Source: Arenibacter aquaticus (lineage in GTDB: Bacteria; Bacteroidota; Bacteroidia; Flavobacteriales; Flavobacteriaceae). Taken from it: a stretch of 64,000 nucleotides of DNA. The notes under the pieces are model-generated. The model searched no databases and was not told the origin of the DNA. It saw only the letters and a list, made by a program, of their open reading frames with translations. The first letter of the stretch is position 1. The number at the start of each line of letters is the position of its first letter. Below, piece by piece: positions 1 to 64,000 of the stretch. The stretch spans positions 170,210-234,209 of the forward strand of contig NZ_RQPJ01000021.1 in assembly GCF_003957295.1 (NCBI RefSeq), read 5' to 3'. The position numbers and the translations under genes were made by a program.

Positions 1-1667
1 AGGGGAAGATAGTAAAATGGTTTGGTAGCAATACTGATATTACGGATCATGTAAGGGCGCAAAAAAAGCTGGAGGAAAGCGAAAAAAAATTCCGACTCCT
101 CGCCAATTCCCTTCCGCAGCTTATTTGGATAGCCGATCCCAAAGGTAACCTCAATTATTTTAATAAGGCGGTAATGGAGTACTCCGGACTGTCACTAGAA
201 GAAATAGAGAATGGAGGGTGGTTGCAGATCGTACATGCAGAGGATAGGACAAAAAATATTGAATTGTGGGAATACTCGGTAGCCACAGGAGAAGATTTTT
301 TGATGGAGCATCGTTTTCGCAAACACGACGGTACATACCGTTGGCATCTAAGTAGGGCTCAGGCACATCGCGATGACAGAGGAAAAATACAAATGTGGGT
401 TGGCAGCAGTGCAGATATACAAGAGCAAAAAGTTTTTAGGAACGAACTGGAAAGGCAGGTCAGGGAACGTACCGCTCAGCTGTTGGAATTAAATGAATCC
501 CTTAAAAAAAGTGAACAGCGTTATCACCTGATGGTTGAAGAGGTTCAGGAATACGCCATACTATACTTAAACCGTGAGGGTATAGTGGAAAATTGGAATT
601 CAGGTGCGGAAAAAATAAAGGGTTATAAGGCAGAAGAAATAATAGGTAAGAGTTTTTCCAATTTTTATACACAAAAGGACAGAAAGGTTAGGCTTCCCCA
701 AAAATTATTGGGCATGGCCGCGAAAGAAGGTAAAGCGGTACATCAGGGCTGGCGGGTAAGGAAGGATAAAAGTTTGTTTTGGGCAAGTGTGGTTATTACC
801 GCCATACATAATGAGCTAAATGAAGTGATAGGCTTTTCTAAGGTTACACACGATTTAACTACAAAGAAAGAGGCGGATGATGCTCTAAACGAAAAAAAGT
901 TGGAACTGGAGCAAAAGAATATTGAACTTCAGAAAATGAACAAGGAGCTGCAATCCTTTGCCTATATTTCTAGTCATGACCTACAAGAGCCGCTAAGAAA
1001 AATACAGACCTTTGCCTCTCGAATTATAGAGAAAGACATGGATACCCTTTCCGAAAAAGGGAAATTTCTGTTTAATCGGATGCAACTTTCTGCAGAACGG
1101 ATGCAGTCGCTTATAGATGATTTGTTGGCCTATTCCCGGACGCACAATATGGAGGGCGATTTTAAGCATACATCTTTGGGTAATATAATAGAGGATGTGA
1201 AACAGGATCTTAGTGAAGAGCTCCTTGAAAAGAATGCATCTATTGAGTTTGATGGTACATGTGAGATCTTTGTTATACCTTTTCAGATGAAACAACTGTT
1301 TTACAATCTGATAAGTAATTCCTTGAAATTTTCTAAGCCGGACCTAGCTGTAGAGATCTCTATAAAGAGTGATCACGTAACGGACCATGGTAGGGAGGAA
1401 GAAGAAAAGCCAACTGGCCATACATACTGTCGGATCGTTTATTCGGACAACGGCATTGGATTTGATCAAAAGTATAGCGAAAAGATATTTGAACTATTCC
1501 AACGGCTCCACGGGAAGACAGAATACCCTGGAACGGGAATAGGGCTTGCCATTATAAAACGCATAGTGGAAAATCATAACGGTATGGTAACGGCAAGGGG
1601 TGAATTGGGCAAGGGGGCAAGCTTTGAGATACTACTTCCGTTAAATGAGGCACAAGCCATACGCTAA
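1..1667 (+). CDS. PAS-domain sensor histidine kinase, 5' truncated by window edge
   Basis: The frame is open from the first bases, so the N-terminus lies upstream; about 555 codons are visible. In order there is the end of one PAS/PAC unit (WFGSNTDITD), a PAS domain (ANSLPQLIWIADPKG), a short coiled coil, another PAS domain (YAILYLNREGIVENW), a second coiled coil, a DHp domain with H box SSHDLQEPLRK, and a HATPase domain with N box (NLISNSLKF), D box (DNGIGF) and G box (GTGIGLAI). The kinase core is complete and should autophosphorylate on the H-box histidine. No membrane segment is visible, so the seen part is cytoplasmic. SHDLQEPL-type H boxes are common in Bacteroidota PAS kinases. No response regulator adjoins it directly, and the ligand is unknown. 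Confidence 0.93.
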   Translation, partial: GKIVKWFGSNTDITDHVRAQKKLEESEKKFRLLANSLPQLIWIADPKGNLNYFNKAVMEYSGLSLEEIENGGWLQIVHAEDRTKNIELWEYSVATGEDFLMEHRFRKHDGTYRWHLSRAQAHRDDRGKIQMWVGSSADIQEQKVFRNELERQVRERTAQLLELNESLKKSEQRYHLMVEEVQEYAILYLNREGIVENWNSGAEKIKGYKAEEIIGKSFSNFYTQKDRKVRLPQKLLGMAAKEGKAVHQGWRVRKDKSLFWASVVITAIHNELNEVIGFSKVTHDLTTKKEADDALNEKKLELEQKNIELQKMNKELQSFAYISSHDLQEPLRKIQTFASRIIEKDMDTLSEKGKFLFNRMQLSAERMQSLIDDLLAYSRTHNMEGDFKHTSLGNIIEDVKQDLSEELLEKNASIEFDGTCEIFVIPFQMKQLFYNLISNSLKFSKPDLAVEISIKSDHVTDHGREEEEKPTGHTYCRIVYSDNGIGFDQKYSEKIFELFQRLHGKTEYPGTGIGLAIIKRIVENHNGMVTARGELGKGASFEILLPLNEAQAIR

Positions 1668-1979
1668 CATGAAACCTAATGTCTAACTAGTACGATGTCA
1701 AAATAAGAGGTGGGCCCAAGACTCATAGGGGATAAGTATGCAATGATAAGGCTGATATATGGGGCAAGCTAGTCCAATGATAAAGGTGTTGCCATATCTA
1801 CCAGAAATATTCCAAAATTTAAGGGAAGTCTAATTTTTATATGTTTATAAATAACACCAAACTTGTTAGTTCTTTATTTAAAAAACTGAGAACCAACTTC
1901 TATAACGGTTAATAAAAAGCACATTTTTTTTATGGCCAAAACTGCATCCTAAAGAAAGAAATGAGGTAATTTTGACGCC
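1668..1979. other. intergenic region, 312 bp, no gene seen
   Basis: This AT-rich stretch separates the kinase from the small unknown gene. I see no convincing ORF, RNA or strong hairpin. A TAATTTTG box at 1967-1974 matches the Bacteroidota -7 consensus TAnnTTTG, but no clear -33 TTG lies 17-19 bp upstream of it. Confidence 0.5.
1967..1974 (+). promoter_or_regulatory. possible -7 promoter box (TAnnTTTG)
   Basis: TAATTTTG matches the Bacteroidota primary sigma -7 consensus exactly. It lies only 5 bases before the ATG at 1980. If it is used, transcription would begin near 1981, and the ATG at 2001 would be the likelier start of the following gene. No matching -33 element is visible, so support is weak. 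Confidence 0.3.
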
Positions 1980-2327
1980 ATGAAAAGAGGGTGTATTTCT
2001 ATGGCCGAGTCAACGGATTTTAAGGGAGGGCAATTAAAGGAAGTTCCTTCCTTATCCCTTGATGTTCCGGTGTGTTCCTTTTCGGGGAAACCAGCGGAAT
2101 ATTATATCGGGCTATCTGGTATGGACAATTCAGAGGAGGTAAGGATTCTTGGGGCAATCAGTTCCGAGTTTGTAGAAACGGCAATCGTGAACGTTTTGGG
2201 ACAAGGGGTAGACGACATTCATTGGCCGGTGATCCTAGACCTAAATAAAGAAATATATTACCATTCCTATCAAGCGCATGCCCGAGGCCTATCAGCAATA
2301 ATGGGATGGAAAGAATTGCAGGGATAA
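1980..2327 (+). CDS. hypothetical protein, 115 aa
   Basis: I do not recognise this protein. It has no signal peptide, membrane segment or metal motif. It contains a predicted alpha/beta-like stretch (VCSFSGKPAEYYIGLSGMD) and a C-terminal segment ending MGWKELQG. Two starts are possible: ATG at 1980 (MKRGCISMAES) and ATG at 2001 (MAESTDF). The second fits better if the TAnnTTTG box at 1967-1974 is the promoter. It stands alone between two PAS signalling genes on the same strand, more than 300 bp from either, so it is probably its own transcription unit. Base use resembles the neighbours. Function unknown; I am fairly but not fully sure it is a real gene. Confidence 0.55.
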   Translation: MKRGCISMAESTDFKGGQLKEVPSLSLDVPVCSFSGKPAEYYIGLSGMDNSEEVRILGAISSEFVETAIVNVLGQGVDDIHWPVILDLNKEIYYHSYQAHARGLSAIMGWKELQG

Positions 2328-2646
2328 CGCAAAAGAGCAAAGCATATTTTTATTATATTGCATAGAGTTAACCAAACAGTGATAGGCGTTGCCAATTGGA
2401 TATTAGTTTAGAAGAATCATTAAGTTGAAATCTAATTGCCTGTCTTGCCTAGTAGGGGACGCAATATAAAATTGGATTATTGGTTCGGCTGCAGTTTGTG
2501 TCTTTTAACAATTTGTGGTGCTTTTGAATTTCTTGTTGTAATAAGTACAAATGTTAAGACCACTTTTTAAGAAATAGCATATACCAGCATTTTATTCCTG
2601 TATTAAATTTATTGTTCTCCATAGTTGTTTGCAATCGTTTTATATA
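2328..2646. other. intergenic region, 319 bp, nothing identified
   Basis: AT-rich spacer between the small unknown gene and the large PAS/GAF gene. I find no ORF worth calling, no RNA fold and no terminator with a clear T-run. It presumably holds the promoter of the downstream gene. Confidence 0.4.
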
Positions 2647-5600
2647 ATGAACAGCTTATCATCCAACGGGAGTCCCTATGAATCCGAAGATCTAATTTTT
2701 GAGCTAGGACCTTTTCCTATGTGGATTTTTGATATGGAAACCCTTAAATTCCTAAAGGTAAATACGGAAGCTATCCGGCAATACGGTTATTCGCAAAAGG
2801 AATTTTTATCAATGAACCTTAAGGACATAAGACCAGAGGAGGATATCCCTAGGTTGGATAAGGCTATTAAGGACATGGTTACCCGAGAAGGAACTTATAA
2901 AGAAAGTATTTTTCGTCATAAAAAAAAGGATGGTACAGTCTTTCCGGTAAGATTAAAGTCCAATTTAATAACATATAACGGGAGGAATTGTGAAATTGTC
3001 AGTGCTATAGATATATCGGAAGAAGTTGAATACCAAGATTATCTTTTGCGACAAAAACAAATTATAGGGGCAATTTCGGATATCAATTCCATCTTGTTGA
3101 AAAATATAGACTGGTTAAAAGCGCTAAAACTATGTTTCCGAATTGTGTCTGAAACCCTGGAAGTGGATAGCGTTTATTTTTTCGATATCAATTTAAAGGA
3201 ACAGACCGCCTCACATAAAATGGCCTGGACCAATGCCGAGAGAAATTCTATGCTTGAGAGTCCTAAATTTCAGAACATACACCTATCGGAGGTTTCTGAT
3301 TTACTGGTTTGCTTTAAGAGAGGCCAAAGGTATGAGGCCCATGTGGCCAATATGGAAGAATCGGCTACCAAAGCATTTTTGACGTCTATGAAATTAAGGT
3401 CCATATTGGCTTTGCCGGTTATGGCTGGTGGTGATCTGTTCGGCTTTATCGGAATAGATAATTGTAACCAAGAAAGAGAATGGAAAGACGAAGAATTTCA
3501 GTTATTGGATGTCCTATCCACTAATTTGGCAAACCATATGGCTCGTACCGAAGCCCTTAGAAAGTTGGAAGAAAGCGAATACAAATTTAAGACAATGGTG
3601 CAGAGGGGTAAGGGCTTAATGGCTATTGTAGACAGTGGGGTAAACTATAAATATGTAGCTCCAAATTCTAAAACCGTCTTAGGTATAAATGCTGAGGATT
3701 TTATAGGAAAGAACGCCTTTGATTTTATTAACGAGGAAGATATACCACGACTACAGGAGTATTTGCCTAGAGCTTTAAATGAAAAGCATGTATCCGTCCC
3801 CCCTTATAGGTTCAAAGATAGTGAGGGCAATTGGAGGTGGATAGAAACGGTTCTTACCAATCATTTGTCCGACCCTATAATCGCTGGAATCGTCGCTAAT
3901 ACAACGGAGGTAACCGATGAAATGGAAAAGAAAATGGCCAAAGACATGCTCTACTCCATATCAAAAGCAATAGTACAGCCGTGTGAACTTAGTGACTGTT
4001 TAGACAATGCAATGGAAATTTTGATATCTTCTACCAATATCTGTGCAGGGGAAATCTGGTTGAAGACAAATGATGGGACCCGACTTATTTTAAGGGGCAA
4101 GGCATACCGGGGAGAAGCCATTAAAAAATTCTATCAGGAAGACAGTGTAGTGGATATAGTAGGGAAAGGTGTAGGGCTGGCCGGTAATGTGTGGAAAACA
4201 ACAAGCATTTGTCTGTGGGGAAATATAAAGGACAGTTCGGATTGTGTACGGCAAAAGGGGGCAGAAACGGCTTCAATAAATTCGGCTATCGGATTACCTG
4301 TTTTTTATGGTGAAGAATTTTTAGGCTGTATACTACTGTTTTCCCAGCAACCAAAGAGCTTTTTGTCCAACATGCAATACCTTTTAGCCGACTTAGGAGA
4401 TGAGATGGGAGCGGTGGTAAAACAACGGATTACGGAGGATGAATATCATAATTTCTTCGATATTTCTCCAGACCCGTTTTGTATTATAGGTTTCGACTCC
4501 CGTATCAAGAAGGTGAACAAGGCCTTAGCAGTTGCATTGGATTACAGAGAGGAGGATTTGGTAGGTGCCAATTACCAACAATTTGTAAATAGTGCCGATC
4601 TTGGGGTAATTGATGAAAACTTGACGTCACTAATGCAGAATTTATCCACTGAAGGCGTGGAGGTAAGGATGCTAACCGCCCAAAAAGATGAGAGATGGTT
4701 TGTTTGGTCCGGGACGGTAAAAAAGGATGAGAAATTGATTGTGGCCGTAGCAAAGGATATCACTGAGAATAAACTTGCGCGAATATCTTTAAAATCGGCC
4801 TATGAGAGGTTGCAATATGCCCAAAGCATAGCTAAACTGGGATACTTTCGACGTAATATCGATTCAGATATCCAACAATGGACAGAAGAAGTATATAAGA
4901 TCTTTGGGCATAGTCCTAAAAACTTTGTTCCCTCCTTTGAGAATGTTAAGAATTGTCTACATCCCGATGACCGACATATAATGGAAGGTGATCCCATTCT
5001 AAATATGGTTCCCGGGAAACTGCATAGCTTTGATCATAGAATTTTAACGCCCACGGGAAAAATAAAATGGGTGCACGAAGAAATTCAAGTAAAGTTGAAC
5101 GAACAGGGAGAAAGATCCCATATAGAAGGTACTGTACAGGATATAACCGAAAGTAAGGAATTTGAACAACAACTGCTTCTTAGTAATGAACGGTTTAGAT
5201 TGGCGATGTTGGCCAGTAATGAAATGATTTGGGAAATAGACCATCAAAAAAATATAATGATCAGGGGCAATGCAGAGGAAAGCGATATGGAACCTACCCA
5301 TAATGAACCTTTTAATAAGGATAATAGTTGGTTTAAAAAGGTGCATCCAGAGGATAGGGACGGGGTGCTTAATAGCTTGTACAATAGTCTGGGAGATAAG
5401 GAAAAGGATTCTTGGGAGCATGAATACCGTATGGAATTGGAAGATGGTTCTATTGCATATATGGTAGATAGATGTTTTATTCTTAGGGATAATATGGGCA
5501 CTCCGGTACGTTCTGTGGGATCGGTAATGGATATTACTACTTCTAGACAGCATCTTGAAAAAATAAAAGAACACAACAAAAACCTGCGTGAAATTGCTTG

Positions 5601-5811
5601 GCTACAATCGCACGTGGTACGTGCTCCCTTGGCAAGAATAATGGGACTGATTCACCTATTTAAAGAATATGATGGTGGCGATCTATCGGTTGAGGAGTTA
5701 TTTGATCTGATCTCAACTTCTGCCCATGAACTTGATGAGGTTATTCACGAAATAAGCGATAAAACCAATAAAATTAAAGACAAAGAAGCATTAAATGCAT
5801 CTGATAGGTGA
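2647..5811 (+). CDS. multi-PAS/GAF signalling protein ending in a DHp-like H box, no ATPase domain
   Basis: A soluble 1054-residue sensor protein. Reading along it: PAS (about 15-125), GAF (130-305), PAS (315-430), GAF (435-595), PAS (605-715), PAS (725-840), PAS (850-975), then a terminal helical segment with an H box (LQSHVVRAPLARI) some 60 residues before the stop. No N, D or G box follows, so the HATPase domain is absent rather than cut by a nearby frameshift: the frame closes normally and nothing ATPase-like is seen downstream. Such DHp-only PAS proteins occur in Bacteroidota. It may dimerise with another kinase or pass phosphate on; this is inference. ATG at 2647 is preferred over an in-frame TTG at 2629. 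Confidence 0.85.
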   Translation: MNSLSSNGSPYESEDLIFELGPFPMWIFDMETLKFLKVNTEAIRQYGYSQKEFLSMNLKDIRPEEDIPRLDKAIKDMVTREGTYKESIFRHKKKDGTVFPVRLKSNLITYNGRNCEIVSAIDISEEVEYQDYLLRQKQIIGAISDINSILLKNIDWLKALKLCFRIVSETLEVDSVYFFDINLKEQTASHKMAWTNAERNSMLESPKFQNIHLSEVSDLLVCFKRGQRYEAHVANMEESATKAFLTSMKLRSILALPVMAGGDLFGFIGIDNCNQEREWKDEEFQLLDVLSTNLANHMARTEALRKLEESEYKFKTMVQRGKGLMAIVDSGVNYKYVAPNSKTVLGINAEDFIGKNAFDFINEEDIPRLQEYLPRALNEKHVSVPPYRFKDSEGNWRWIETVLTNHLSDPIIAGIVANTTEVTDEMEKKMAKDMLYSISKAIVQPCELSDCLDNAMEILISSTNICAGEIWLKTNDGTRLILRGKAYRGEAIKKFYQEDSVVDIVGKGVGLAGNVWKTTSICLWGNIKDSSDCVRQKGAETASINSAIGLPVFYGEEFLGCILLFSQQPKSFLSNMQYLLADLGDEMGAVVKQRITEDEYHNFFDISPDPFCIIGFDSRIKKVNKALAVALDYREEDLVGANYQQFVNSADLGVIDENLTSLMQNLSTEGVEVRMLTAQKDERWFVWSGTVKKDEKLIVAVAKDITENKLARISLKSAYERLQYAQSIAKLGYFRRNIDSDIQQWTEEVYKIFGHSPKNFVPSFENVKNCLHPDDRHIMEGDPILNMVPGKLHSFDHRILTPTGKIKWVHEEIQVKLNEQGERSHIEGTVQDITESKEFEQQLLLSNERFRLAMLASNEMIWEIDHQKNIMIRGNAEESDMEPTHNEPFNKDNSWFKKVHPEDRDGVLNSLYNSLGDKEKDSWEHEYRMELEDGSIAYMVDRCFILRDNMGTPVRSVGSVMDITTSRQHLEKIKEHNKNLREIAWLQSHVVRAPLARIMGLIHLFKEYDGGDLSVEELFDLISTSAHELDEVIHEISDKTNKIKDKEALNASDR

Positions 5812-6052
5812 TACCTAGGTTTTTAATTAACTCGGCCACTTGGTTGATTGAGCTTTATTTCCATTATATATTCCAGAAAATTATCTTATTGCCCCATATA
5901 CGATAATAAATATAGGTTACTATAGATTTTGAGAGTAGCTATCTGAGTATGGAATTTGCGTACTATTTAATGTGTATAAATGTTTCTCTTTGGGCGGAAA
6001 ACGTTTAAATTGGGATCTTGTAACATTATAATAAAAACCACCAAACCAAAGC

Positions 6053-7993
6053 ATGAGAATACTACTGTATATATTCTTTATTTGTTGCCTTAATGTCCAG
6101 TTTATAAATGCCCAGGCCTACCGCAACTTATTAAGCGGTAATTACCCCTATGATACTATTAAAAAATATATTGTAAAAGACCAATCCTGGGTGCCATTTC
6201 CAGAATATAAAAATCGTACGCAATGGGAAAAGATTCCCCAAAACCTGAGGGATGCCTATGTTGCCGAAGGGGAAAATTATTTGGAGTATCAATGGAAGTA
6301 TATTCCGGTTTCGCACTATTTGGAATTTACCAAAAGCGGTAGTAGGACTATTATGGAGAAACCTTACCGGAAGAATATTAAAGCCTTTGAAGCCTTGGTA
6401 TTGGCTGAATTGATGGAAGGCAAAGGCCGATTTCTAAAGGATATTATCAATGGGATATTCTATTATAGCGAGCAAACCTATTGGGGCAATTCGGCACATT
6501 TGTCCCTTCAACGGGCAGGTGCCGGGCTGCCCGATGTACTAGAACCTACCATTGATCTGGGAGTGGGAAAAGTGGCGGCCAATTTGGCATGGACCCATCA
6601 TTTCTTGGAAGAGGAAATAGACAGTGTAAACCCTTTAATTTTGAAAAGGCTGCGATTTGAAATAGAAAAAAAGGTACTTAAACCGTACTATACTAGAAGT
6701 GATTTTGGTTGGATGGGGTATACCAATGAGAGGGTCAACAATTGGAACCCTTGGTGTAACTACAATGCTTTGAACTGTATTTTGCTTTTGGAAAAAGATT
6801 CCATAACCCGCAGTGTGAACGTGCAAAAAAGCATGCTTTCCGTTGATGAATTTATGAATTATTATAAGGATGACGGCGGCTGTGAAGAGGGGCCGTCTTA
6901 CTGGAACCATGCTGGCGGTAAGTTGTTTGATTACTTGGAACTTCTTTTTAAGGGAAGCCAAGGTAAAATTGATATTTATGAAGAGCAGCTTGTTCAGAAC
7001 ATTGGGAAGTATATCTATAAAGCTTATATCAATGGAGAATATTTTGTGAATTTTGCCGATGCCTCCGCTAAATTAAAATCGCGCCCCGGTACTATTTATC
7101 GTTATGGAAAGCGCATTAATGACACGGTGATGAGCGATTTTGGGGCTTTCTTGGCCCGGAAACAACATTATGGAGAAAGTACCTTCAAAGGAAAAATAGA
7201 ACTGGCCCTGGATGAGCTCTTTAATTTGGACGAAATTAAAAATGCAAAGGCGAGGGAACCCCTTTTGGGTGATTTTTGTTTGCCAGACACTCAAATTATG
7301 GCCGCAAGGGAAAATAGGGAAAACCATGATGGCTTTTATTTCGCGGCAAAGGGAGGCCATAATGCAGAAAGCCATAATCACAATGATGTGGGCACTTTTA
7401 TTCTATATTATGATGGCAAGCCGGCCCTGATAGATGTAGGGGTAGATACCTATACGGCCAAAACTTTTAGTGAGGATAGGTATTCTATCTGGACCATGCA
7501 ATCTACATATCATAACCTACCTACCATAAATGGTGTGGACCAAAAAGACGGACAGGAATATAAAGCTAAAAACAGTTTCTATAAGGCAGAAAAGGATAGC
7601 GTCACTTATTCTTTGGATATTTCAGGGGCCTATCCCAAAAAAGCCAAAGTAGGGCAATGGCAGCGTAGTTATAACCTGATAAGAGGCAAGAAATTTGAGA
7701 TTTTGGATTCATATTCGCTTTTGGAAAATGTGGGGAATACCTACCTTAATTTTATGGTTGCCTTGGAACCCATTATAGCAAAACCGGGCTATATAAGACT
7801 TGGACGGAAAAAGACCGGCTTGTCTTTGCAGTACAATCCAGAAATTCTAAATCCAATCATAGAAAATATTGTTATTGACGCCAACTCAAGACTGTACAGC
7901 ATTTGGGGGAAGCAATTGTATCGCATAAGATTTGAAGTGTTGGGCAGCAGTACCCAGCAGGACTTAAATATTTCGGTACAGCCCGTAAAATGA
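6053..7993 (+). CDS. secreted heparinase II/III-family polysaccharide lyase
   Basis: A 646-residue protein with a signal peptide (cleavage after INAQ, about residue 21). An N-terminal alpha/alpha-toroid region carries the WNPWCNYNA segment (about 230-240), and a C-terminal beta-rich domain holds the signature GGHNAESHNHND (about 433-444) followed by DVGVDTY. This order and these motifs are typical of heparinase II/III-type lyases, which cleave uronic-acid-containing polysaccharides by beta-elimination in the periplasm or outside the cell. The exact PL family and substrate cannot be read from the sequence. It is not next to a SusCD pair; the nearest, at 24.8 kb, lies beyond unrelated genes. 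It follows the PAS/GAF gene by 241 bp and is probably monocistronic. Confidence 0.82.
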   Translation: MRILLYIFFICCLNVQFINAQAYRNLLSGNYPYDTIKKYIVKDQSWVPFPEYKNRTQWEKIPQNLRDAYVAEGENYLEYQWKYIPVSHYLEFTKSGSRTIMEKPYRKNIKAFEALVLAELMEGKGRFLKDIINGIFYYSEQTYWGNSAHLSLQRAGAGLPDVLEPTIDLGVGKVAANLAWTHHFLEEEIDSVNPLILKRLRFEIEKKVLKPYYTRSDFGWMGYTNERVNNWNPWCNYNALNCILLLEKDSITRSVNVQKSMLSVDEFMNYYKDDGGCEEGPSYWNHAGGKLFDYLELLFKGSQGKIDIYEEQLVQNIGKYIYKAYINGEYFVNFADASAKLKSRPGTIYRYGKRINDTVMSDFGAFLARKQHYGESTFKGKIELALDELFNLDEIKNAKAREPLLGDFCLPDTQIMAARENRENHDGFYFAAKGGHNAESHNHNDVGTFILYYDGKPALIDVGVDTYTAKTFSEDRYSIWTMQSTYHNLPTINGVDQKDGQEYKAKNSFYKAEKDSVTYSLDISGAYPKKAKVGQWQRSYNLIRGKKFEILDSYSLLENVGNTYLNFMVALEPIIAKPGYIRLGRKKTGLSLQYNPEILNPIIENIVIDANSRLYSIWGKQLYRIRFEVLGSSTQQDLNISVQPVK

Positions 7994-8184
7994 CATGCGA
8001 AAAAGATTGTTGCCGATAAAGAGGTATTTGCAGCTGCTGGTTGCACCTTATAATCGTTCCAAAAGACCTTGTCAACCATTCCAAAGAATATGAAGCCCTG
8101 TGTAAAAGTGTTTGTTTTCTGGTAAAAAAAGCTTCTGTACGTCAAGGTGTTATACATTGGCAACAATATTTTATTGGTAGGGAG

Positions 8185-8301
8185 CAATGGCTCAATGCAG
8201 CGGTAATTGCCCCTATAGGGTATAGATCTACATTGGATAGAACACAAGACAGAAAAAAAATAAGAAAAACGAAGGAAGAATTGTTTGTAATCACTTGACA
8301 A
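8185..8301 (+). pseudogene. C-terminal remnant of a nitroreductase gene
   Basis: The in-frame translation LNAAVIAPIGYRSTLDRTQD followed by RKKIRKTKEELFVIT closely resembles the C-terminal end of NfsB-like nitroreductases, including the complete nitroreductase at 21470-22144, which ends with LPIGYRSSDDM and a KKVRRE segment. The open frame runs back to about 8041, but the residues before position 8185 show no nitroreductase similarity, and no flavin-binding N-terminus lies upstream. The rest of the gene therefore appears deleted. The fragment sits just upstream of the riboswitch operon. The call rests on motif resemblance by eye, so confidence is moderate. Confidence 0.45.
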
Positions 8302-8427
8302 TTAATGTTCTAAGTAACGAAGTAGGCATAGAGGGGTAAACTTTTTAGGCTTGCTCTAAATAGCCAAATAATAAAAGAATGCCAAGTAGAAACATGCAGA
8401 TCAATGAATAAATTTAAAATTTAGTTG

Positions 8428-8435
8428 TACATTTA
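8428..8435 (+). promoter_or_regulatory. candidate -7 box of the riboswitch operon
   Basis: TACATTTA differs from TAnnTTTG only in its last base, and it would place the transcription start at about 8442, right at the 5' edge of the TPP aptamer. There is no good -33 TTG at the right distance. It is proposed because its position fits the aptamer, not because of its strength. Confidence 0.3.
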
Positions 8436-8444
8436 TCAACACTA

Positions 8445-8527
8445 AAGCACGGGGTGCCTGGTAAAGACCAAGCTGAGATAATACCCGATACCTGATTTGG
8501 ATAATGCCAACGTAGGGATGCAAGCCA
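8445..8527 (+). promoter_or_regulatory. TPP riboswitch (thi-box aptamer)
   Basis: The conserved thi-box elements appear in the right order: GGGGTGCC (8451-8458), CTGAGATAATACCC (8473-8486), ACCTGAT (8490-8496), and GGATAATGCCAACGTAGGGA (8499-8518). These are the strongly conserved sequences of the TPP aptamer that bind thiamine pyrophosphate. It is directly followed by a hairpin with a T-run (8544-8587), then the ATG of the methyltransferase gene at 8598. In the TPP-bound state the operon should be switched off by termination. Confidence 0.93.
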
Positions 8528-8543
8528 AGATATTTCGTTTTCG

Positions 8544-8587
8544 GCTCCATTGTTTGGTACTCCAAATAATGGAGCTTTTGTTTTTAA
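8544..8587 (+). terminator. intrinsic terminator, expression platform of the TPP riboswitch
   Basis: An 8-bp stem GCTCCATT (8544-8551) pairs with AATGGAGC (8568-8575), with a 16-base loop, and is followed by TTTTGTTTTT. It lies between the aptamer and the first start codon, as expected for a transcription-attenuation riboswitch. The antiterminator partner was not worked out. Confidence 0.8.
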
Positions 8588-8597
8588 ACAAATTAAA

Positions 8598-9320
8598 ATG
8601 AAAATAGAAAAATCAAATCTAGAACTTATTCCCAAGGACGACCAAAATTGGCAAAACAGGCCAGAATGGTTTTTTAACAGAGAACACACGGATACCTATG
8701 AGCAATGGTACGAAGGGAGGTACAAGCGTGCTGAAATATGGCAAAAGAAGGTAATGGAACAACTGGTGTCCAAAGATAAACGTATCAAAACATTGTTGGA
8801 ATTTGGCTGTGGTACTACCCGCTTTACCCGCTGGTGGAAAGAGATTGGCATTGAGGCAACAGGAGGCGATATTTCACCATTGATGCTTTCGCAAGCCGTA
8901 GAATTATTTGATGGTGATCTTGTTATGGCCGATTCGCACCACATGCCCTTTAAAGACCATTCCTTTGATTCCCTCGCCTTCATTACCACTTTTGAATATT
9001 ACAAGGACCCAGTACAAGTAATCCGAGAGGCTGCAAGAGTAGGGAAATATGGTATAGCCATGGGCATGATGAATAGAAATTCTACCAAGGTGGTGAGAAG
9101 AAGGATACAAGAAGTGTTTGGTAAGAATCCATTCTATCTTACGGCAACCTTTTACACACCGGAAAAACTTACCAAAATTATAGAAACGGCGCTTGAAGGT
9201 AGGGATTACTCCATAGAATGGACTTGTACCGGACTGCCCAAATGGTTTCCCGTACAACAATGGAGTCTGCCACTAGGTGATTTTTTTGGGTTGTACATCA
9301 AATTAAATGACGTAGAATAA
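8598..9320 (+). CDS. class I SAM-dependent methyltransferase, first gene of TPP-riboswitch operon
   Basis: A 240-residue protein with a Rossmann-type SAM-binding fold. Motif I is LLEFGCGTTRF (66-76), an acidic residue follows strand 2 (GGDIS, Asp91), and MADSHHMPF (110-118) is the Methyltransf_11-like post-II segment. The C-terminal part has the aromatic-rich stretch GLPKWFPVQQW. The ATG at 8598 is chosen because an upstream in-frame ATG at 8550 would lie inside the terminator stem. The stop abuts the ATG of the next gene with no gap. Its substrate is unknown; control by a TPP riboswitch points to thiamine or a thiamine precursor or analogue. The Trm112-like protein at the operon end could be its activating partner, as Trm112 is for several class I methyltransferases (inference). 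Confidence 0.88.
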   Translation: MKIEKSNLELIPKDDQNWQNRPEWFFNREHTDTYEQWYEGRYKRAEIWQKKVMEQLVSKDKRIKTLLEFGCGTTRFTRWWKEIGIEATGGDISPLMLSQAVELFDGDLVMADSHHMPFKDHSFDSLAFITTFEYYKDPVQVIREAARVGKYGIAMGMMNRNSTKVVRRRIQEVFGKNPFYLTATFYTPEKLTKIIETALEGRDYSIEWTCTGLPKWFPVQQWSLPLGDFFGLYIKLNDVE

Positions 9321-10376
9321 ATGAGCGACAAACTAGGAAAAATAGATCCACATTTATTCCAAAAATTTATTGACAATAAATGTGGCTTTAATAGAAAGGA
9401 AGTAAGCACTGGACCTGGATTTGGGGTAGATGTCTCAATTGTAGATTTGCCTCAGGGTATGGCTATGGCCATGACCAGTGACCCACTAACTCTCCTCCCA
9501 AGTCTTGGATTGGAGGAGTCGGCCTGGCTATCCGTACAATTAATGGCAAACGATATGGCCACCACAGGCTATGCACCCATGTACGGGCAATTTGTTTTAA
9601 ATCTGCCCAGTAGCTTTTCAAAATCGGATTTTGAGGTATATTGGAACTATATACACCGTTTTTGTTCTAAAATTGGAATAGCCATTACCGGCGGTCATAC
9701 AGGTTTTGTAGAAGGGCAAAATTCCACTATGGCCGGTGGAGGTACATTTATAACCATTGGACCTAAAGACAATATGTTGGTTTCAAAAAAAGCACGGCCG
9801 GGAGATACCATCTTGGTGACAAAATCCTGCGCTATTTCTTCTTCGGCCATACTTGCCATGTGTTTTCCGGAAAGCGTTAAAAATAAATTGGGTGCCGAAA
9901 TACAAGAACTGGCCAGTGATTCTTTTTACGACACCTCGTCACTCCAAGATGCCTTGGCTGCGGTAGGGAAAAATAGGGAGCATAGGGATATAACGGCCAT
10001 GCATGATGTTACAGAGGGAGGTGTTTTGGGAGCAATATATGAATTGGCAACGGCTTCCGATAACGGGGCTCTGATATATAATGATCAATTGCCTGTAGGT
10101 TATGTTCAAAATAAAGTCTGCGACTTGTTTTCCTTGGACCCACGTAACTGTATAGGGGCAGGCTCAATGGTCATCACCTGTAAAAAAGGAAGCGCAAGAG
10201 ATGTCATCCCTAGGTTGGAAAAGGAAAATATTGTCTGTACTGAAGTGGGGGAAATAGTGGAAAGGGACAAAGGAATAAAGCTTATGAAAAATGATGAGGC
10301 CAACAGGCTAGGGTACAATGAAAATGACCCCTATTGGGCAGCATTTTACAAAGCATTTAATTCGGGTTGGAAATGA
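9321..10376 (+). CDS. AIR synthase-related (PurM/HypE/ThiL superfamily) protein
   Basis: A 351-residue ATP-binding-superfamily protein. The N-terminal half has GPGFGVDVS (31-39), TSDPLT (52-57) and ANDMATTGYAPMY (76-88), the metal/nucleotide features of the PurM/HypE/SelD/ThiL fold. Next comes GGHTGF, and the C-terminal half carries the HDVTEGGVLGAIYE signature. The motif pattern is closest to HypE and to unassigned AIR-synthase-like proteins. No hydrogenase genes are nearby, so a HypE role is unlikely. ThiL (thiamine-phosphate kinase) belongs to this fold, and the TPP riboswitch makes a thiamine-related phosphotransfer plausible, but the sequence does not look like standard ThiL. It starts directly after the methyltransferase stop, and its TGA overlaps the next ATG, so translation is likely coupled. 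Confidence 0.83.
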   Translation: MSDKLGKIDPHLFQKFIDNKCGFNRKEVSTGPGFGVDVSIVDLPQGMAMAMTSDPLTLLPSLGLEESAWLSVQLMANDMATTGYAPMYGQFVLNLPSSFSKSDFEVYWNYIHRFCSKIGIAITGGHTGFVEGQNSTMAGGGTFITIGPKDNMLVSKKARPGDTILVTKSCAISSSAILAMCFPESVKNKLGAEIQELASDSFYDTSSLQDALAAVGKNREHRDITAMHDVTEGGVLGAIYELATASDNGALIYNDQLPVGYVQNKVCDLFSLDPRNCIGAGSMVITCKKGSARDVIPRLEKENIVCTEVGEIVERDKGIKLMKNDEANRLGYNENDPYWAAFYKAFNSGWK

Positions 10377-11014
10377 ATGCGGGCCAAAAACGAAAAATGG
10401 GTTCCGGTATCTATTTGATAATTGACCCATCAATGGATGAAAAAGTTCTTCTGAATAAGTTAGACATATGCCTTAATGAAAGGCTAGCAGCAGTACAGAT
10501 TTGGGACAATTTTAAAGATACTCAAGATATAACCACTTTAATCTGTAAAATTTGCGATCTATGCCATGCTAAAAATGTTCCGGTATTGATAAATAACCAA
10601 TGGGGTTTGCTTAATAAAACCGATTTGGACGGGATTCATTTTGATATAATTCCTGAAGATTATGAGGAAATAAAAGCTGGAGTAAACAAATCTTTTATAA
10701 GCGGACTTACCTGTAATAATGATTTAAGTTGGGTAGAATGGGCAAACAGGAACAATCTGGACTATATTTCTTTTTGTTCCGTATTTCCTTCCCAAACTGC
10801 CAACAGTTGCGAGATAGTCCATTTTAATACCATACAAAAGGCGTCCAAACATTATGATTTGCCTATATATTTGGCCGGTGGGATTACCGCCAATAATCTG
10901 GGGCAACTTAAGGGACTTAATTTTAAAGGGATTGCTGTGGTATCTGGTATTATGGGCGCAACAAACCCTAGCGAATCAATAAATAATTATCTAAAAGAAT
11001 TAAATAAAAAATGA
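10373..11014 (+). CDS. ThiE/TenI-fold protein with altered active site
   Basis: A 213-residue (beta/alpha)8 protein of the thiamine phosphate synthase/TenI family. Fold markers include LDGIHFD (85-91, like GADGVHLG), DYISFCSVFPSQTA (130-143, like the DYVGxGPVFPTxT strand), LAGGIT (167-172) and GIAVVSGIM (186-194). Expected ThiE ligands are changed: the HMP-PP-binding QLREK reads QIWDN (42-46), the Mg-binding NDR reads NNQ (74-76), and the QDD after GVHLG is not evident. It may be a TenI-like enzyme or have a new activity. ATG 10373 overlaps the upstream TGA by four bases and is preferred to the TTG at 10367. Its stop overlaps the next start in an ATGA. Confidence 0.82.
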   Translation: MNAGQKRKMGSGIYLIIDPSMDEKVLLNKLDICLNERLAAVQIWDNFKDTQDITTLICKICDLCHAKNVPVLINNQWGLLNKTDLDGIHFDIIPEDYEEIKAGVNKSFISGLTCNNDLSWVEWANRNNLDYISFCSVFPSQTANSCEIVHFNTIQKASKHYDLPIYLAGGITANNLGQLKGLNFKGIAVVSGIMGATNPSESINNYLKELNKK

Positions 11015-11295
11015 AGAAAGAAACGATCAACAAACTATGTTGCCCCTTTGACAAAGCGGATCTTAAGCTAACGGAAATAACAAAGGATACCTCCAATAAT
11101 GTGTTGGAAGGCTTTTTAGTATGTACAAATTGTGAACGCTTGTACCCCATTGTAAAAGGTATCCCAATTATGAGTCCGGACGAATACCGTGAATATAAAC
11201 TTGAAAGCCCTTTAGTGGAAAGATGGCAAAAACATCTAAAGGGACGTACGTTTGAAAATTTTAGAATTTCGGCATCTATGGAAGTTGAAGGGTAG
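11011..11295 (+). CDS. Trm112-like small zinc-ribbon protein
   Basis: A 94-residue protein with the Trm112/UPF0434-like plan: LCCPFDKADL (9-18), an inserted strand, VCTNCERLYPIVKGIPIM (37-54), then an acidic-basic tail. The second zinc knuckle is intact (Cys38, Cys41). The first has Cys10-Cys11 but Asp where the second cysteine of CPxC would be, so zinc binding may be partial. Trm112 proteins activate class I methyltransferases, and this gene shares an operon with one (8598-9320). It overlaps the preceding gene by an ATGA and is followed by a strong palindromic terminator at 11383-11417, so it closes the operon. Confidence 0.75.
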   Translation: MKKETINKLCCPFDKADLKLTEITKDTSNNVLEGFLVCTNCERLYPIVKGIPIMSPDEYREYKLESPLVERWQKHLKGRTFENFRISASMEVEG

Positions 11296-11382
11296 GAAAT
11301 TACAGCCTAGGCCTACATGGTAAGTAAAGATTAATAGAAGTAATTCTATTGTCTCTTTAAAGAGGTGAATTTAACATTACAC

Positions 11383-11417
11383 AAAAAAAATCGAGGGTCG
11401 CGACCCTCGATTTTTTT
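11383..11417. terminator. bidirectional intrinsic terminator
   Basis: A perfect 20-base palindrome (11391-11410, arm TCGAGGGTCG) is flanked by eight A residues on the left and seven T residues on the right. It separates the plus-strand TPP operon from the minus-strand LytTR gene and should stop transcription from both. Confidence 0.9.
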
Positions 11418-11519
11418 ATATTACTAAATATTGTTTTTGGTTTATAACCATAGTATACTAGTTAGTTATTGGTTATACTAAATTCACAAAGCACTCTAAG
11501 TAGCGCCTAAAAATGATGA

Positions 11520-12212
11520 TTATACATTATGTAGGGCCTCTATTAACACATTTTTTTTGTTTCTGCTCAACGGAAGCTGTCTTCCGTCCAGTTCAACACT
11601 TTTACTATTGAATTTCTGAACTTTTTCCAAATTTACAATGTATGATTTGTGTACCCTCAGGAATTTATCCTTTGGTAATTTCTGTTCAAAAGACTTCATA
11701 GTAGAAAGGATAACTACATTGCCTTCATTGGTCACCAATTTTATATAGTCGCCCAATGCTTCTACCCACTTTATGTCGTTAAGCACTACTTTACGTTGTC
11801 TTAGATTGCTTTTTACAAAGATATATTCATCATCCTCTGGCACCTTTTGCAACTGCTCATATTTAGTTAGAGCTCTTTTTATAGACGTATCAAAACGGGA
11901 AGCAGAGATAGGTTTATGCAGATAATCCGTAACGTCATAATCAAAAGCTTTAAGGGCGTAGTTGGGATTTCCGGTAATCAATATTACCTGTGGTGGGCTG
12001 TCTAAGGATTCCAATAAATCGAACCCATTGATGATGGGCATTTCCACATCCAGAAAAATAAGATCGATGTTACTGTTTTTAAGTCCGTTCTTTGCTTCAA
12101 TGGCATTGCTGTACTCTCCAACCATTGTCAGGTGGGGATGATTGTTCACTAATTTGGCTACGGCAATGCGCTGCATAGACGAATCGTCTACAATAATACT
12201 TCTTAATTTCAT
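11520..12212 (-). CDS. LytTR-family response regulator (paralogue 1)
   Basis: A 230-residue regulator. The receiver domain (1-120) has the acidic pair Asp9-Asp10 (IIVDDSS), phosphoacceptor Asp55 (FLDVEMP), Thr80 (LITGNP) and Lys100 (YLHKPIS), so it looks phosphorylatable. A LytTR DNA-binding domain (about 135-230) contains WVEALGDYIKLVT, the STMKSFEQKLP segment and FLRVHKSYIVNL. The ATG at 12212 is chosen because it matches the start of the paralogue at 17249. The two genes share a 21-22 bp upstream element (12267-12287 here). No histidine kinase is adjacent. It probably acts as a transcription factor with an unknown partner kinase. Confidence 0.9.
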   Translation of the reverse strand: MKLRSIIVDDSSMQRIAVAKLVNNHPHLTMVGEYSNAIEAKNGLKNSNIDLIFLDVEMPIINGFDLLESLDSPPQVILITGNPNYALKAFDYDVTDYLHKPISASRFDTSIKRALTKYEQLQKVPEDDEYIFVKSNLRQRKVVLNDIKWVEALGDYIKLVTNEGNVVILSTMKSFEQKLPKDKFLRVHKSYIVNLEKVQKFNSKSVELDGRQLPLSRNKKNVLIEALHNV

Positions 12213-12266
12213 AATTGGTGATCCTCGTTTTAAATCTTGTTGAAGGTACCCAAAACTACCTTCCAA

Positions 12267-12287
12267 GTTGCCAAAAATGATGTGAAC
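12267..12287 (-). promoter_or_regulatory. upstream element shared by the two LytTR genes (copy 1)
   Basis: The minus-strand sequence GTTCACATCATTTTTGGCAA plus a final C is repeated 55 bp before the start codon here and 53 bp before the other LytTR gene (17302-17323), with one base of length difference. A stretch ending ACATTAT precedes both. It includes ACCGTTCAC, which resembles a LytTR half-site. It could be an autoregulatory site or a promoter feature. Confidence 0.5.
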
Positions 12288-12687
12288 GGTGCATAATGTG
12301 TTGTGTAAATGAAGAATTTTGTGGTTTAGATATTTGGCAGTTAATTCCCAAAGAATAAATTGTAAAAATCAGATATAGAGGCTTAAAAGGTATATGCTAT
12401 TTAAAATTAATTGCATTATTTGTCGAAATTCGATGCAAGCAATAGGGAGACGCATTTTAGTTGCTATGAAACAGTGGGAATTGGTGGAATTAATTGTTTT
12501 AGGTAATCCTAAAACCTAACTTGTTGCCCTACAATTTGAAGATTTTCCAAGATACAAACTTGTTTAAATGGAAACAGAAATATAGGCTATTTTACAATTG
12601 CATTTAATCGATAATATTTTCCGTTTATCTAGTTTTCCTTCCAAGAATTATGAAGGGGTAATATTCTTGCAAAAAAAAACGAGATTC
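12288..12687. other. intergenic region, 400 bp, no clear feature
   Basis: AT-rich spacer between divergent genes (LytTR on the minus strand, a possible small membrane protein on the plus strand). It presumably holds the LytTR promoter. I see no ORF, RNA or strong hairpin. Confidence 0.4.
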
Positions 12688-12852
12688 ATGAATATGTCCA
12701 GATTATCACTTAAAAGCAACAATAAACAAGGAACTTTTAAGGGTATTGGAAACCATTTAATAGCAAATGGATTTAAAATATACTTCTGGGTCTGCACCGT
12801 ATTTTTTATGGTAGTATTGTACCATCTTATTTCCGCCATGGTTGGTATTTGA
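12688..12852 (+). CDS. possible small single-span membrane protein, 54 aa
   Basis: From ATG 12688 the translation begins MNMSRLSLKSNNKQ, is basic up to residue 30, and then has one strongly hydrophobic segment (IYFWVCTVFFMVVLYHL) before the stop. The frame stays open upstream to a TTG at 12598. The layout (positive N-terminus, one helix) suits a small inner-membrane protein, but I know no family for it. It stands alone between the LytTR gene and the Lrp gene. It may be spurious. Confidence 0.35.
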   Translation: MNMSRLSLKSNNKQGTFKGIGNHLIANGFKIYFWVCTVFFMVVLYHLISAMVGI

Positions 12853-13036
12853 TAGGTGGTCCCAAAGAAAATTTAAGTTGTATTTTGTAGGGGAAGGTTG
12901 AAAGTCCTGTTATTTATGCGCTTTTTTCCGTCTACCTTTGGTGCAAATAGAATCATTATTGGCTATAGACCACCAATTATTTTCAAAAATGGATTAAGCT
13001 CACTTTAGCTGCTTAGATAGTTATTAGAACAGCTCT

Positions 13037-13525
13037 TTATAGGGGTATGGCATGGGCGTTTTTTATCTCTCCCATCACAAAGGTACTATGTGCACTTCCA
13101 ATGTTTTTCATGGATCCAAGATGGTTCAAGACAAAATCTTGGTAATGCTTCATATCCTTTACCATTACCTTGAGTAAAAAATCATAATCGCCAGATACGT
13201 TGTAGCATTCGGTAACTTCCTTGATTGCCGCGATATCCTTTACAAATTGGTGTCCAATTTCACGGGTGTGCTGTTTTAAGGTTATGTTGCAAAACACTGT
13301 TAAGCCCTTGTCCATTTTTTCGGGATCCAATACAGCCACATATTTTTTTATATAGCCCTTTTTTTCCAATCTTTTTACCCGTTCAAATACGGGTGTGGTA
13401 GATAAATTAACCCTATTGGCCAGCTCCTTGGTAGTTAGATTGGAATTGCTCTGCAGTAATTTTAGAATTTGAATATCAATTTTGTCCAAATTGGTCATAG
13501 AATATTTTTCTGTTTTAATGCCCAT
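13037..13525 (-). CDS. Lrp/AsnC-family transcriptional regulator (divergent to metE)
   Basis: A 162-residue regulator (153 if the ATG at 13498, MTNLDKID, is the start). The N-terminal helix-turn-helix carries LDKIDIQILKLLQ and LTTKELANRVNLSTTPVFER. The C-terminal RAM ligand-binding domain includes KEVTECYNVSGDYDFLLKV and the STFVMGEI end strand. Lrp proteins bind amino acids and control amino-acid metabolism. The gene is transcribed divergently from metE with 130 bp between, where a 17-bp palindrome (13574-13590) could be its operator. A paralogue (49956-50414) has the same arrangement with a trans-sulfuration enzyme. Regulation of methionine synthesis is therefore likely, but inferred. Confidence 0.9.
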   Translation of the reverse strand: MGIKTEKYSMTNLDKIDIQILKLLQSNSNLTTKELANRVNLSTTPVFERVKRLEKKGYIKKYVAVLDPEKMDKGLTVFCNITLKQHTREIGHQFVKDIAAIKEVTECYNVSGDYDFLLKVMVKDMKHYQDFVLNHLGSMKNIGSAHSTFVMGEIKNAHAIPL

Positions 13526-13573
13526 TTTAAATACAAATGGATGAATAACCTAGCTAAAGAAACTAAAATAGGT

Positions 13574-13590
13574 TTTATTTCCAAAATAAA
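13574..13590. promoter_or_regulatory. palindrome in the Lrp-metE intergenic region, candidate operator
   Basis: TTTATTT-CCA-AAATAAA is a perfect 7-bp dyad around a three-base centre. It lies midway between the divergent starts of the Lrp gene and metE, the usual position of an Lrp-type operator. It is AT-rich, so chance occurrence is possible. Confidence 0.35.
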
Positions 13591-13655
13591 TTAATAACAT
13601 GGAAAATTAAATCTTAAAGATGAGCTTTGTTGGAAAATAAACAAAAGCAGAGCAA

Positions 13656-15974
13656 ATGAAAACCAACGTTTTAGGATACCCGAGAATTGGGGCCAAAAGA
13701 GAGTTAAAGAAAGCCATAGAGAAATATTGGAAAAAGAAAATTTCAGCTGAGGAACTGTTGGAGGTTGGCAGTCAAATACGAAGAAAAAATTGGATCCTGC
13801 AAAAAAAGAGTGGGATCCATTTTATTCCCTCTAATGACTTTTCCTTTTACGATCAGGTATTGGATGCCACAATGACCTATGGCTGTATTCCCGAAAGATT
13901 CAGGGAAATTGATAAAAATAGATCGGACCTAGATCTTTATTTTGCTATGGCAAGGGGGCTACAGGAGGATAGTTTTGATATTACGGCACTAGAAATGACA
14001 AAATGGTTTGATACAAACTATCACTATTTAGTGCCTGAATTTGCAAAGAGCCAGACATTTGAATTGCGTTCCCTAAAAGCTGTTGAAGAATTTAAAGAAG
14101 CATTGGATCAGGGTATTTCAACCAAGCCTGTATTGATATCCCCGGTTACTTACCTTTTTCTAGGGAAGGAGAAGGAGGAAGGCTTCCATAGATTGGATTT
14201 ACTGGAAGCCCTTTTGCCCGAGTTTTATAAACTGTTATCACAGTTATCCGCTGCTGGAGCGGAATACATACAATTGGATGAACCCTGTTTGGCGATGGAC
14301 TTGACCCATAAAGAGCTGACGGCCATAAAGACACTGTACACAGATATAGCAGAAAAATTCCCCAAATTAAGAATAATTCTAACCAATTACTTTGACTGCT
14401 ATGGAGCCAATTTGGAAACTATTTTAGGTCTTCCCGTTCATGCCATCCATTTAGATCTGGTCCGGTGCCCATTGCAGTTGAACGACATCATAGATTCTCC
14501 AACTTACAAAGGTAAGCAAGTACTTTCGTTAGGAGTTGTTGACGGTAGAAATATATGGCGCAATAATTTTGATTCCTCCTTGGACCTCATAAACATGGCC
14601 TTGCAAAATGTTTCTATTGAAAAGCTCTGGGTTTCCAGTTCTTGCTCATTTCTACATGCGCCCTATGATCTAGATCTAGAGACCAATGAAAAAAGTTTAC
14701 CAGCCGAAGTAAAGCAGTGGATGGCATTTTCAAAACAAAAACTAAAGGAGTTGGTAACATTAAGTGAGCTTACACCGGAAATACCCACAGAAGAGGCGGC
14801 AATGGAATTGGTAAGTAATAGACGTACTTTTATTGATAAAAGAATCTCTGGACTGGTGCATCACAGCCCCACCAAGCAAAGGGTCCAATCCTTGGCGGAT
14901 ACGGCAGGAAAACGTAAGAGCGCCTTTACTGTTAGGAGGTATGAGCAGGGAAAGAAATTAGGTCTGCCATTATTTCCTACTACCACAATTGGATCTTTTC
15001 CCCAAACCAGGGAGGTGAGGAGTATAAGAAGACAATTTAAAAACAAGGAAATTACCAGTACGGAATACAATGAATTCCTGAAGAAAGAAACCCAAAGGGC
15101 TATTGCTTTTCAAGAGGATATAGGGTTGGATGTTTTGGTGCACGGCGAATATGAAAGAAACGACATGGTGGAGTATTTCGGGGAAAAATTAGAGGGGTTT
15201 GCCTTTTCCGGAAATGGATGGGTACAAAGTTATGGTAGCCGCTGTGTAAAGCCTCCCATCATTTATGGAGACGTATATAGGGATAAGCCTATGACGGTAA
15301 AATGGACTTCTTACGCACAATCGTTAACTAAAAAACCGGTAAAGGGAATGCTTACCGGACCGGTAACTATTTTGCAATGGTCCTTTGTGCGAAACGACCA
15401 GCCTAGATCCGTAACCTGCAAACAAATAGCTTTGGCCATACGGGACGAGGTAACTGATTTGGAGCAGGCGGGAATAAGTATCATTCAGATAGATGAACCT
15501 GCAATACGGGAAGGGCTGCCCTTACGACGTGAATATTGGAATACCTACTTAAATTGGGCGGTGGAGTGTTTTAGAATTTCAGCCTCCGGTGTGGAGGATA
15601 AGACCCAGATTCACACCCATATGTGCTATTCGGAATTCAACGATATTATACAGAACATTGGGGATATGGATGCCGACGTTATTACCATAGAAACCTCAAG
15701 GTCGGAAATGGAGCTTTTGGACGCCTTTGTGAAATACAAGTATCCCAACCAAATAGGACCTGGGGTATACGACATTCATTCTTCCAGGATTCCCAATGAG
15801 CATGAAATGGCGTCTTTATTGCACAAGGCGGCCAAACTCTTACCGGTGGAAAATTTGTGGGTAAATCCGGATTGTGGTCTTAAGACAAGGGACTGGCCAG
15901 AAACCAAGTCCGCTTTGACCAATATGGTAAAGGTGGCCAAAAAAATAAGATCTGAATACACTATTGATGTGTAG
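13656..15974 (+). CDS. metE: cobalamin-independent methionine synthase MetE
   Basis: A full-length 772-residue enzyme that transfers a methyl group from 5-methyltetrahydropteroyltri-L-glutamate to homocysteine, the last step of methionine synthesis, in the cytoplasm. The N-terminus (TNVLGYPRIGAKRELKKAIE) is the family signature. The catalytic C-terminal half shows the zinc ligands His655 and Cys657 (HTHMCYSEF), Glu679 (IETSRSEME) and Cys740 (NPDCGLKTR). It is flanked by a divergent Lrp gene and followed by a strong terminator (16031-16073), so it is monocistronic. No cobalamin riboswitch is seen upstream; control by the neighbouring Lrp is more likely. Confidence 0.98.
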   Translation: MKTNVLGYPRIGAKRELKKAIEKYWKKKISAEELLEVGSQIRRKNWILQKKSGIHFIPSNDFSFYDQVLDATMTYGCIPERFREIDKNRSDLDLYFAMARGLQEDSFDITALEMTKWFDTNYHYLVPEFAKSQTFELRSLKAVEEFKEALDQGISTKPVLISPVTYLFLGKEKEEGFHRLDLLEALLPEFYKLLSQLSAAGAEYIQLDEPCLAMDLTHKELTAIKTLYTDIAEKFPKLRIILTNYFDCYGANLETILGLPVHAIHLDLVRCPLQLNDIIDSPTYKGKQVLSLGVVDGRNIWRNNFDSSLDLINMALQNVSIEKLWVSSSCSFLHAPYDLDLETNEKSLPAEVKQWMAFSKQKLKELVTLSELTPEIPTEEAAMELVSNRRTFIDKRISGLVHHSPTKQRVQSLADTAGKRKSAFTVRRYEQGKKLGLPLFPTTTIGSFPQTREVRSIRRQFKNKEITSTEYNEFLKKETQRAIAFQEDIGLDVLVHGEYERNDMVEYFGEKLEGFAFSGNGWVQSYGSRCVKPPIIYGDVYRDKPMTVKWTSYAQSLTKKPVKGMLTGPVTILQWSFVRNDQPRSVTCKQIALAIRDEVTDLEQAGISIIQIDEPAIREGLPLRREYWNTYLNWAVECFRISASGVEDKTQIHTHMCYSEFNDIIQNIGDMDADVITIETSRSEMELLDAFVKYKYPNQIGPGVYDIHSSRIPNEHEMASLLHKAAKLLPVENLWVNPDCGLKTRDWPETKSALTNMVKVAKKIRSEYTIDV

Positions 15975-16030
15975 TTAAGACCTCAATACCATAAAGTGTA
16001 CATTAACAATGTATGTTAACAATCCAAATA

Positions 16031-16073
16031 GACCGTCTAAATTAAGTGTTTAGACGGTCTTCAGGTTTTTTTT
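16031..16073 (+). terminator. intrinsic terminator after metE
   Basis: An 11-bp stem GACCGTCTAAA (16031-16041) pairs with TTTAGACGGTC (16049-16059), with a 7-base loop, followed by an eight-base T-run ending at 16073. It lies between convergent genes and serves metE. Confidence 0.88.
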
Positions 16074-16096
16074 AAACTGTGATGGTCTTGGTTATT

Positions 16097-16474
16097 TCAT
16101 AGACCCAATTTTAATTCTTTTAGAACATCCTTTTTCAAAGGTTTTGTTAGAAAGGAAGTAACAAGATTGCTCTTATCTGCTTTCCGCTTATCCAATGAAT
16201 CAAGGGAAGAGCTTAAAATATGGATAACTAAATTGTATTGGCTTGTATCCTTTGAAAGCGTTTCTAAAAATTCCCAACCATCCATTACAGGCATATTTAT
16301 ATCCAAGAAGATCAGGTAGAATGATTTGGGATTTTCCCTGATATATGCAAGGGCGTCTGGACCATTTTCAAAAATGACAGGTGAATAATTCGGAAACTCC
16401 GATTTTATGACCGTATTGTTAATAAAATTGGTCATTGGATCATCGTCAATCAGTAATATTTCGTGTGTCTTCAT
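16097..16474 (-). CDS. single-domain response regulator (CheY-like)
   Basis: A 125-residue receiver with no output domain. It has the acidic cluster IDDDP (9-13), phosphoacceptor Asp58 (IFLDINMPVMDGW), Ser/Thr switch residues in HILSSSLD and the conserved lysine in LTKPLKKD. It lies 82 bp downstream of the LytTR paralogue 2 on the same strand and is probably co-transcribed with it. This Rcp1-like receiver type is common in Bacteroidota beside PAS kinases. Its partner kinase is not evident; the PAS kinases at 1-5.8 kb and the membrane kinase at 18.7 kb are candidates. Confidence 0.88.
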   Translation of the reverse strand: MKTHEILLIDDDPMTNFINNTVIKSEFPNYSPVIFENGPDALAYIRENPKSFYLIFLDINMPVMDGWEFLETLSKDTSQYNLVIHILSSSLDSLDKRKADKSNLVTSFLTKPLKKDVLKELKLGL

Positions 16475-16556
16475 CTTTAATCTTGTTAGTTTTTTCTGTG
16501 ATGATTGTTGGATTCACCGATTACTTTGGGTTGGAAATTTAAATTCTTGAGCGTTT

Positions 16557-17249
16557 CTATACATTAAATAACGCCTCAATGAATTCGCTTTTCTTATTTC
16601 TGCTCAATGGCAGCTGAATTCCCTCGACTGTAATTGACTTACTATTGTATTTTTCTACCTTTTCCAAGTTCACAATATAGGATTTATGTGTCCTCAGGAA
16701 TTTATCTTTCGGCAATTTTTGTTCAAAAGATTTCATGGTAGAAAGAATTACTACTGTACCTTCATTGGTGATCAATTTAATATAATCGCCCAGCCCTTGG
16801 ACCCATTTTATATTGTTTAAAACTATTTTACGCTTTCTCAAATTACTTTTTACTATTATATGCTCTTCCTCACTGTTCACGTGAGTACTTTGGTCGTAAT
16901 TGAAGATAGCTGTTTTTACTGAGGCTTCAAAGCTGGCCTGAGAAATGGGTTTATATAGATAGTCGGTAAGTTTAAAATTAAAAGCCTTTGGTGAATAATC
17001 AGGATTGCCGGTAATTAATATTAACTGTGTTGAGGTATCCAAGGCTTCCAAAAATTGGTATCTCTTTACGCTTGGCTTCTCTATATCGATAAAGGCAACA
17101 TCAATGTTGTTGTTTTTAATACCGTTTAACGCTTCGATGGAGTTGGTGTAGTTAGCTATCAAAGTCAGTTTTGGGTGATTGTTTACCAACTTGGTTATGG
17201 CAGCTAGTTGTAAACGTGAATCACATATGATCACACTCTTTAATTTCAT
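16557..17249 (-). CDS. LytTR-family response regulator (paralogue 2) with degenerate receiver pocket
   Basis: A 230-residue paralogue of the regulator at 11520-12212, alignable end to end without gaps. The LytTR domain (WVQGLGDYIKLIT, STMKSFEQKLP, FLRTHKSYIVNL) is almost identical to it. The receiver has diverged: the acidic pair reads Cys9-Asp10 instead of Asp-Asp, and the loop after Asp55 reads FIDIEKPSVKRYQF in place of FLDVEMPIINGFDL, losing the Met and Gly. Lys100 and Thr80 remain. Phosphorylation may be weak or absent. The single receiver gene 16097-16474 follows it. It shares an upstream element with paralogue 1 and may bind the same DNA sites. Confidence 0.88.
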   Translation of the reverse strand: MKLKSVIICDSRLQLAAITKLVNNHPKLTLIANYTNSIEALNGIKNNNIDVAFIDIEKPSVKRYQFLEALDTSTQLILITGNPDYSPKAFNFKLTDYLYKPISQASFEASVKTAIFNYDQSTHVNSEEEHIIVKSNLRKRKIVLNNIKWVQGLGDYIKLITNEGTVVILSTMKSFEQKLPKDKFLRTHKSYIVNLEKVEKYNSKSITVEGIQLPLSRNKKSEFIEALFNV

Positions 17250-17301
17250 AACGGGGGACTTGAAGTTTAATTTTTGTCAAAGTAATTAAATAGCTGTTTG
17301 G

Positions 17302-17323
17302 GTTGCCAATAAATGATGTGAAC
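17302..17323 (-). promoter_or_regulatory. upstream element shared by the two LytTR genes (copy 2)
   Basis: The minus strand reads GTTCACATCATTTATTGGCA plus AC, matching copy 1 (12267-12287) except for one base insertion, at the same distance from the start codon. Conservation around this element extends weakly upstream (an ACATTAT-like run) while the rest of the upstream regions differ. This suggests selection. Confidence 0.5.
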
Positions 17324-17851
17324 AGTGGATATAATGTTGTCTGAATAGAGTTGCTCGACTGGGAAATGTAGTCAGGGACCACTATTATTAGTTGCTCCTG
17401 TTTAAAATGAAGTCGACATTAAAATAGGGGAGACGATATGGCTCATGTTTTTTTAATGCCCCTTCTTTTTTGTTTAGAGGGATAGGGTGGATGAATATAC
17501 ATTTTGCCCCATTTACGCGTAATTATTATTGGTCTAAAGAAAAGGCGATACTGTATTGGTACAGCTAATAGCTTGTAGTTTAATCGGTTTACTCAGAACA
17601 CTCGGCGAAAAAGTATTGGATTAAAACTTTGTGCGCATATATTTAGATTGTAGCTTTGAAAATATAGGTGAAAATTACTATTATTGCTGTTTGTTTTTTA
17701 TAAAATTATAGGGTTTAGTTCAGCAATTCTAATATAAGAACTTAACAGGAATTGTTGCATTAAGTTGATAGTGGCAATGTATATTTAGGTTGCGGAAAGT
17801 CCTAGGTGAAATGGTTGGTTAATAAATTTTTAATTGGTATTGTAAATTAGC
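17324..17851. other. intergenic region, 528 bp, no gene identified
   Basis: Spacer between the divergent LytTR paralogue 2 and the receiver gene at 17852. It is AT-rich, with stop codons in all frames, and presumably holds both promoters. I see no RNA gene or strong hairpin. Confidence 0.4.
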
Positions 17852-18238
17852 ATGGAAGGAGAAACTTTATGGATTATTGATGATGATATGGTATCACAGT
17901 TTGCCATGACATACAAAATAGGACAGGTACACCCCCATTATAATATTACCACATTTTATACAGTTAAAGAGGCCTTGGACCATCTAAGGAAGTGCTGGAA
18001 AAGTAAAAAAGGACTTCCAGACAAGCTATTGTTAGATCTTGGTTTACCGGATTTGGATGGATGGGACTTTCTAATGGAGTTGGAAAAAATTGGTGTAAAC
18101 ATTAGTCCTTTCGATATTTATATAGTCTCCGCCTTTACAAACTCAACAGATCGAAAGCGAGCCAAAAGCCATCCTCTTATAAAGGATTATTTTGATAAAC
18201 CCTTGAACAAAAATGCAGTTGACCGGATTTTTGCCTAA
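17852..18238 (+). CDS. single-domain response regulator (CheY-like)
   Basis: A 128-residue receiver-only protein. It carries the acidic cluster WIIDDDM (7-13), phosphoacceptor Asp62 (LLDLGLPDLDGWDF), a switch residue in IVSAFTNS and the lysine in FDKPLNK. It is only distantly similar to the receiver at 16097-16474. It lies 431 bp upstream of the membrane histidine kinase on the same strand, which makes that kinase the best nearby partner candidate, though an operon is not certain across that gap. Without an output domain it probably acts by phosphotransfer or protein contact. Confidence 0.86.
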   Translation: MEGETLWIIDDDMVSQFAMTYKIGQVHPHYNITTFYTVKEALDHLRKCWKSKKGLPDKLLLDLGLPDLDGWDFLMELEKIGVNISPFDIYIVSAFTNSTDRKRAKSHPLIKDYFDKPLNKNAVDRIFA

Positions 18239-18669
18239 TGTTGAAATGATTGCTAATTCAATATACTGTAAGAAATCCTATTGGTTGTAAAACCTATTTA
18301 GCCCTGGATTATAAGGCATATGTAATAGAAAATAGGCGATGTACTTTTTCTATTTACCGAATTGACACCCGTAACTTTTGAGATTGACCAAAATATTTTA
18401 AGGAAGTGGATGATTAGTTTATTCTACTACTGTAATGGTCAATTATATTGGGACCTCGTGTTTTCCATGACCACCAAATTACTTTATAACCATTCATTTA
18501 GTTTGTTGATATACAAATCTAAGGGAAAAATATTCTATGTAGTTCAAGATCAGTATGTTACTGTCATAGTTAAAAGCTGAATCGATTAAAGTTATCAATC
18601 AGACCTAAAAAATCGGCTTATTGAGCGTTTTTTTTTTAATCTTTATGAAAATAAAATGGATAAAGAAAA
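18239..18669. other. intergenic region, 431 bp, only a doubtful short ORF
   Basis: The region contains a 72-codon frame (18362-18580, TTG start, aromatic-rich) without recognisable features. I regard it as doubtful. No RNA is seen. A TTTTTTTTTT run near 18628 lacks a good stem. Confidence 0.4.
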
Positions 18670-20169
18670 ATGACTTTAGACTACCCCTCGATAATGTTTT
18701 TTTTAGCCTTGAATAACTTATTTATCATGGCATTGTTCATTTATCAATATTTTTATCATCACAAACAATGGTATTTATTACTGGTAGCACTGGGTATTAC
18801 CTTCCAAACTATTGCCATTGTTCTTTTTGCCAATAGGGATGTTTTACCGCCTTTGCTAAGCTTGCGAATTAATAATTTTCTTTTAATTTCTTGTTTTGCA
18901 CTAACAGCCTTTGGTTTGCTCTCCTATGACGGAACCATCCGAAAAAAACTCTTGAGGCTTTTTATTGTTTCTGTTTTTCTATTTTATTCCGCAATTTTAT
19001 TCGTTGAGGAAAACTTTACTATTCTCAGTGTAATACGTATAACATCCTGTTCATTTTTCTTTGGAATAGGTGCTTTTTATCTGTATACTAATAAAAACAA
19101 ATATAAATTTTCTATCCTTTTAAGTGCTGTACTTCTATTGTATTCCGTATTTCAGCTAGTACGTGCCATTCACATTTATCAAATAGGGCAGTCATATGTT
19201 TTTCTCCAGAATTCTACCTTCAATAATTGGTTTCTTATAGTTTCCGTCCTTGTAATAAGTGCTATAAGCATAGGTTTTATAATGCTTTTAAAGGAAATAG
19301 ATCAAAAAACTATACTTGCAAAAAATGTTATCATTGAACAGGATAAACGTAAACTACAAGCGTTGAACCAAACCCAAAATAAATTATTCTCCATTATTGC
19401 ACATGATCTAAGGAGTCCGTTTATAAACATATTGGGTCTTTCCGATCTGCTCTTGGACAATGTGAAAGATACCGACAATCCGGAATCAGAAAAGTATACA
19501 GATTTAATAAATTCAACTGCCAAAAACACCCTCAATTTACTGGACAACTTATTAAATTGGGCAAAATCACAAACTGGGGAACTTGGCTTTAATCCTGAAA
19601 AAATTACACTGTCTGAGGTTATTGATGAAATTATAGGTCTTAAAAGGTCGCAAGCAAAGGCTAAAAATATTGCTTTACAACATTCGCCAACAACAGACAT
19701 TGAATTATTTACGGACAAAAATATTCTTGCGACTATATTAAGAAACCTAATTGCGAATGCCATAAAATTCACGGATTATGGAGGACAAATAGAAGTGGTA
19801 GCTACTACTCATGGACAACAGGTGGAAATTTGTGTTATAGACAATGGGGTTGGTATGACCGATGAAACAATTCGTAAAATTTTTGACTTATCTGCCAATG
19901 TTACATCACGGGGTACCGCAAACGAAAATGGTTCTGGTTTAGGTTTGGTTCTTTGTAAGGAATTTGTAGAGAAATTGGACGGACATCTTTGGGTGGAGAG
20001 TGAAATAGGTAAGGGAAGTAATTTTAAATTTACCCTGCCTTTGCATATTCCAGAACCAGAAAGGATAGATTCTACTTTAACAGGAGCGCAGGACGCAACG
20101 GAGTCGGTAGCACTGGCATTTAGTTCATATTCCCAAGGACAGGAACAGTCTTCCAAATCTCTTAGGTAA
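18670..20169 (+). CDS. membrane-bound sensor histidine kinase
   Basis: A 499-residue kinase. The N-terminal 210 residues form about six to seven hydrophobic helices (for example FFLALNNLFIMALFI, LFIVSVFLFYSAILF and WFLIVSVLVISAISIGFIML) with short loops, like a 7TM sensing module. After a short coiled coil comes the DHp domain with His245 (IIAHDLRSPF), then the HATPase domain with N box (NLIANAIKF), D box (DNGVGM) and G box (ENGSGLGLVL). It should sense a membrane or small-molecule signal and phosphorylate a receiver. The regulator at 17852-18238 is the nearest on the same strand. The start at ATG 18670 gives a short cytoplasmic leader before the first helix. Confidence 0.9.
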   Translation: MTLDYPSIMFFLALNNLFIMALFIYQYFYHHKQWYLLLVALGITFQTIAIVLFANRDVLPPLLSLRINNFLLISCFALTAFGLLSYDGTIRKKLLRLFIVSVFLFYSAILFVEENFTILSVIRITSCSFFFGIGAFYLYTNKNKYKFSILLSAVLLLYSVFQLVRAIHIYQIGQSYVFLQNSTFNNWFLIVSVLVISAISIGFIMLLKEIDQKTILAKNVIIEQDKRKLQALNQTQNKLFSIIAHDLRSPFINILGLSDLLLDNVKDTDNPESEKYTDLINSTAKNTLNLLDNLLNWAKSQTGELGFNPEKITLSEVIDEIIGLKRSQAKAKNIALQHSPTTDIELFTDKNILATILRNLIANAIKFTDYGGQIEVVATTHGQQVEICVIDNGVGMTDETIRKIFDLSANVTSRGTANENGSGLGLVLCKEFVEKLDGHLWVESEIGKGSNFKFTLPLHIPEPERIDSTLTGAQDATESVALAFSSYSQGQEQSSKSLR

Positions 20170-20430
20170 CCTAAAAAGCTTACTGCCAATACCTGTATAT
20201 TTTGTTCTTTGGTGGGAGGATGGGGGTAAATGGTAATACAGTTATGATTAAAAATTTTTCTACGTGAAAAGTGAGAGTTTTGGATAAAATCTAAATTTTC
20301 CCAAATATGGAAATGACCTCTGTAGCCCATAAGGCACAAGCCTTAGACTTAGAATTCAGTTATTGGATTTTTTATTTTGTTGAAAGTAGGTCTGCTTTAA
20401 TGTAAATATAAACTTAGGAGTATATTTACC

Positions 20431-20691
20431 CATGTCAACGATATTAAAGTAGCTTACACCAAACTAGCCTACTGGTACAAAGATGTAGAGGAGTCAGGAT
20501 TTAAGAGCTTCTAAACGGTAGCCAATAGTATTACTTTAAATTACCGCTCTGTACTCAACTATTTTATAAACAGAAGTACAAATGCTTCAGCAGAATCATT
20601 CAACGCGAAGATGAAGGCATTTAGGGCACAGTTCAGAGGTGTGAGAAATGTAGAGTTCTTCCTTTACCGATTAACCACAATTTTTGCATAA
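20431..20691 (+). pseudogene. transposase C-terminal remnant (ISAon1-like)
   Basis: The translation reads AYTKLAYWYKDVEESGFKSF, then an in-frame TAA (20512-20514), then TVANSITLNYRSVLNYFINR and STNASAESFNAKMKAF, continuing to FRGVRNVEFFLYRLTTIFA and a normal stop. This is the conserved C-terminal end of the ISAon1-type transposases common in Bacteroidota. The N-terminal two-thirds are missing and an internal stop is present, so the element is dead. The sequence ACACAACAATTGGTCATGATCC right after the stop resembles the terminal region of such elements; no left end was found. Confidence 0.75.
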
Positions 20692-20835
20692 ACACAACAA
20701 TTGGTCATGATCCGTTTTTTGTTTGGGATAGTAGAGCAAAAGTACAGAGCGATATTCTATCCACGCTTTTAAGGATATATCGAGAGGGTGTAATTTGAAC
20801 TTGGTCTGTGGTTTTTAGTATGTCGTGGATCCCGT

Positions 20836-20887
20836 GCAAGCATAGAAACCATAACAAGCTAACGCTTGTAGGTTTTTTGTTTCCTTC
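20836..20887 (+). repeat. 52-bp direct repeat, copy 1, with terminator-like hairpin
   Basis: It is identical to copy 2 at 20932-20983 over 52 bases. Each copy contains the hairpin ACAAGC-TAAC-GCTTGT followed three bases later by TTTTTT, so each could act as an intrinsic terminator on the plus strand. The copies are offset by 96 bp, and the 44-bp spacer is not repeated. Confidence 0.85.
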
Positions 20888-20931
20888 CTATTATGGGATT
20901 CACTGCGTGCATCCCAACAAGGCAATCCGGG

Positions 20932-20983
20932 GCAAGCATAGAAACCATAACAAGCTAACGCTTGTAGGTTTTTTGTTTCCTTC
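20932..20983 (+). repeat. 52-bp direct repeat, copy 2, with terminator-like hairpin
   Basis: Second copy of the 52-bp repeat (see 20836-20887). It is followed by a different small hairpin (CGAAG/CTTCG) and then by the tRNA-Ser terminator on the other strand. Two copies are not enough to call a CRISPR, and the spacing does not suit one. Confidence 0.85.
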
Positions 20984-21017
20984 GGCCCCTCGAAGTAAAC
21001 TTCGGTGGCTCCAGTAA

Positions 21018-21048
21018 ACAAAAAACCCATAACTTTCGTTATGGGTTT
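21018..21048 (-). terminator. intrinsic terminator downstream of tRNA-Ser
   Basis: An 11-bp stem AAACCCATAAC (21023-21033) pairs with GTTATGGGTTT (21038-21048) across a four-base loop. On the minus strand it is followed by a T-run (A-run at 21018-21025 on the plus strand). It lies eight bases past the 3' end of the tRNA. Confidence 0.88.
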
Positions 21049-21055
21049 CCTTTTG

Positions 21056-21140
21056 CGGAGAAAGAGGGATTCGAACCCCCGGAGGTGTGACCCTCAACAG
21101 TTTTCAAGACTGCCGCATTCGACCACTCTGCCATTTCTCC
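21056..21140 (-). tRNA. tRNA-Ser (anticodon UGA)
   Basis: The minus strand begins GGAGAAATGGCAGAGTGGTC and folds as a class II tRNA. The acceptor stem is GGAGAAA/TTTCTCC with discriminator G. The anticodon stem is GCAGT/ACTGT with loop CTTGAAA (anticodon TGA). A long variable arm follows, and the T-arm contains GGTTCGAATCC. CCA is not encoded. It decodes UCA and related serine codons. A TATATTTG promoter box lies just upstream (21151-21158 on the plus-strand scale). Confidence 0.96.
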
Positions 21141-21469
21141 TTAGCGGGTGCAAATATAGAAACCTTTTTATTCTTTTTAAAAGAAATTTCAATTTTTATT
21201 TATTTTTTTAAAATTGCCGATGTCATTATAGTCCTTATTATTTTAGTTAGCTGGCCTTTTTGCTTTAAATAGTTTTAATCACATAAGCATTTAAATGTAA
21301 ATGGGGCCTGGAATCAACTAGTTTGACGGGAGGCTATCTGGGCACTTTTTAGCCCGAATAGTACACGGGAAAGGGAAATAGGCTTAACTTTGGCCCGGAA
21401 GCTACCCATTGCCTATAGAAAATGGAAATTAACTTTATAAGGGACCCATGAAATGTGGCAGCTGTGTAA
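21141..21469. other. intergenic region, 329 bp, holding the tRNA promoter
   Basis: AT-rich spacer between the divergent tRNA-Ser and the nitroreductase gene. Apart from the -7 box at 21151-21158 I see no RNA, ORF or repeat of note. Confidence 0.45.
21151..21158 (-). promoter_or_regulatory. -7 promoter box of tRNA-Ser
   Basis: The minus strand reads TATATTTG, an exact TAnnTTTG match, ten bases before the mature tRNA 5' end. A clear -33 TTG at standard spacing is not seen. Confidence 0.5.
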
Positions 21470-22144
21470 GTGTTGGAAGAAAAATGGGCTTTAAATAAAA
21501 AAGAATTTACCTTGGATATTATCAAGAAATTAGAGTGGCGTTATGCCGTAAAAAAATTCGATGAGAACAAATTGGTGCCAGTACAAAAATTGGACAAATT
21601 AAAGCAGGCTTTTAACCTAACTGCTACCTCTTATGGGCTACAGCCCATAAAGTTACTGGTTGTGCAGGATAAGAAACTACAGAAAGAGTTGGTGAAATTG
21701 TCCTACGGCCAAAATCAGGTGGCCGAAGCCTCCCATGTTTTTGTAATCTGTATTGAAAAGCAAATAGACAAAAATTTTATTCATGACTACTTTAAGAGGG
21801 TGCAACAGGTTAGAAACACCTCGGATGAAATTTTGGAACCTTTCAAAGGGGCGTTGATAGAAAGCTTTTCCAAAAAAGAATTGAAAGAGGTCCATGATTG
21901 GGCCACCAATCAGGCCTATTTGGCACTGGGGACCTTATTGACCGTTTGTGCTTTGGAGGAAGTGGATGCCTGTCCTATGGAAGGCTTTCAGCCAAAAGGG
22001 TACGATCAGATTTTGGGACTTGACGACCATAAGCTAACTTCAGTGCTGGTCCTGCCAATAGGATACAGGTCAAGTGATGATATGTTTGCTAGTCTTAAAA
22101 AAGTACGCAGAGAAATTGATGATAGTATTCTGCACCTACCATAA
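21470..22144 (+). CDS. NAD(P)H-dependent nitroreductase-family flavoprotein
   Basis: A 224-residue FMN enzyme of the NfsB-like nitroreductase family, which reduces nitro compounds, quinones or related electrophiles in the cytoplasm. Family features are LEWRYAVKKFDENK near the N-terminus, TATSYGLQPIKLLVVQD, LALGTLLTVCALEEVDACPM, EGF and the C-terminal LPIGYRSSDD. There is no in-frame ATG near the start. GTG at 21470 follows an in-frame TAA, and TTG at 21512 (LDIIKKLEWRY) would match the usual N-terminus better. The start is therefore uncertain, and 14 N-terminal residues may be excess. The aminotransferase gene follows after 60 bp. Confidence 0.88.
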   Translation: MLEEKWALNKKEFTLDIIKKLEWRYAVKKFDENKLVPVQKLDKLKQAFNLTATSYGLQPIKLLVVQDKKLQKELVKLSYGQNQVAEASHVFVICIEKQIDKNFIHDYFKRVQQVRNTSDEILEPFKGALIESFSKKELKEVHDWATNQAYLALGTLLTVCALEEVDACPMEGFQPKGYDQILGLDDHKLTSVLVLPIGYRSSDDMFASLKKVRREIDDSILHLP

Positions 22145-22204
22145 TGTGAAATTACCGCCTTTAATCTTTACTCAATTAAAAACTACTAAATAAATTATTA
22201 TAAT

Positions 22205-23401
22205 ATGCCAGGATTTGAACTTTTTGGAGCTCAAGAAAGGGAACAATTAAATGACGTTTTGGATAGCGGGGTTTTAATGCGCTATGGTTTTGATGGCAAT
22301 AGGAATGGGCATTGGAAAGCCAAGGAATTGGAAAAGGCCTTGGAAGAACGTATGCAGGTTAATCACGCCCAACTGCTTAGTAGTGGAACGGCCGCCTTAA
22401 CAGTGGCCTTGGCCTGTGCCAAGGTAGGGGCTGGTGATGAGGTTATACTGCCTACTTTTACCTTTGTAGCCAGTTTTGAAGCCGTGCTGTCGGTTGGGGC
22501 CATACCCATTTTAGTGGATGTGGACGACACCCTTACTCTTGATCCCCTTGCAGTGGAAAAAGCCATTACCGAAAAAACAAAAGTAATTATGCCGGTTCAT
22601 ATGTGTGGATCTATGGCCGATTTGGCTCCTTTGCAAGCCCTGTGTAAGAAACATGAACTTATCTTACTGGAAGATGCCTGCCAGGCCATAGGAGGAAGCT
22701 ACGACGGTAAACCCTTGGGAAGTTATGGGGATTTAGGCTGTTTTTCGTTCGACTATGTAAAGACAATTACCTGTGGGGAAGGTGGGGCCCTTGTTACCAA
22801 TAATAAGGAATATTATGTTCGAGCCGATCAATTTTCCGATCATGGTCATGATCATATTGGTTCCAACAGGGGAGCCGAAGGCCACCCTATATTGGGTTAT
22901 AATTATAGGATTTCGGAACTACATGCAGCCGTAGGACTTGCTCAAATTGGACGTTTGGACGATTTTATAGCTTCCCAGAAAAATAACTATTCCGTATTAA
23001 GATCGGCCTTAGAGCAGATCCCGGAGATTACCTTCAGAAGAGTACCCGCTAAGGGGGAAGAAAATTATTCATTTCTGAGTTTTTTTATGCCCGATGAAAA
23101 TCTGGCCCGTAAAACCGTAGAGGCATTGGCCGATAACGGACTGGACGGATGCTTCTATTGGTATGACAATAATTGGCACTACTACAGAAAATGGGAACAT
23201 TTAAAAGATTTAAAAAGTTTGGTAGGGCTGTCCAAAGAGATAAGGGAAGGGGTGCCAAATTACAACTTGTCCAACTTCACTAAATCCGACCATTGGATAG
23301 GTAGAAATATATCCTGTCTGATAAAATTGGGTTGGTCTGAAGAGGAGGTGCAACAGCGTGCCAATAAAATGGTGGAAATCATTAAAAGTCAGTTGTCTTA
23401 A
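22205..23401 (+). CDS. DegT/DnrJ/EryC1/StrS-family PLP aminotransferase
   Basis: A 398-residue sugar-type aminotransferase. The PLP lysine is Lys186 in FSFDYVKTITCGEGG, preceded by the cofactor-binding EDACQAIG (Asp157) and LLSSGTAALTVAL (57-69). Family members transfer an amino group to a keto sugar for surface glycans. The FDYVKTITCGEGG form resembles the KdnA-type 8-amino-8-deoxy-Kdo transaminases, but no KdnB oxidase is adjacent, so the substrate stays open. It starts 60 bp after the nitroreductase and may share its transcript. Confidence 0.88.
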   Translation: MPGFELFGAQEREQLNDVLDSGVLMRYGFDGNRNGHWKAKELEKALEERMQVNHAQLLSSGTAALTVALACAKVGAGDEVILPTFTFVASFEAVLSVGAIPILVDVDDTLTLDPLAVEKAITEKTKVIMPVHMCGSMADLAPLQALCKKHELILLEDACQAIGGSYDGKPLGSYGDLGCFSFDYVKTITCGEGGALVTNNKEYYVRADQFSDHGHDHIGSNRGAEGHPILGYNYRISELHAAVGLAQIGRLDDFIASQKNNYSVLRSALEQIPEITFRRVPAKGEENYSFLSFFMPDENLARKTVEALADNGLDGCFYWYDNNWHYYRKWEHLKDLKSLVGLSKEIREGVPNYNLSNFTKSDHWIGRNISCLIKLGWSEEEVQQRANKMVEIIKSQLS

Positions 23402-23574
23402 AAACTGGTCTGCCTAGTATATGGTAGTTTTACGTAGGCCTTAAACCTCAATATAGACCATGTTTTTTGACGCTGTAGCTTGAAATATAAGGTTGAGTAC
23501 AATGAAAAAGTAGCAATATGTCTATATTTATTTTTTAAAAAATTATTAAACCAAAATCAAAATACCAAAAGATC

Positions 23575-24363
23575 ATGAATGTAAAAACCGTTTTTCTAGG
23601 GCTAGTTGCAGTGGCCCTAGCCATTCCAATGGGAGCACAAGAGACCCAAAAACCCAGCCCACCAGAAGTATCCCCTATGCCGATGAAACCACAAATGACC
23701 GAGATATGGGAGCCAGAAGTTGAAGTAGTGACTCCGGGAAAAAAATTAGGCGACGCCCCATCAGATGCCATTATTCTATTTGATGGAAGCAATTTGGATC
23801 AGTGGGTAAGTAAAAATGATCATTCTAAGCCGGCACCATGGAAGATTGTAGACAATGACCATATGGAGGTAGTTCCCAGATCTGGAGGTATAAGTACGAA
23901 AATGAAATTTGGGGACTGTCAGATTCACTTGGAGTTTAGTGCCCCGGATGTGGTTAAAGGCCATAGTCAGGGCAGGGGCAATAGTGGACTATTTTTACAG
24001 AACAGATATGAGCTTCAAATTTTGGATTCTTATAATAACCGTACCTATCGCAATGGACAGGCAGCTAGTATTTACAAGGATGAGGCTCCATTGGTAAATG
24101 CCATGCGCAGCCCACTTGAATGGAATACCTACGATATTATTTACAGGGCACCCCGTTTTAAGGAAGACGGAAGGTTAGATACAAAAGCAACTATAACTGT
24201 GTTGCATAATGGTGTACTGGTCCAAAATAATACGGTGATCAATGGAATAACATACTATACTGGTTTGCATAATTATCCCTCGGCCCATGGGGACGATGTA
24301 ATTACCCTTCAGGATCACGGGAATAAAACCCAGTTTAGAAATATTTGGATAAGAAAATTATAG
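23575..24363 (+). CDS. secreted DUF1080-family (3-keto-disaccharide hydrolase-like) protein
   Basis: A 262-residue protein with a signal peptide (MNVKTVFLGLVAVALAIPMG, cleaved before AQE) and a Pro-rich linker to about residue 55. A DUF1080 jelly-roll domain follows, with the hallmarks ILFDGSNLDQWVS, GRGNSGLFLQNRYELQILDS and HDD-like GDDVITLQDHG near the end. DUF1080 proteins bind or cleave glycans, and some hydrolyse 3-keto-glycosides. It ends with a terminator at 24449-24483 and lies just upstream of the SusCD locus, but in its own unit. A role in glycan use is plausible. Confidence 0.85.
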   Translation: MNVKTVFLGLVAVALAIPMGAQETQKPSPPEVSPMPMKPQMTEIWEPEVEVVTPGKKLGDAPSDAIILFDGSNLDQWVSKNDHSKPAPWKIVDNDHMEVVPRSGGISTKMKFGDCQIHLEFSAPDVVKGHSQGRGNSGLFLQNRYELQILDSYNNRTYRNGQAASIYKDEAPLVNAMRSPLEWNTYDIIYRAPRFKEDGRLDTKATITVLHNGVLVQNNTVINGITYYTGLHNYPSAHGDDVITLQDHGNKTQFRNIWIRKL

Positions 24364-24786
24364 GTTCTACCTAGATCCGCTTAAAATAGATTCCAGTTTT
24401 ATGTCGGGTACCTTCTAAAAAACTTTATTAATACCTTGCTTAAATACCTCTTGGACAACTCCTGTCCAAGGGGTGTTTTTTTTATGCAAACCCTAGGTAG
24501 ATTTTAGACCGCTGTTTGGGGATTGATAATTATAACGTATTAGGACTGGCAAATCGTTAGTTTTTCTATGTCCATTCTTTGATTATGGCAACCATTTTGC
24601 AGCTCTAACCTACATTAAATACGTACTTTTTTTGTTTTCATCCTTTTTAATAGGCAATGCACTCACTCGCTATGCCCCGTAAACACTGGGCTTGAATAAT
24701 CTATCCATGTTTTTGGGAAATATGTCCATTCCTTCACATTTCATTAACATTAGCTTAGCATAACATAATTAACAAACTAATAAGAA
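24364..24786. other. intergenic region, 423 bp, containing a terminator and the PUL promoter region
   Basis: A strong terminator at 24449-24483 closes the DUF1080 gene. The remaining 300 bp before susC hold no ORF or RNA that I can support. I could not find a convincing -33/-7 pair for susC. Confidence 0.5.
24449..24483 (+). terminator. intrinsic terminator after the DUF1080 gene
   Basis: The stem CTTGGACA (24450-24457) pairs with TGTCCAAG (24463-24470) across a five-base loop and is extended by a T-G wobble pair. An eight-base T-run ends at 24483. Confidence 0.85.
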
Positions 24787-27700
24787 ATGAAGAAACTTAA
24801 ACTTTTGATGCTAGTCATTTTGATGGGTGTCACAACTGTTTCCTGGGCTCAAACAAATGTGACGGGGACAGTTATGGACGAACAGAATGTTCCGCTTCCT
24901 GGAGCTAACATTGTGGAGAAAGGAACTACCAATGGGGTAGTAACCGATTTTGATGGGAATTTTTCCATATCGGTAAGTAACAATGATGCGGTATTGGTGA
25001 TATCTTATATAGGGTATGTGGGCAAGGAAATTAAATTGGACGGATCCTCTTCCTATACCATTTCTTTAACCGAAGACGCTACAGGTCTTGAAGAAGTAGT
25101 AGTAATTGGTTACGGTTCGGTCAAGAAAAGTGATTTAACTGGTGCCGTGGCTTCTTTAAATACAGAAGCCCTTACGGAACAGAAGAAAACAGACCTAGGA
25201 CAAGCCATTCAGGGTAGGGTAGCAGGTGTAGATGTTAGGACAACTAACAATAAGCCTGGGGCACCGCTTTCAATTGATATTCGAGGTAATACGGTAATTA
25301 AGAACAATGATGCTACCCGTGATGGATTAAGTGATAATCTGGACAATGATCTTTCAAAGCCGTTATATGTGGTAGATGGTGTATTTTTTGAAGATATTAA
25401 TATTTTGAATCCTTCTGATATCCAGCAAATGGATGTTTTAAAAGATGCTTCTGCGACTGCAATATATGGAGCTCGTGGGGCCAACGGGGTAATCATAATA
25501 ACTACAAAGAGTGGAGTTGAGGGGAGAACTATATTTACTTACGAGGCCACTCTGGGTTCAAATTCGCCTACCAATGTGCCCGATATGTACAATGGGGATG
25601 AGTATGTAAATTTTGTGGAAAATGTTTTGAGAAGTACCGCTTGGAGACAGTTGTTTAATCCTAGCCAAGGTATATACCCAACGGTTGAAGATTATAATAA
25701 TTTAACGGTTGACATGTCCAGGGAAATTAGAACTTCCAATGAAGAGGCCGACAACGCTGCCAATCGTCGTTACACCAATTGGGCAGATGATTATAGGCAT
25801 TCCAGTCTACAAACCAGTCACAATTTGGGAATGTCCGGGGGTAGCAACGGATTAACCTATAATGGATCTATCGGATACCTTAGTAATGAAGGGGTAGTAG
25901 GTATTGAAGGATATGATAGATATAATTTAAGTGCATCCCTAACAAAAAAAGTCTCCAATAGTTTTACGGTAGGATTAAAGGCGTACCTGGCCTTATCAGA
26001 ACGTGAAACTGGAAGTAATGAGTTGTTCAGGAGTTCCTTAAGGTTGGCTCCAACGGTAAATTCAAGAGACCCTGAAGGAAATATTATTTTATTTCCAGAT
26101 GATCAGGACGGACGCTTTCTTAATCCATATTACGAATCCAAAGGTTCTTGGTTGAGCAATACAAAGACTTTGGATGTTATTGCAAATGTGTTTTTGAACT
26201 ACAAACCGGCAGATTGGATCAGCTTTAAAACGCAATTTGCCCCTAATATTCAAACTGAGAGATATGGATCACATTTTGGGCTGTTGACAAAATCGGCAAG
26301 AAACGAGCCAAGCAGGACAAGGGCTTATTACAATGCCTATTTTAATACAGCCTATACCTGGGATAACATAGTGGACTTTGATTTTGATATCCTTGAAGGA
26401 CATAATTTAAAGACTACCCTTATTTCTTCGGTTTATTACAACCAGCGGGAATTTAGTAAGATAGAAACTAGGGATTTTGATACGGATGCTTATACCTTCT
26501 ACAACACAGGGGCCGGCTTGGATCCCAGAGCCTATAACACCAATTATTATAAGGAGACCTTGGCATCCTTTGCTGGTAGATTAAACTATAACATTCTAGA
26601 TAAATATCTCTTTACCTTTACAGGTAGGTACGACGGTTCTTCTAAACTTGCGATAAACAATGAATGGGCATTTTTTCCATCTGCGGCTTTCGCTTGGAAA
26701 GCAAGTGATGAAGTCTTCTTGCAAGATGCGGGTTGGTTAAACAATCTGAAATTTAGGGTTAGTTACGGTGAATCTGGAAATGATAGTCCCGTTAGTGCCT
26801 ATAGTTCCTTGGCCTTTTTGGGGGAATCCGATTATTTATTCGGAGATACACATACCAACGGGGTAGATGTTAACGGATTGCCCAATAACACCCTTACATG
26901 GGAACGTTCAAAGGAGGTGAATGTTGGTATGGATCTTAGTATTCTGAAAAATAGGATAGGCTTGGGAGTAGAGGTATATAACAAAAAAACGGTTGATGCC
27001 ATTCTGAATAAAACATTGTCCAATATCACCGGTTATTCCACTGCGGTAGGTAACTACGGATCTGTTCAAAATAAAGGTGTAGAAATTACCTTGAATACGG
27101 TGAACATACAAACCGATAAGTTTAGATGGAAGACTAGTTTAAACTTTGCGAAAAATAAAAATGAAATTTTGAAGCTCGATGGAGACCTTGACAAGGAACC
27201 TTATGGCAATCATGGTGTTTTACAGGTGGGGCAACCAGTTGATGCTATCTATTCCTATGAGATTGAAGGTATTTGGCAATTGGATGAAGCTGCAGAAGCT
27301 TTTGCTTATGATGGCAGTTTCCCTGGTCAAAATAAATATAGGGATTTGGATAACAGTGGTGATAGGGATGAAAGTGACAAAAAGGTTATTGGTTCTATTT
27401 CTCCTGATTGGATTGGTGGTATGACCAATACTTTTACTTATGGCAATTTAGATCTGACAATTCAGGCATATACTAGACAAGGTTCTTATGGTCACTCTGA
27501 ATTTTATAACAATTTTGTTCCATGGCAAAACGATGATGCCAAATTTAATAAGGTTGATTTGGATTACTGGACTCCAAATAATCCAGATTCTAAAAATCCA
27601 GCATTGGAATATGGTGCTACTGGGAACAATTATTATACTGACTATGATTTTGTAAAAATTGGCAATATAGGTTTGGGATATCAATTTCCACAAGAATTAC

Positions 27701-27864
27701 TGGATAAACTAAAAATGTCTAGTCTTCGTTTGTCCTTGGATGTACAAAATCCGTTCACCTTTACAGATTATGCTGGTCCAGACCCTGAAACAGGGCTACA
27801 GAACTCTTATAACTCCGGATATATGGTTAAGACCATATTATTTGGACTAAAGTTGGCTTATTAA
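24787..27864 (+). CDS. susC: SusC/RagA-type TonB-dependent outer membrane transporter
   Basis: A 1025-residue protein with a signal peptide (cleaved after VSWAQ, about residue 22), a carboxypeptidase-regulatory-like domain (about 24-110, TGTVMDEQNVPLPGANIVEK), a TonB plug (about 115-235, KSDLTGAVASL and ATAIYGARGANGVIIITTK) and a long beta-barrel ending in an aromatic-rich last strand (ILFGLKLAY). SusC proteins import oligosaccharides across the outer membrane, driven by TonB. The susD gene starts 16 bp downstream, and two glycosidase genes and an HTCS regulator follow. The import substrate is probably a mannose-containing glycan, judged from the GH92 neighbour. Confidence 0.96.
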   Translation: MKKLKLLMLVILMGVTTVSWAQTNVTGTVMDEQNVPLPGANIVEKGTTNGVVTDFDGNFSISVSNNDAVLVISYIGYVGKEIKLDGSSSYTISLTEDATGLEEVVVIGYGSVKKSDLTGAVASLNTEALTEQKKTDLGQAIQGRVAGVDVRTTNNKPGAPLSIDIRGNTVIKNNDATRDGLSDNLDNDLSKPLYVVDGVFFEDINILNPSDIQQMDVLKDASATAIYGARGANGVIIITTKSGVEGRTIFTYEATLGSNSPTNVPDMYNGDEYVNFVENVLRSTAWRQLFNPSQGIYPTVEDYNNLTVDMSREIRTSNEEADNAANRRYTNWADDYRHSSLQTSHNLGMSGGSNGLTYNGSIGYLSNEGVVGIEGYDRYNLSASLTKKVSNSFTVGLKAYLALSERETGSNELFRSSLRLAPTVNSRDPEGNIILFPDDQDGRFLNPYYESKGSWLSNTKTLDVIANVFLNYKPADWISFKTQFAPNIQTERYGSHFGLLTKSARNEPSRTRAYYNAYFNTAYTWDNIVDFDFDILEGHNLKTTLISSVYYNQREFSKIETRDFDTDAYTFYNTGAGLDPRAYNTNYYKETLASFAGRLNYNILDKYLFTFTGRYDGSSKLAINNEWAFFPSAAFAWKASDEVFLQDAGWLNNLKFRVSYGESGNDSPVSAYSSLAFLGESDYLFGDTHTNGVDVNGLPNNTLTWERSKEVNVGMDLSILKNRIGLGVEVYNKKTVDAILNKTLSNITGYSTAVGNYGSVQNKGVEITLNTVNIQTDKFRWKTSLNFAKNKNEILKLDGDLDKEPYGNHGVLQVGQPVDAIYSYEIEGIWQLDEAAEAFAYDGSFPGQNKYRDLDNSGDRDESDKKVIGSISPDWIGGMTNTFTYGNLDLTIQAYTRQGSYGHSEFYNNFVPWQNDDAKFNKVDLDYWTPNNPDSKNPALEYGATGNNYYTDYDFVKIGNIGLGYQFPQELLDKLKMSSLRLSLDVQNPFTFTDYAGPDPETGLQNSYNSGYMVKTILFGLKLAY

Positions 27865-27880
27865 TTTTAAAAAAATTGTC

Positions 27881-29530
27881 ATGAACATATTAGATAAAAC
27901 AAAACATATCGTAGCTTTAATAGCTTTCTCAATACTATTAAATGCCTGTGATTCTTATATAGAGGAAGATGTCTTTTCCAATATTACCGCAGAAAATTTT
28001 CTAACAGAGGATACTGCAGATCAATTAATTGTAGGACTTTATACCTCGATGAGAGGGGTTTACAATAACCATAATTATCAGTTTGCCGGAACGGATGTTT
28101 TTACAAGCCAAGGGGAAGTATTTTCCTTTTCTGCAGAAAATGATTATAATTCTTTTAATGCCCCCCAGTCAAATGGCCTTTGGAACGCCAATTATAATGT
28201 TATTTCTAAGGCGAATACCGCTATCAATAGATTTGAAATTGAAGTAGATTGGAGTGAAGGTAGATTAGATGAAAAGGCCTATGGCATAGCCCAAGCAAGG
28301 GCATTAAGAGCCATGTCATTTTTCTATTTGGCACAGCAATTTGGAGGTGTTGTACTAGATTTGGAGGAACCTCAGAGTATCAGAAACAACTATACCAGGT
28401 CTACCGAAGAAGAGACTTATTCCTTGATAATTTCAGAATTGGAGGCTGCTATTCCAGACCTGCAGGCAGATCCTGAAACAGGAAGGATTTCCAAAAGAGC
28501 GGCACAGCATGTATTGGCTGAGGTGTATTTAACTAGGGCCTACAAATCTTTTGCAGGTAGTAACGATTTTCAAACAGCCGCAGATTTAGCGGAACAAGCC
28601 ATAGGCTCCTACGATATTAGAAGCCAGATGTTCGATCAGCTTTTTGCTTATGACAATCAGGTAAATCCTGAAATACTTTTTGCTGCTCAATGGGGCAATA
28701 CCGGGTTTGTCCAAGATAGAGGTAATAACAAACATTCCTTGTTTATGACAGGAGTGGAACAATTACCTGGAATAAGCAGAAATAATCCTTATGGTAAGAC
28801 CGGTAGTAATCTAATGCCCACACCTTATTTTTATTCATTGTTCGAGGATAACGATACAAGGGAAGAGGTTACTGTGCACAGGGTTTTATATGCAGATGAA
28901 GCAGGATTTTCAGTCGGGACCGATGAGATTGCAGTAGGGGACACAATTGTGTATTTCCCAAAAGAGACTATAGACATGACTGAGTTAGTGGATAAATTGG
29001 ATCGCTATTGGGTATATCAGCCTGATCAATATTTGTTCGGGAGACCAGATGAGGTTGGCGAAGTAAATTATAAATATGAAGTGAATCCGATGTTCACAAA
29101 TTTTCCAATATTCAAGAAATTTGACGATGAAATCTTTCAAGAAGAAGGATTAGGGGCACGTGACACCTATGTTTACCGGATAGCAGGAACACATTTGTTG
29201 GCTGCAGAGGCCTATTTAGGTGCAGGTAATGAGACACAGGCCTTATTCCATATCAATAGAGTAAGGGAAAGAGCAACAGGTGTAGCAGATCATTATGCAA
29301 CCATAGATTTGGATACCATACTGGCAGAACGCGCCTTGGAGCTAGCTGGGGAAGAGAATAGATGGGCCGTCTTAAAGCGTATGGGGAAATTGGAAGAACG
29401 AATCGGCTTATACAACCCACATGTAATTGATCATGGTGCCTTTGATGCAACGAAGCATTTATTAAGGCCTATTCCTATAAAAGAATTGGAAATTTCACCA
29501 GAAACTATGACCCAGAACCCAGGGTATTAA
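27881..29530 (+). CDS. susD: SusD/RagB-type glycan-binding lipoprotein
   Basis: A 549-residue surface lipoprotein. The lipobox LLNACDS places the acylated Cys near residue 23. TPR-like helices of the SusD fold follow (AQARALRAMSFFYLAQQFGG), and the C-terminal family signature is ERALELAGEENRWAVLKR. It caps the SusC barrel and binds the glycan to be imported. It starts 16 bp after susC, and the pair is certainly one transcript. A terminator at 29580-29613 follows, before the glycosidase genes. Confidence 0.95.
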   Translation: MNILDKTKHIVALIAFSILLNACDSYIEEDVFSNITAENFLTEDTADQLIVGLYTSMRGVYNNHNYQFAGTDVFTSQGEVFSFSAENDYNSFNAPQSNGLWNANYNVISKANTAINRFEIEVDWSEGRLDEKAYGIAQARALRAMSFFYLAQQFGGVVLDLEEPQSIRNNYTRSTEEETYSLIISELEAAIPDLQADPETGRISKRAAQHVLAEVYLTRAYKSFAGSNDFQTAADLAEQAIGSYDIRSQMFDQLFAYDNQVNPEILFAAQWGNTGFVQDRGNNKHSLFMTGVEQLPGISRNNPYGKTGSNLMPTPYFYSLFEDNDTREEVTVHRVLYADEAGFSVGTDEIAVGDTIVYFPKETIDMTELVDKLDRYWVYQPDQYLFGRPDEVGEVNYKYEVNPMFTNFPIFKKFDDEIFQEEGLGARDTYVYRIAGTHLLAAEAYLGAGNETQALFHINRVRERATGVADHYATIDLDTILAERALELAGEENRWAVLKRMGKLEERIGLYNPHVIDHGAFDATKHLLRPIPIKELEISPETMTQNPGY

Positions 29531-29579
29531 GCAAAATATTTTCCTTATTGTTTAGTTAGATTAGTTGATTGTTAAAATT

Positions 29580-29613
29580 ATGGACGGGATGAAATATCCT
29601 GTCCATATTTTTT
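29580..29613 (+). terminator. intrinsic terminator between susD and the glycosidase genes
   Basis: The arm ATGGACGGGAT (29580-29590) pairs with ATCCTGTCCAT (29596-29606), with one G-T pair and a five-base loop, and is followed by ATTTTTT. It may partly uncouple susCD from the enzymes. Confidence 0.8.
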
Positions 29614-29763
29614 AATCCGTACCATTTAAGAGGGTGGAATTTTGTTTACTATTAAAGACCAATGGAATTGATAAAATATTGCGGCCTAATCAATCTTAAA
29701 TAAGGCTCAATAGAATACTATTTCGATTTAATTAATTATGCCATGCTAGAAAAAGTAGTTAAA

Positions 29764-31794
29764 ATGAAAATCTTGGCCAGCATTTTCCTTATTAGCACAT
29801 TAGTGGGTGTTTCCTGTTCTAATGTCGGTACAGATGTGTACTTTATCATTCTTGGGGAACGGGCGACCAATATTGAAAAAACTACTGCCGAGGACTTAAA
29901 GGCCGATCTTCAAAAAGTGCAGGATAGGGAAGTGGTCATTGTATCAGAAACAGACGTATTACCAAAAAAAGGGGTGTTCTATATTTTGGGAACACCGAGT
30001 TCCAGTAATTTGATCGCTACCTTGGCAGGAAATAATGAAATAGCGCTAACAGCCAGTAACCCTGGCCCTAGGGGAGGACTTTGGCACAAGACCATACTGG
30101 ACACTGGTCAACATTCAATTGTTCTGGCCGGTTCGGATGTCCAAGGGCTACAATATGCCGTGTATGACTACGCAGAAGATATTCTGGGAATAGACCCCTT
30201 GGAGTATTGGACGGACAAGCTCCCAGAAAGTAAAACCAAGGATCAGTTACTAAATTTTGAAAACAAAAGTATAGCTCCTCCAGCTGTTCCAATTCTATGC
30301 TATTTTGAGAATGATGTGGACGAATTGGCCAATTATCGGGGCAAGCTATTGGAATACGATTGGGAAAGCTATACCAAAATGATCAATTCATTGGTACGCC
30401 TACGTTATAATGCCATCCAATTGTTTGATATGCTAGGAAGACCGGAATTTTTTATACGCCCTGAGTATAAATTATTAAGTCCAGACTACCAGGTAGATAT
30501 TGATTATGTGGAGAAAATGATAGATTATGCCCAGAAAAAGGGCATGAAAGTAGCCATAGATTATGCCTTGGGATACCAAATTCACCCTATGTCCGCCGAC
30601 AAGGCAACTTGTTGGAAAGAATACAAGGAAGATTGGATAAAGGCTTGGCGCTATTATCTGGAGAAAACCCCTTTGGGAAAAACCGACATATTTATTCTTA
30701 GACCGAGACATCAAGTATGGGACTGGGAGTATGAGAGTAGTTGCGGGGAAGATAAGATAGCTGTCTTTAATGAAGTCTATAAGGCTTTTGGTGATTTGGT
30801 GGATGAATATAAGCCGGAGGCCGACAAGGTTTTGGTGTGTTATTCCGACGGGATGCAAATGTGGAATGACGGATTTAGACCTCCCAAAGATTGGATAGTA
30901 GCTTGGTCCGATCATGGTTTTGGTGAATTTGAATACCTGCCCAATACCACTGATGGTTATAAATTTGGCACCTATATGCATGCCGGTTTTTGGCTAAATC
31001 ACACGGTTCACAATCCGTATCCGGAAAAAGTGGATACCGTTATGAAAAGAATGTTTAAAGAATATGATGCCAATAAGTTTTGTTTAGTAAACGGTCAGAA
31101 TTTTAGACCTTTTCTATTGAACATAGAAGCCTATTCCGCTGTTTGCAATAATCCTGAAACTTTTGAAGGAGATCTCTTCTATAAGCAGTGGACAGAACGT
31201 TATTTTAAGCCTACCGTTGCCCAACATGCCGTGAAAGCCATGAAAATGTTACACCAGGCCCAGCCCGAAAGGATTGGTTATGTTCAGCATTTATGGGAGA
31301 TTCGGGAAGCGGTGGCCTATTTGTCCAATTCCCCAATTGAACGCCCCGGAAAAACACCGGTGGCCTACGAATACAGAAGGGTAGAAAACGACCTGGATCA
31401 CGTTAAATCCATTGAGAATAGTATTCAAGAAGCTTTACAAGAGGCTCAAAAAGGACTTGACTCACAGGAGATGGAGGGAGATTTCTATTTTGATTATATT
31501 TACCTTCCAATACTTTTATATTCCGATTTGATAACTTTTGAACGCAGTCTGCACCAAATGGCCTTGCTAAAAAAACAGTATGAAGAAACCAAGGAGCGTC
31601 ATTTTATAGACCAGGCACTACAATTACTTCCGCGTGCTAAGAAACAATTGGAAATCATCTATCAGCATAGGGAAAGGGGTGATAGAAACCCTAAATGGAC
31701 CCGTTGGTACTCCCCAGAAATAAGGAGGCCAAACAATGGTTTTCCAACATTTGAAATGTTGGAATCCATAGCTGCAAATTTTAAAAAACACTAA
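29764..31794 (+). CDS. GH115-like (alpha-glucuronidase-related) lipoprotein
   Basis: A 676-residue protein with lipobox GVSC near residue 18. An N-terminal domain (about 35-150) has TAEDLKADLQKVQDREVVI and GLQYAVYDYAEDILGIDPLE, matching the layout of GH67/GH115 N-terminal domains (compare IYGIYDLSEQIGVSPWYWW in GH115). A TIM-barrel-like region follows with LVRLRYNAIQLFDM and HPMSADKA, then a helical C-terminus. It is shorter than most GH115 enzymes and divergent, so activity on glucuronic acid side chains is a guess. ATG 29764 (MKILASIF) is chosen because it begins the lipoprotein signal; an upstream ATG at 29743 is possible. The GH92 gene starts 12 bp after it. Confidence 0.7.
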   Translation: MKILASIFLISTLVGVSCSNVGTDVYFIILGERATNIEKTTAEDLKADLQKVQDREVVIVSETDVLPKKGVFYILGTPSSSNLIATLAGNNEIALTASNPGPRGGLWHKTILDTGQHSIVLAGSDVQGLQYAVYDYAEDILGIDPLEYWTDKLPESKTKDQLLNFENKSIAPPAVPILCYFENDVDELANYRGKLLEYDWESYTKMINSLVRLRYNAIQLFDMLGRPEFFIRPEYKLLSPDYQVDIDYVEKMIDYAQKKGMKVAIDYALGYQIHPMSADKATCWKEYKEDWIKAWRYYLEKTPLGKTDIFILRPRHQVWDWEYESSCGEDKIAVFNEVYKAFGDLVDEYKPEADKVLVCYSDGMQMWNDGFRPPKDWIVAWSDHGFGEFEYLPNTTDGYKFGTYMHAGFWLNHTVHNPYPEKVDTVMKRMFKEYDANKFCLVNGQNFRPFLLNIEAYSAVCNNPETFEGDLFYKQWTERYFKPTVAQHAVKAMKMLHQAQPERIGYVQHLWEIREAVAYLSNSPIERPGKTPVAYEYRRVENDLDHVKSIENSIQEALQEAQKGLDSQEMEGDFYFDYIYLPILLYSDLITFERSLHQMALLKKQYEETKERHFIDQALQLLPRAKKQLEIIYQHRERGDRNPKWTRWYSPEIRRPNNGFPTFEMLESIAANFKKH

Positions 31795-31806
31795 ACTTTA
31801 TAATAA

Positions 31807-34128
31807 ATGAAAATTACAAAACCATACTTTAGGTCGATTCTTGGAATGTTTGCATATGCAATGTTCCTTGCGTCTTGTGGTGAAAATAATATAGATAAAA
31901 AAGTCCAGAGCAGTCAAATTAATCCTGTAGACCTCGTATATCCACAACTGGACACCGAAAATTCCAGATGGTTTTTCTTCGCTTCGGCAAGTAGACCTTT
32001 CGGCATGGTAAACCTAAGTCCCGATACGGAAGTGGATGGTGCCTGGGGCAGTGGCTACCGGTTTAAGGTAGATACCGTTCAGGGATTTAGTCATATTCAT
32101 GCTTGGCAGCTTTCAGGACTTTCTGTTATGCCAGTAGGATTGACCGAAAAGAATAAGCAAACTATTTATGAGGACTATACATCAAAATTTGATCACGAAA
32201 CAGAAAAGATTTCTCCGGGCTACCATTACATAGAACTTCAGCGATATGGTATTGAAGCTCAGCTTACCAGCACAAAAAGAGTAGGTTTTCATAAATATAC
32301 CTATCCGGATACTTCCAAGCCTGCCATCCTTTTTAATTTAAATGGGACTTTGGGTCCATCGGATATTACTGACGGCACTCTTAGCCAGGTTGATGGGAAA
32401 AATCTAAGTGGGGAGCTAACTATTGCTCCTACACATAGAAGACCCAAGCCAGTTAAGTTGTTTTTTAATGTTGCCCTGAACAAGGAGGTAAAAAGTATAG
32501 AACAAGACGAGGCTACAGGAAACTATTTAATAGCGTTGGACGACGACACCCAAGAGGTATTGATGAAAGTTGCTATTTCCTATACTTCTTTGGAGAACGC
32601 CAAGGAAAATTTAGAAAGCGAACTTTCGCATTGGGATTTTGATACGGTAATAACTGATTCCAAAAAGGAATGGAATGATATGCTATCGCGTATAGAAATA
32701 TCTGGGGGCACAGAAAAGGCCCAAAAGCGTTTTTATACAGATCTATGGCATGCCTTGCAGGGACGTAGGATTATTAGTGATGTGAACGGGTCTTATCCGG
32801 ACAATACTGGGGACAGCTTTAGGGTAGGACAGATACCGCTTGATGAGAAAGGAAAACCAAAATTTAACCATTATAACTCCGATTCTTTTTGGGGTGCCCA
32901 ATGGACAATAAATACGCTTTGGGGCTTGGTGTATCCTGAAGTCATGAATGAGTTTGTGCAATCCTTATTGCAGTATCAAAAGGATGGGGGATTGGTTCCC
33001 CGAGGTCCATCTGGCGGAAATTATACCTATGTTATGACCGGGTCCTCATCTACGCCATTTATTGTTAGCGCCATTCAAAAAGGCATAATTACCAATAATT
33101 TGGAGGAAATTTATCAGGCAGTAAAGAAAAATCACATGCCTGGTGGTATTATGGAAAAGGCAGGCTATGAGCATAATACAGCCCTGGGAGGAGGTCTAAA
33201 ATACTATATCAAGGACGGTTATGTACCCCATCCCATTCCCGAAGGAAAATTTGGAGGCCATCAAGACGGGGCAAGTTTAACTATGGAATATGCCTATCAG
33301 GACTGGACCTTGGCCCAATTGGCAAAAAAACTGGGACATACGGAGGATTACAATTATTTTATGAAACGATCCTTGAACTATCAAAATGTATTTGATACCA
33401 CAGTGGGCTGGATGAGACCAAAAAATGCGGATGGGGAATGGTATCAAGATTTTGATCCCTATGAGCATGAACACGGATTTAATGAGTCCAATGGAGCCCA
33501 ATCTACATGGTTTGTGCCCCATGATCTTCAAGGTTTGGCAACACTTATGGGTGGAAATAAAAAGGCGGTTGACAAACTGAATGATCAATTTGTAACGGCA
33601 GAGAAATTAGGGTTCACCTCCGGTAATTCACATGCTCAGGAATTGCATCCAGAATATAGGAGAATTCCAATTAACTATGGAAACCAGCCTTCTATTCAGA
33701 CAGCCTTTGTGTTTACTCAGTTGGGGAGACCAGACCTTACGCAGTTCTGGTCCAGAAAGGTGGTAGATAAGGCCTTTAGTGGTTTGTCGCCCGCAACTGG
33801 TTACAAAGGTGATGAAGATCAGGGACTTATGGGTAGTCTGGCAGTGTTAATGAAGATAGGTCTGTTCCAAATGAACGGTGGAACAGAAGAAAATCCCCAG
33901 TACGAGTTTGGTAGCCCAATGTTTGATAACATAACCATCCATTTGCACAATGGAAATAAATTAGTGATCAATGCCCCGGGAACCTCTTCTGAGACACCAT
34001 ATTTAAATGCAGTAAAAATTAACGGTGTGGAATCGGATCAATTAAAAATTAACCATTCAGATATCCTAAAAGGAGCCACTTTGGATTTTACCATGGGGGC
34101 GGAACATCTTAATACCCCAGAGCAATAA
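31807..34128 (+). CDS. GH92-family alpha-mannosidase lipoprotein
   Basis: A 773-residue enzyme with lipobox FLASCGEN near residue 24. Family features in order are VDLVYPQLDTENSRWFF, GYRFKVDTVQGFSHIHAWQL and the long (alpha/alpha)6 barrel with WGAQWTINTLWGLVYPE, DGASLTMEYAYQDWTLAQLA, PHDLQGLATLMGG, GNQPSIQTAFVF and GDEDQGLMGSLAVL. GH92 enzymes are calcium-dependent exo-alpha-mannosidases that trim mannans and N-glycans. Together with SusCD this points to a mannose-containing glycan. It is followed by a terminator (34176-34223) and then the regulator gene. Confidence 0.95.
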   Translation: MKITKPYFRSILGMFAYAMFLASCGENNIDKKVQSSQINPVDLVYPQLDTENSRWFFFASASRPFGMVNLSPDTEVDGAWGSGYRFKVDTVQGFSHIHAWQLSGLSVMPVGLTEKNKQTIYEDYTSKFDHETEKISPGYHYIELQRYGIEAQLTSTKRVGFHKYTYPDTSKPAILFNLNGTLGPSDITDGTLSQVDGKNLSGELTIAPTHRRPKPVKLFFNVALNKEVKSIEQDEATGNYLIALDDDTQEVLMKVAISYTSLENAKENLESELSHWDFDTVITDSKKEWNDMLSRIEISGGTEKAQKRFYTDLWHALQGRRIISDVNGSYPDNTGDSFRVGQIPLDEKGKPKFNHYNSDSFWGAQWTINTLWGLVYPEVMNEFVQSLLQYQKDGGLVPRGPSGGNYTYVMTGSSSTPFIVSAIQKGIITNNLEEIYQAVKKNHMPGGIMEKAGYEHNTALGGGLKYYIKDGYVPHPIPEGKFGGHQDGASLTMEYAYQDWTLAQLAKKLGHTEDYNYFMKRSLNYQNVFDTTVGWMRPKNADGEWYQDFDPYEHEHGFNESNGAQSTWFVPHDLQGLATLMGGNKKAVDKLNDQFVTAEKLGFTSGNSHAQELHPEYRRIPINYGNQPSIQTAFVFTQLGRPDLTQFWSRKVVDKAFSGLSPATGYKGDEDQGLMGSLAVLMKIGLFQMNGGTEENPQYEFGSPMFDNITIHLHNGNKLVINAPGTSSETPYLNAVKINGVESDQLKINHSDILKGATLDFTMGAEHLNTPEQ

Positions 34129-34175
34129 TAGAATAGGGGCAACCCCTCAGGGTAGATTGGAACACTGGATAAAGG

Positions 34176-34223
34176 CCTCAAACTAATTTGTCACTATTAC
34201 GACTTATTAATTTGAGGTTTTTT
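34176..34223 (+). terminator. probable intrinsic terminator after the GH92 gene
   Basis: The arm CCTCAAACTAA (34176-34186) pairs with TTAATTTGAGG (34207-34217) with one mismatch and a 20-base loop, followed by TTTTTT (34218-34223). The long loop makes it weaker than the others in this window. Confidence 0.6.
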
Positions 34224-34286
34224 GGGCTTTACTAACCAAGGTTGCTTATATTGGTAAAGGTGAAAATTATTGAGATTACATTGACT

Positions 34287-37200
34287 ATGGGTTACAAACT
34301 TCAAATTCTGATGGCTTTAACGGTTTCCGTGTGGAACCTGAATGCCCAGTCATTAAAGTTTGAACACTATAATGATAACAATGGTTTATCCCATAATTCC
34401 GTTAGGCATATTGTCCAAGACGATAACGGCTTTTTGTGGTTGGGCACCTTTTCTGGCCTAAACCGTTTTGATGGCTATGAATTTAAAACGTTCACCAGTG
34501 CTTCCGCTCCGGAAAACAGCATACCGGATGATGATATTACGGATTTGGAACTGGATAGGGAGTTGAATCATTTATGGATTGGGACAAGAAAGGGGCTTGT
34601 ACGGTATAACTTGGATACGCATACCTTCCATAATTTCCTTCCCAAAATTAATGATCCAAACGCTTTGCAGGACGGGGAGATCAGGGCAGTTCACGTAGAC
34701 CGCTATAAGCAGGTATGGGTAGGGACCAAAGATAATGGTCTTTTTGTTTATAATCCGGAAGAACAGCGTTTTAACAAGATAGTTCTGGATGGTTATACTT
34801 ACATCAAAGAAATTTTTGAAGATTCCGAAGGACATTTGTGGATAGGGAGTTATGGAAGTGCCGGGGTAGCTAAAATATCCTTGGACAATCTGGGGAATAT
34901 AGCACAGGTTAAAGAATACAATCTAACGATACCAGAATCAACTGAGATAAATCCCTATATAAACTTTATTTATGAGGACCATAAATCGGACATTTTTGTG
35001 GGGAGTAGGAGAGGACTCTATAAATTGGATGTAAAAGCAGATTCTTTTGAAAACCTATACATAGAGGATGCGGAAATAAGGGATAAATTAGGACCTTATT
35101 TCATATCTGTAGCCAGAGCGCCCAATGGTGAATATTGGCTGGGTACTTTGGGGGGTATATTGGTAGTTGATGAAATAGAACAGGTTGGCCAACAAAATTA
35201 TCGTTGGTATTATTCAGAATTATCGGATGACGATTCCTTGGTAGATAATCTGGTGGCCGCCCTTTATTTTGATGCGGCTGGTGTGTTGTGGATAGGCACC
35301 GAGGACGGATTGGAAAAATACGATCCCTATAACAATCAATTTAAGTATAATGCGGACATCTCCCGGTACATTGGGAATCAAGTGCCCCGTATACGGGGAT
35401 TTGCCAAAACAAAGGACGATAGGATTATAGTGGCCACCAGACATAATGGGCTTTTTATTTCCAATGATGGAGAGTTTGTTCCTTTGTTCAATAATAATAA
35501 GGATATAGTAAGTATCTATACCAACGACGGTAATATTTTCTATTGTGGTTTATGGGAGGGTCAGGTATTGCGCTATGATTATAGTTCTGCCAAAGCTACC
35601 GTACTGGATGTTGGTTTTAGTCAGTCTCCGGTCCTGGCATTTGCACATTTAAACAACAACACCATGGTAGTGGGTTCCCATGGAGAAGGATCTGTAATAA
35701 TCAATACAGTAAGCTTGCAGCCCGTAAAAGGACAAGGAATCTTATTGCCTTCGCGCTCAATTAACAATTGTGTTATTGACAGTGTCGGAACTATTTGGTA
35801 CGCCACCCAGACCGGAGTGGTACGGTATGATCCAAAAGGCGGGAACATAGTGGCATATGAAGCCGATAATGGCAATAAAACAGGTCTCTCACATGGAAAT
35901 GTGAGCGATATCGCAATAGATCCATCCGGGAAAATATGGGCAGGAACGCGGAAAGGCTTGGACTACTACGATCCTGATTTGGACGAATTTGTTCCTATAT
36001 TAAACCCTGCTGAGCTTCACAATAGTTGGGTTACCGATGTGGTGGCGGAATCTCATGGGGTTTTATGGTTAAATATGAACAATAATAGAGTGGCACGCTA
36101 TAACAGCATTTCCAATGAATTAAAAATATACTATACAGATAGTGGTAATAGGTTGGATGTCTTTAGTTTAACCGACTTTTACTACGCCGATGATTCCCAT
36201 GTTTATTTGGGGGGTAAAAATGAAATTATCTCATTTTCACCCAAAGACATACAGGACAACGATTATTCCCCACCACCAATAATTACCGATATAAGGATAC
36301 AGAATACAGACTTGGAAGTAGGAGGGGTTTTTAACGATCAGCAAATTCTTACTACCGATCTTAATGTAAGTAGGGAATTGGTATTGGAAAATGACAATAA
36401 GAATTTTTCCCTGACATTTTCAAGCCCGTCCTACACCAATGAGCGTTTTAATAAATATAGCTATAGATTGGCGGGTTTTGACGAGGGGTGGACCACTGTA
36501 GATATGAGGCAGCGAACCGTTCAATACACCAATTTATTTTTTGGGGACTATACCTTTGAGGTAAAAGCGATGAACAGCTACGGGGTATGGAGTGATATCT
36601 CTTCATTTAGGATAGAGATTTTACCCCCTTTTTGGCTTACTTATCAGGCATTCATACTCCTATTAGTAGTACTTTCCGTATTATTTTATGTGGTTAGAAA
36701 ACAAATTAAATCACGGCTCCAATTAAAACAACAATTGTTGTTGGAAAAGGTAAAAAGAGAACGCGATGAAAAACTGAACAATGAAAAATTGCGTTTTTTT
36801 ACCAATATATCTCACGAACTAAGAACCCCTTTGACACTTATTCTGGGGCCTACCAAACAGCTTATTGATGAAAGTAAGGGAACGGGAAACCAATTTCATC
36901 AGAGCAGATATAACATGATTCTGCAAAATGCGAACCGACTCCTTAATTTGGTGAATCAGGTATTGGATTTTAGAAGGGCCCAATCCGGTGAACTACGGCT
37001 AAGGGTTACGCAAACCGATATCTTATTGCACACTAGAAACACCTTTCGTTCTTTTGAGGAGCTTGCCGATGATAAGAAAATTGAATTTAATCTTATTTGT
37101 GAGAGCAACACAATAGAGGGCTATATAGATCGGGATAAGTACGATAAAATGTTGTACAATTTACTGTCCAATGCCCTAAAGTTCACCCATAAATATGGGC

Positions 37201-38327
37201 ATGTAGATCTTTTTGTGGGCACTAAACTGGAAGATAGCAAGGCCATTCTGGTGGTAGAAATAAGTGATGACGGTATAGGTATTCCATTGGAAAGTCAGGA
37301 AAAGATCTTTAGCCGTTTCTACCAGGCAGCCAACAGTAAGGAAAACAATACGGGCTCTGGTATTGGGCTTTCCCTGGTCCAAGTATTGGTTCAGCTTCAT
37401 AAAGGGACCATAGCTGTGCAAAGTAAGCCGCAAAAGGGCAGTGTATTCACTCTGAAAATACCTATAGACCGAAAGGCCTATGGGGACCATGAAGTGTTTG
37501 AGCTGGGCAAGAGTCCGGTTATAGAACATTCGCCCCACCTAATTTCATCCAAAAAGATTATTAAGAGTACCCATTTAAAGGAACGGATCCTAATTGTGGA
37601 AGACAATGTAGAATTGCGTAGTTATCTGGTAGATTATTTGTCTGATTATTACAAGGTATTTGAGGCCGAAAACGGACAAAAGGGACTGGACATCTGCAGG
37701 CAGATAAAACCTGCACTCTGCGTAGCAGATATAATGATGCCTGTAATGGACGGACTTGAGTTTTGTAAGGAGCTGAAAAATGATGGGGATATTAGTCACA
37801 TTCCGGTAATATTGCTGACAGCCCTATCCGATAATGACGATAAGATAAGGGGCTATAGTTCCGGAGCGGATGGATACTTGGTAAAACCTTTTGACCCCTC
37901 CTTGTTAAAGACCAGAATAGAGAATATTATCCACTCCCGCATGGACTTGAAAGGTAAATTCTCCGGGGAGGTAGAAAGCAAGGCAATTACCTTGACCCAT
38001 TCGCCCGTAGATGAAAAGTTTATGCAAAAGCTCATTAAACTCATTGAGGATGATCTTGGCAACATGGAAATGAGCACTACCTACTTGTGCCAAGAATTGG
38101 GCATGAGTTCATCAAAATTGTATAGAAAAATAAAAGAACTTACAGATTTGGCGCCAAACGAATTTATAAGGACCATTCGTCTAAAGAAGGCAGCCCAACT
38201 GTTAGGTTCTAAAAAGTATAATGTTTCGGAGGTGGCCACTATGGTGGGCTTTAATGACCCCCTATATTTTAGTCGCTGTTTTAAAAAGCAATTTGGCTAC
38301 CCCCCCAGCAACCTTGTTAAACATTAA
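34287..38327 (+). CDS. hybrid two-component system regulator (HTCS) of the PUL
   Basis: A 1346-residue single-protein signalling system. A signal peptide (cleaved after LNAQ) leads into a periplasmic two-bladed propeller region with many WLGT/WIGT/WVGT repeats (about 20-680). A Y_Y_Y domain (about 690-775) and one membrane helix (about 780-805) follow. The cytoplasmic part has a DHp domain with H box ISHELRTPLT (His about 845), a HATPase (NLLSNALKF, DDGIGI, GSGIGLSL), a receiver (ILIVEDN, Asp about 1148 in ADIMMPVMDG) and an AraC-type helix-turn-helix at the end. It should bind a glycan fragment and switch on the locus. ATG 34287 precedes the signal peptide; an in-frame TTG at 34242 is less likely. 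Confidence 0.95.
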   Translation: MGYKLQILMALTVSVWNLNAQSLKFEHYNDNNGLSHNSVRHIVQDDNGFLWLGTFSGLNRFDGYEFKTFTSASAPENSIPDDDITDLELDRELNHLWIGTRKGLVRYNLDTHTFHNFLPKINDPNALQDGEIRAVHVDRYKQVWVGTKDNGLFVYNPEEQRFNKIVLDGYTYIKEIFEDSEGHLWIGSYGSAGVAKISLDNLGNIAQVKEYNLTIPESTEINPYINFIYEDHKSDIFVGSRRGLYKLDVKADSFENLYIEDAEIRDKLGPYFISVARAPNGEYWLGTLGGILVVDEIEQVGQQNYRWYYSELSDDDSLVDNLVAALYFDAAGVLWIGTEDGLEKYDPYNNQFKYNADISRYIGNQVPRIRGFAKTKDDRIIVATRHNGLFISNDGEFVPLFNNNKDIVSIYTNDGNIFYCGLWEGQVLRYDYSSAKATVLDVGFSQSPVLAFAHLNNNTMVVGSHGEGSVIINTVSLQPVKGQGILLPSRSINNCVIDSVGTIWYATQTGVVRYDPKGGNIVAYEADNGNKTGLSHGNVSDIAIDPSGKIWAGTRKGLDYYDPDLDEFVPILNPAELHNSWVTDVVAESHGVLWLNMNNNRVARYNSISNELKIYYTDSGNRLDVFSLTDFYYADDSHVYLGGKNEIISFSPKDIQDNDYSPPPIITDIRIQNTDLEVGGVFNDQQILTTDLNVSRELVLENDNKNFSLTFSSPSYTNERFNKYSYRLAGFDEGWTTVDMRQRTVQYTNLFFGDYTFEVKAMNSYGVWSDISSFRIEILPPFWLTYQAFILLLVVLSVLFYVVRKQIKSRLQLKQQLLLEKVKRERDEKLNNEKLRFFTNISHELRTPLTLILGPTKQLIDESKGTGNQFHQSRYNMILQNANRLLNLVNQVLDFRRAQSGELRLRVTQTDILLHTRNTFRSFEELADDKKIEFNLICESNTIEGYIDRDKYDKMLYNLLSNALKFTHKYGHVDLFVGTKLEDSKAILVVEISDDGIGIPLESQEKIFSRFYQAANSKENNTGSGIGLSLVQVLVQLHKGTIAVQSKPQKGSVFTLKIPIDRKAYGDHEVFELGKSPVIEHSPHLISSKKIIKSTHLKERILIVEDNVELRSYLVDYLSDYYKVFEAENGQKGLDICRQIKPALCVADIMMPVMDGLEFCKELKNDGDISHIPVILLTALSDNDDKIRGYSSGADGYLVKPFDPSLLKTRIENIIHSRMDLKGKFSGEVESKAITLTHSPVDEKFMQKLIKLIEDDLGNMEMSTTYLCQELGMSSSKLYRKIKELTDLAPNEFIRTIRLKKAAQLLGSKKYNVSEVATMVGFNDPLYFSRCFKKQFGYPPSNLVKH

Positions 38328-38545
38328 TACTGCTTTACCTTCTAAATTAATTTGTAGGTTGTATTTTCCATTTTACGCACCTTTAAAGAAAATGCCTGTG
38401 TGGTTAAACTCATTGGATATTAGAAAACCTGTATCGTTCGGTTATTAAAGGTATCTGTGTCCTGTCATATTATGATATGATTGTTGGGTGATGAGGTACA
38501 ACTTAGGGTTGTCCAAGCCCTGCCAACCTTATGTGTAGACTACTT

Positions 38546-39688
38546 TTAATACTTAACGTATTCCACAATTTCCAGTCCATAGCCTACTAGCCCAACTCTT
38601 TTGGTTTGCGTGGAATTGGTCAACAATCTAATTTTAGCAATATCTAGATCGTGTAAAATTTGTGCACCAACGCCAAAGTCCTTGGCATCCATATCTACTT
38701 TAGGGGCTTTGTAAATACCTTTCTTTTGCAAATCTTTCAGTTCCGCCAGTCTACCCAGTAAGTTTAAGGATTCTGTTTCTTGGTTTATGAAAATAAAGGC
38801 CCCTTTACCTTCCTCGTTTATCGCTTTAAACATATCCTCCAATTTCTTATCAGGATTATTGGTCAGCGTACCTAGGATATCGTTATTGATCAAGGTAGAG
38901 TTAATACGCGTAAGGACTTTCTCCTCTTTTTCCCATGTTCCTTTGGTGAGCGCTATATGTATCTGGTTATTGGTCGTTTGCTGGTAAGCTCTTAACCTAA
39001 ATTCACCAAATCTGGTAACAATATTAAAATCTTCTTTTTTCTGGATCAGACTGTCGTGTTCCATCCTATAGGCAATCAATGCCTCTATGGAAACAATTTT
39101 TAGATCAAAGGTTTTGGCTACTTTTACCAACTGTGGTAGTCTAGCCATGGAGCCGTCCTCATTCATGATCTCAACAATTACCCCTGCTGGTTTTAGTCCC
39201 GCCAAACGGGCAAAATCTATGGCAGCCTCGGTATGCCCTGTTCTTCTTAATACACCGCCTTCTTTGGCGACCAACGGAAATATATGACCCGGCCTTGCCA
39301 GATCGTGCGATTTTATGTCGTCTTTGGTCAGGGCTAGTACTGTCTTGGCACGATCGGCAGCAGAAATACCCGTGGTAACCCCGTAGCCCCTTAAATCCAC
39401 AGATACCGTAAAAGCAGTCTCCATAGGATCCGTATTGTTATGTACCATCATATGAAGCCCCAATTCCTTACACCTGCCCTCTGTTAGTGGGGCGCAGATA
39501 AGCCCCCTACCATGGGTGGCCATAAAATTGATGGTTTCCGGCGTGGCCAATTCGGCTGCAGCCAAAAAATCCCCTTCATTTTCCCTGTTCTCATCATCAA
39601 CCACAATAATAACCTTCCCTTGCCTAATATCCTCAATGGCCTCCTCAATAGTGTTCAATGTGATGTTCTTATCTATTTTGGTTGTCAT
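38546..39688 (-). CDS. ribB: 3,4-dihydroxy-2-butanone-4-phosphate synthase with degenerate GTP cyclohydrolase II half
   Basis: A 380-residue RibBA-like protein for riboflavin synthesis. The N-terminal RibB domain (1-205) is intact: DDENRENEGD (31-40), DLARPGHIFPL and RRTGHTEAAID (149-157) carry the metal and substrate residues. The C-terminal half (about 210-380) keeps the GCHII fold (IHIALTKG, GLVGYGLEIV) but lacks the zinc cysteines and the HSEC motif: the corresponding stretch reads RINSTLINNDILGTL. GTP cyclohydrolase II activity is therefore unlikely and must come from another gene. The start overlaps the stop of the LptF/G gene by four bases (ATGA), so the two are translationally coupled. 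Confidence 0.9.
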   Translation of the reverse strand: MTTKIDKNITLNTIEEAIEDIRQGKVIIVVDDENRENEGDFLAAAELATPETINFMATHGRGLICAPLTEGRCKELGLHMMVHNNTDPMETAFTVSVDLRGYGVTTGISAADRAKTVLALTKDDIKSHDLARPGHIFPLVAKEGGVLRRTGHTEAAIDFARLAGLKPAGVIVEIMNEDGSMARLPQLVKVAKTFDLKIVSIEALIAYRMEHDSLIQKKEDFNIVTRFGEFRLRAYQQTTNNQIHIALTKGTWEKEEKVLTRINSTLINNDILGTLTNNPDKKLEDMFKAINEEGKGAFIFINQETESLNLLGRLAELKDLQKKGIYKAPKVDMDAKDFGVGAQILHDLDIAKIRLLTNSTQTKRVGLVGYGLEIVEYVKY

Positions 39689-41169
39689 GTTACAGCATTT
39701 TTATCTTTCTTTTGAAACATCCTCTTAAAATAATCAAAAATACTACCAAAGGACATAAGGCCTCTATCTGCCGTGGCCCTTCTGGTTAGGAATACTCCCA
39801 AAGGTAGCATTATAAATGTGGAAAGCCATGCGCCAATTATAGGGTGTATGCTTCCTTCTTTGGCATAGTTACCAGCAAAAACACCTATGAAGTAATACGT
39901 AAGGAATAGAATTATAGCAATTACCATGGGTAGTCCCAATCCTCCTTTTCGTATAATGGCACCCAATGGCGCCCCCACAAAGAACAATATTATACAGGAT
40001 AAGGCCAAGGCATATTTTTTATGTAAGGATAATATGTGAAGGCGATAAATTTTATATTTTAACTGAAGCTCATTTTTCTTGCCCATAATGCTGGTTAGAA
40101 TATTGGACGTAGCGCTTTTGGCCGAGCTCAAGATCTGTTTCTTTTGCCATGAAGGAAACAGGGCAACTATACTATCTGTAGACACTACCGTACCCAAGGA
40201 GTCTCTTTCCTTCTTTTTTTCTGCGATGGCAACGGCGGCAAGGGAATCTGGCTCTTTAAGCTTGACAAATGCCCCCATACGATTGACAATATTCTTAGAG
40301 AAGGCGGTTACCACTTTTACGTTATTCTCTTTTAGGGAATCTATGTCCTTGGATAGGCGTGAAATATTTTTCATCTTATCCGTACTAACATCACGCTCCT
40401 CGTTTAGATCCACATCGTTAAGATCGGAAAGGTCTTTGTTGATGGTATAGGTCCTAAAATTGGCTTTGGTATAAGGATGTTTTTTCTTGTCCTTATTATT
40501 TTTAGTGGCCATTTCAGAATAATAATGTCCGTCTTTTAAGACCAATTGCAGTATATCCGATTTCTCACTGCTTATAAGCTCCCCTGATTTTGCTTTGATT
40601 ACCGTAGTATTTACCTTGATCTTGGATTTTTCATGAATAATTACATTTTCCAAAAACCTATCTTTTTCCCCGTATTTACGGTCTACCTTCATATTCATTT
40701 CCGTGCCTTCCAAATCACTAAAAACCCCTTCCGTAATAATGGCCGCAGGTTTTACCTTGGCAATATTCTTTCTGAGGTTATATATCTTCATTTCAGATAT
40801 AGGAATGATGTTATTGGCAAAATAGAAGGTAAGTCCGCCTAAAAAGACTACGAAAATAATGAGGCTGAGCATAGCCCTTTGTAGGGAAATACCCGAAGCC
40901 TTCATGGCGGCAAATTCGTAATTCTCGGCAAAGGTACCAAAGGTTAGAATAGAAGACAGCAATACGGTCAAGGGTATTACCTTCTCCATTAGATTGGGCA
41001 TCAGGTAAAAAAGAAATTTCCCAATAATAAAGATATCCAGCCCTTTTCCGGCAAAATCGTCAATAAAAAGCCAAATCGTTTGAAATACGAAGATAAACAT
41101 CAGTATTACAAACGAGCTAAAAAAATTAAAGAGGAACCTCGATAAAATATATCGGTCTAATATTCTCAA
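39685..41169 (-). CDS. LptF/LptG-family permease (YjgP/YjgQ)
   Basis: A 494-residue inner membrane protein with three membrane helices near each end (for example FLFNFFSSFVILMFIFVFQT and the last IIGAWLSTFIMLPLGVFL) and a large periplasmic domain between. LptF/LptG form the membrane part of the ABC extractor that pulls lipopolysaccharide from the inner membrane. It is longer than Escherichia coli LptF or LptG because of a charged segment (about 260-350, with SLAAVAIAEKKKERDSLGTV), as is usual in Bacteroidota. It sits between the LolA-like gene and ribB in a tight minus-strand operon. Whether it is LptF or LptG cannot be decided here. Confidence 0.9.
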   Translation of the reverse strand: MRILDRYILSRFLFNFFSSFVILMFIFVFQTIWLFIDDFAGKGLDIFIIGKFLFYLMPNLMEKVIPLTVLLSSILTFGTFAENYEFAAMKASGISLQRAMLSLIIFVVFLGGLTFYFANNIIPISEMKIYNLRKNIAKVKPAAIITEGVFSDLEGTEMNMKVDRKYGEKDRFLENVIIHEKSKIKVNTTVIKAKSGELISSEKSDILQLVLKDGHYYSEMATKNNKDKKKHPYTKANFRTYTINKDLSDLNDVDLNEERDVSTDKMKNISRLSKDIDSLKENNVKVVTAFSKNIVNRMGAFVKLKEPDSLAAVAIAEKKKERDSLGTVVSTDSIVALFPSWQKKQILSSAKSATSNILTSIMGKKNELQLKYKIYRLHILSLHKKYALALSCIILFFVGAPLGAIIRKGGLGLPMVIAIILFLTYYFIGVFAGNYAKEGSIHPIIGAWLSTFIMLPLGVFLTRRATADRGLMSFGSIFDYFKRMFQKKDKNAVT

Positions 41170-41173
41170 TGGC

Positions 41174-41818
41174 TTAATTTCTTATAATGTAGTACCCGTC
41201 ATTTTTGTACTTATTCTCATCAAAAGTAAATAAGGTTTTGGACAAAGGCTGATCTATTTTAAAAGAATTAACAGTAATAGTGGTTTTAGTACCATTTTTA
41301 CCGGTTTCTATAAGCTTATAGATATGCTTGGTCTCAACATCTACTCCTAAAAGAATAGATTTTATTTCGGAATTGGTATCTATAGGGGTCAGTTTTACAA
41401 ATTGAATTTTTCTACCCTGTACATTTTGTAAAATGTCCCAATCGTAGGTGTGCCCCTGCTTGTAAAAGGTTAGCATTTTAGATGGTGTAATGGTATTCTC
41501 GTCATCCATTTTATCCTCAATGGTCACCTCCTCGTTTTCAGGAACTACGGTATACACCTTTTCACCGTCATAAAGTTGTTTTGAACCTAAATAATTAAAT
41601 AGGTATTTATCGCCTTGCATGGTTACGTCACCCCTTGTTTCGGTATTTATATTGGCCTCCTCGTTATGGAGTGAATATTTAAAATCGACAAAAATATTGT
41701 CATAGCTCATTACTTTGTTGTACACTTGGTCCAATAAGGACTTGGCCTTGGCAGAATTTTGTGCCATGGACAAGGAGGTTGACAAGACCAATACCATTAA
41801 AAATAATTTCTGTTTCAT
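41174..41818 (-). CDS. LolA-like outer membrane lipoprotein carrier protein
   Basis: A 214-residue periplasmic protein with a signal peptide (LFLMVLVLSTSLSMAQ, cleaved near residue 20). The rest is a LolA-type open beta-barrel: SLLDQVYNKVMSYDNIFVDF, a MQGDKYLFNYLGSKQLYDGE strand pair and FKIDQPLSKTLFTFD near the end. LolA family members carry lipoproteins or lipids through the periplasm. It lies 29 bp after ftsK and 4 bp before the LptF/G gene on the same strand, consistent with a shared transcript for envelope maintenance. Confidence 0.87.
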   Translation of the reverse strand: MKQKLFLMVLVLSTSLSMAQNSAKAKSLLDQVYNKVMSYDNIFVDFKYSLHNEEANINTETRGDVTMQGDKYLFNYLGSKQLYDGEKVYTVVPENEEVTIEDKMDDENTITPSKMLTFYKQGHTYDWDILQNVQGRKIQFVKLTPIDTNSEIKSILLGVDVETKHIYKLIETGKNGTKTTITVNSFKIDQPLSKTLFTFDENKYKNDGYYIIRN

Positions 41819-41847
41819 TAGCTGCTATTTAATTTGTTTACTGTCCT

Positions 41848-44247
41848 TTAAGGACTTTCGTTACCTAATATTTGATCTAGCCCCTGGATATCCTGAACAA
41901 GGACCTGTCTAGCTTTACTTCCCTCAAAGGGGCCAACGATTCCTGCGGCCTCCAGCTGGTCTATAATTCTACCGGCTCTGTTGTACCCCAGTTTTAGCTT
42001 TCTCTGGATCAAAGAAGCAGAACCTTGTTGTGCTATGACGATTACCTCGGCGGCTTCCCTAAATTTGGCGTCCCGATCGGAGATATTATAATCAATACTT
42101 GTGCCAGAATCGTCATTTCCTACATATTCTGGTAGCAAGTGGGCATCCGGATAGGCTCTCTGTGCCCCAATGAACTCGGTAATCTTCTCTACCTCAGGGG
42201 TATCTACAAAGGCACATTGAATTCTGGTAACGTCATTTCCCTGGGTATATAACATGTCACCACGTCCTATTAACTGGTCAGCTCCTTGAGCGTCCAAAAT
42301 GGTTCGGGAATCTATTTTGGAGGTCACCCTAAAAGCTATCCTTGCTGGGAAATTGGCCTTGATGATTCCCGTAATTACGTTAACCGAAGGCCTTTGGGTA
42401 GCGATGATCAAATGTATACCTATTGCCCTGGCCAATTGGGCCAACCTTGCAATGGGTGTTTCCACCTCTTTTCCGGCCGTCATGATCAGATCGGCAAATT
42501 CGTCTATCACCAATACAATATAGGGGAGGAACATATGCCCATCATTGGGATTTAATTTCCGCGCTTTAAACTTGACATTGTATTCCTTAATATTCCGGAC
42601 CATGGCTGCCTTTAACAACTCATATCTATTGTCCATCTCTATACAGAGGGAGTTTAAGGTGTTTATCACCTTGTTATTGTCCGTAATTATAGCTTCCTCA
42701 GAGTCGGGGAGTTTGGCCAAATAATGACGTTCTATTTTGTTGAATAGGGTAAGCTCTACCTTTTTGGGATCTATAAGGACAAATTTTACCTCCGCCGGGT
42801 GTTTTTTGTATAGCAGGGAGGTCAATACGGCATTTAATCCAACCGATTTACCTTGCCCCGTGGCCCCAGCCATTAATAAGTGTGGCATCTTGGCTAGGTC
42901 TACTACAAAGGTTTCATTGCTAATGGTCTTACCAAAGGCTATTGGCAGTTGCATTTCGGCCTTTTGAAATTTACTTGAGGCAATAACCGATCGCATGGAA
43001 ACTATGGTAGAATTCTTGTTTGGTACTTCTATACCAATGGTACCCTTGCCCGGAATAGGGGCAATGATACGAATTCCCAGAGCCGCTAGTGAAAGCGCAA
43101 TATCGTCTTCCAGGTTTTTAATTTTTGAGATTCGCACCCCAGCATCGGGAACAATTTCGTACAGGGTAACGGTAGGGCCTATAGTGGCCTTTATTTGTGC
43201 AATCCCTATTTTGTAATTCTTAAGGGTCTCAACAATCCTGTTCTTATTTTCCTCCAACTCCTCCTGGTTGATGGTGATGCCGCCTGTAGCTCCATGCTGG
43301 TCCAAAAGGTCCAAGGATGGAAATTTAAAATTACCCAGTTCCAAGGTGGGATCAAATTCGCCAAAATCCTCAACCAACTTATCGGATATATTGTCCGGCT
43401 CTTCTAATTCTTCCTGGATTTTTTCTACCTCCATGGCGATGGTTTCCTCTTCGGTACCCACCTCAATTTTGAATTCATTTTCCTCTTCTTCCTGTTTTAA
43501 TACCGGAATATCCTTTTTATGGGTATATGTATCTATTACGATAGGAGTTTCTTCTTCTTCCAGAGGAATCTCATCGCTTTCTCCTATTTTTTCCTCTTGG
43601 GGCGTTACACCATCCTTGGGTTTGGTGGCAGGTCTATTCTTTAGTTCAGTGGCCAAAGATTTCCCCTTGGTGTTTATATAGGCCACCGCTGTATCCGGAG
43701 AAAATTTAAAGAAACGCACCAAAATAACGATCAAGCCAAAGAGTAAAAGTAGGAAGACCCCGACTTTACCTCCGTAATCCTGCAAGAAATCGTTCATTTC
43801 GTAACCTACCATGCCTCCCAGAAGTGGTTTTTCATCAGCAAAAAATCCCATGGCGATGGAAATCCATATTATAAAGACCAATCCCCAAATCCATTTTCTC
43901 AATAGTCCCTGCTTTTGCATGCTTAAAAACATGTACAAACCGCTTAAAAAGAGTAAAAAGGTAAAAAGGATGGAAGATATTCCAAATCCTTTGTAGAGTA
44001 CAAGATGGCTTACGTTGGCGCCAAATTTGTTTAACAAATTCCTAGCCTGTTCATTTCTATTGGAGAATTCGCTGAGAAGGCTTTGGTCATCTTGCCAGGT
44101 GAAATAAAAAGATATAAAGGAGAAGAACAGTGCAATGCCCAAAAGCATTAACAATCCCCCCAAAATAATTTTATTCTGTTTAGATAATTTTAAAGAAAAT
44201 CTCTTTTTTCTGGGTGTTGACTTTGGTTTTTTTACCTTCTTTGCCAT
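41848..44247 (-). CDS. ftsK: DNA translocase FtsK/SpoIIIE
   Basis: A 799-residue protein. The N-terminus has about four membrane helices within residues 1-180 after a basic leader (KKVKKPKSTPRKKRFSLK). An acidic linker (about 215-310) follows. The C-terminal motor has the alpha domain, Walker A GATGQGKS (about 461-468), Walker B YIVLVIDEFADLI, and a gamma winged-helix domain (LIQRKLKLGYNRAGRIIDQ) that would read KOPS-like sites. It moves DNA at the division septum and helps resolve chromosome dimers. The lolA-like, lptF/G and ribB genes follow closely on the same strand. A TAAATTTG -7 box lies 30 bp upstream of the start. Confidence 0.96.
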   Translation of the reverse strand: MAKKVKKPKSTPRKKRFSLKLSKQNKIILGGLLMLLGIALFFSFISFYFTWQDDQSLLSEFSNRNEQARNLLNKFGANVSHLVLYKGFGISSILFTFLLFLSGLYMFLSMQKQGLLRKWIWGLVFIIWISIAMGFFADEKPLLGGMVGYEMNDFLQDYGGKVGVFLLLLFGLIVILVRFFKFSPDTAVAYINTKGKSLATELKNRPATKPKDGVTPQEEKIGESDEIPLEEEETPIVIDTYTHKKDIPVLKQEEEENEFKIEVGTEEETIAMEVEKIQEELEEPDNISDKLVEDFGEFDPTLELGNFKFPSLDLLDQHGATGGITINQEELEENKNRIVETLKNYKIGIAQIKATIGPTVTLYEIVPDAGVRISKIKNLEDDIALSLAALGIRIIAPIPGKGTIGIEVPNKNSTIVSMRSVIASSKFQKAEMQLPIAFGKTISNETFVVDLAKMPHLLMAGATGQGKSVGLNAVLTSLLYKKHPAEVKFVLIDPKKVELTLFNKIERHYLAKLPDSEEAIITDNNKVINTLNSLCIEMDNRYELLKAAMVRNIKEYNVKFKARKLNPNDGHMFLPYIVLVIDEFADLIMTAGKEVETPIARLAQLARAIGIHLIIATQRPSVNVITGIIKANFPARIAFRVTSKIDSRTILDAQGADQLIGRGDMLYTQGNDVTRIQCAFVDTPEVEKITEFIGAQRAYPDAHLLPEYVGNDDSGTSIDYNISDRDAKFREAAEVIVIAQQGSASLIQRKLKLGYNRAGRIIDQLEAAGIVGPFEGSKARQVLVQDIQGLDQILGNESP

Positions 44248-44276
44248 TCAATTTTCAATTCTTGGGGGCTAAATTA

Positions 44277-44284
44277 CAAATTTA
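44277..44284 (-). promoter_or_regulatory. candidate -7 promoter box of the ftsK operon
   Basis: The minus strand reads TAAATTTG, an exact TAnnTTTG match, about 30 bases before the ftsK ATG, giving a short leader. No -33 TTG at 17-19 bp spacing is seen, so support is partial. Confidence 0.45.
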
Positions 44285-44499
44285 CTAATGAACTGATCCG
44301 AACTTTTTCCAATAGCCGAAAATTTTGGGTTTGATCCAGGTATTGTTAAGTGTATTGGCCATAGCGGGCTGTACCACACAAGCGGTTGCTACATTATATA
44401 GTTACAGGGAAAGTTAAACCTAAAAACGCCGATATGGCTATATTTTATCCTGGCCACTGCATTGAGCTATGCCCATTGCAGGTAGAAAACCCATAGCCA

Positions 44500-44865
44500 T
44501 TAATGTAGCTTGGGGATATATATGATAAGGCCAATGATGCATGCGGCAATAGACACTAACATTACCGCACCAGCTGATATGTCCTTGATAAACCCGATCT
44601 TTTTATCGTATTCGGGTTGAATAAAATCGGCTGTTTTTTCTATGGCTGTATTTACACCTTCTATCCCCAGAACCAAGGCTATGGCCAGTATCTGTATGGT
44701 CCATTCCGTATTGCTGATTTGGAAATAGAATCCCGCAAAGGTCATTATTATTGTAATAAAGACCTGAATTTTAATACTAGCTTCGGTCTTTATCAATAAT
44801 AAGGCTCCTTTAAACGCGAATCCAACACTACGGATACGATTTACCAAAAAACTTTCCTTAGGCAT
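44500..44865 (-). CDS. dgkA: diacylglycerol/undecaprenol kinase DgkA family
   Basis: A 121-residue inner membrane protein with three helices (VFITIIMTFAGFYFQI, IQILAIALVLGIEGVN and GAVMLVSIAACIIGLIIYI). The catalytic signature EGVNTAIEKTADF carries the conserved Glu and Asn. Gram-negative DgkA phosphorylates diacylglycerol; related Bacteroidota proteins may act on undecaprenol. Its ATG overlaps the end of tpx by eight bases, so the two genes are co-transcribed. The 252-bp spacer to ftsK downstream shows no feature. Confidence 0.93.
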   Translation of the reverse strand: MPKESFLVNRIRSVGFAFKGALLLIKTEASIKIQVFITIIMTFAGFYFQISNTEWTIQILAIALVLGIEGVNTAIEKTADFIQPEYDKKIGFIKDISAGAVMLVSIAACIIGLIIYIPKLH

Positions 44866-45364
44866 CCATCAAGGCTTCTAGAGCGGCCTTATAGTTAGGC
44901 TCCTCCACAGTTTCAGAAACCTGTTCCGTGTAAAGAACCTTGCCTTTTTCATCTACAACAACAACAGATCTGGAGAGTAGTGTTTCTAGTGGGCCATCGG
45001 CAAATTCTACTCCATAGGCCTTACCAAAATTACCGTCCTTGAAGTCGGACATCATTTCCACATTATTAATACCCTCTGCACCACAGAATCGCCCTTGGGC
45101 AAACGGCAAGTCCTTGGATATACAAACTACGGCCGTGTTGTCCAATTCGGCGGCCTCTTGATTAAATTGTCTCACAGATTGGGCACAGGTGCCGGTATCT
45201 ATACTTGGAAAAATATTGAGTACTACTTTTTTTCCTTTGTAATCCGAAAGGGATCCAGAAGATAAGTCTTCTTTGGTCATTGTAAAGTTGGGAGCATCAG
45301 ATCCAACAGCTGGGAGTGTTCCTATAGTATTTATTGGGTTTCCTTTAAGTGTTACAGTAGCCAT
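44858..45364 (-). CDS. tpx: thiol peroxidase Tpx (atypical 2-Cys peroxiredoxin)
   Basis: A 168-residue cytoplasmic or periplasm-facing peroxidase. Peroxidatic Cys60 sits in SIDTGTCAQS and resolving Cys94 in GRFCGAE, spaced as in known Tpx enzymes. The N-terminus TVTLKGNPINTIGTLPAVG is the family's. It reduces hydrogen and alkyl peroxides using thioredoxin. No signal peptide is present, so cytoplasmic location is likely. dgkA follows with an eight-base overlap. Together with the Prx-Trx operon at 45.6-46.9 kb it forms a local antioxidant group. Confidence 0.96.
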   Translation of the reverse strand: MATVTLKGNPINTIGTLPAVGSDAPNFTMTKEDLSSGSLSDYKGKKVVLNIFPSIDTGTCAQSVRQFNQEAAELDNTAVVCISKDLPFAQGRFCGAEGINNVEMMSDFKDGNFGKAYGVEFADGPLETLLSRSVVVVDEKGKVLYTEQVSETVEEPNYKAALEALMDA

Positions 45365-45554
45365 AATTATATTTTTTAATTTTTGTGAAATTAAAAAATT
45401 AATGGATGATAAATAAGGAATATTGTAGAAAAATAGACGGGTGGAACAAAGTTGGGCCTATGGGGTCATAGTTTTATGAAAAATCCCACTATTTCCAAGT
45501 TGTTATTAGAATAGTAGGATCTATTTTTTAGTGGGATCAGCGCCTTTGGTAGGG

Positions 45555-45812
45555 TCAATTGTCTATGGATCCTACCACTCGCTGCATAAATTCGTTCAAA
45601 GCCTCTTTTTGTGGCTTACCATCCTTAATGGACTTCTGTACTTCCAAGGCCCCGTATAGATTGGAGATCAATTCGCCAATAACATCCAATTCCTCGTCCT
45701 TTAAGGAGGAAACTTCTGTTACGGATTCCAAGGTTTCCAAGGTTTCCAAAATGTAATCTTCATCGTTTTCCCCGATAAAGTGGACTAAATGTTTAATTAC
45801 TGGTAACTTCAC
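45555..45812 (-). CDS. small conserved protein downstream of thioredoxin
   Basis: An 85-residue acidic, all-helical protein (KHLVHFIGENDEDYILETLE, then ELDVIGELISNLYGALEVQK). It has no Cys or catalytic motif. I recall such proteins being called DUF6952 in Flavobacteriaceae, always beside a Prx/Trx pair; that family name is from memory. It overlaps the 3' end of the thioredoxin gene by 20 bp, so co-translation is likely. A role in the peroxidase system is inferred from position only. Confidence 0.8.
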   Translation of the reverse strand: MKLPVIKHLVHFIGENDEDYILETLETLESVTEVSSLKDEELDVIGELISNLYGALEVQKSIKDGKPQKEALNEFMQRVVGSIDN

Positions 45813-46107
45813 TGATCAATTCTTTTAATACGTCGTATTTGTTTGTCTGTACCTGATTTTTAAATTCCCCTCCGCTAAAAACTGCAAATGTGGGTAGGTT
45901 GTCTACCTTAGCCAATTTTCTGGATTCTGGAAATTTTTCCGCATCGGCCAATACAAAGGTAACGTCCGCATTAAGGGAGGCTTCCTTCTTAAATTTAGGC
46001 TTCATTATTCTACAATTACCGCACCAGGTAGCCGAATACTGTACAACCACTTTCTTGTTTTGATCGATAATTTCCTTCAAATTATCATTTTCCAATTCAA
46101 GTAACAT
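45793..46107 (-). CDS. thioredoxin-family protein
   Basis: A 104-residue thioredoxin fold with the redox centre TWCGNCR (Cys29, Cys32), cis-Pro in LPTFAVF, and no signal peptide. It probably reduces the 2-Cys peroxiredoxin encoded just upstream (46182-46826), from which it is separated by 74 bp containing a hairpin. CGNC instead of the usual CGPC may shift its redox potential. It overlaps the small gene downstream. Confidence 0.9.
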   Translation of the reverse strand: MLLELENDNLKEIIDQNKKVVVQYSATWCGNCRIMKPKFKKEASLNADVTFVLADAEKFPESRKLAKVDNLPTFAVFSGGEFKNQVQTNKYDVLKELISEVTSN

Positions 46108-46128
46108 ATTTTCTAATTTAAATTTATG

Positions 46129-46163
46129 AAAAGGGAGTCAATTGAGCGTGCAATTGACTCCCT
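46129..46163 (-). terminator. hairpin between peroxiredoxin and thioredoxin genes
   Basis: A perfect 13-bp stem AGGGAGTCAATTG (46132-46144) pairs with 46151-46163 across a six-base loop. On the minus strand only about four T residues follow. It may be a partial terminator setting the Prx:Trx ratio, or an mRNA-stabilising hairpin. Confidence 0.75.
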
Positions 46164-46181
46164 GATATTTGTTTGTAGCGC

Positions 46182-46826
46182 TTAGTTAGCGTGAGCGGAC
46201 AAGTAGCTGGCTACCCCATTTCTGTCGGCAGTCATAGCATCTTTACCTTCTTCCCAGTTGGCAGGACAAACCTCACCTTTTTGTTGTACATGGGTATATG
46301 CGTCTATTAAACGTAAATATTCGTTTACATTTCTTCCCAATGGCATATGGTTGATGCCTTCGTGGAATACAGTACCTTCTTCATCAATAAGGTAGGTAGC
46401 ACGGTAAGTCACATTATCGCCTTCTACAGTTACTACACCGGTATCCTCATTGTATTGCTCATTGCTAATATCCAAGATACCTAAGGTAGAAGCCAAGTTT
46501 CTATTGCTGTCGGCCAGTATTGGGTAGGTTACCCCTTCAATACCTCCATTGTCCTTGGCTGTATTTAACCAGGCAAAGTGAACCTCTGCTGTATCACAGG
46601 AAGCTCCAATAACAATGGTGTTTCTGCTTTCAAACTCACCCAAGGCAGCTTGAAAAGCATGTAGTTCTGTTGGGCAAACAAAAGTGAAATCTTTTGGGTA
46701 CCAGAACAAAATCACCTTTTTGTTGTTTTTTTGGGCTTCTTCCAAAACATTTACCTGGAAAGTGTCGCCTAAATCGTTCATTGCATTGACACTAAGGTTG
46801 GGGAATTTTTTTCCTACTAAAGTCAT
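46182..46826 (-). CDS. 2-Cys peroxiredoxin (AhpC/Prx1 type)
   Basis: A 214-residue peroxidase. Peroxidatic Cys51 is in DFTFVCPTE and resolving Cys187 in KGEVCPANW, with the C-terminal extension typical of Prx1/AhpC enzymes. It reduces peroxides in the cytoplasm with electrons from the thioredoxin encoded next. A promoter fits at 46858-46887. First gene of a three-gene operon (Prx, Trx, small protein). Confidence 0.95.
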   Translation of the reverse strand: MTLVGKKFPNLSVNAMNDLGDTFQVNVLEEAQKNNKKVILFWYPKDFTFVCPTELHAFQAALGEFESRNTIVIGASCDTAEVHFAWLNTAKDNGGIEGVTYPILADSNRNLASTLGILDISNEQYNEDTGVVTVEGDNVTYRATYLIDEEGTVFHEGINHMPLGRNVNEYLRLIDAYTHVQQKGEVCPANWEEGKDAMTADRNGVASYLSAHAN

Positions 46827-46857
46827 ATTTGTAATTTTTTACGTTTAATTTCTGATG

Positions 46858-46887
46858 TAAAATTACAGCTTAATAAGGAGGTGCAAA
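46858..46887 (-). promoter_or_regulatory. promoter of the peroxiredoxin operon
   Basis: On the minus strand, TTTG (46887-46884), an 18-bp spacer and TAATTTTA (46865-46858) fit the Bacteroidota -33/-7 consensus with one mismatch. This places transcription start near 46851, about 25 bases before the ATG. Confidence 0.55.
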
Positions 46888-47042
46888 GTAATATGGATTA
46901 AAATAATTTATGCCAATATAACTATTGCATATACTTGCGTGAAGCGTTGCTCAATATTATTAATTTGATAAAATAACATCTATATTACCAATAAAAACTA
47001 CAGCAATAGGCTTGTATATTGTCAATATGTCAAACCAAGCGA

Positions 47043-48518
47043 TTAAAGGTTTTGTGCAGTTGTTTTAAGTTGCCTGATTTTTAGGTGCACTGCGGCAAAA
47101 AATAAGGTCATAAACGGACTTAACCAATTAAAAATAGCGTATATAAAATATTCTCCCACGCCAACCCCCAGAACGCTGGATTGGTACGCACCGCATGTAT
47201 TCCAAGGGATAAGTACCGAGGTTACGGTTCCCGAATCTTCTAGGGTTCTGCTCAGGTTTTCGGGGGCAAGTCCTTTATCCTGAAAGGCTTTTTTAAACAT
47301 CTTTCCCGGTATTACAATGGCCAGGTATTGGTCACTGGCTATAGCGTTAAGTCCCAAACAGCTTATTACGGTGCTGGCAAATAATCCAAATACAGAGCTT
47401 GCTACGGACAATAATGCTTTGGTAACCCTGGCCAAAGCGCCAATGCCATCCATTATGCCACCAAATACCATAGCGGAGCATATTAAGTAAATGGTCCATA
47501 ACATTCCTTTCATGCCCCCTGCACTGAACAAATCGTTTAGTTTCTCATTTTCCGTTGTTATGCTTGTATCGCTAAAAATGGCATTAAAAATTGCGGTAAC
47601 ATTGGAATCCGAAAGGGTTTTTAATACCTCGGTCTGAAAAAACAAAGCAAATACACCGGCCAGGCCCACCCCTGTGCCCAAAGCGATCAGGGGTTTGGTT
47701 TTAAAAAGGATCATGAGAATTACAACTGCGGGGACTATAAAGAGATATGGGGTTATATTAAAGGTTTCCTTAATAGTAATTAGCAGTGAGCTTACATCTG
47801 CACTACCAGTAGTTTCCACATTAAAACTGATCACGGCAAAAACCCCCAGAGTGATCAGGATAGTAGGGACGGTAGTATAGGTCATGTATTTAATGTGTGT
47901 AAACAGATCTGTTCCTGCCATAGCAGGGGCCAGGTTGGTGGTGTCACTTAAAGGGGACATTTTATCCCCAAAATAAGCACCGGAAATTACAGCGCCCGCT
48001 ATCATACCCGGGGCAATGCCAAGGGCACTTCCAATACCCACTAAGGCAATACCTACCGTAGCGGAGGTTGTCCATGAGCTTCCGGTGGCCACAGAGATAA
48101 TGGCAGCTATAATAACAGAAGCGGGTAGGAATATGGCAGGATTCAAGACTTGTAGGCCATAATAAACCATGGCGGGAATAATACCACTCACCAGCCATGT
48201 ACCGGCCAAGGCGCCTACCAAGAACAAAATCATAATGGGCACCAAAACACTTCTTAGGTTTTCTAATACCTCCAGCCACATTGTCTTTAAGGAGGTTTTG
48301 TTGAACAGCCCTACGACAGCTGCAATAAAACCAGCCATTAGTAAGATAAACTGATTGGAATATTCTCCTAGCCATTCCCCCTCGGCATAGAATATATTGT
48401 AGGCAAGCATCATCATCAGAAGGAATACAGGGATAAGGGCTTCCCAGATATTTAATTCCTTGTTATCTACAATATGTTCATTTTCAGGTCCGGAGGGATT
48501 GGTACTGAGGTTTTGCAT
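47043..48518 (-). CDS. nhaC: NhaC-family Na+/H+ antiporter
   Basis: A 491-residue inner membrane protein with about 11-12 helices. Family features include GSSWTTSATVGIALVGIGSA, GAYFGDKMSPLSDTTNLAP and the late LGLNAIASDQYLAIVIPG. It exchanges Na+ for protons and helps sodium and pH homeostasis, in line with a marine organism. It lies 61 bp downstream of the trans-sulfuration gene on the same strand and may be co-transcribed with it. No regulatory site is seen between them. Confidence 0.93.
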   Translation of the reverse strand: MQNLSTNPSGPENEHIVDNKELNIWEALIPVFLLMMMLAYNIFYAEGEWLGEYSNQFILLMAGFIAAVVGLFNKTSLKTMWLEVLENLRSVLVPIMILFLVGALAGTWLVSGIIPAMVYYGLQVLNPAIFLPASVIIAAIISVATGSSWTTSATVGIALVGIGSALGIAPGMIAGAVISGAYFGDKMSPLSDTTNLAPAMAGTDLFTHIKYMTYTTVPTILITLGVFAVISFNVETTGSADVSSLLITIKETFNITPYLFIVPAVVILMILFKTKPLIALGTGVGLAGVFALFFQTEVLKTLSDSNVTAIFNAIFSDTSITTENEKLNDLFSAGGMKGMLWTIYLICSAMVFGGIMDGIGALARVTKALLSVASSVFGLFASTVISCLGLNAIASDQYLAIVIPGKMFKKAFQDKGLAPENLSRTLEDSGTVTSVLIPWNTCGAYQSSVLGVGVGEYFIYAIFNWLSPFMTLFFAAVHLKIRQLKTTAQNL

Positions 48519-48579
48519 GTATTTGCTATTAGAAACTTCGTAATATTACGATTTTGCAATTTGTTCTGCAAACACAATA

Positions 48580-49800
48580 TCACACCTTAGCTTCCCTATG
48601 GCCAGATATATTTAATTGTTTTAAACAGTCTTTCATGGCTAAATATGTGCGGTGTATATCGTTGTCCAAACCAATGGAAAAACGGATCAAACCATTGGAT
48701 AATCCCATTTTTATTTGCTCTTCCATGGGAATTTCGGAAGAGGTAGAGCTTCCTGGTGCACTGAACAGGGTCTTGTAGAACCCTAAACTCACCGCTAAGT
48801 ATCCCAATCCTTTGGTTTGCATTAGCTCCATAAGGGCGTTGGCTTTTTCCACGGTACCTACATCTAGGGTCATGAGCCCTCCATAACCGTATTCCTGATT
48901 GTACTGTTTTTTCATTGTACCGTGTCCAGGATGCGATTTTAATCCGGGGTACACCACTCTAAATCCGTTCTTTTCAAAATTTTGGGCCAAGTACAATGCG
49001 TTTTCACTGTGTTTTTTTATTCTGATGTGCAAGGTTCGCATATTTTTTAGGATAGATGAGGCCCGGAGGCTGTCCAGAGTGCTTCCCAAGAGCATTCCGG
49101 CTCCCTGGTTTACATCCTTTAGGGAGAGACAGAATTCCTTAGTGCCGCATACAACACCGGCTACGCAGTCACTTGTTCCATTGATAAACTTCGTTAAACT
49201 GTGCACAACAATGTCGGCTCCCAATTTGGAAGGGGAAATGGATAAAGGGGAAAAGGTGTTGTCCACTACCAACGGAAGCCTATGTTTTTTTGCAATCTTG
49301 GCCAGGGCTTCGATGTCTGCTACTTCCAATAAAGGGTTGCTGACAGACTCGCAATAGATCATTTTGGTATGCGGGTCAATGGCATCTTTCACCTCATGTA
49401 GATTGGTGGTATCTACAAAAGAAATACTGATATTGAATTTCTTTAAGAAGTTTTTCATAAAAGCGTAGGTGCCCCCGTAAATGGTCCTACTGCATACAAT
49501 ATGGTCACCGGCCTGGCATAATTCCATAATTACTGCACTGATAGCGCCCATGCCGCTAGCGGTGACATTGGCGGTTTCGGTACCTTCCAATGCGGCCAAG
49601 GCTTCGCCAAGATATAAATTGGAAGGAGAGGAGTGCCTACTATATAAGTAACAACCTTCGGTATTGCCCTCAAAAGTATCGAACATGGTTTTTGCCGATA
49701 AAAAGGTATAGGTGGAGGAATCCGAAATAGAGGGGTTTACGCCTCCGTATTCACCAAAGTATTGTAAATCCTGTAAATCATCAGCTGCCTTAAAGTCCAT
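48580..49800 (-). CDS. trans-sulfuration PLP enzyme (cystathionine gamma-lyase/methionine gamma-lyase family)
   Basis: A 406-residue Cys/Met-metabolism PLP enzyme. The PLP lysine is Lys204 (VVHSLTKFINGTSD), Tyr108 is in IYGGTYA, Arg55 in SRHSSPS, and cofactor residues appear in TASGMGAISAV and VVDNTFSP. Methionine gamma-lyases carry a Cys in the YGCT position; here it is Gly (YGGT), which argues against a dedicated methionine gamma-lyase and leaves cystathionine gamma-lyase, gamma-synthase or O-acylhomoserine sulfhydrylase. It is divergent from an Lrp gene (49956), which probably regulates it. The long inverted repeat 49847-49905 lies between them. Confidence 0.9.
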   Translation of the reverse strand: MDFKAADDLQDLQYFGEYGGVNPSISDSSTYTFLSAKTMFDTFEGNTEGCYLYSRHSSPSNLYLGEALAALEGTETANVTASGMGAISAVIMELCQAGDHIVCSRTIYGGTYAFMKNFLKKFNISISFVDTTNLHEVKDAIDPHTKMIYCESVSNPLLEVADIEALAKIAKKHRLPLVVDNTFSPLSISPSKLGADIVVHSLTKFINGTSDCVAGVVCGTKEFCLSLKDVNQGAGMLLGSTLDSLRASSILKNMRTLHIRIKKHSENALYLAQNFEKNGFRVVYPGLKSHPGHGTMKKQYNQEYGYGGLMTLDVGTVEKANALMELMQTKGLGYLAVSLGFYKTLFSAPGSSTSSEIPMEEQIKMGLSNGLIRFSIGLDNDIHRTYLAMKDCLKQLNISGHREAKV

Positions 49801-49846
49801 AATAGTGTATTTTTTTCACTATAAAAATACTTATAATTAGTCTTTA

Positions 49847-49905
49847 AATCAATATATGTGATTATATATAGATAATAAAACTATGTAAAAAGACATATAT
49901 AGATT
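49847..49905. promoter_or_regulatory. inverted repeat between trans-sulfuration gene and Lrp, candidate operator
   Basis: AATCAATATATG (49847-49858) and CATATATAGATT (49894-49905) are inverted repeats with 11 of 12 matching bases. They lie about 50 bp from each divergent start and are AT-rich. Lrp-family proteins often bind spaced dyads, so this is a candidate site, but it could be chance in AT-rich DNA. Confidence 0.35.
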
Positions 49906-49955
49906 ATTTTAGCGTTATGCTATTAGGTTTGGCCTTGCCAAAGAAAATATATCAC

Positions 49956-50414
49956 ATGAAATTTGATGAAATAGATACTAAATTGTTGGCCCTATTACAA
50001 AAGGACAGTAAGAAGACAACCAAGGAATATGCCCTTCAGCTCAATCTTTCGGTTACGGCAGTGTATGAACGTATTAAAAGGTTAGAGAAATTAGGGGTGA
50101 TTACCAATTATGTGGCTTTGATAGATAAAAAGAAGGTGAATAAATCTTTTGTTGTCCTGTGTCACGTGCGGTTGGTGCAGCACAATAAGGAATTTGTATT
50201 GCAATTTGAACGGGAGGTGCTTAAGTTAAAGGAAGTGGTGGAATGTTATCATACCAGTGGGGATTATGATTATATACTAAAGGTATGTGTGAGCGATATG
50301 GATGATTATCGCGAGTTTATGATTACCAAGTTAACGGCCATAAACCATATTGGCAGTACTCAGAGTTCCTTTGTTATCAATGAGGTAAAGTGTACTACGG
50401 AAATCAGTATTTAA
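49956..50414 (+). CDS. Lrp/AsnC-family transcriptional regulator (divergent to trans-sulfuration enzyme)
   Basis: A 152-residue regulator similar throughout to the one at 13037-13525. It has an N-terminal helix-turn-helix (DEIDTKLLALLQKDSKKTTK, LSVTAVYERIKRLEKLG) and a RAM domain (VVECYHTSGDYDYILKV, SSFVINEV). ATG 49956 (MKFDEIDTK) fits the family start. An ATG at 49917 would add 13 residues that do not look like the family. It is divergent from the trans-sulfuration gene, suggesting control of sulfur amino-acid turnover. It lies 112 bp from lpdA, which has its own promoter. Confidence 0.92.
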   Translation: MKFDEIDTKLLALLQKDSKKTTKEYALQLNLSVTAVYERIKRLEKLGVITNYVALIDKKKVNKSFVVLCHVRLVQHNKEFVLQFEREVLKLKEVVECYHTSGDYDYILKVCVSDMDDYREFMITKLTAINHIGSTQSSFVINEVKCTTEISI

Positions 50415-50455
50415 CAAAGTTGGAAAAAAACATCAATATCCTAAAAATCTGAATG

Positions 50456-50485
50456 TTGCCCAACAGCAAAACATTCGTATTTTTG
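50456..50485 (+). promoter_or_regulatory. promoter of lpdA
   Basis: TTG (50456-50458), a 19-bp spacer and TATTTTTG (50478-50485) match the Bacteroidota -33/-7 consensus (TTG-N19-TAnnTTTG) exactly. Transcription would start near 50492, about 35 bases before the ATG of lpdA. Confidence 0.7.
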
Positions 50486-50526
50486 TGACTACAATTAAAA
50501 ATTAATCTTTTCAATATAGATATAAT

Positions 50527-51933
50527 ATGACCCAATATGATGTAGCCATTATAGGCTCAGGTCCTGGCGGATATGTTGCGGCAATCCGTTGCGCCCAATT
50601 AGGAATGAAAACGGCGATAATAGAAAAATATTCAACCTTGGGCGGTACCTGCCTTAATGTGGGCTGTATTCCCTCCAAGGCTTTATTGGATTCATCCCAT
50701 CATTATGAGGATGCCATTAAGCATTTTGATACCCATGGAATCGAGATACCGGGGGATGTTAAGGTGAATCTAAAAAAAATGATTTCTAGAAAACAGTCTG
50801 TTGTAGATCAGACCTGTGCAGGTGTTAAGTTTTTGATGGACAAAAACAAGATAGAGGTCTACGAAGGGATTGGTAGCTTCAAGGATGCTACACATATAGA
50901 TATTAAGAAGAACGATGGCAAGACCGAGACTATAGAGGCCAAAAACATAATTATTGCTACGGGCTCCAAACCATCTACCTTGCCATTTATTAAATTGGAC
51001 AAGAAACGTATTATAACCTCTACAGAGGCCTTGGAACTAAAAGAAGTTCCCAAACACCTTATTGTTATTGGAGGTGGAGTAATTGGATTGGAACTTGGAC
51101 AGGTGTATAAGCGCCTGGGGGCCGAAGTGACGGTTGTAGAATTCATGGACCGAATTGTTCCTGGGATGGATAAAGCCCTTTCCAAAGAGCTTACCAAGGT
51201 GATGAAAAAACAAAAGGTAAAATTTAACCTTTCGCACAAGGTTACCTCGGTAGAGAATAAAGGAGACGAAGTAGTTGTAAAGGCAGAGGATAAGAAAGGG
51301 CAAGAGGTTACTTTTACTGGTGATTATTGTTTGGTTTCCGTTGGGAGGCGCCCCTTTACGGATGGTTTAAATATTGAAGCTGCAGGGGTTGAGATGGAAA
51401 AGAACGGTACTATTGCCGTTAATGAGCACTTGCAGACCAATATTCCTAATATTTATGCTATTGGTGATGTAGTAAGGGGGGCTATGCTGGCACACAAGGC
51501 CGAGGAGGAAGGAACCTTCGTGGCTGAAATATTGGCCGGACAAAAGCCTCATATAGATTACAATTTAATTCCAGGAGTTGTCTATACCTGGCCAGAGGTG
51601 GCCGCAGTGGGCAAGACCGAGGAAGAATTAAAGGAAGCCGGTGTGGCATACAAGGTGGGACAGTTTCCAATGCGTGCCTTGGGAAGAGCTAGAGCAAGTA
51701 TGGACTTGGACGGGTTTGTAAAAATATTGGCTGATAAGGAAACTGATGAAGTATTGGGCGTCCATATGATTGGAGCCAGAGTAGCCGATCTAATTGCCGA
51801 AGCGGTAACCGCTATGGAATTTAGGGCTTCGGCAGAGGATATTTCCAGGATGAGCCATGCCCACCCTACTTTTGCGGAGGCCGTAAAGGAGGCAGCACTG
51901 GCAGCCACCGATAATAGGGCCCTGCATGTTTAG
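50527..51933 (+). CDS. lpdA: dihydrolipoyl dehydrogenase (E3)
   Basis: A 468-residue flavoprotein that reoxidises dihydrolipoamide in the pyruvate and 2-oxoglutarate dehydrogenase complexes and the glycine cleavage system. It has the FAD-binding GSGPGG (10-15), the redox disulfide in GGTCLNVGCIPSK (Cys42, Cys47), the NAD-binding IGGGVIGLELG, the second FAD motif IYAIGDV, and the C-terminal His-Glu dyad in SHAHPTFAEAVKEA. It is monocistronic, with its own promoter (50456-50485) and a strong terminator (51958-51994). No E1/E2 genes are nearby, so it is a stand-alone E3 serving several complexes. Confidence 0.97.
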   Translation: MTQYDVAIIGSGPGGYVAAIRCAQLGMKTAIIEKYSTLGGTCLNVGCIPSKALLDSSHHYEDAIKHFDTHGIEIPGDVKVNLKKMISRKQSVVDQTCAGVKFLMDKNKIEVYEGIGSFKDATHIDIKKNDGKTETIEAKNIIIATGSKPSTLPFIKLDKKRIITSTEALELKEVPKHLIVIGGGVIGLELGQVYKRLGAEVTVVEFMDRIVPGMDKALSKELTKVMKKQKVKFNLSHKVTSVENKGDEVVVKAEDKKGQEVTFTGDYCLVSVGRRPFTDGLNIEAAGVEMEKNGTIAVNEHLQTNIPNIYAIGDVVRGAMLAHKAEEEGTFVAEILAGQKPHIDYNLIPGVVYTWPEVAAVGKTEEELKEAGVAYKVGQFPMRALGRARASMDLDGFVKILADKETDEVLGVHMIGARVADLIAEAVTAMEFRASAEDISRMSHAHPTFAEAVKEAALAATDNRALHV

Positions 51934-51957
51934 ATAAAACTGGGTTTAAAAAAACCA

Positions 51958-51994
51958 AAGCCCCGTTAGGATTTGCCTAACGGGGCTTTTTTTT
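51958..51994. terminator. bidirectional terminator between lpdA and the CDGSH gene
   Basis: A perfect 13-bp stem AAGCCCCGTTAGG (51958-51970) pairs with 51976-51988 over a five-base loop and is followed by T residues. On the opposite strand it is followed by CTTTGGTTTTTTT. It serves both convergent genes. Confidence 0.92.
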
Positions 51995-52040
51995 GTGACG
52001 GTAATTTCTTATGACTTAATTCTAACAAAATAAACTGCCT

Positions 52041-52277
52041 TTACATTTTGTGGCTGCCATCGCAAAAGGGCGGATTCTTTGTTAATTTGCAGGTGCACAA
52101 ATATGCCTTTCTACTCTCCTCCGCAACAAAGGTGATGGGTGGGGAAGCCTTTTTGGCCCTATGACTGCCATCACATAGCGGTTGATTACTACTGTGACTA
52201 CAGCTGCACCATGAATATTTTTTATCTTTTTCCAACTCCACTGCAATGGGAGTGAATTTTTTATTGGTAGTACCCAT
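52041..52277 (-). CDS. double CDGSH iron-sulfur protein
   Basis: A 78-residue cytoplasmic protein with two [2Fe-2S]-binding CDGSH motifs. The first has Cys24, Cys26, Cys35 and His39 (CSCSHSSNQPLCDGSH). The second has Cys61, Cys63, Cys72 and His76 (CTCKLTKNPPFCDGSH). Each C-X-C-X8-C-X3-H set binds one labile cluster, so the protein resembles a compact Miner2-type monomer with two centres. It should act in electron or cluster transfer. It is alone, with its own terminator shared with lpdA. Confidence 0.93.
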   Translation of the reverse strand: MGTTNKKFTPIAVELEKDKKYSWCSCSHSSNQPLCDGSHRAKKASPPITFVAEESRKAYLCTCKLTKNPPFCDGSHKM

Positions 52278-52332
52278 ATTTTATAATTTTGAACGAAAAT
52301 AATAGAATTCCCAAAGATAAAAACAGGGGATA

Positions 52333-53529
52333 CTAATTCTTTACCATTCTAAATAAGCGCATCAGGCCAAACTTGGTTTTGAGGATTAACGATTTTAGTA
52401 TGGGCTGCCCTTCCTGGTTTAGCCAAATTTCAACTTTCATTTGACCTACTTTTAAGGCCTTGTACAGTTGCTGATTTAAAAGGGCCTTGTTTTCCTCATA
52501 TCTTAAAGCCAGTACAGTGGTGATCAGTATAAATACAAAAGCTCCTGCAATGGCCATAGTTGGTGAAAGGCTGTGGTTGAGGAAGTAATAAAGCCCCAAG
52601 CCTGTAAAGCTTCCGTATAAAATAATATAGTGTATTACATAGATAGACAAGGTGCTCCGCCCAATTCTCAGGATGGTCCTGTTGTTCATAAAACGCCTAA
52701 ATAACATAAATAAGGCAAAAACCAAGAAGACATCACCTAAGCGAATAAATAGGTAATTGTTAAAATAAATTTTAGAGAATATCAGCATACCGCTAACCTC
52801 ATAGAGCTTTAAAAAAAAGGTAGAAGAATAGGTCAAAAGCGCAAATCCCAGAATGCTTAGGCTGCCAATCGCAATAGGGTAGAGGTAGGTGCTATTTTTG
52901 AATCTACTAAACAAAACCGACAAAAAGGCACCAATACTGGCATATCCAAACCAGGGAATAATGGTGAAAACAGATCCATTTGTCTTTGTAAGGTAATTTG
53001 CCAAAAGCTCGGGCAGGTAATAATGTGTATATTGTTTGTATTGGGGTTCCATTACAAAAAGGACCAATGTACTGACCAATAAAATGCCAGGGAACAGCAG
53101 CTTGTTTCTTTTTATGGTAATCAAATAAATGCCTATTATGCCCAAAATAGAAAGCCCAATACAGTGCAGTACATCCACAAGGTAAAAGGAATCGTATAGC
53201 TGTCCATTAAGGAGACCAAAAAAGTTGGTGCGCAGCAGGTATCCAATTGCTAAAAGCTGCAGTCCCCTTTTAAGCCCTTTTTTTACCCTCGGATTGTTCA
53301 GTCCCACTTGGTCGCCCTTAATAAGCAGGTAGGTAAAAATAAAACCGGATACCGTGAAGAAAACTGGTGCAGTAACCCCTCTGAAATATTTCCAAATGGA
53401 ATAGAAGGTGTTGGAATTGTCCCTAAAGGAGTTGTCTAGCAGGCCGTCTATAAAATGCCCTTGGAGCATCATTAGAATGGCCCATGCCCTAATGGCGTCA
53501 ATAAAATAAAGTCGAAGGTTGTTGTTCAT
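52333..53529 (-). CDS. membrane acyltransferase-like protein (DUF1624/HGSNAT type)
   Basis: A 398-residue protein with about ten membrane helices. The N-terminus has the family motif YFIDAIRAWAILMMLQGHFI, then VTAPVFFTVSGFIFTYLL, a histidine-containing loop (VLHCIGLSILGII) and IYVIHYIILYG. This is the heparan-alpha-glucosaminide N-acetyltransferase-like (DUF1624) arrangement, which uses acetyl- or acyl-CoA to modify glycans. It could also be read as an acyltransferase-3 relative. The true substrate is unknown. It is divergent from the FMN reductase gene, and 55 bp separate it from the CDGSH gene. Confidence 0.75.
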   Translation of the reverse strand: MNNNLRLYFIDAIRAWAILMMLQGHFIDGLLDNSFRDNSNTFYSIWKYFRGVTAPVFFTVSGFIFTYLLIKGDQVGLNNPRVKKGLKRGLQLLAIGYLLRTNFFGLLNGQLYDSFYLVDVLHCIGLSILGIIGIYLITIKRNKLLFPGILLVSTLVLFVMEPQYKQYTHYYLPELLANYLTKTNGSVFTIIPWFGYASIGAFLSVLFSRFKNSTYLYPIAIGSLSILGFALLTYSSTFFLKLYEVSGMLIFSKIYFNNYLFIRLGDVFLVFALFMLFRRFMNNRTILRIGRSTLSIYVIHYIILYGSFTGLGLYYFLNHSLSPTMAIAGAFVFILITTVLALRYEENKALLNQQLYKALKVGQMKVEIWLNQEGQPILKSLILKTKFGLMRLFRMVKN

Positions 53530-53639
53530 TTTATTTTTATGTAGACCTATATACTTGATAAACAGCTTCTTTGGATCTTGTGAGTTGCAAAATTATGCAA
53601 AATACTCGCAATTCAATCTATTTTAAGGTATTTTCGTAG

Positions 53640-54194
53640 ATGGAATCGATAAATAGAAATGCATTGAAGTTATTAGCCTTTGCTGGAAGTAATTCCAGTA
53701 CCTCAATTAACTATAAATTAGTAAAGTACACTGCTACACTTATCTCTGAACATGAGGTGGAGTTGTTGGATATGACAGACTATAGTTTTCCGGTATTTAG
53801 CGAGGATTTGGAAAAGCAGGAAGGATACGGTCCGCTTTTGGTGAAATTAAAGGATAAGATTGTGCAAAGCGATGCATTGATTATTTCGGTGAATGAACAC
53901 AATAGCAACCCCTCGGCCTATTTTAAGAATGTATTGGATTGGTTGTCGCGTGTAGACAGGAATTTCTTGGCAGACAAAAAGATATTGTTGATGTCCACCT
54001 CCGGAGGAAGAAGGGGGGCTATGGGCTCCTTGGAAGTGGTGAAAGCAGTGATACCACGATTTGGCGGAGAGACGGTCGCTACCTTCTCCCTGCCTTCATT
54101 TAACCATACCTTTGACGAACAGAAGGGCATTACGGATGCCGAGCATTCCGAAGCGCATAAAAAGGCCCTAAAATCTTTCTTATCTAAAATATAG
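53640..54194 (+). CDS. NADPH-dependent FMN reductase-family protein
   Basis: A 184-residue flavodoxin-like enzyme. FMN phosphate-binding FAGSNSSTSINYKL (14-27) is followed by ISVNEHNSNPSAYFKNVLDW and STSGGRRGA, the latter part of the flavin site. It transfers electrons from NAD(P)H to flavins, quinones or azo compounds. Six bases separate its stop from the pabB start, so the two are co-transcribed. The reason for the pairing is unknown. Confidence 0.9.
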   Translation: MESINRNALKLLAFAGSNSSTSINYKLVKYTATLISEHEVELLDMTDYSFPVFSEDLEKQEGYGPLLVKLKDKIVQSDALIISVNEHNSNPSAYFKNVLDWLSRVDRNFLADKKILLMSTSGGRRGAMGSLEVVKAVIPRFGGETVATFSLPSFNHTFDEQKGITDAEHSEAHKKALKSFLSKI

Positions 54195-54200
54195 TTATCC

Positions 54201-55499
54201 TTGCGAAAAAAGGTCTCTTTTACGGTCCAAAATATTCCTGATTTTAAAACAGCCCTATTAAATTGGTCCCAACAATTTTATGAGACAGTTTGGTTGGATA
54301 GTAATGGGCACCAGGGCAAGTATACAGCTTTCAATGGAATATTGGCGGTAGATGCCCTAACTTCAATAGTTACGGATACCGAGAATGCCTTTGAGGATTT
54401 AAAGACTTATCAAAATAATACCAAGGATTGGTTATTTGGTTATATGTCCTATGATTTAAAAAATGATATAGAGCAACTTTCCTCCTCCAACTATGATGGG
54501 TTAAGGTTTCCGGATCTTTATTTTTTTCAGCCCAAGAAGATTATCAGTATCAATGGGAATAGGGTCACTTTTCAATACCTGAATATGGTAGATGACGAAA
54601 TTGAATCTGATTTTGAGGCCATTGGCAGCACTATGTTCTCAAGGTTGTCTGATGAGGAACATACTGAGGGCATTAAAATAAAACTTAGAATTTTTAAGGA
54701 TGACTATTTTAAGCGTGTAAGCAAAATGTTACAGCATATCCATAGGGGCGATATCTACGAAGCAAATTTTTGTCAGGAATTCTATGCTGAAAACACTAAA
54801 ATAGATGCTTTAAAGACCTTCAAGAAGCTTAATTCCATATCCAGGGCCCCTTTTTCGGCCTATATGAAGGTAAATGATAAGTACCTTATGTCCGCTTCGC
54901 CCGAGCGTTATATCAAAAAAAGTGGAAACAAAATAATATCACAGCCTATAAAGGGTACAGCCAAGAGATCCAAGGATAAACAGGAAGACCTTAGGTTACT
55001 ACAAAATTTGGAAAAGGACCAAAAGGAACGGGCAGAGAATATTATGATCGTAGATCTGGTAAGAAATGACATGTCCAAGAGTGCGGAAAAGGGCAGTGTT
55101 AAGGTAGAGGAGCTTTGTAAGGTGTATTCTTTTGATCAGGTGCACCAAATGATCTCTACGGTGGTGGCCCAGGTATCCCATGACAAAAACCCGGTAGAGA
55201 TTCTCAAGGAAACCTTTCCTATGGGAAGCATGACAGGGGCGCCAAAACTTTCCGCTATGCGTATAATAGAAGAGTTGGAAGCCTCAAAAAGGGGACTTTA
55301 TTCGGGTACCGTTGGCTATTTTACCCCTGACGGTGATTTTGATTTCAACGTTGTTATTCGCAGTATCCTCTATAACCAATCTTCCCAGTACGTTTCTTTT
55401 TCGGTAGGGAGTGCCATCACTGCCAAGGCGTCTCCGGAAAAGGAATATGAAGAATGTTTGCTAAAGGCCAAGGCCATGAGGCAGGTATTGGAAAATTAA
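54201..55499 (+). CDS. pabB: aminodeoxychorismate synthase component I
   Basis: A 432-residue chorismate-using enzyme. C-terminal signatures are RGDIYEANFCQEFY, SPERYIKK, PIKGTAKRS, LVRNDMSKSA and FPMGSMTGAPKLSAMRIIEE. PabB converts chorismate to 4-amino-4-deoxychorismate for folate. GDIYEANFC distinguishes it from TrpE-like relatives, and the short N-terminus also fits PabB. The start is TTG at 54201 (MRKKVSF); no in-frame ATG exists until about residue 77. No PabA gene is visible nearby; TrpG may serve. Confidence 0.92.
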   Translation: MRKKVSFTVQNIPDFKTALLNWSQQFYETVWLDSNGHQGKYTAFNGILAVDALTSIVTDTENAFEDLKTYQNNTKDWLFGYMSYDLKNDIEQLSSSNYDGLRFPDLYFFQPKKIISINGNRVTFQYLNMVDDEIESDFEAIGSTMFSRLSDEEHTEGIKIKLRIFKDDYFKRVSKMLQHIHRGDIYEANFCQEFYAENTKIDALKTFKKLNSISRAPFSAYMKVNDKYLMSASPERYIKKSGNKIISQPIKGTAKRSKDKQEDLRLLQNLEKDQKERAENIMIVDLVRNDMSKSAEKGSVKVEELCKVYSFDQVHQMISTVVAQVSHDKNPVEILKETFPMGSMTGAPKLSAMRIIEELEASKRGLYSGTVGYFTPDGDFDFNVVIRSILYNQSSQYVSFSVGSAITAKASPEKEYEECLLKAKAMRQVLEN

Positions 55500-55588
55500 C
55501 GCCCTATTGTTGTTTATAACCTAATTTCACATTATCTTATATTTTACACCCGATCAAAAATAGTGGGAATTGATGTTTTTAAAGAATT

Positions 55589-56428
55589 ATGGAACTGATA
55601 GAGCACAAATTTCAATATAAAAACATTCCAATTTATGGTTGGCACGTTCAACCAAAGGAGGTAGCAGGTATTGCTGTACTGGTGCACGGTTTGGGAGAGC
55701 ATTCCGAGCGCTACCTATCAGATGTTGTTCCCCGTTTATTAGATTGCAATTTGGTGGTCTTTTCCTATGACAATTTTGGGCATGGAAAATCTGGGGGTAA
55801 AAGAGGTCATTGCCCTGATTACGATGCTTTATTACAATTGCTGGACAATATAATAGCGAAGGCCAGGATGCATTTTCCCAATAATCCCGTATTTCTCTAT
55901 GGGCACAGTCTGGGTGGTAATTTGGTGCTGAATTACGCTTTGAGGTTTAGGTCCGATCTAGCAGGGATTATAGCTACAAGTCCATACCTAAGGCTAGCCT
56001 TTGAGCCCCCAAAATGGAAAATGATAATTGGTAGGGCCTTGTTGAGGTTTTGGCCCAGTTTTACCATGTCCTCCGGTCTGGACCCAGAGGATCTTTCCCG
56101 TATAGCGACAGAAGTGATCAAGTATAAACAAGATCCTTTGGTGCATGATAAGGTGAGTCCCATGTTTACTTTTCCTATCCAAGAGGCTGGGGATTGGGCC
56201 ATTGACAATGCCCATAAACTTAGGACCCATGTACTGCTGATACACGGGACCGGGGATAATGTCATAGATTATAGGGGAACAGAACGTTTTTATAAAAACT
56301 CCAAAAGGGCGGAGTTGCGGTTGATAGAAGGTGGCTATCACGAGTTGCATAAGGATGTAGGTTGTAATGATACCTTGAACATGATTGGTGTTTGGATAAA
56401 TATGCAAATGGAAAGCGTTGCCGTTTAG
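55589..56428 (+). CDS. alpha/beta hydrolase, monoacylglycerol lipase/lysophospholipase type
   Basis: A 279-residue serine hydrolase. It has the oxyanion-hole VLVHGLGEHSER (30-41), nucleophile Ser107 in YGHSLGGN, catalytic Asp in IHGTGDNVID and His in GGYHELHKD. The fold and motifs fit monoacylglycerol lipases, which release fatty acids from monoacylglycerol or lysophospholipid. No signal peptide is seen. The next gene (tilS) starts 33 bp on, so a common transcript is possible. Natural substrate unknown. Confidence 0.9.
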   Translation: MELIEHKFQYKNIPIYGWHVQPKEVAGIAVLVHGLGEHSERYLSDVVPRLLDCNLVVFSYDNFGHGKSGGKRGHCPDYDALLQLLDNIIAKARMHFPNNPVFLYGHSLGGNLVLNYALRFRSDLAGIIATSPYLRLAFEPPKWKMIIGRALLRFWPSFTMSSGLDPEDLSRIATEVIKYKQDPLVHDKVSPMFTFPIQEAGDWAIDNAHKLRTHVLLIHGTGDNVIDYRGTERFYKNSKRAELRLIEGGYHELHKDVGCNDTLNMIGVWINMQMESVAV

Positions 56429-56460
56429 CTGCTATCATTTTTCTTCCGTAATTTAGCGCC

Positions 56461-57768
56461 GTGCTAAACCAATTTAAAACACACATAGAAAAGTTTTTCC
56501 CCCATCTACAGGAAGGTAAATTTATATTGGCCTGTAGCGGAGGGGTAGACAGTGTGGTCTTGGCCCATTTATGTGCTAGTTGTAAAATGGACTTTTCCAT
56601 AGCCCATTGTAATTTTAATTTAAGGGGAGAGGAAAGTGACAAGGACGAAGAGTTGGTCCGGGGACTGGCCAAACACTTGGATAGGGATTTCTATGTAACC
56701 CATTTTGACACCATTGGATATATTGCCCGGCACAAGACCAATGTACAGCTGGCCGCTAGGGAACTGCGTTACACTTGGTTCTCCAAAATAATGAAGGATA
56801 ATGACATAAAAACATTGGTAACGGCACACCACGCCAATGACAGTTTGGAGACTTTCCTTATTAATTTGTCCAGGGGTACGGGAATAGAGGGGCTTAGCGG
56901 TATACCTTCCCATACCCACAACTTGTCCAGACCCCTATTGCAATTTTCCAGGGCCGATATCCTCAGCTATGCCCAAGAGAACGGTTTGGATTGGAGAGAG
57001 GATGCCAGTAATGAAAACACAAAATACCTCAGGAATAATATCCGTCATAATATTGTTCCAAAATTAATGGAGTTACACCCTAATTTTTTGGATAATTTTC
57101 TAAAAACACAAGAGTATCTTGGTCAAACCCAGCAACTATCACTATACCATATCAACCAAATAAGGGATAATATTTTCATAAAAGAGGATGGAGTGGAAAA
57201 GGTAGGGGTGGCTACTTTATTGGCCCTCAGCCCTACCAAGGCTTATTTGTATTATTTCTTTAAGGATTATGGCTTTACCCAATGGGAGGACATATATGGT
57301 CTACTTACCACGATTAGTGGAAAGGAAGTGCATTCTGCTACCCATAGGTTGCTAAAGAACAGGGAGTTTTTAATGCTCAAGCCCAAGGAGAAAAAAGATG
57401 TGGTGGAATACAGTATCCATGAAGGACAAAATAATTTGGGACACCCAATTAAATTGGAATTAATGGAGGTAGATGCTTTGGGGGAAACTTCCCAAAATAT
57501 ATTATATGTGGATAAAGAAACGTTAAAATACCCCCTAATCGTCAGGAAATGTAAAAAAGGCGACTATTTTTATCCACTTGGTATGAAGGGTAGGAAAAAG
57601 GTATCTAAATTTTTTAAGGATCAAAAAATGGATATTTTTTCAAAAGAAAACCAATGGCTGCTCTGCTCTGCCAACGATATTGTTTGGATTATAGGAAAAA
57701 GGGCGGATGATCGATTTAAGATCACCCCCAAAACAAAAAATATTATAAAGATTAGTTTGCTGCAATGA
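56461..57768 (+). CDS. tilS: tRNA(Ile)-lysidine synthase
   Basis: A 435-residue enzyme that makes lysidine at position 34 of tRNA-Ile(CAU), so that the tRNA reads AUA. It has the PP-loop SGGVDS (26-31), HCNFNLRGEESDKDE, TAHHANDSLETFLINLSRG, the SNENTKYLRNNIRHNIVP segment and a C-terminal TilS domain (PLGMKGRKKVSKFFKDQK). GTG at 56461 is the start; no ATG fits. The dsbD-like gene overlaps its stop by an ATGA, so the two are coupled in translation. Confidence 0.96.
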   Translation: MLNQFKTHIEKFFPHLQEGKFILACSGGVDSVVLAHLCASCKMDFSIAHCNFNLRGEESDKDEELVRGLAKHLDRDFYVTHFDTIGYIARHKTNVQLAARELRYTWFSKIMKDNDIKTLVTAHHANDSLETFLINLSRGTGIEGLSGIPSHTHNLSRPLLQFSRADILSYAQENGLDWREDASNENTKYLRNNIRHNIVPKLMELHPNFLDNFLKTQEYLGQTQQLSLYHINQIRDNIFIKEDGVEKVGVATLLALSPTKAYLYYFFKDYGFTQWEDIYGLLTTISGKEVHSATHRLLKNREFLMLKPKEKKDVVEYSIHEGQNNLGHPIKLELMEVDALGETSQNILYVDKETLKYPLIVRKCKKGDYFYPLGMKGRKKVSKFFKDQKMDIFSKENQWLLCSANDIVWIIGKRADDRFKITPKTKNIIKISLLQ

Positions 57769-59747
57769 AAAATATATTTGGAGTATTGTTATTGGTATTC
57801 AGTTTTGTGACGGGGTATTCCCAGTCCGATGATAACCCTGCAGTGTGGACCTATGAGGTACAAAAAGATTCTGATGCAGAATACACCCTCAAGATTAAGG
57901 CCGATATTCATGAAGGCTGGCATATCTATTCCCAATTCACCGATGAAAACGGCTCCTTGCCCAGTGAATTTACCTTTGAAAAGGCGGGTGAGGATTATGA
58001 ATTGGTTGGGACTACCTCTGAAAGTGCCACGCTTACCGAATATTCGGAAATCTTTGAGGTAAATGAAACCTTTTTTAAAGATAGGGCGGTATTTACCCAA
58101 AAGATAAAACTTTTAAATCCGGAAGTTACCCAGGTATCCATTGGGTTGTTTTATCAGATCTGTAAAGAGGTGTGTATTCCAAAGGACGAAGTATTCCATA
58201 TATCCCTTACTGGGGAAAAGGCTGTTGTGATAGAGGAGACTGTAGATGAGCGAAGTGCACAAATGAGTGCCGATATGGTACTCAATTTAAAGAACAAAGA
58301 CCAGCTAGCTCAGGCAAGGGAGGGTGTGATGGAGGAAAAATCTGGCTTGTGGACCATTTTTGTATTAGGGTTTTTGGGCGGCCTAATAGCCTTACTGACC
58401 CCCTGTGTGTTTCCGATGATACCATTGACCGTATCATTTTTCACTAAACAAGGAGGAAATAAGTCCAAGGGAATAGCAAATGCCCTCTTGTACGGATTTT
58501 TTATAGTGGTGATCTATTTCTTGTTAAGTCTTCCTTTTCATTTATTCGATTCCGTAGATTCCCAAATATTGAATACGATAGCCACCAATGTGTGGTTAAA
58601 CCTTTTTTTCTTTATCATATTTATATTCTTTGCCTTTTCCTTTTTTGGATATTACGAGCTCACTTTGCCAAGTTCATGGGCCAATAAGATGGACTCTGCA
58701 TCCTCCAAGGTAGGTGGGGCTTTTGGTATCTTTTTTATGGCCGTTACCTTGGCCATTGTGTCCTTTTCCTGTACGGGGCCTATTTTAGGGGGATTGTTGG
58801 GCAGTACTGCATTATCTGACGGGGATGTAGCCACTAACTTGTCGGCCGGTATGATCGGTTTTGGTGTGGCCCTAGCCTTGCCTTTTGGATTGTTTGCACT
58901 GTTCCCGGCCTGGTTGAATTCGCTTCCCAAAAGCGGTGGATGGATGACCACGGTTAAGGTAACCCTTGGTTTTTTGGAATTGGTTTTGGCCTTTAAATTT
59001 TTGTCCAATGCGGACTTGGTTGGCAATTGGGGTTTGTTTAAGCGGGAGCTGTTCTTAGGGGTGTGGATACTGCTATTTGTTCTGCTGACCCTATATTTGT
59101 TCGGAATATTTAGATTCCCACATGACGGACCTAAAAAACCGCTATCCAAGGGTAGGAAAATAGTAGGTTTGGCCAGTGCAGGCTTTGCCATTTACCTAAT
59201 CCTTGGGTTGTCCAATGTTACCAATTTAAAATTATTGAGCGGTTTTCCCCCACCTGATTTTTACAGCCTGGTGGAAACCGAAAGCGATTGCCCGTTGGGC
59301 ATAGACTGTTTTAAGGATTTTGACAAAGGCTTGGCATATGCCAAGGAAGTTAATAAACCTATATTGTTGGACTTTACGGGTTGGGCCTGTGTCAATTGTC
59401 GAAAAATGGAAGAAACCGTTTGGAGCGAACCGGATATATATCCAATTCTAAAGGATGAATATGTACTTATTTCACTGTATATAGATGATAGAAAGGAGCT
59501 TCCCGAAGCCCAGCAGTTTAGTTTTAAGTATGAGTCTGGCCGAGTGAAGGAAATAAAGACTGTGGGCGAAAAATGGGGTACCTTCCAAACTTTGAACTTT
59601 AATGCGGCTTCCCAGCCTTATTATGTGCTCTTATCGCCAGAGTTGGAAGTGTTGAACACAGCAGTGCAGTATACGGACAGGGACACCTATAAGGAATGGT
59701 TGCAAAAAGGAGTCAGTAATTTTAAACAATTGGGGCAACTTAAATAA
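57765..59747 (+). CDS. DsbD-type thiol:disulfide interchange protein
   Basis: A 660-residue protein with a signal peptide (ending VTGYSQ), a DsbD-alpha-like periplasmic domain with the pair in QICKEVCIPKDE, about eight membrane helices carrying two Cys residues (TPCVFPMIPL, about residue 213; SCTGPILGG, about 336), and a C-terminal periplasmic thioredoxin domain with GWACVNCRKM (Cys542, Cys545). It moves electrons from cytoplasmic thioredoxin to periplasmic thiols. Its ATG overlaps the tilS stop. Confidence 0.94.
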   Translation: MKNIFGVLLLVFSFVTGYSQSDDNPAVWTYEVQKDSDAEYTLKIKADIHEGWHIYSQFTDENGSLPSEFTFEKAGEDYELVGTTSESATLTEYSEIFEVNETFFKDRAVFTQKIKLLNPEVTQVSIGLFYQICKEVCIPKDEVFHISLTGEKAVVIEETVDERSAQMSADMVLNLKNKDQLAQAREGVMEEKSGLWTIFVLGFLGGLIALLTPCVFPMIPLTVSFFTKQGGNKSKGIANALLYGFFIVVIYFLLSLPFHLFDSVDSQILNTIATNVWLNLFFFIIFIFFAFSFFGYYELTLPSSWANKMDSASSKVGGAFGIFFMAVTLAIVSFSCTGPILGGLLGSTALSDGDVATNLSAGMIGFGVALALPFGLFALFPAWLNSLPKSGGWMTTVKVTLGFLELVLAFKFLSNADLVGNWGLFKRELFLGVWILLFVLLTLYLFGIFRFPHDGPKKPLSKGRKIVGLASAGFAIYLILGLSNVTNLKLLSGFPPPDFYSLVETESDCPLGIDCFKDFDKGLAYAKEVNKPILLDFTGWACVNCRKMEETVWSEPDIYPILKDEYVLISLYIDDRKELPEAQQFSFKYESGRVKEIKTVGEKWGTFQTLNFNAASQPYYVLLSPELEVLNTAVQYTDRDTYKEWLQKGVSNFKQLGQLK

Positions 59748-59853
59748 TCATCTGGGCGCTACCTACATTTGGTAGTTGCAGGGAATAGTGGTGGAGAAAT
59801 AACCCTACCCAATTTATGTTCCCCATATGTAAGAAACAAAAAACAACAGCTAC

Positions 59854-61734
59854 ATGAACAGAATCTTAATTTTTGCTATCGCTCTAATTATTACTTCCTG
59901 CGGGCGTATAGGTATGAACCTGCCATCCAATAGGACCAATACGTCCGAGGTGGAAACCTACAATCCCAAGGACCATTATAACAAGATGGAGGTGAGCATA
60001 CCCATGAGGGATGGTATAGCATTGCACACTACCATATATTCGCCAAAGGATACTTCCAAAGAGTATCCCATTCTTATGTCTAGAACCCCCTATAGTTGTA
60101 GGCCCTATGGCAGCAATGAATACAAAGCTAAGATTTCCCCCAATAAGAGGATGATGAAGGAGGGCAATATAGTGGTATACCAAGATGTACGCGGTAGGTG
60201 GAACAGTGAAGGCGTATATGACAATATGAGGCCTTATATACCCAATAAACAAGAAGGAGAGATAGATGAGGCTTCTGATACCTATGATACTATAGAATGG
60301 TTGATAAACAATGTTAAAAACCATAATGGAAAGGTGGGGGTCTGGGGTATTTCCTATCCAGGTTTTTATTCTACCTATTCATTATTGGACGCCCATCCTG
60401 CTTTGAAAGCCGTTTCTCCACAAGCCCCGATAGGCGACTTCTTTTTTGATGATTTTCACCATAACGGAGCCTATTTATTGAGTTATTGGAGGGCCACCGC
60501 CGTTTTTGGATATATGAAAGACCAACCCACAAAGGAAGCATGGTATAGTTTTCCGGAATTGGGAACCAAAGACCAGTACCAATTCTTTTTGGATGCAGGT
60601 CCGCTATCCAATTTAGACCAGTATTATGGGGCAGACAATGTTTTTTGGCAACAACTCAAGGATCATCCCAATTATGATGAATTTTGGCAGAAAAGGGGCA
60701 TTATACAACATTTGGAAGACATTAAGCCCGCAGTAATGACAGTAGGGGGGTGGTTTGATGCCGAAGACCTCTATGGTCCGTTAAATACCTATTCGCACAT
60801 TGAAGAAAACAGCAATAATTATAATACACTGGTGATGGGGCCATGGAGCCATGGAGATTGGTCCAAAGACAGCAAACGGCAGGCCATAGGCAATGTTTAT
60901 TTTGGCGACGATATCTCCAAGTTTTATCAGGAAAATATAGAGACCAGATTTTTTAACCACTTTTTAAAAGGGGAGGGGGAAAGCAGTGGGTTGCCCGAAG
61001 CATATGTTTTTGATACCGGCAAAAAGGAGTGGGCAACCTTTGATTCCTGGCCACCAAAGAACACGGTTAAGGAAACCTATTCCCTGCAGCGTGGTCAGCG
61101 TTTGGGGAAAATGGCCACTAGGGAATATTCTTTTCAGGAATTTATCAGCGACCCCAAAAAGCCGGTTCCTTATTCAGAAGACATTAAAATGGTCTTTACC
61201 CCCAGAAAATATATGACAGATGACCAACGCTTTGCTGCCAGAAGGCCAGATGTGTTGGTTTTTGAAACCGAACCTTTGAAGGAGCCACTGAGCTTGGCAG
61301 GGGATATTATGGCAAAATTAACCGTAGCAACAACCGGTACGGATGCCGATTGGGTTGTTAAGGTGATAGATGTATACCCGCCAGACCATAAGGACTACGA
61401 GGAAACCCAGGCCTATTTAAAAATGGGGAACTATCATCAAATGGTCCGTAGCGAAGTGCTTAGAGGAAGGTTTAGAAATGACTTTTCCCAACCAGAACCC
61501 TTTGTGCCCAATAAGGAAACCAAGGTCAATATAAAGCTACAGGATGTCTTCCATACCTTTAAAAAGGGACATAAACTGCAGGTACAGGTACAAAGTACCA
61601 TGTTCCCGTATATAGATATTAATCCCCAAACCTATGTAGAGAATATATTTAAAGCCAAAGAAGAGGACTTTAAAAAACAAACACACCGCGTTTACAACAC
61701 TTCATCAATAGAATTTACCGTATTGAAGGACTGA
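59854..61734 (+). CDS. CocE/NonD-family hydrolase lipoprotein (X-Pro dipeptidyl-peptidase S15 type)
   Basis: A 626-residue lipoprotein (lipobox ITSCGR near residue 17). The alpha/beta hydrolase core has PMRDGIALHTTIYSPKD, VVYQDVRGRWNSEG, nucleophile Ser167 in GVWGISYPGFYS and VGGWFDAEDLYGP. The C-terminal X-Pro dipeptidyl-peptidase-like jelly roll includes ADWVVKVIDVYP and HKLQVQVQSTMFP. Family members cleave esters, amides or X-Pro peptides. A penicillin-acylase-family gene follows after a terminator, so both enzymes act outside the cytoplasm in separate units. Confidence 0.9.
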   Translation: MNRILIFAIALIITSCGRIGMNLPSNRTNTSEVETYNPKDHYNKMEVSIPMRDGIALHTTIYSPKDTSKEYPILMSRTPYSCRPYGSNEYKAKISPNKRMMKEGNIVVYQDVRGRWNSEGVYDNMRPYIPNKQEGEIDEASDTYDTIEWLINNVKNHNGKVGVWGISYPGFYSTYSLLDAHPALKAVSPQAPIGDFFFDDFHHNGAYLLSYWRATAVFGYMKDQPTKEAWYSFPELGTKDQYQFFLDAGPLSNLDQYYGADNVFWQQLKDHPNYDEFWQKRGIIQHLEDIKPAVMTVGGWFDAEDLYGPLNTYSHIEENSNNYNTLVMGPWSHGDWSKDSKRQAIGNVYFGDDISKFYQENIETRFFNHFLKGEGESSGLPEAYVFDTGKKEWATFDSWPPKNTVKETYSLQRGQRLGKMATREYSFQEFISDPKKPVPYSEDIKMVFTPRKYMTDDQRFAARRPDVLVFETEPLKEPLSLAGDIMAKLTVATTGTDADWVVKVIDVYPPDHKDYEETQAYLKMGNYHQMVRSEVLRGRFRNDFSQPEPFVPNKETKVNIKLQDVFHTFKKGHKLQVQVQSTMFPYIDINPQTYVENIFKAKEEDFKKQTHRVYNTSSIEFTVLKD

Positions 61735-61768
61735 GCGTATACCTTATAAACCACTTTGCTAAAACATC

Positions 61769-61794
61769 AAAGTACCCACATGGGTACTTTTTTT
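61769..61794 (+). terminator. intrinsic terminator after the CocE/NonD gene
   Basis: A 9-bp stem AAAGTACCC (61769-61777) pairs with GGGTACTTT (61782-61790) over a four-base loop, followed by further T residues. Confidence 0.85.
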
Positions 61795-61895
61795 ATTTCT
61801 TTAATTACTATACCTTTAGTCAAGTGATTCATTTTTATTTGGACTATAACCACCCTTGTTATTGCTGCTAAATAAATTATGGTAAACCTATAAGT

Positions 61896-64000
61896 GTGAT
61901 AAATTTTAAGAAGGTTTTCTGGGTAGTATTGGGAATTGTAGCTGTCCTCTTTATTTGTATAGGGCTTTTTATCTATTCCCTTAGTCCCAACTATGATGGA
62001 AAGCGGGAATTACTAGGATTGGAGGAAAAAGTAGAAGTGTATTTTGATACCTATGGGGTGCCACATATTTACGCCGAAACGGAAGAAGATGCCTTTAGAA
62101 GTCTGGGCTATGTACACGCCCAGGACAGATTATGGCAAATGGAGTTGATGCGCAGAATAGGTAAGGGGCAGCTATCAGAAGTGTTTGGGAAAGAAATGGT
62201 GAAAACCGATAAGTTTTTTTTGGCCCTGGGAATAGATGATGCTTCGGTAGCAACGGTTGATTCCTTGGACAAAAATACTCCTGCGGTGAAACTTTCCCAG
62301 GCCTATTTGGACGGGATCAACCAATTTATACTAGACGGCCCTACACCAATAGAATTCTATTTAACCGGCCTGAAAAAAACCGAGTTTTTACTCAAGGATA
62401 TATACAATATACTGGGGTATATGGCCTTTGATTTTGCTATGGCCCATAAAACGGATCCATTGCTCACCAATATTAAGGGTAAATTAGGCATGGAATACAT
62501 AAAGGATTTACAAATAGAGGCCAATTCTGGGGCTGGCACTATTAAATCTTATAGGCCACTACCGCAGGATACCATAGGGAACCAATTGTCCAGTTTAATC
62601 TCTGAAGTATTAAAGAAGGTCCCGGCACCACAACTGGAAGGGAGCAACAGTTGGGTTATAGGCCCTCAAAAGACCAAGGGCGGTAAGGTTATTTTTGCCA
62701 ATGATCCTCATATCGGCTTTGCACAGCCATCGGTTTGGTATGAGGCCCATATCAGTACGCCATCGTACAAAAAATACGGTTACCATTTGGCTGGTGTTCC
62801 CTTTCCCATATTTGGGCATGACAGGAAATTGGCCTACGGACTAACCATGTTCCAGAATGATGATGTGGACTTCTATTACGAGGAGGAAGACCCAGGGGAT
62901 CCCAGCTCCTACAAGACTCCTTTAGGTTGGGAAAAGTATGAAACCGTAAATAGGACCATCCAGGTAAAAGGTGGGGAAGAGGTAGCTTTTGGTTTTAAGA
63001 AATCCAAACACGGCCCTTTAATGAACGGTATTGCAGATCAGCTGCCCCAATCTAGGCCTATAGCCATGTCTTGGATTTATACCAAGACACGGAATAGGTT
63101 GTTACATGCGCTGTATAACATGTGTCACGCCCAAAATCTTCTGGATTTTCAGGCTTCTCTGGCAGATATCCATGCGCCCGGGCTTAACGTTATGTACGGG
63201 GATGCCACGGGCAATATTGCCTGGTTTGCTACCGCAAAATTGTATCAAATGCCAGATAGTACCCATACCAAATTTATATTGGATGGTAGCAAAGGGAAGG
63301 ATGAACCTATTCGTTATTTGGACTTTTCCGAAAACCCAAGGTCTGTTAATCCTCCGGACCACTATGTATATTCGGCCAATACTCAACCAGATTCCATTAA
63401 TGGCAGTATATATCCTGGTTATTATTTACCGGACAATAGGGCCAAACGAATTAAATCACTTTTAGATCCAAAAGACGATTGGAGTCAAAAAGAGGTAGAA
63501 CAAATGCTTTTGGATGTAACCTCAAAAGTAAATGCCAAGGTAGTGACCCAATTGGCAAAATGGATCGATGTTGCTCAGATGTCTTCGGGCCAAATTGCAG
63601 TAATGGATAAACTGAACAGCTGGGATGGGGATAATCAACTCAACCAGATAGAACCAACCATATATCACAGATGGATCTATTTCTTGCTAAAAAATACATT
63701 TGAGGACGAGTTGGGATCCGATTTGTTTGAGCAGATGTTGGATACCCACTTTCATAAACGGATTATTGGCCCAATGGCGGCAAAAGAGCATTCGCCCTGG
63801 TGGGATAATGTAAATACCAAGGACAGTGTAGAATCAAAGGAAGAAAGGGTGAACCTATCCTTTCAGATGGCTTACAAATCCTTGGAAGATAACTTTGGAG
63901 TAGATTACAACAAATGGACTTGGAGCAAAGTACATACCTTGGAACACCCACATCCTTTTGGGCAAATGAAAGCCTTACGCTCCCTTTTCAATGTAGGCCC
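61896..64000 (+). CDS. penicillin acylase-family N-terminal nucleophile hydrolase, 3' truncated by window edge
   Basis: The frame opens at 61872 after a stop and runs off the window, with at least 701 residues seen. GTG at 61896 (VINFKKVFWVVLGIVAVLF) gives a membrane anchor or uncleaved signal; no ATG fits. The alpha-subunit part has DTYGVPHIYAETEEDAFRSL, GYVHAQDRLWQME and RRIGKGQLSEVFG. The autocleavage site GSNSWVIGP makes Ser250 the N-terminal nucleophile of the beta subunit, followed by ANDPHIGFAQPSVWYE and MYGDATGNIAWF. The family hydrolyses amide bonds in beta-lactams, N-acyl homoserine lactones or peptides; this substrate is unknown. Confidence 0.93.
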   Translation, partial: MINFKKVFWVVLGIVAVLFICIGLFIYSLSPNYDGKRELLGLEEKVEVYFDTYGVPHIYAETEEDAFRSLGYVHAQDRLWQMELMRRIGKGQLSEVFGKEMVKTDKFFLALGIDDASVATVDSLDKNTPAVKLSQAYLDGINQFILDGPTPIEFYLTGLKKTEFLLKDIYNILGYMAFDFAMAHKTDPLLTNIKGKLGMEYIKDLQIEANSGAGTIKSYRPLPQDTIGNQLSSLISEVLKKVPAPQLEGSNSWVIGPQKTKGGKVIFANDPHIGFAQPSVWYEAHISTPSYKKYGYHLAGVPFPIFGHDRKLAYGLTMFQNDDVDFYYEEEDPGDPSSYKTPLGWEKYETVNRTIQVKGGEEVAFGFKKSKHGPLMNGIADQLPQSRPIAMSWIYTKTRNRLLHALYNMCHAQNLLDFQASLADIHAPGLNVMYGDATGNIAWFATAKLYQMPDSTHTKFILDGSKGKDEPIRYLDFSENPRSVNPPDHYVYSANTQPDSINGSIYPGYYLPDNRAKRIKSLLDPKDDWSQKEVEQMLLDVTSKVNAKVVTQLAKWIDVAQMSSGQIAVMDKLNSWDGDNQLNQIEPTIYHRWIYFLLKNTFEDELGSDLFEQMLDTHFHKRIIGPMAAKEHSPWWDNVNTKDSVESKEERVNLSFQMAYKSLEDNFGVDYNKWTWSKVHTLEHPHPFGQMKALRSLFNVG

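Follow-up and report, generated by a model that had tools for sequence, protein, structure and literature searches.

In the Bacteroidetes, the thiamine regulon controlled by TPP riboswitches comprises thiSEGCHF-tenI, OMthi and pnuT-tnr3, according to the part of PMC5613172 available to us. Marine Bacteroidota with ThiL, an omr1 receptor and no key synthesis genes (eight Flavobacteriales and three Cytophagales genomes) are scored as B1 salvagers in the accessible section of PMC12236431, and an excerpt of PMC12448291 gives an Arenibacter isolate as a B1 auxotroph with a Ks of 170 pM. From another field, the available portions of PMC5372719 and PMC8708615 describe eukaryotic Trm112 partners that modify tRNA, rRNA and proteins. 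The operon of Arenibacter aquaticus analyzed here shares with the regulon, as outlined in that part of PMC5613172, the TPP riboswitch, an apparent concern with thiamine supply and the company of TonB-receptor-like and PnuC/PnuT-type genes that other switches control; unlike it, the operon lacks thiS, thiE, thiG, thiC, thiH and thiF and encodes four other enzymes instead.

A four-gene operon behind a TPP riboswitch

The window (i.e., the whole analyzed stretch of 64,000 nucleotides) carries on its forward strand a TPP riboswitch aptamer (RF00059) at 8440..8535, which cmscan aligns over the full model (1-105) with 61.5 bits, above the gathering score of 54.3. The gap between the aptamer and the first gene holds an intrinsic terminator hairpin at 8543..8576 on the same strand (15 pairs, a 4-base loop and a T-run), which we infer to be the expression platform of an off-switch; a simple terminator scan gave 4 sites overall versus 3.2 expected, and this is its sole 15-pair stem. 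Four genes follow, also on the forward strand: a class I SAM-dependent methyltransferase of 240 aa (8598..9320; PF08241, 63 bits with a cut-off of 21.2), an AIR-synthase-superfamily protein of 351 aa (9321..10376; PF02769 and PF00586, 67 and 36 bits), a ThiE-fold protein of 213 aa (10373..11014; PF02581, 103 bits) and a Trm112-like zinc-finger-type protein of 94 aa (11011..11295; PF03966, 37.6 bits with a cut-off of 22). The methyltransferase and AIR-like genes meet at a zero-base junction, and the AIR-like/ThiE-like and ThiE-like/Trm112-like junctions are ATGA overlaps. A palindromic, possibly bidirectional terminator is visible by eye at about 11384-11417 and is absent from the terminator-scanner output, probably because its stem extends through the T-tract. 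All the architectural claims of the preliminary description (a canonical riboswitch, a terminator hairpin before the first gene, four genes packed without gaps and a closing palindrome) are thus borne out.

The same description had suggested searching Bacteroidota for this gene order and its riboswitch, and the arrangement indeed recurs across the phylum. All four genes are present in identical order in 26 of the 29 loci examined, the remaining 3 being interrupted by contig ends, and a TPP riboswitch lies upstream in 27/27 loci with upstream DNA; 26 of these score above the Rfam gathering threshold, the exception being L039 at 47.8 bits. For each of the four genes, dN/dS is 0.02-0.15 (four comparisons per gene, with synonymous sites near saturation). 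Inspection by eye of the nearest ORFs (one upstream and two downstream per locus) disclosed no fifth conserved operon gene; a same-strand ORF of 362-365 aa near the operon is common to two loci (L035 and L100). Only 1 of the 29 loci has ThiL behind the operon: in genome G388, a canonical ThiL (290.7 bits) begins 22 bp past the Trm112-like gene on the same strand, and apart from it no thiamine gene occurs among the listed neighboring ORFs. A literature search, thin on subscription papers, found no description of the operon.

The leaders are less uniform. Six Arenibacter leaders and one from Algoriphagus contain a hairpin that matches the window's terminator, and Marivirga has a weaker version; overall, a hairpin with a T-run is reported in 16 of the 27 operon leaders (several of them weak) and was not found in 11, one leader (L132) being cut at a misplaced start. 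The leader terminator is not a general feature of the operon loci, and since the hairpin is missing from 11 leaders, these may act on translation.

Four proteins outside the curated enzyme models

None of the four proteins passes a curated thiamine-enzyme model, in agreement with the earlier statement that no member is a standard thiamine gene. The methyltransferase is the most conserved of them (67-94% identity in 25 loci, median 77%). It scores 43.3 bits with the MenG/UbiE model TIGR01934, below the required 158; some database entries use the name UbiE for it. Among known structures it weakly matches the 18S rRNA methyltransferase 6g4w (E 6.8e-6) and, also weakly, a chain of 6f5z (E 0.0072), which we take to be an archaeal Trm112-methyltransferase complex. 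The Trm112-like protein matches 6zxw_H and 6f5z_C (6f5z, E 7.7e-7) and reaches 65 bits over the full length of NF038101 (Trm112 methyltransferase partner, an archaeal model going by its name), below the cut-off of 77. With two operon proteins matching two chains of one solved entry, as judged from sequence, the Trm112-like protein is probably the partner of the operon methyltransferase, as had been supposed at the outset; unlike the pair in 6f5z, the operon pair is bacterial, TPP-regulated and linked to thiamine-type enzymes. Searches with the methyltransferase found nothing in viral contigs and, among plasmids, two haloarchaeal relatives at 31% identity without thiamine context.

The AIR-like protein belongs to the superfamily of ThiL and HypE, with which its NDMAT, GGHT and HDVTEGG stretches align, and forms its own clade in a small tree. 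It falls below the models for ThiL (TIGR01379, 72.3 versus 184.15 bits), HypE (TIGR02124, 78.7 versus 251.6) and SelD (TIGR00476, 39.8 versus 125). It lacks the GGEDYEL motif of ThiL and the C-terminal cysteine of HypE (the window protein ends in GWK, whereas E. coli HypE ends in cysteine), and has instead a DPYW motif near its C terminus. It is not the cell's ThiL, since the window's genome has a canonical ThiL at another place and G388 has one beside the operon; assignment as the hydrogenase factor HypE, the label given by some databases, is rejected by score and by the absent terminal cysteine. Related AIR-family genes lie beside thiamine-binding and thiamine-ABC genes in 3/3 Haloarcula plasmids found. 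The AIR-family plasmid genes inspected in a Halobacterium, a Haloferax and an Acaryochloris record have no thiamine genes next to them.

Databases name the ThiE-like protein thiamine phosphate synthase. It resembles ThiE in its fold, and differs in scoring below the cut-off of the curated ThiE model TIGR00693 (98.3 versus 145.1 bits); it is likewise below the TenI thiazole tautomerase model NF005819 (43.9 versus 251). The residues aligned with R59, K61, D112 and K159 of B. subtilis ThiE, which we take to be pyrophosphate/Mg ligands, have given way to others in all 19 aligned copies from the operon (R by W, K by N or H, with D and K lost), so that the active site is changed, as first noted. The PTxT-stretch hydroxyls, the GGI and the SG loop, presumably the thiazole-phosphate site of ThiE, have their counterparts in S140, T142, G169-G170 and S191-G192, which are invariant, as is W44, in 60 close sequences (at least 53% identity); copies further removed have T or S at position 142. 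By this alignment, the protein keeps the thiazole-phosphate site but not the usual pyrophosphate ligands. Also conserved are a glutamine at the place of B. subtilis Q57 and the GVH-motif histidine, and an aspartate two residues past that histidine (D91) is invariant in the 60 close proteins. D91 could replace D112 in metal binding, so that the ThiE-like protein may still use a pyrophosphate substrate.

Thiamine genes and uptake-type genes in the carriers

The operon's carriers are found among Bacteroidota that seemingly cannot synthesize vitamin B1. We searched genomes for ThiC, the ThiE and ThiD families, thiamine pyrophosphokinase (TPK) and ThiL. ThiC occurs in 0 of 11 sampled carriers versus 103 of 285 other sampled genomes (hypergeometric p 0.008, uncorrected for kinship; the count leaves out G296-G301 and the genomes added to the set later). 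In genus g13, ThiC is missing from the carrier and present in four non-carriers. Shared ancestry accounts for part of this exclusion: family f23, which has no genome listed with ThiC, contributes 8 of the 11 carriers.

In the window's genome, the search found no ThiC, no TPK and no second full-length ThiE-family match, canonical ThiE being absent; ThiD-family matches are only partial, at most 30 bits. Two short ThiE-family matches look by eye like KDPG-aldolase-type and nitronate-monooxygenase-type enzymes. A canonical ThiL is present (304.5 bits with a cut-off of 184), and the other AIRS-family match besides it is a PurM-type protein that, at 115 bits, falls short of its cut-off. ThiL needs thiamine monophosphate (TMP). 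The lack of ThiC in the sampled carriers, together with ThiL in the absence of canonical ThiE and TPK in the window's genome, points to salvage rather than synthesis.

Across 16 carriers there are 13 short second PF02581 matches, two of them above cut-off; the 5 of the 13 that were inspected are HisF-like by eye, which for these five speaks against a hidden ThiE or ThiG. Away from the operon, G300 and G301 have one more ThiE/TenI-like gene each (L045 and L050). TPK is present in 16/24 operon genomes and 18/23 others (the 8 operon genomes without it include G328, which is 88% complete). The operon is thus no general replacement for TPK, and in the 16 genomes imported thiamine alone needs no TMP route. 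It should be noted that five genomes related to the window's (G029, G053, G103, G107 and G118) were found to lack ThiC, TPK and the AIR-like gene, so that another thiamine-to-TPP route must exist.

A second TPP switch was seen in 12 of 16 other carriers, and in 12/12 the ORF behind it, 705-843 aa long, resembles a TonB receptor; one such ORF, when tested, matched a TonB-receptor model with E 3e-21, below that model's cut-off. The two other TPP switches of the window's genome lie upstream of a TonB-receptor-like gene and a PnuC/PnuT-type transporter. By similarity, the other TPP-switched genes inspected in carriers are of the uptake type, and these genes, with the ThiL behind the operon in G388, again point to salvage rather than synthesis.

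Proposed salvage and its rivals

Our preferred reading, which we hold tentatively and at a little below an even chance, is that of a TPP-repressed thiamine (vitamin B1) salvage operon of Bacteroidota without thiamine synthesis, probably a novel means of rebuilding B1 from environmental fragments or relatives of the vitamin. High TPP would switch the operon off. TonB-type receptors would import thiamine or a related compound, and the four cytosolic enzymes would convert a vitamer unusable by standard enzymes into TMP, which ThiL would then turn into TPP. The ThiE-like protein would carry out the last step on thiazole phosphate, and its partner or leaving group would not be HMP pyrophosphate; the AIR-like protein would be an ATP-dependent activating or phosphorylating enzyme, and the methyltransferase and Trm112-like pair would modify the substrate or activate its leaving group. 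Of the earlier picture of an undescribed route, what stands is an operon that is real, conserved, controlled by a TPP switch and outside the curated thiamine-enzyme models; the evidence now points to salvage as that route, with methylation or phosphorylation of a precursor as putative steps.

Within salvage, a speculative and improbable version is a methyl-activated thiamine phosphate synthase that rebuilds thiamine without HMP pyrophosphate. The methyltransferase-Trm112 pair would methylate an aminomethylpyrimidine (e.g., AmMP, which arises from thiamine breakdown and has been measured in seawater) or a similar vitamer to create a leaving group, the AIR-like protein would supply thiazole phosphate or spend ATP otherwise, and the ThiE-like barrel would displace the cationic methylated group with the thiazole, giving TMP for ThiL. 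In this barrel the presumed pyrophosphate-binding R and K have become W and N/H, next to a further aromatic residue, and an aromatic cage might result. Ordinary salvage by diverged enzymes would have the ThiE-like protein join HMP pyrophosphate and thiazole phosphate, the AIR-like protein act as a diverged kinase and the methyltransferase and Trm112-like protein serve as accessories. The ThiE fold with its PF02581 score, the conserved glutamine, histidine and phosphate site with the invariant aspartate, and the database name speak for it, but the four ligand equivalents are replaced in the aligned copies, the window's genome has just partial ThiD-family matches and the most conserved gene is left without a role, and we regard it as distinctly unlikely.

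The remaining alternatives depart from salvage. SAM methyltransferases often inactivate small molecules, and the operon might serve to detoxify or remove a thiamine analogue, breakdown product or side product that does harm, methylation being what inactivates it; the dearth of thiamine genes among the listed neighboring ORFs fits this, but TPP repression and the adjacent ThiL in G388 fit supply better, and four enzymes are retained together, making damage control unlikely, if a reading worth keeping in mind. It is quite improbable that the methyltransferase-Trm112 pair modifies RNA or protein under thiamine shortage and the other two genes serve a separate role: the activity of eukaryotic Trm112 partners (in the portions of PMC5372719 and PMC8708615 cited above), the 6g4w match and the conservation of the methyltransferase favor this, yet the 26 complete loci all keep the pair linked to the ThiE-fold and AIR-like proteins behind a TPP switch. 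A full alternative biosynthesis in place of ThiC, ThiG and ThiE would explain why operon and ThiC never occur together in the sample, but both moieties would take more than four genes, the other TPP-switched genes inspected are uptake-type and the Arenibacter isolate in the excerpt of PMC12448291, linked here by genus, is a thiamine auxotroph; we consider it extremely improbable.

The ThiL-bearing salvagers, as scored in the accessible section of PMC12236431, raise the question of where their TMP comes from, and the operon is a concrete TPP-switched candidate. It also gives uncharacterized protein subfamilies a testable role. Genome screens in which every ThiE-family match counts as thiE may wrongly credit carriers with the ability to couple HMP to thiazole. 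Should AmMP, HET, cHET or similar vitamers prove to be substrates of the operon, predictions of B1 cross-feeding in the sea would change.

A conserved four-gene unit behind a TPP riboswitch

In the window, a full-length TPP riboswitch (8440-8535, + strand; 61.5 bits) is separated by a 15-pair terminator hairpin (8543-8576, +) from the first of four genes. The methyltransferase gene (8598-9320, +) meets the AIR-synthase-like gene (9321-10376, +) at a zero-base junction, ATGA overlaps connect the latter to the ThiE-like gene (10373-11014, +) and this in turn to the Trm112-like gene (11011-11295, +), which is the last of the four, and a palindromic terminator is seen by eye 3' of them, near 11384-11417. 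Matches to family models bear out the family names that the preliminary description had given to all four genes.

Relatives were drawn from three sources: a scan of named genomes, which gave eight good loci (Arenibacter, Algoriphagus and Marivirga) after exclusion of a ninth, from Nitrospinae, whose AIRS and ThiE matches had identities of 21% and 25%; a sample of 296 genomes from the phylum, 11 of which, including the window's own, had an AIR-like match (E up to 1e-40); and draws from an order and a class, one with 16 of 128 positive and the other with 3 of 395 positive by methyltransferase (E up to 1e-60). All four genes occur in identical order in 26 of the 29 loci examined with flanks (including L098, where the last gene runs to the contig end), the remaining three (L096, L097 and L101) being interrupted by contig ends. 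Twenty-seven loci include sequence 5' of the methyltransferase gene; the riboswitch exceeds the gathering score in 26 of them and falls below it, at 47.8 bits, in the 27th (L039). Identity to the window protein in this main set is 67-94% for the methyltransferase, 46-81% for the AIR-like protein (79-81% in Arenibacter, its closest named relatives), 39-69% for the ThiE-like protein and 38-83% for the Trm112-like protein; the values for L131 and L132 fall within these ranges or close to them (36% for the ThiE-like protein of L131). Against four relatives, dN/dS is 0.02-0.15 for each gene, with synonymous sites near saturation. Arenibacter arenosicollis and Arenibacter sp. F26102 carry two whole copies, each with its own riboswitch (L004 + L006; L005 + L007), ∼32 kb apart in F26102. 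One methyltransferase match (L125; G705:C1:1105946-1106641) was reported with an in-frame TGA, which probably lies upstream of the start because the ORF list shows an intact 260-aa ORF there. The operon is real, conserved and without an assigned function.

By eye, the window's ORF list also contains a MetE-like cobalamin-independent methionine synthase gene (13656-15974, +) with a divergent Lrp/AsnC-type regulator (13037-13525, -). Two similar LytTR-type response regulators lie near each other (11520-12266, -; 16557-17249, -), and a similar regulator ORF, again by eye, is found on the opposite strand 3' of the operon in six Arenibacter loci (L004-L009).

Relationships of the operon proteins

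No operon protein attains any curated thiamine-enzyme cut-off tried. The AIR-like protein scores 72.3 bits against the ThiL model (cut-off 184.2), 78.7 against HypE (251.6) and 39.8 against SelD (125). When eight operon AIR-like proteins were placed in a tree together with ThiL, HypE, SelD and PurM of E. coli, they grouped in a clade of their own (100/99), separate from the ThiL group, the deeper joins being unsure because several reference branches are long. Among the references compared pairwise, the AIR-like protein is closest to AIR-family proteins encoded on plasmids of haloarchaea and cyanobacteria (27-32% identity, E 4e-36 to 3e-58), with HypE (E 8e-16) and ThiL (E 2e-8) far behind. Six of 25 plasmid records were read for context: in all three Haloarcula plasmids found (L128, L133 and L134), the AIR-family gene is divergent from two genes, one for a thiamine ABC substrate-binding protein and one for a thiamine-binding protein that a single record assigns to the MTH1187 family; in the three other records, one each from Halobacterium, Haloferax and Acaryochloris, it has no adjoining thiamine genes. 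A thiamine role for the archaeal gene of the Haloarcula plasmids is possible.

The ThiE-like protein reaches 98.3 bits against the ThiE model (cut-off 145.1). For comparison, the alignment included E. coli ThiE and, from three Bacteroidota, ThiE-family proteins whose genes lie at most about 6 kb from ThiC; a fourth locus (L121) yielded no match. The operon protein retains the QxRxK glutamine, the GVH histidine and the thiazole-phosphate residues, has tryptophan in place of the arginine of QxRxK and asparagine or histidine in place of its lysine, and lacks a later aspartate and lysine. Q42, W44, H89, D91, C135, S140, T142, C146, G169-G170 and S191-G192 are invariant in 60 of 60 ThiE-like sequences (picked from the 120 listed out of 770, each with an identity of 53% or more), and we take the role of each position to be that in B. 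subtilis ThiE. This pattern of kept and lost residues suggests that the protein binds something like a thiazole phosphate and probably does not bind HMP pyrophosphate in the usual way; D91 could act as a substitute metal ligand. A further ThiE/TenI-like gene lies outside the operon in two Arenibacter genomes (L045, 1423-2103, +; L050); in L045 it directly follows what by eye is an NADH:flavin-oxidoreductase-like gene.

The Trm112-like protein matches 6zxw_H and 6f5z_C, labeled 'uncharacterized' and 'UPF0434 family protein', which we take to be archaeal Trm112. The methyltransferase matches 6f5z_A, another chain of the latter entry, weakly (E 0.0072), and matches 1vlm (E 1e-8) and the 18S rRNA methyltransferase 6g4w (E 7e-6) more strongly. 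The two proteins are likely to form a working pair.

Thiamine genes and TPP switches in carrier genomes

Searches of the window's 5.23-Mb host genome found no ThiC and no TPK. Its three matches to PF08543 (ThiD-family) are all partial and score no higher than 30 bits; the one read, which exceeds the family cut-off, resembles a sugar kinase. The operon's ThiE-like gene is the single full ThiE-family gene; two short hits, one flagged over the cut-off with its neighbors, are other enzymes by eye. The AIRS genes are ThiL, a PurM-type gene and the operon's own. ThiC was found in none of 11 carriers versus 103 of 285 other sampled genomes (hypergeometric p 0.008, uncorrected for kinship), and eight of these carriers come from a single family in which ThiC is listed for no genome; within genus g13, ThiC is absent from carrier G277 and present in four non-carriers. 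TPK is present in 16 of 24 operon genomes versus 18 of 23 others tested and therefore neither tracks nor excludes the operon. In five genomes of the window's family (G029, G053, G103, G107 and G118), searches found no ThiC, TPK or AIR-like gene.

Of the three TPP switches in the host genome, one heads the operon. Another, scoring 55 bits, precedes the gene of a PnuC/PnuT-type transporter, a protein that matches the PnuC model at 85.6 bits, and the third, which at 45 bits stays below cut-off, precedes a TonB-receptor-like gene. Among 45 switch matches listed in 17 carrier genomes, we read one second-switch region in each of 12 carriers, none of them G298-G301; all 12, including that of G277 with a switch below cut-off, begin with a 705-843-aa ORF resembling a TonB receptor by inspection, and the one of these ORFs compared with a TonB-receptor model matched it at E 3e-21, below the cut-off.

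A likely role in B1 supply and a possible product

ThiL requires TMP as substrate. The window's genome has ThiL and neither TPK nor a canonical ThiE; in carrier G388, ThiL lies 22 bp 3' of the Trm112-like gene. Given these clues and a ThiE-like protein whose thiazole-phosphate site is preserved, the most economical product is TMP, and we consider the chances that it is the actual one to be about even. When TPP is low, transcription would pass the terminator, as the observed layout suggests, the TonB receptor and PnuC/PnuT-type transporter would increase uptake, the four operon enzymes would convert a vitamer to TMP, and ThiL would convert TMP to TPP, which would then close the riboswitch. That methylation creates a leaving group for the ThiE-like enzyme seems improbable.

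Arenibacter isolate E3M18 is described as a B1 auxotroph with a Ks of 1.7e-10 M (PMC12448291). A second study classes as salvagers those marine genomes of Flavobacteriales and Cytophagales that encode ThiL and omr1 and lack key synthesis enzymes, and gives seawater measurements of AmMP, HMP, HET and cHET (PMC12236431). Searches of an open-access library found no description of the operon. The operon likely serves B1 supply; its riboswitch and regulon are of a known kind, and the enzyme set within that regulon is new.
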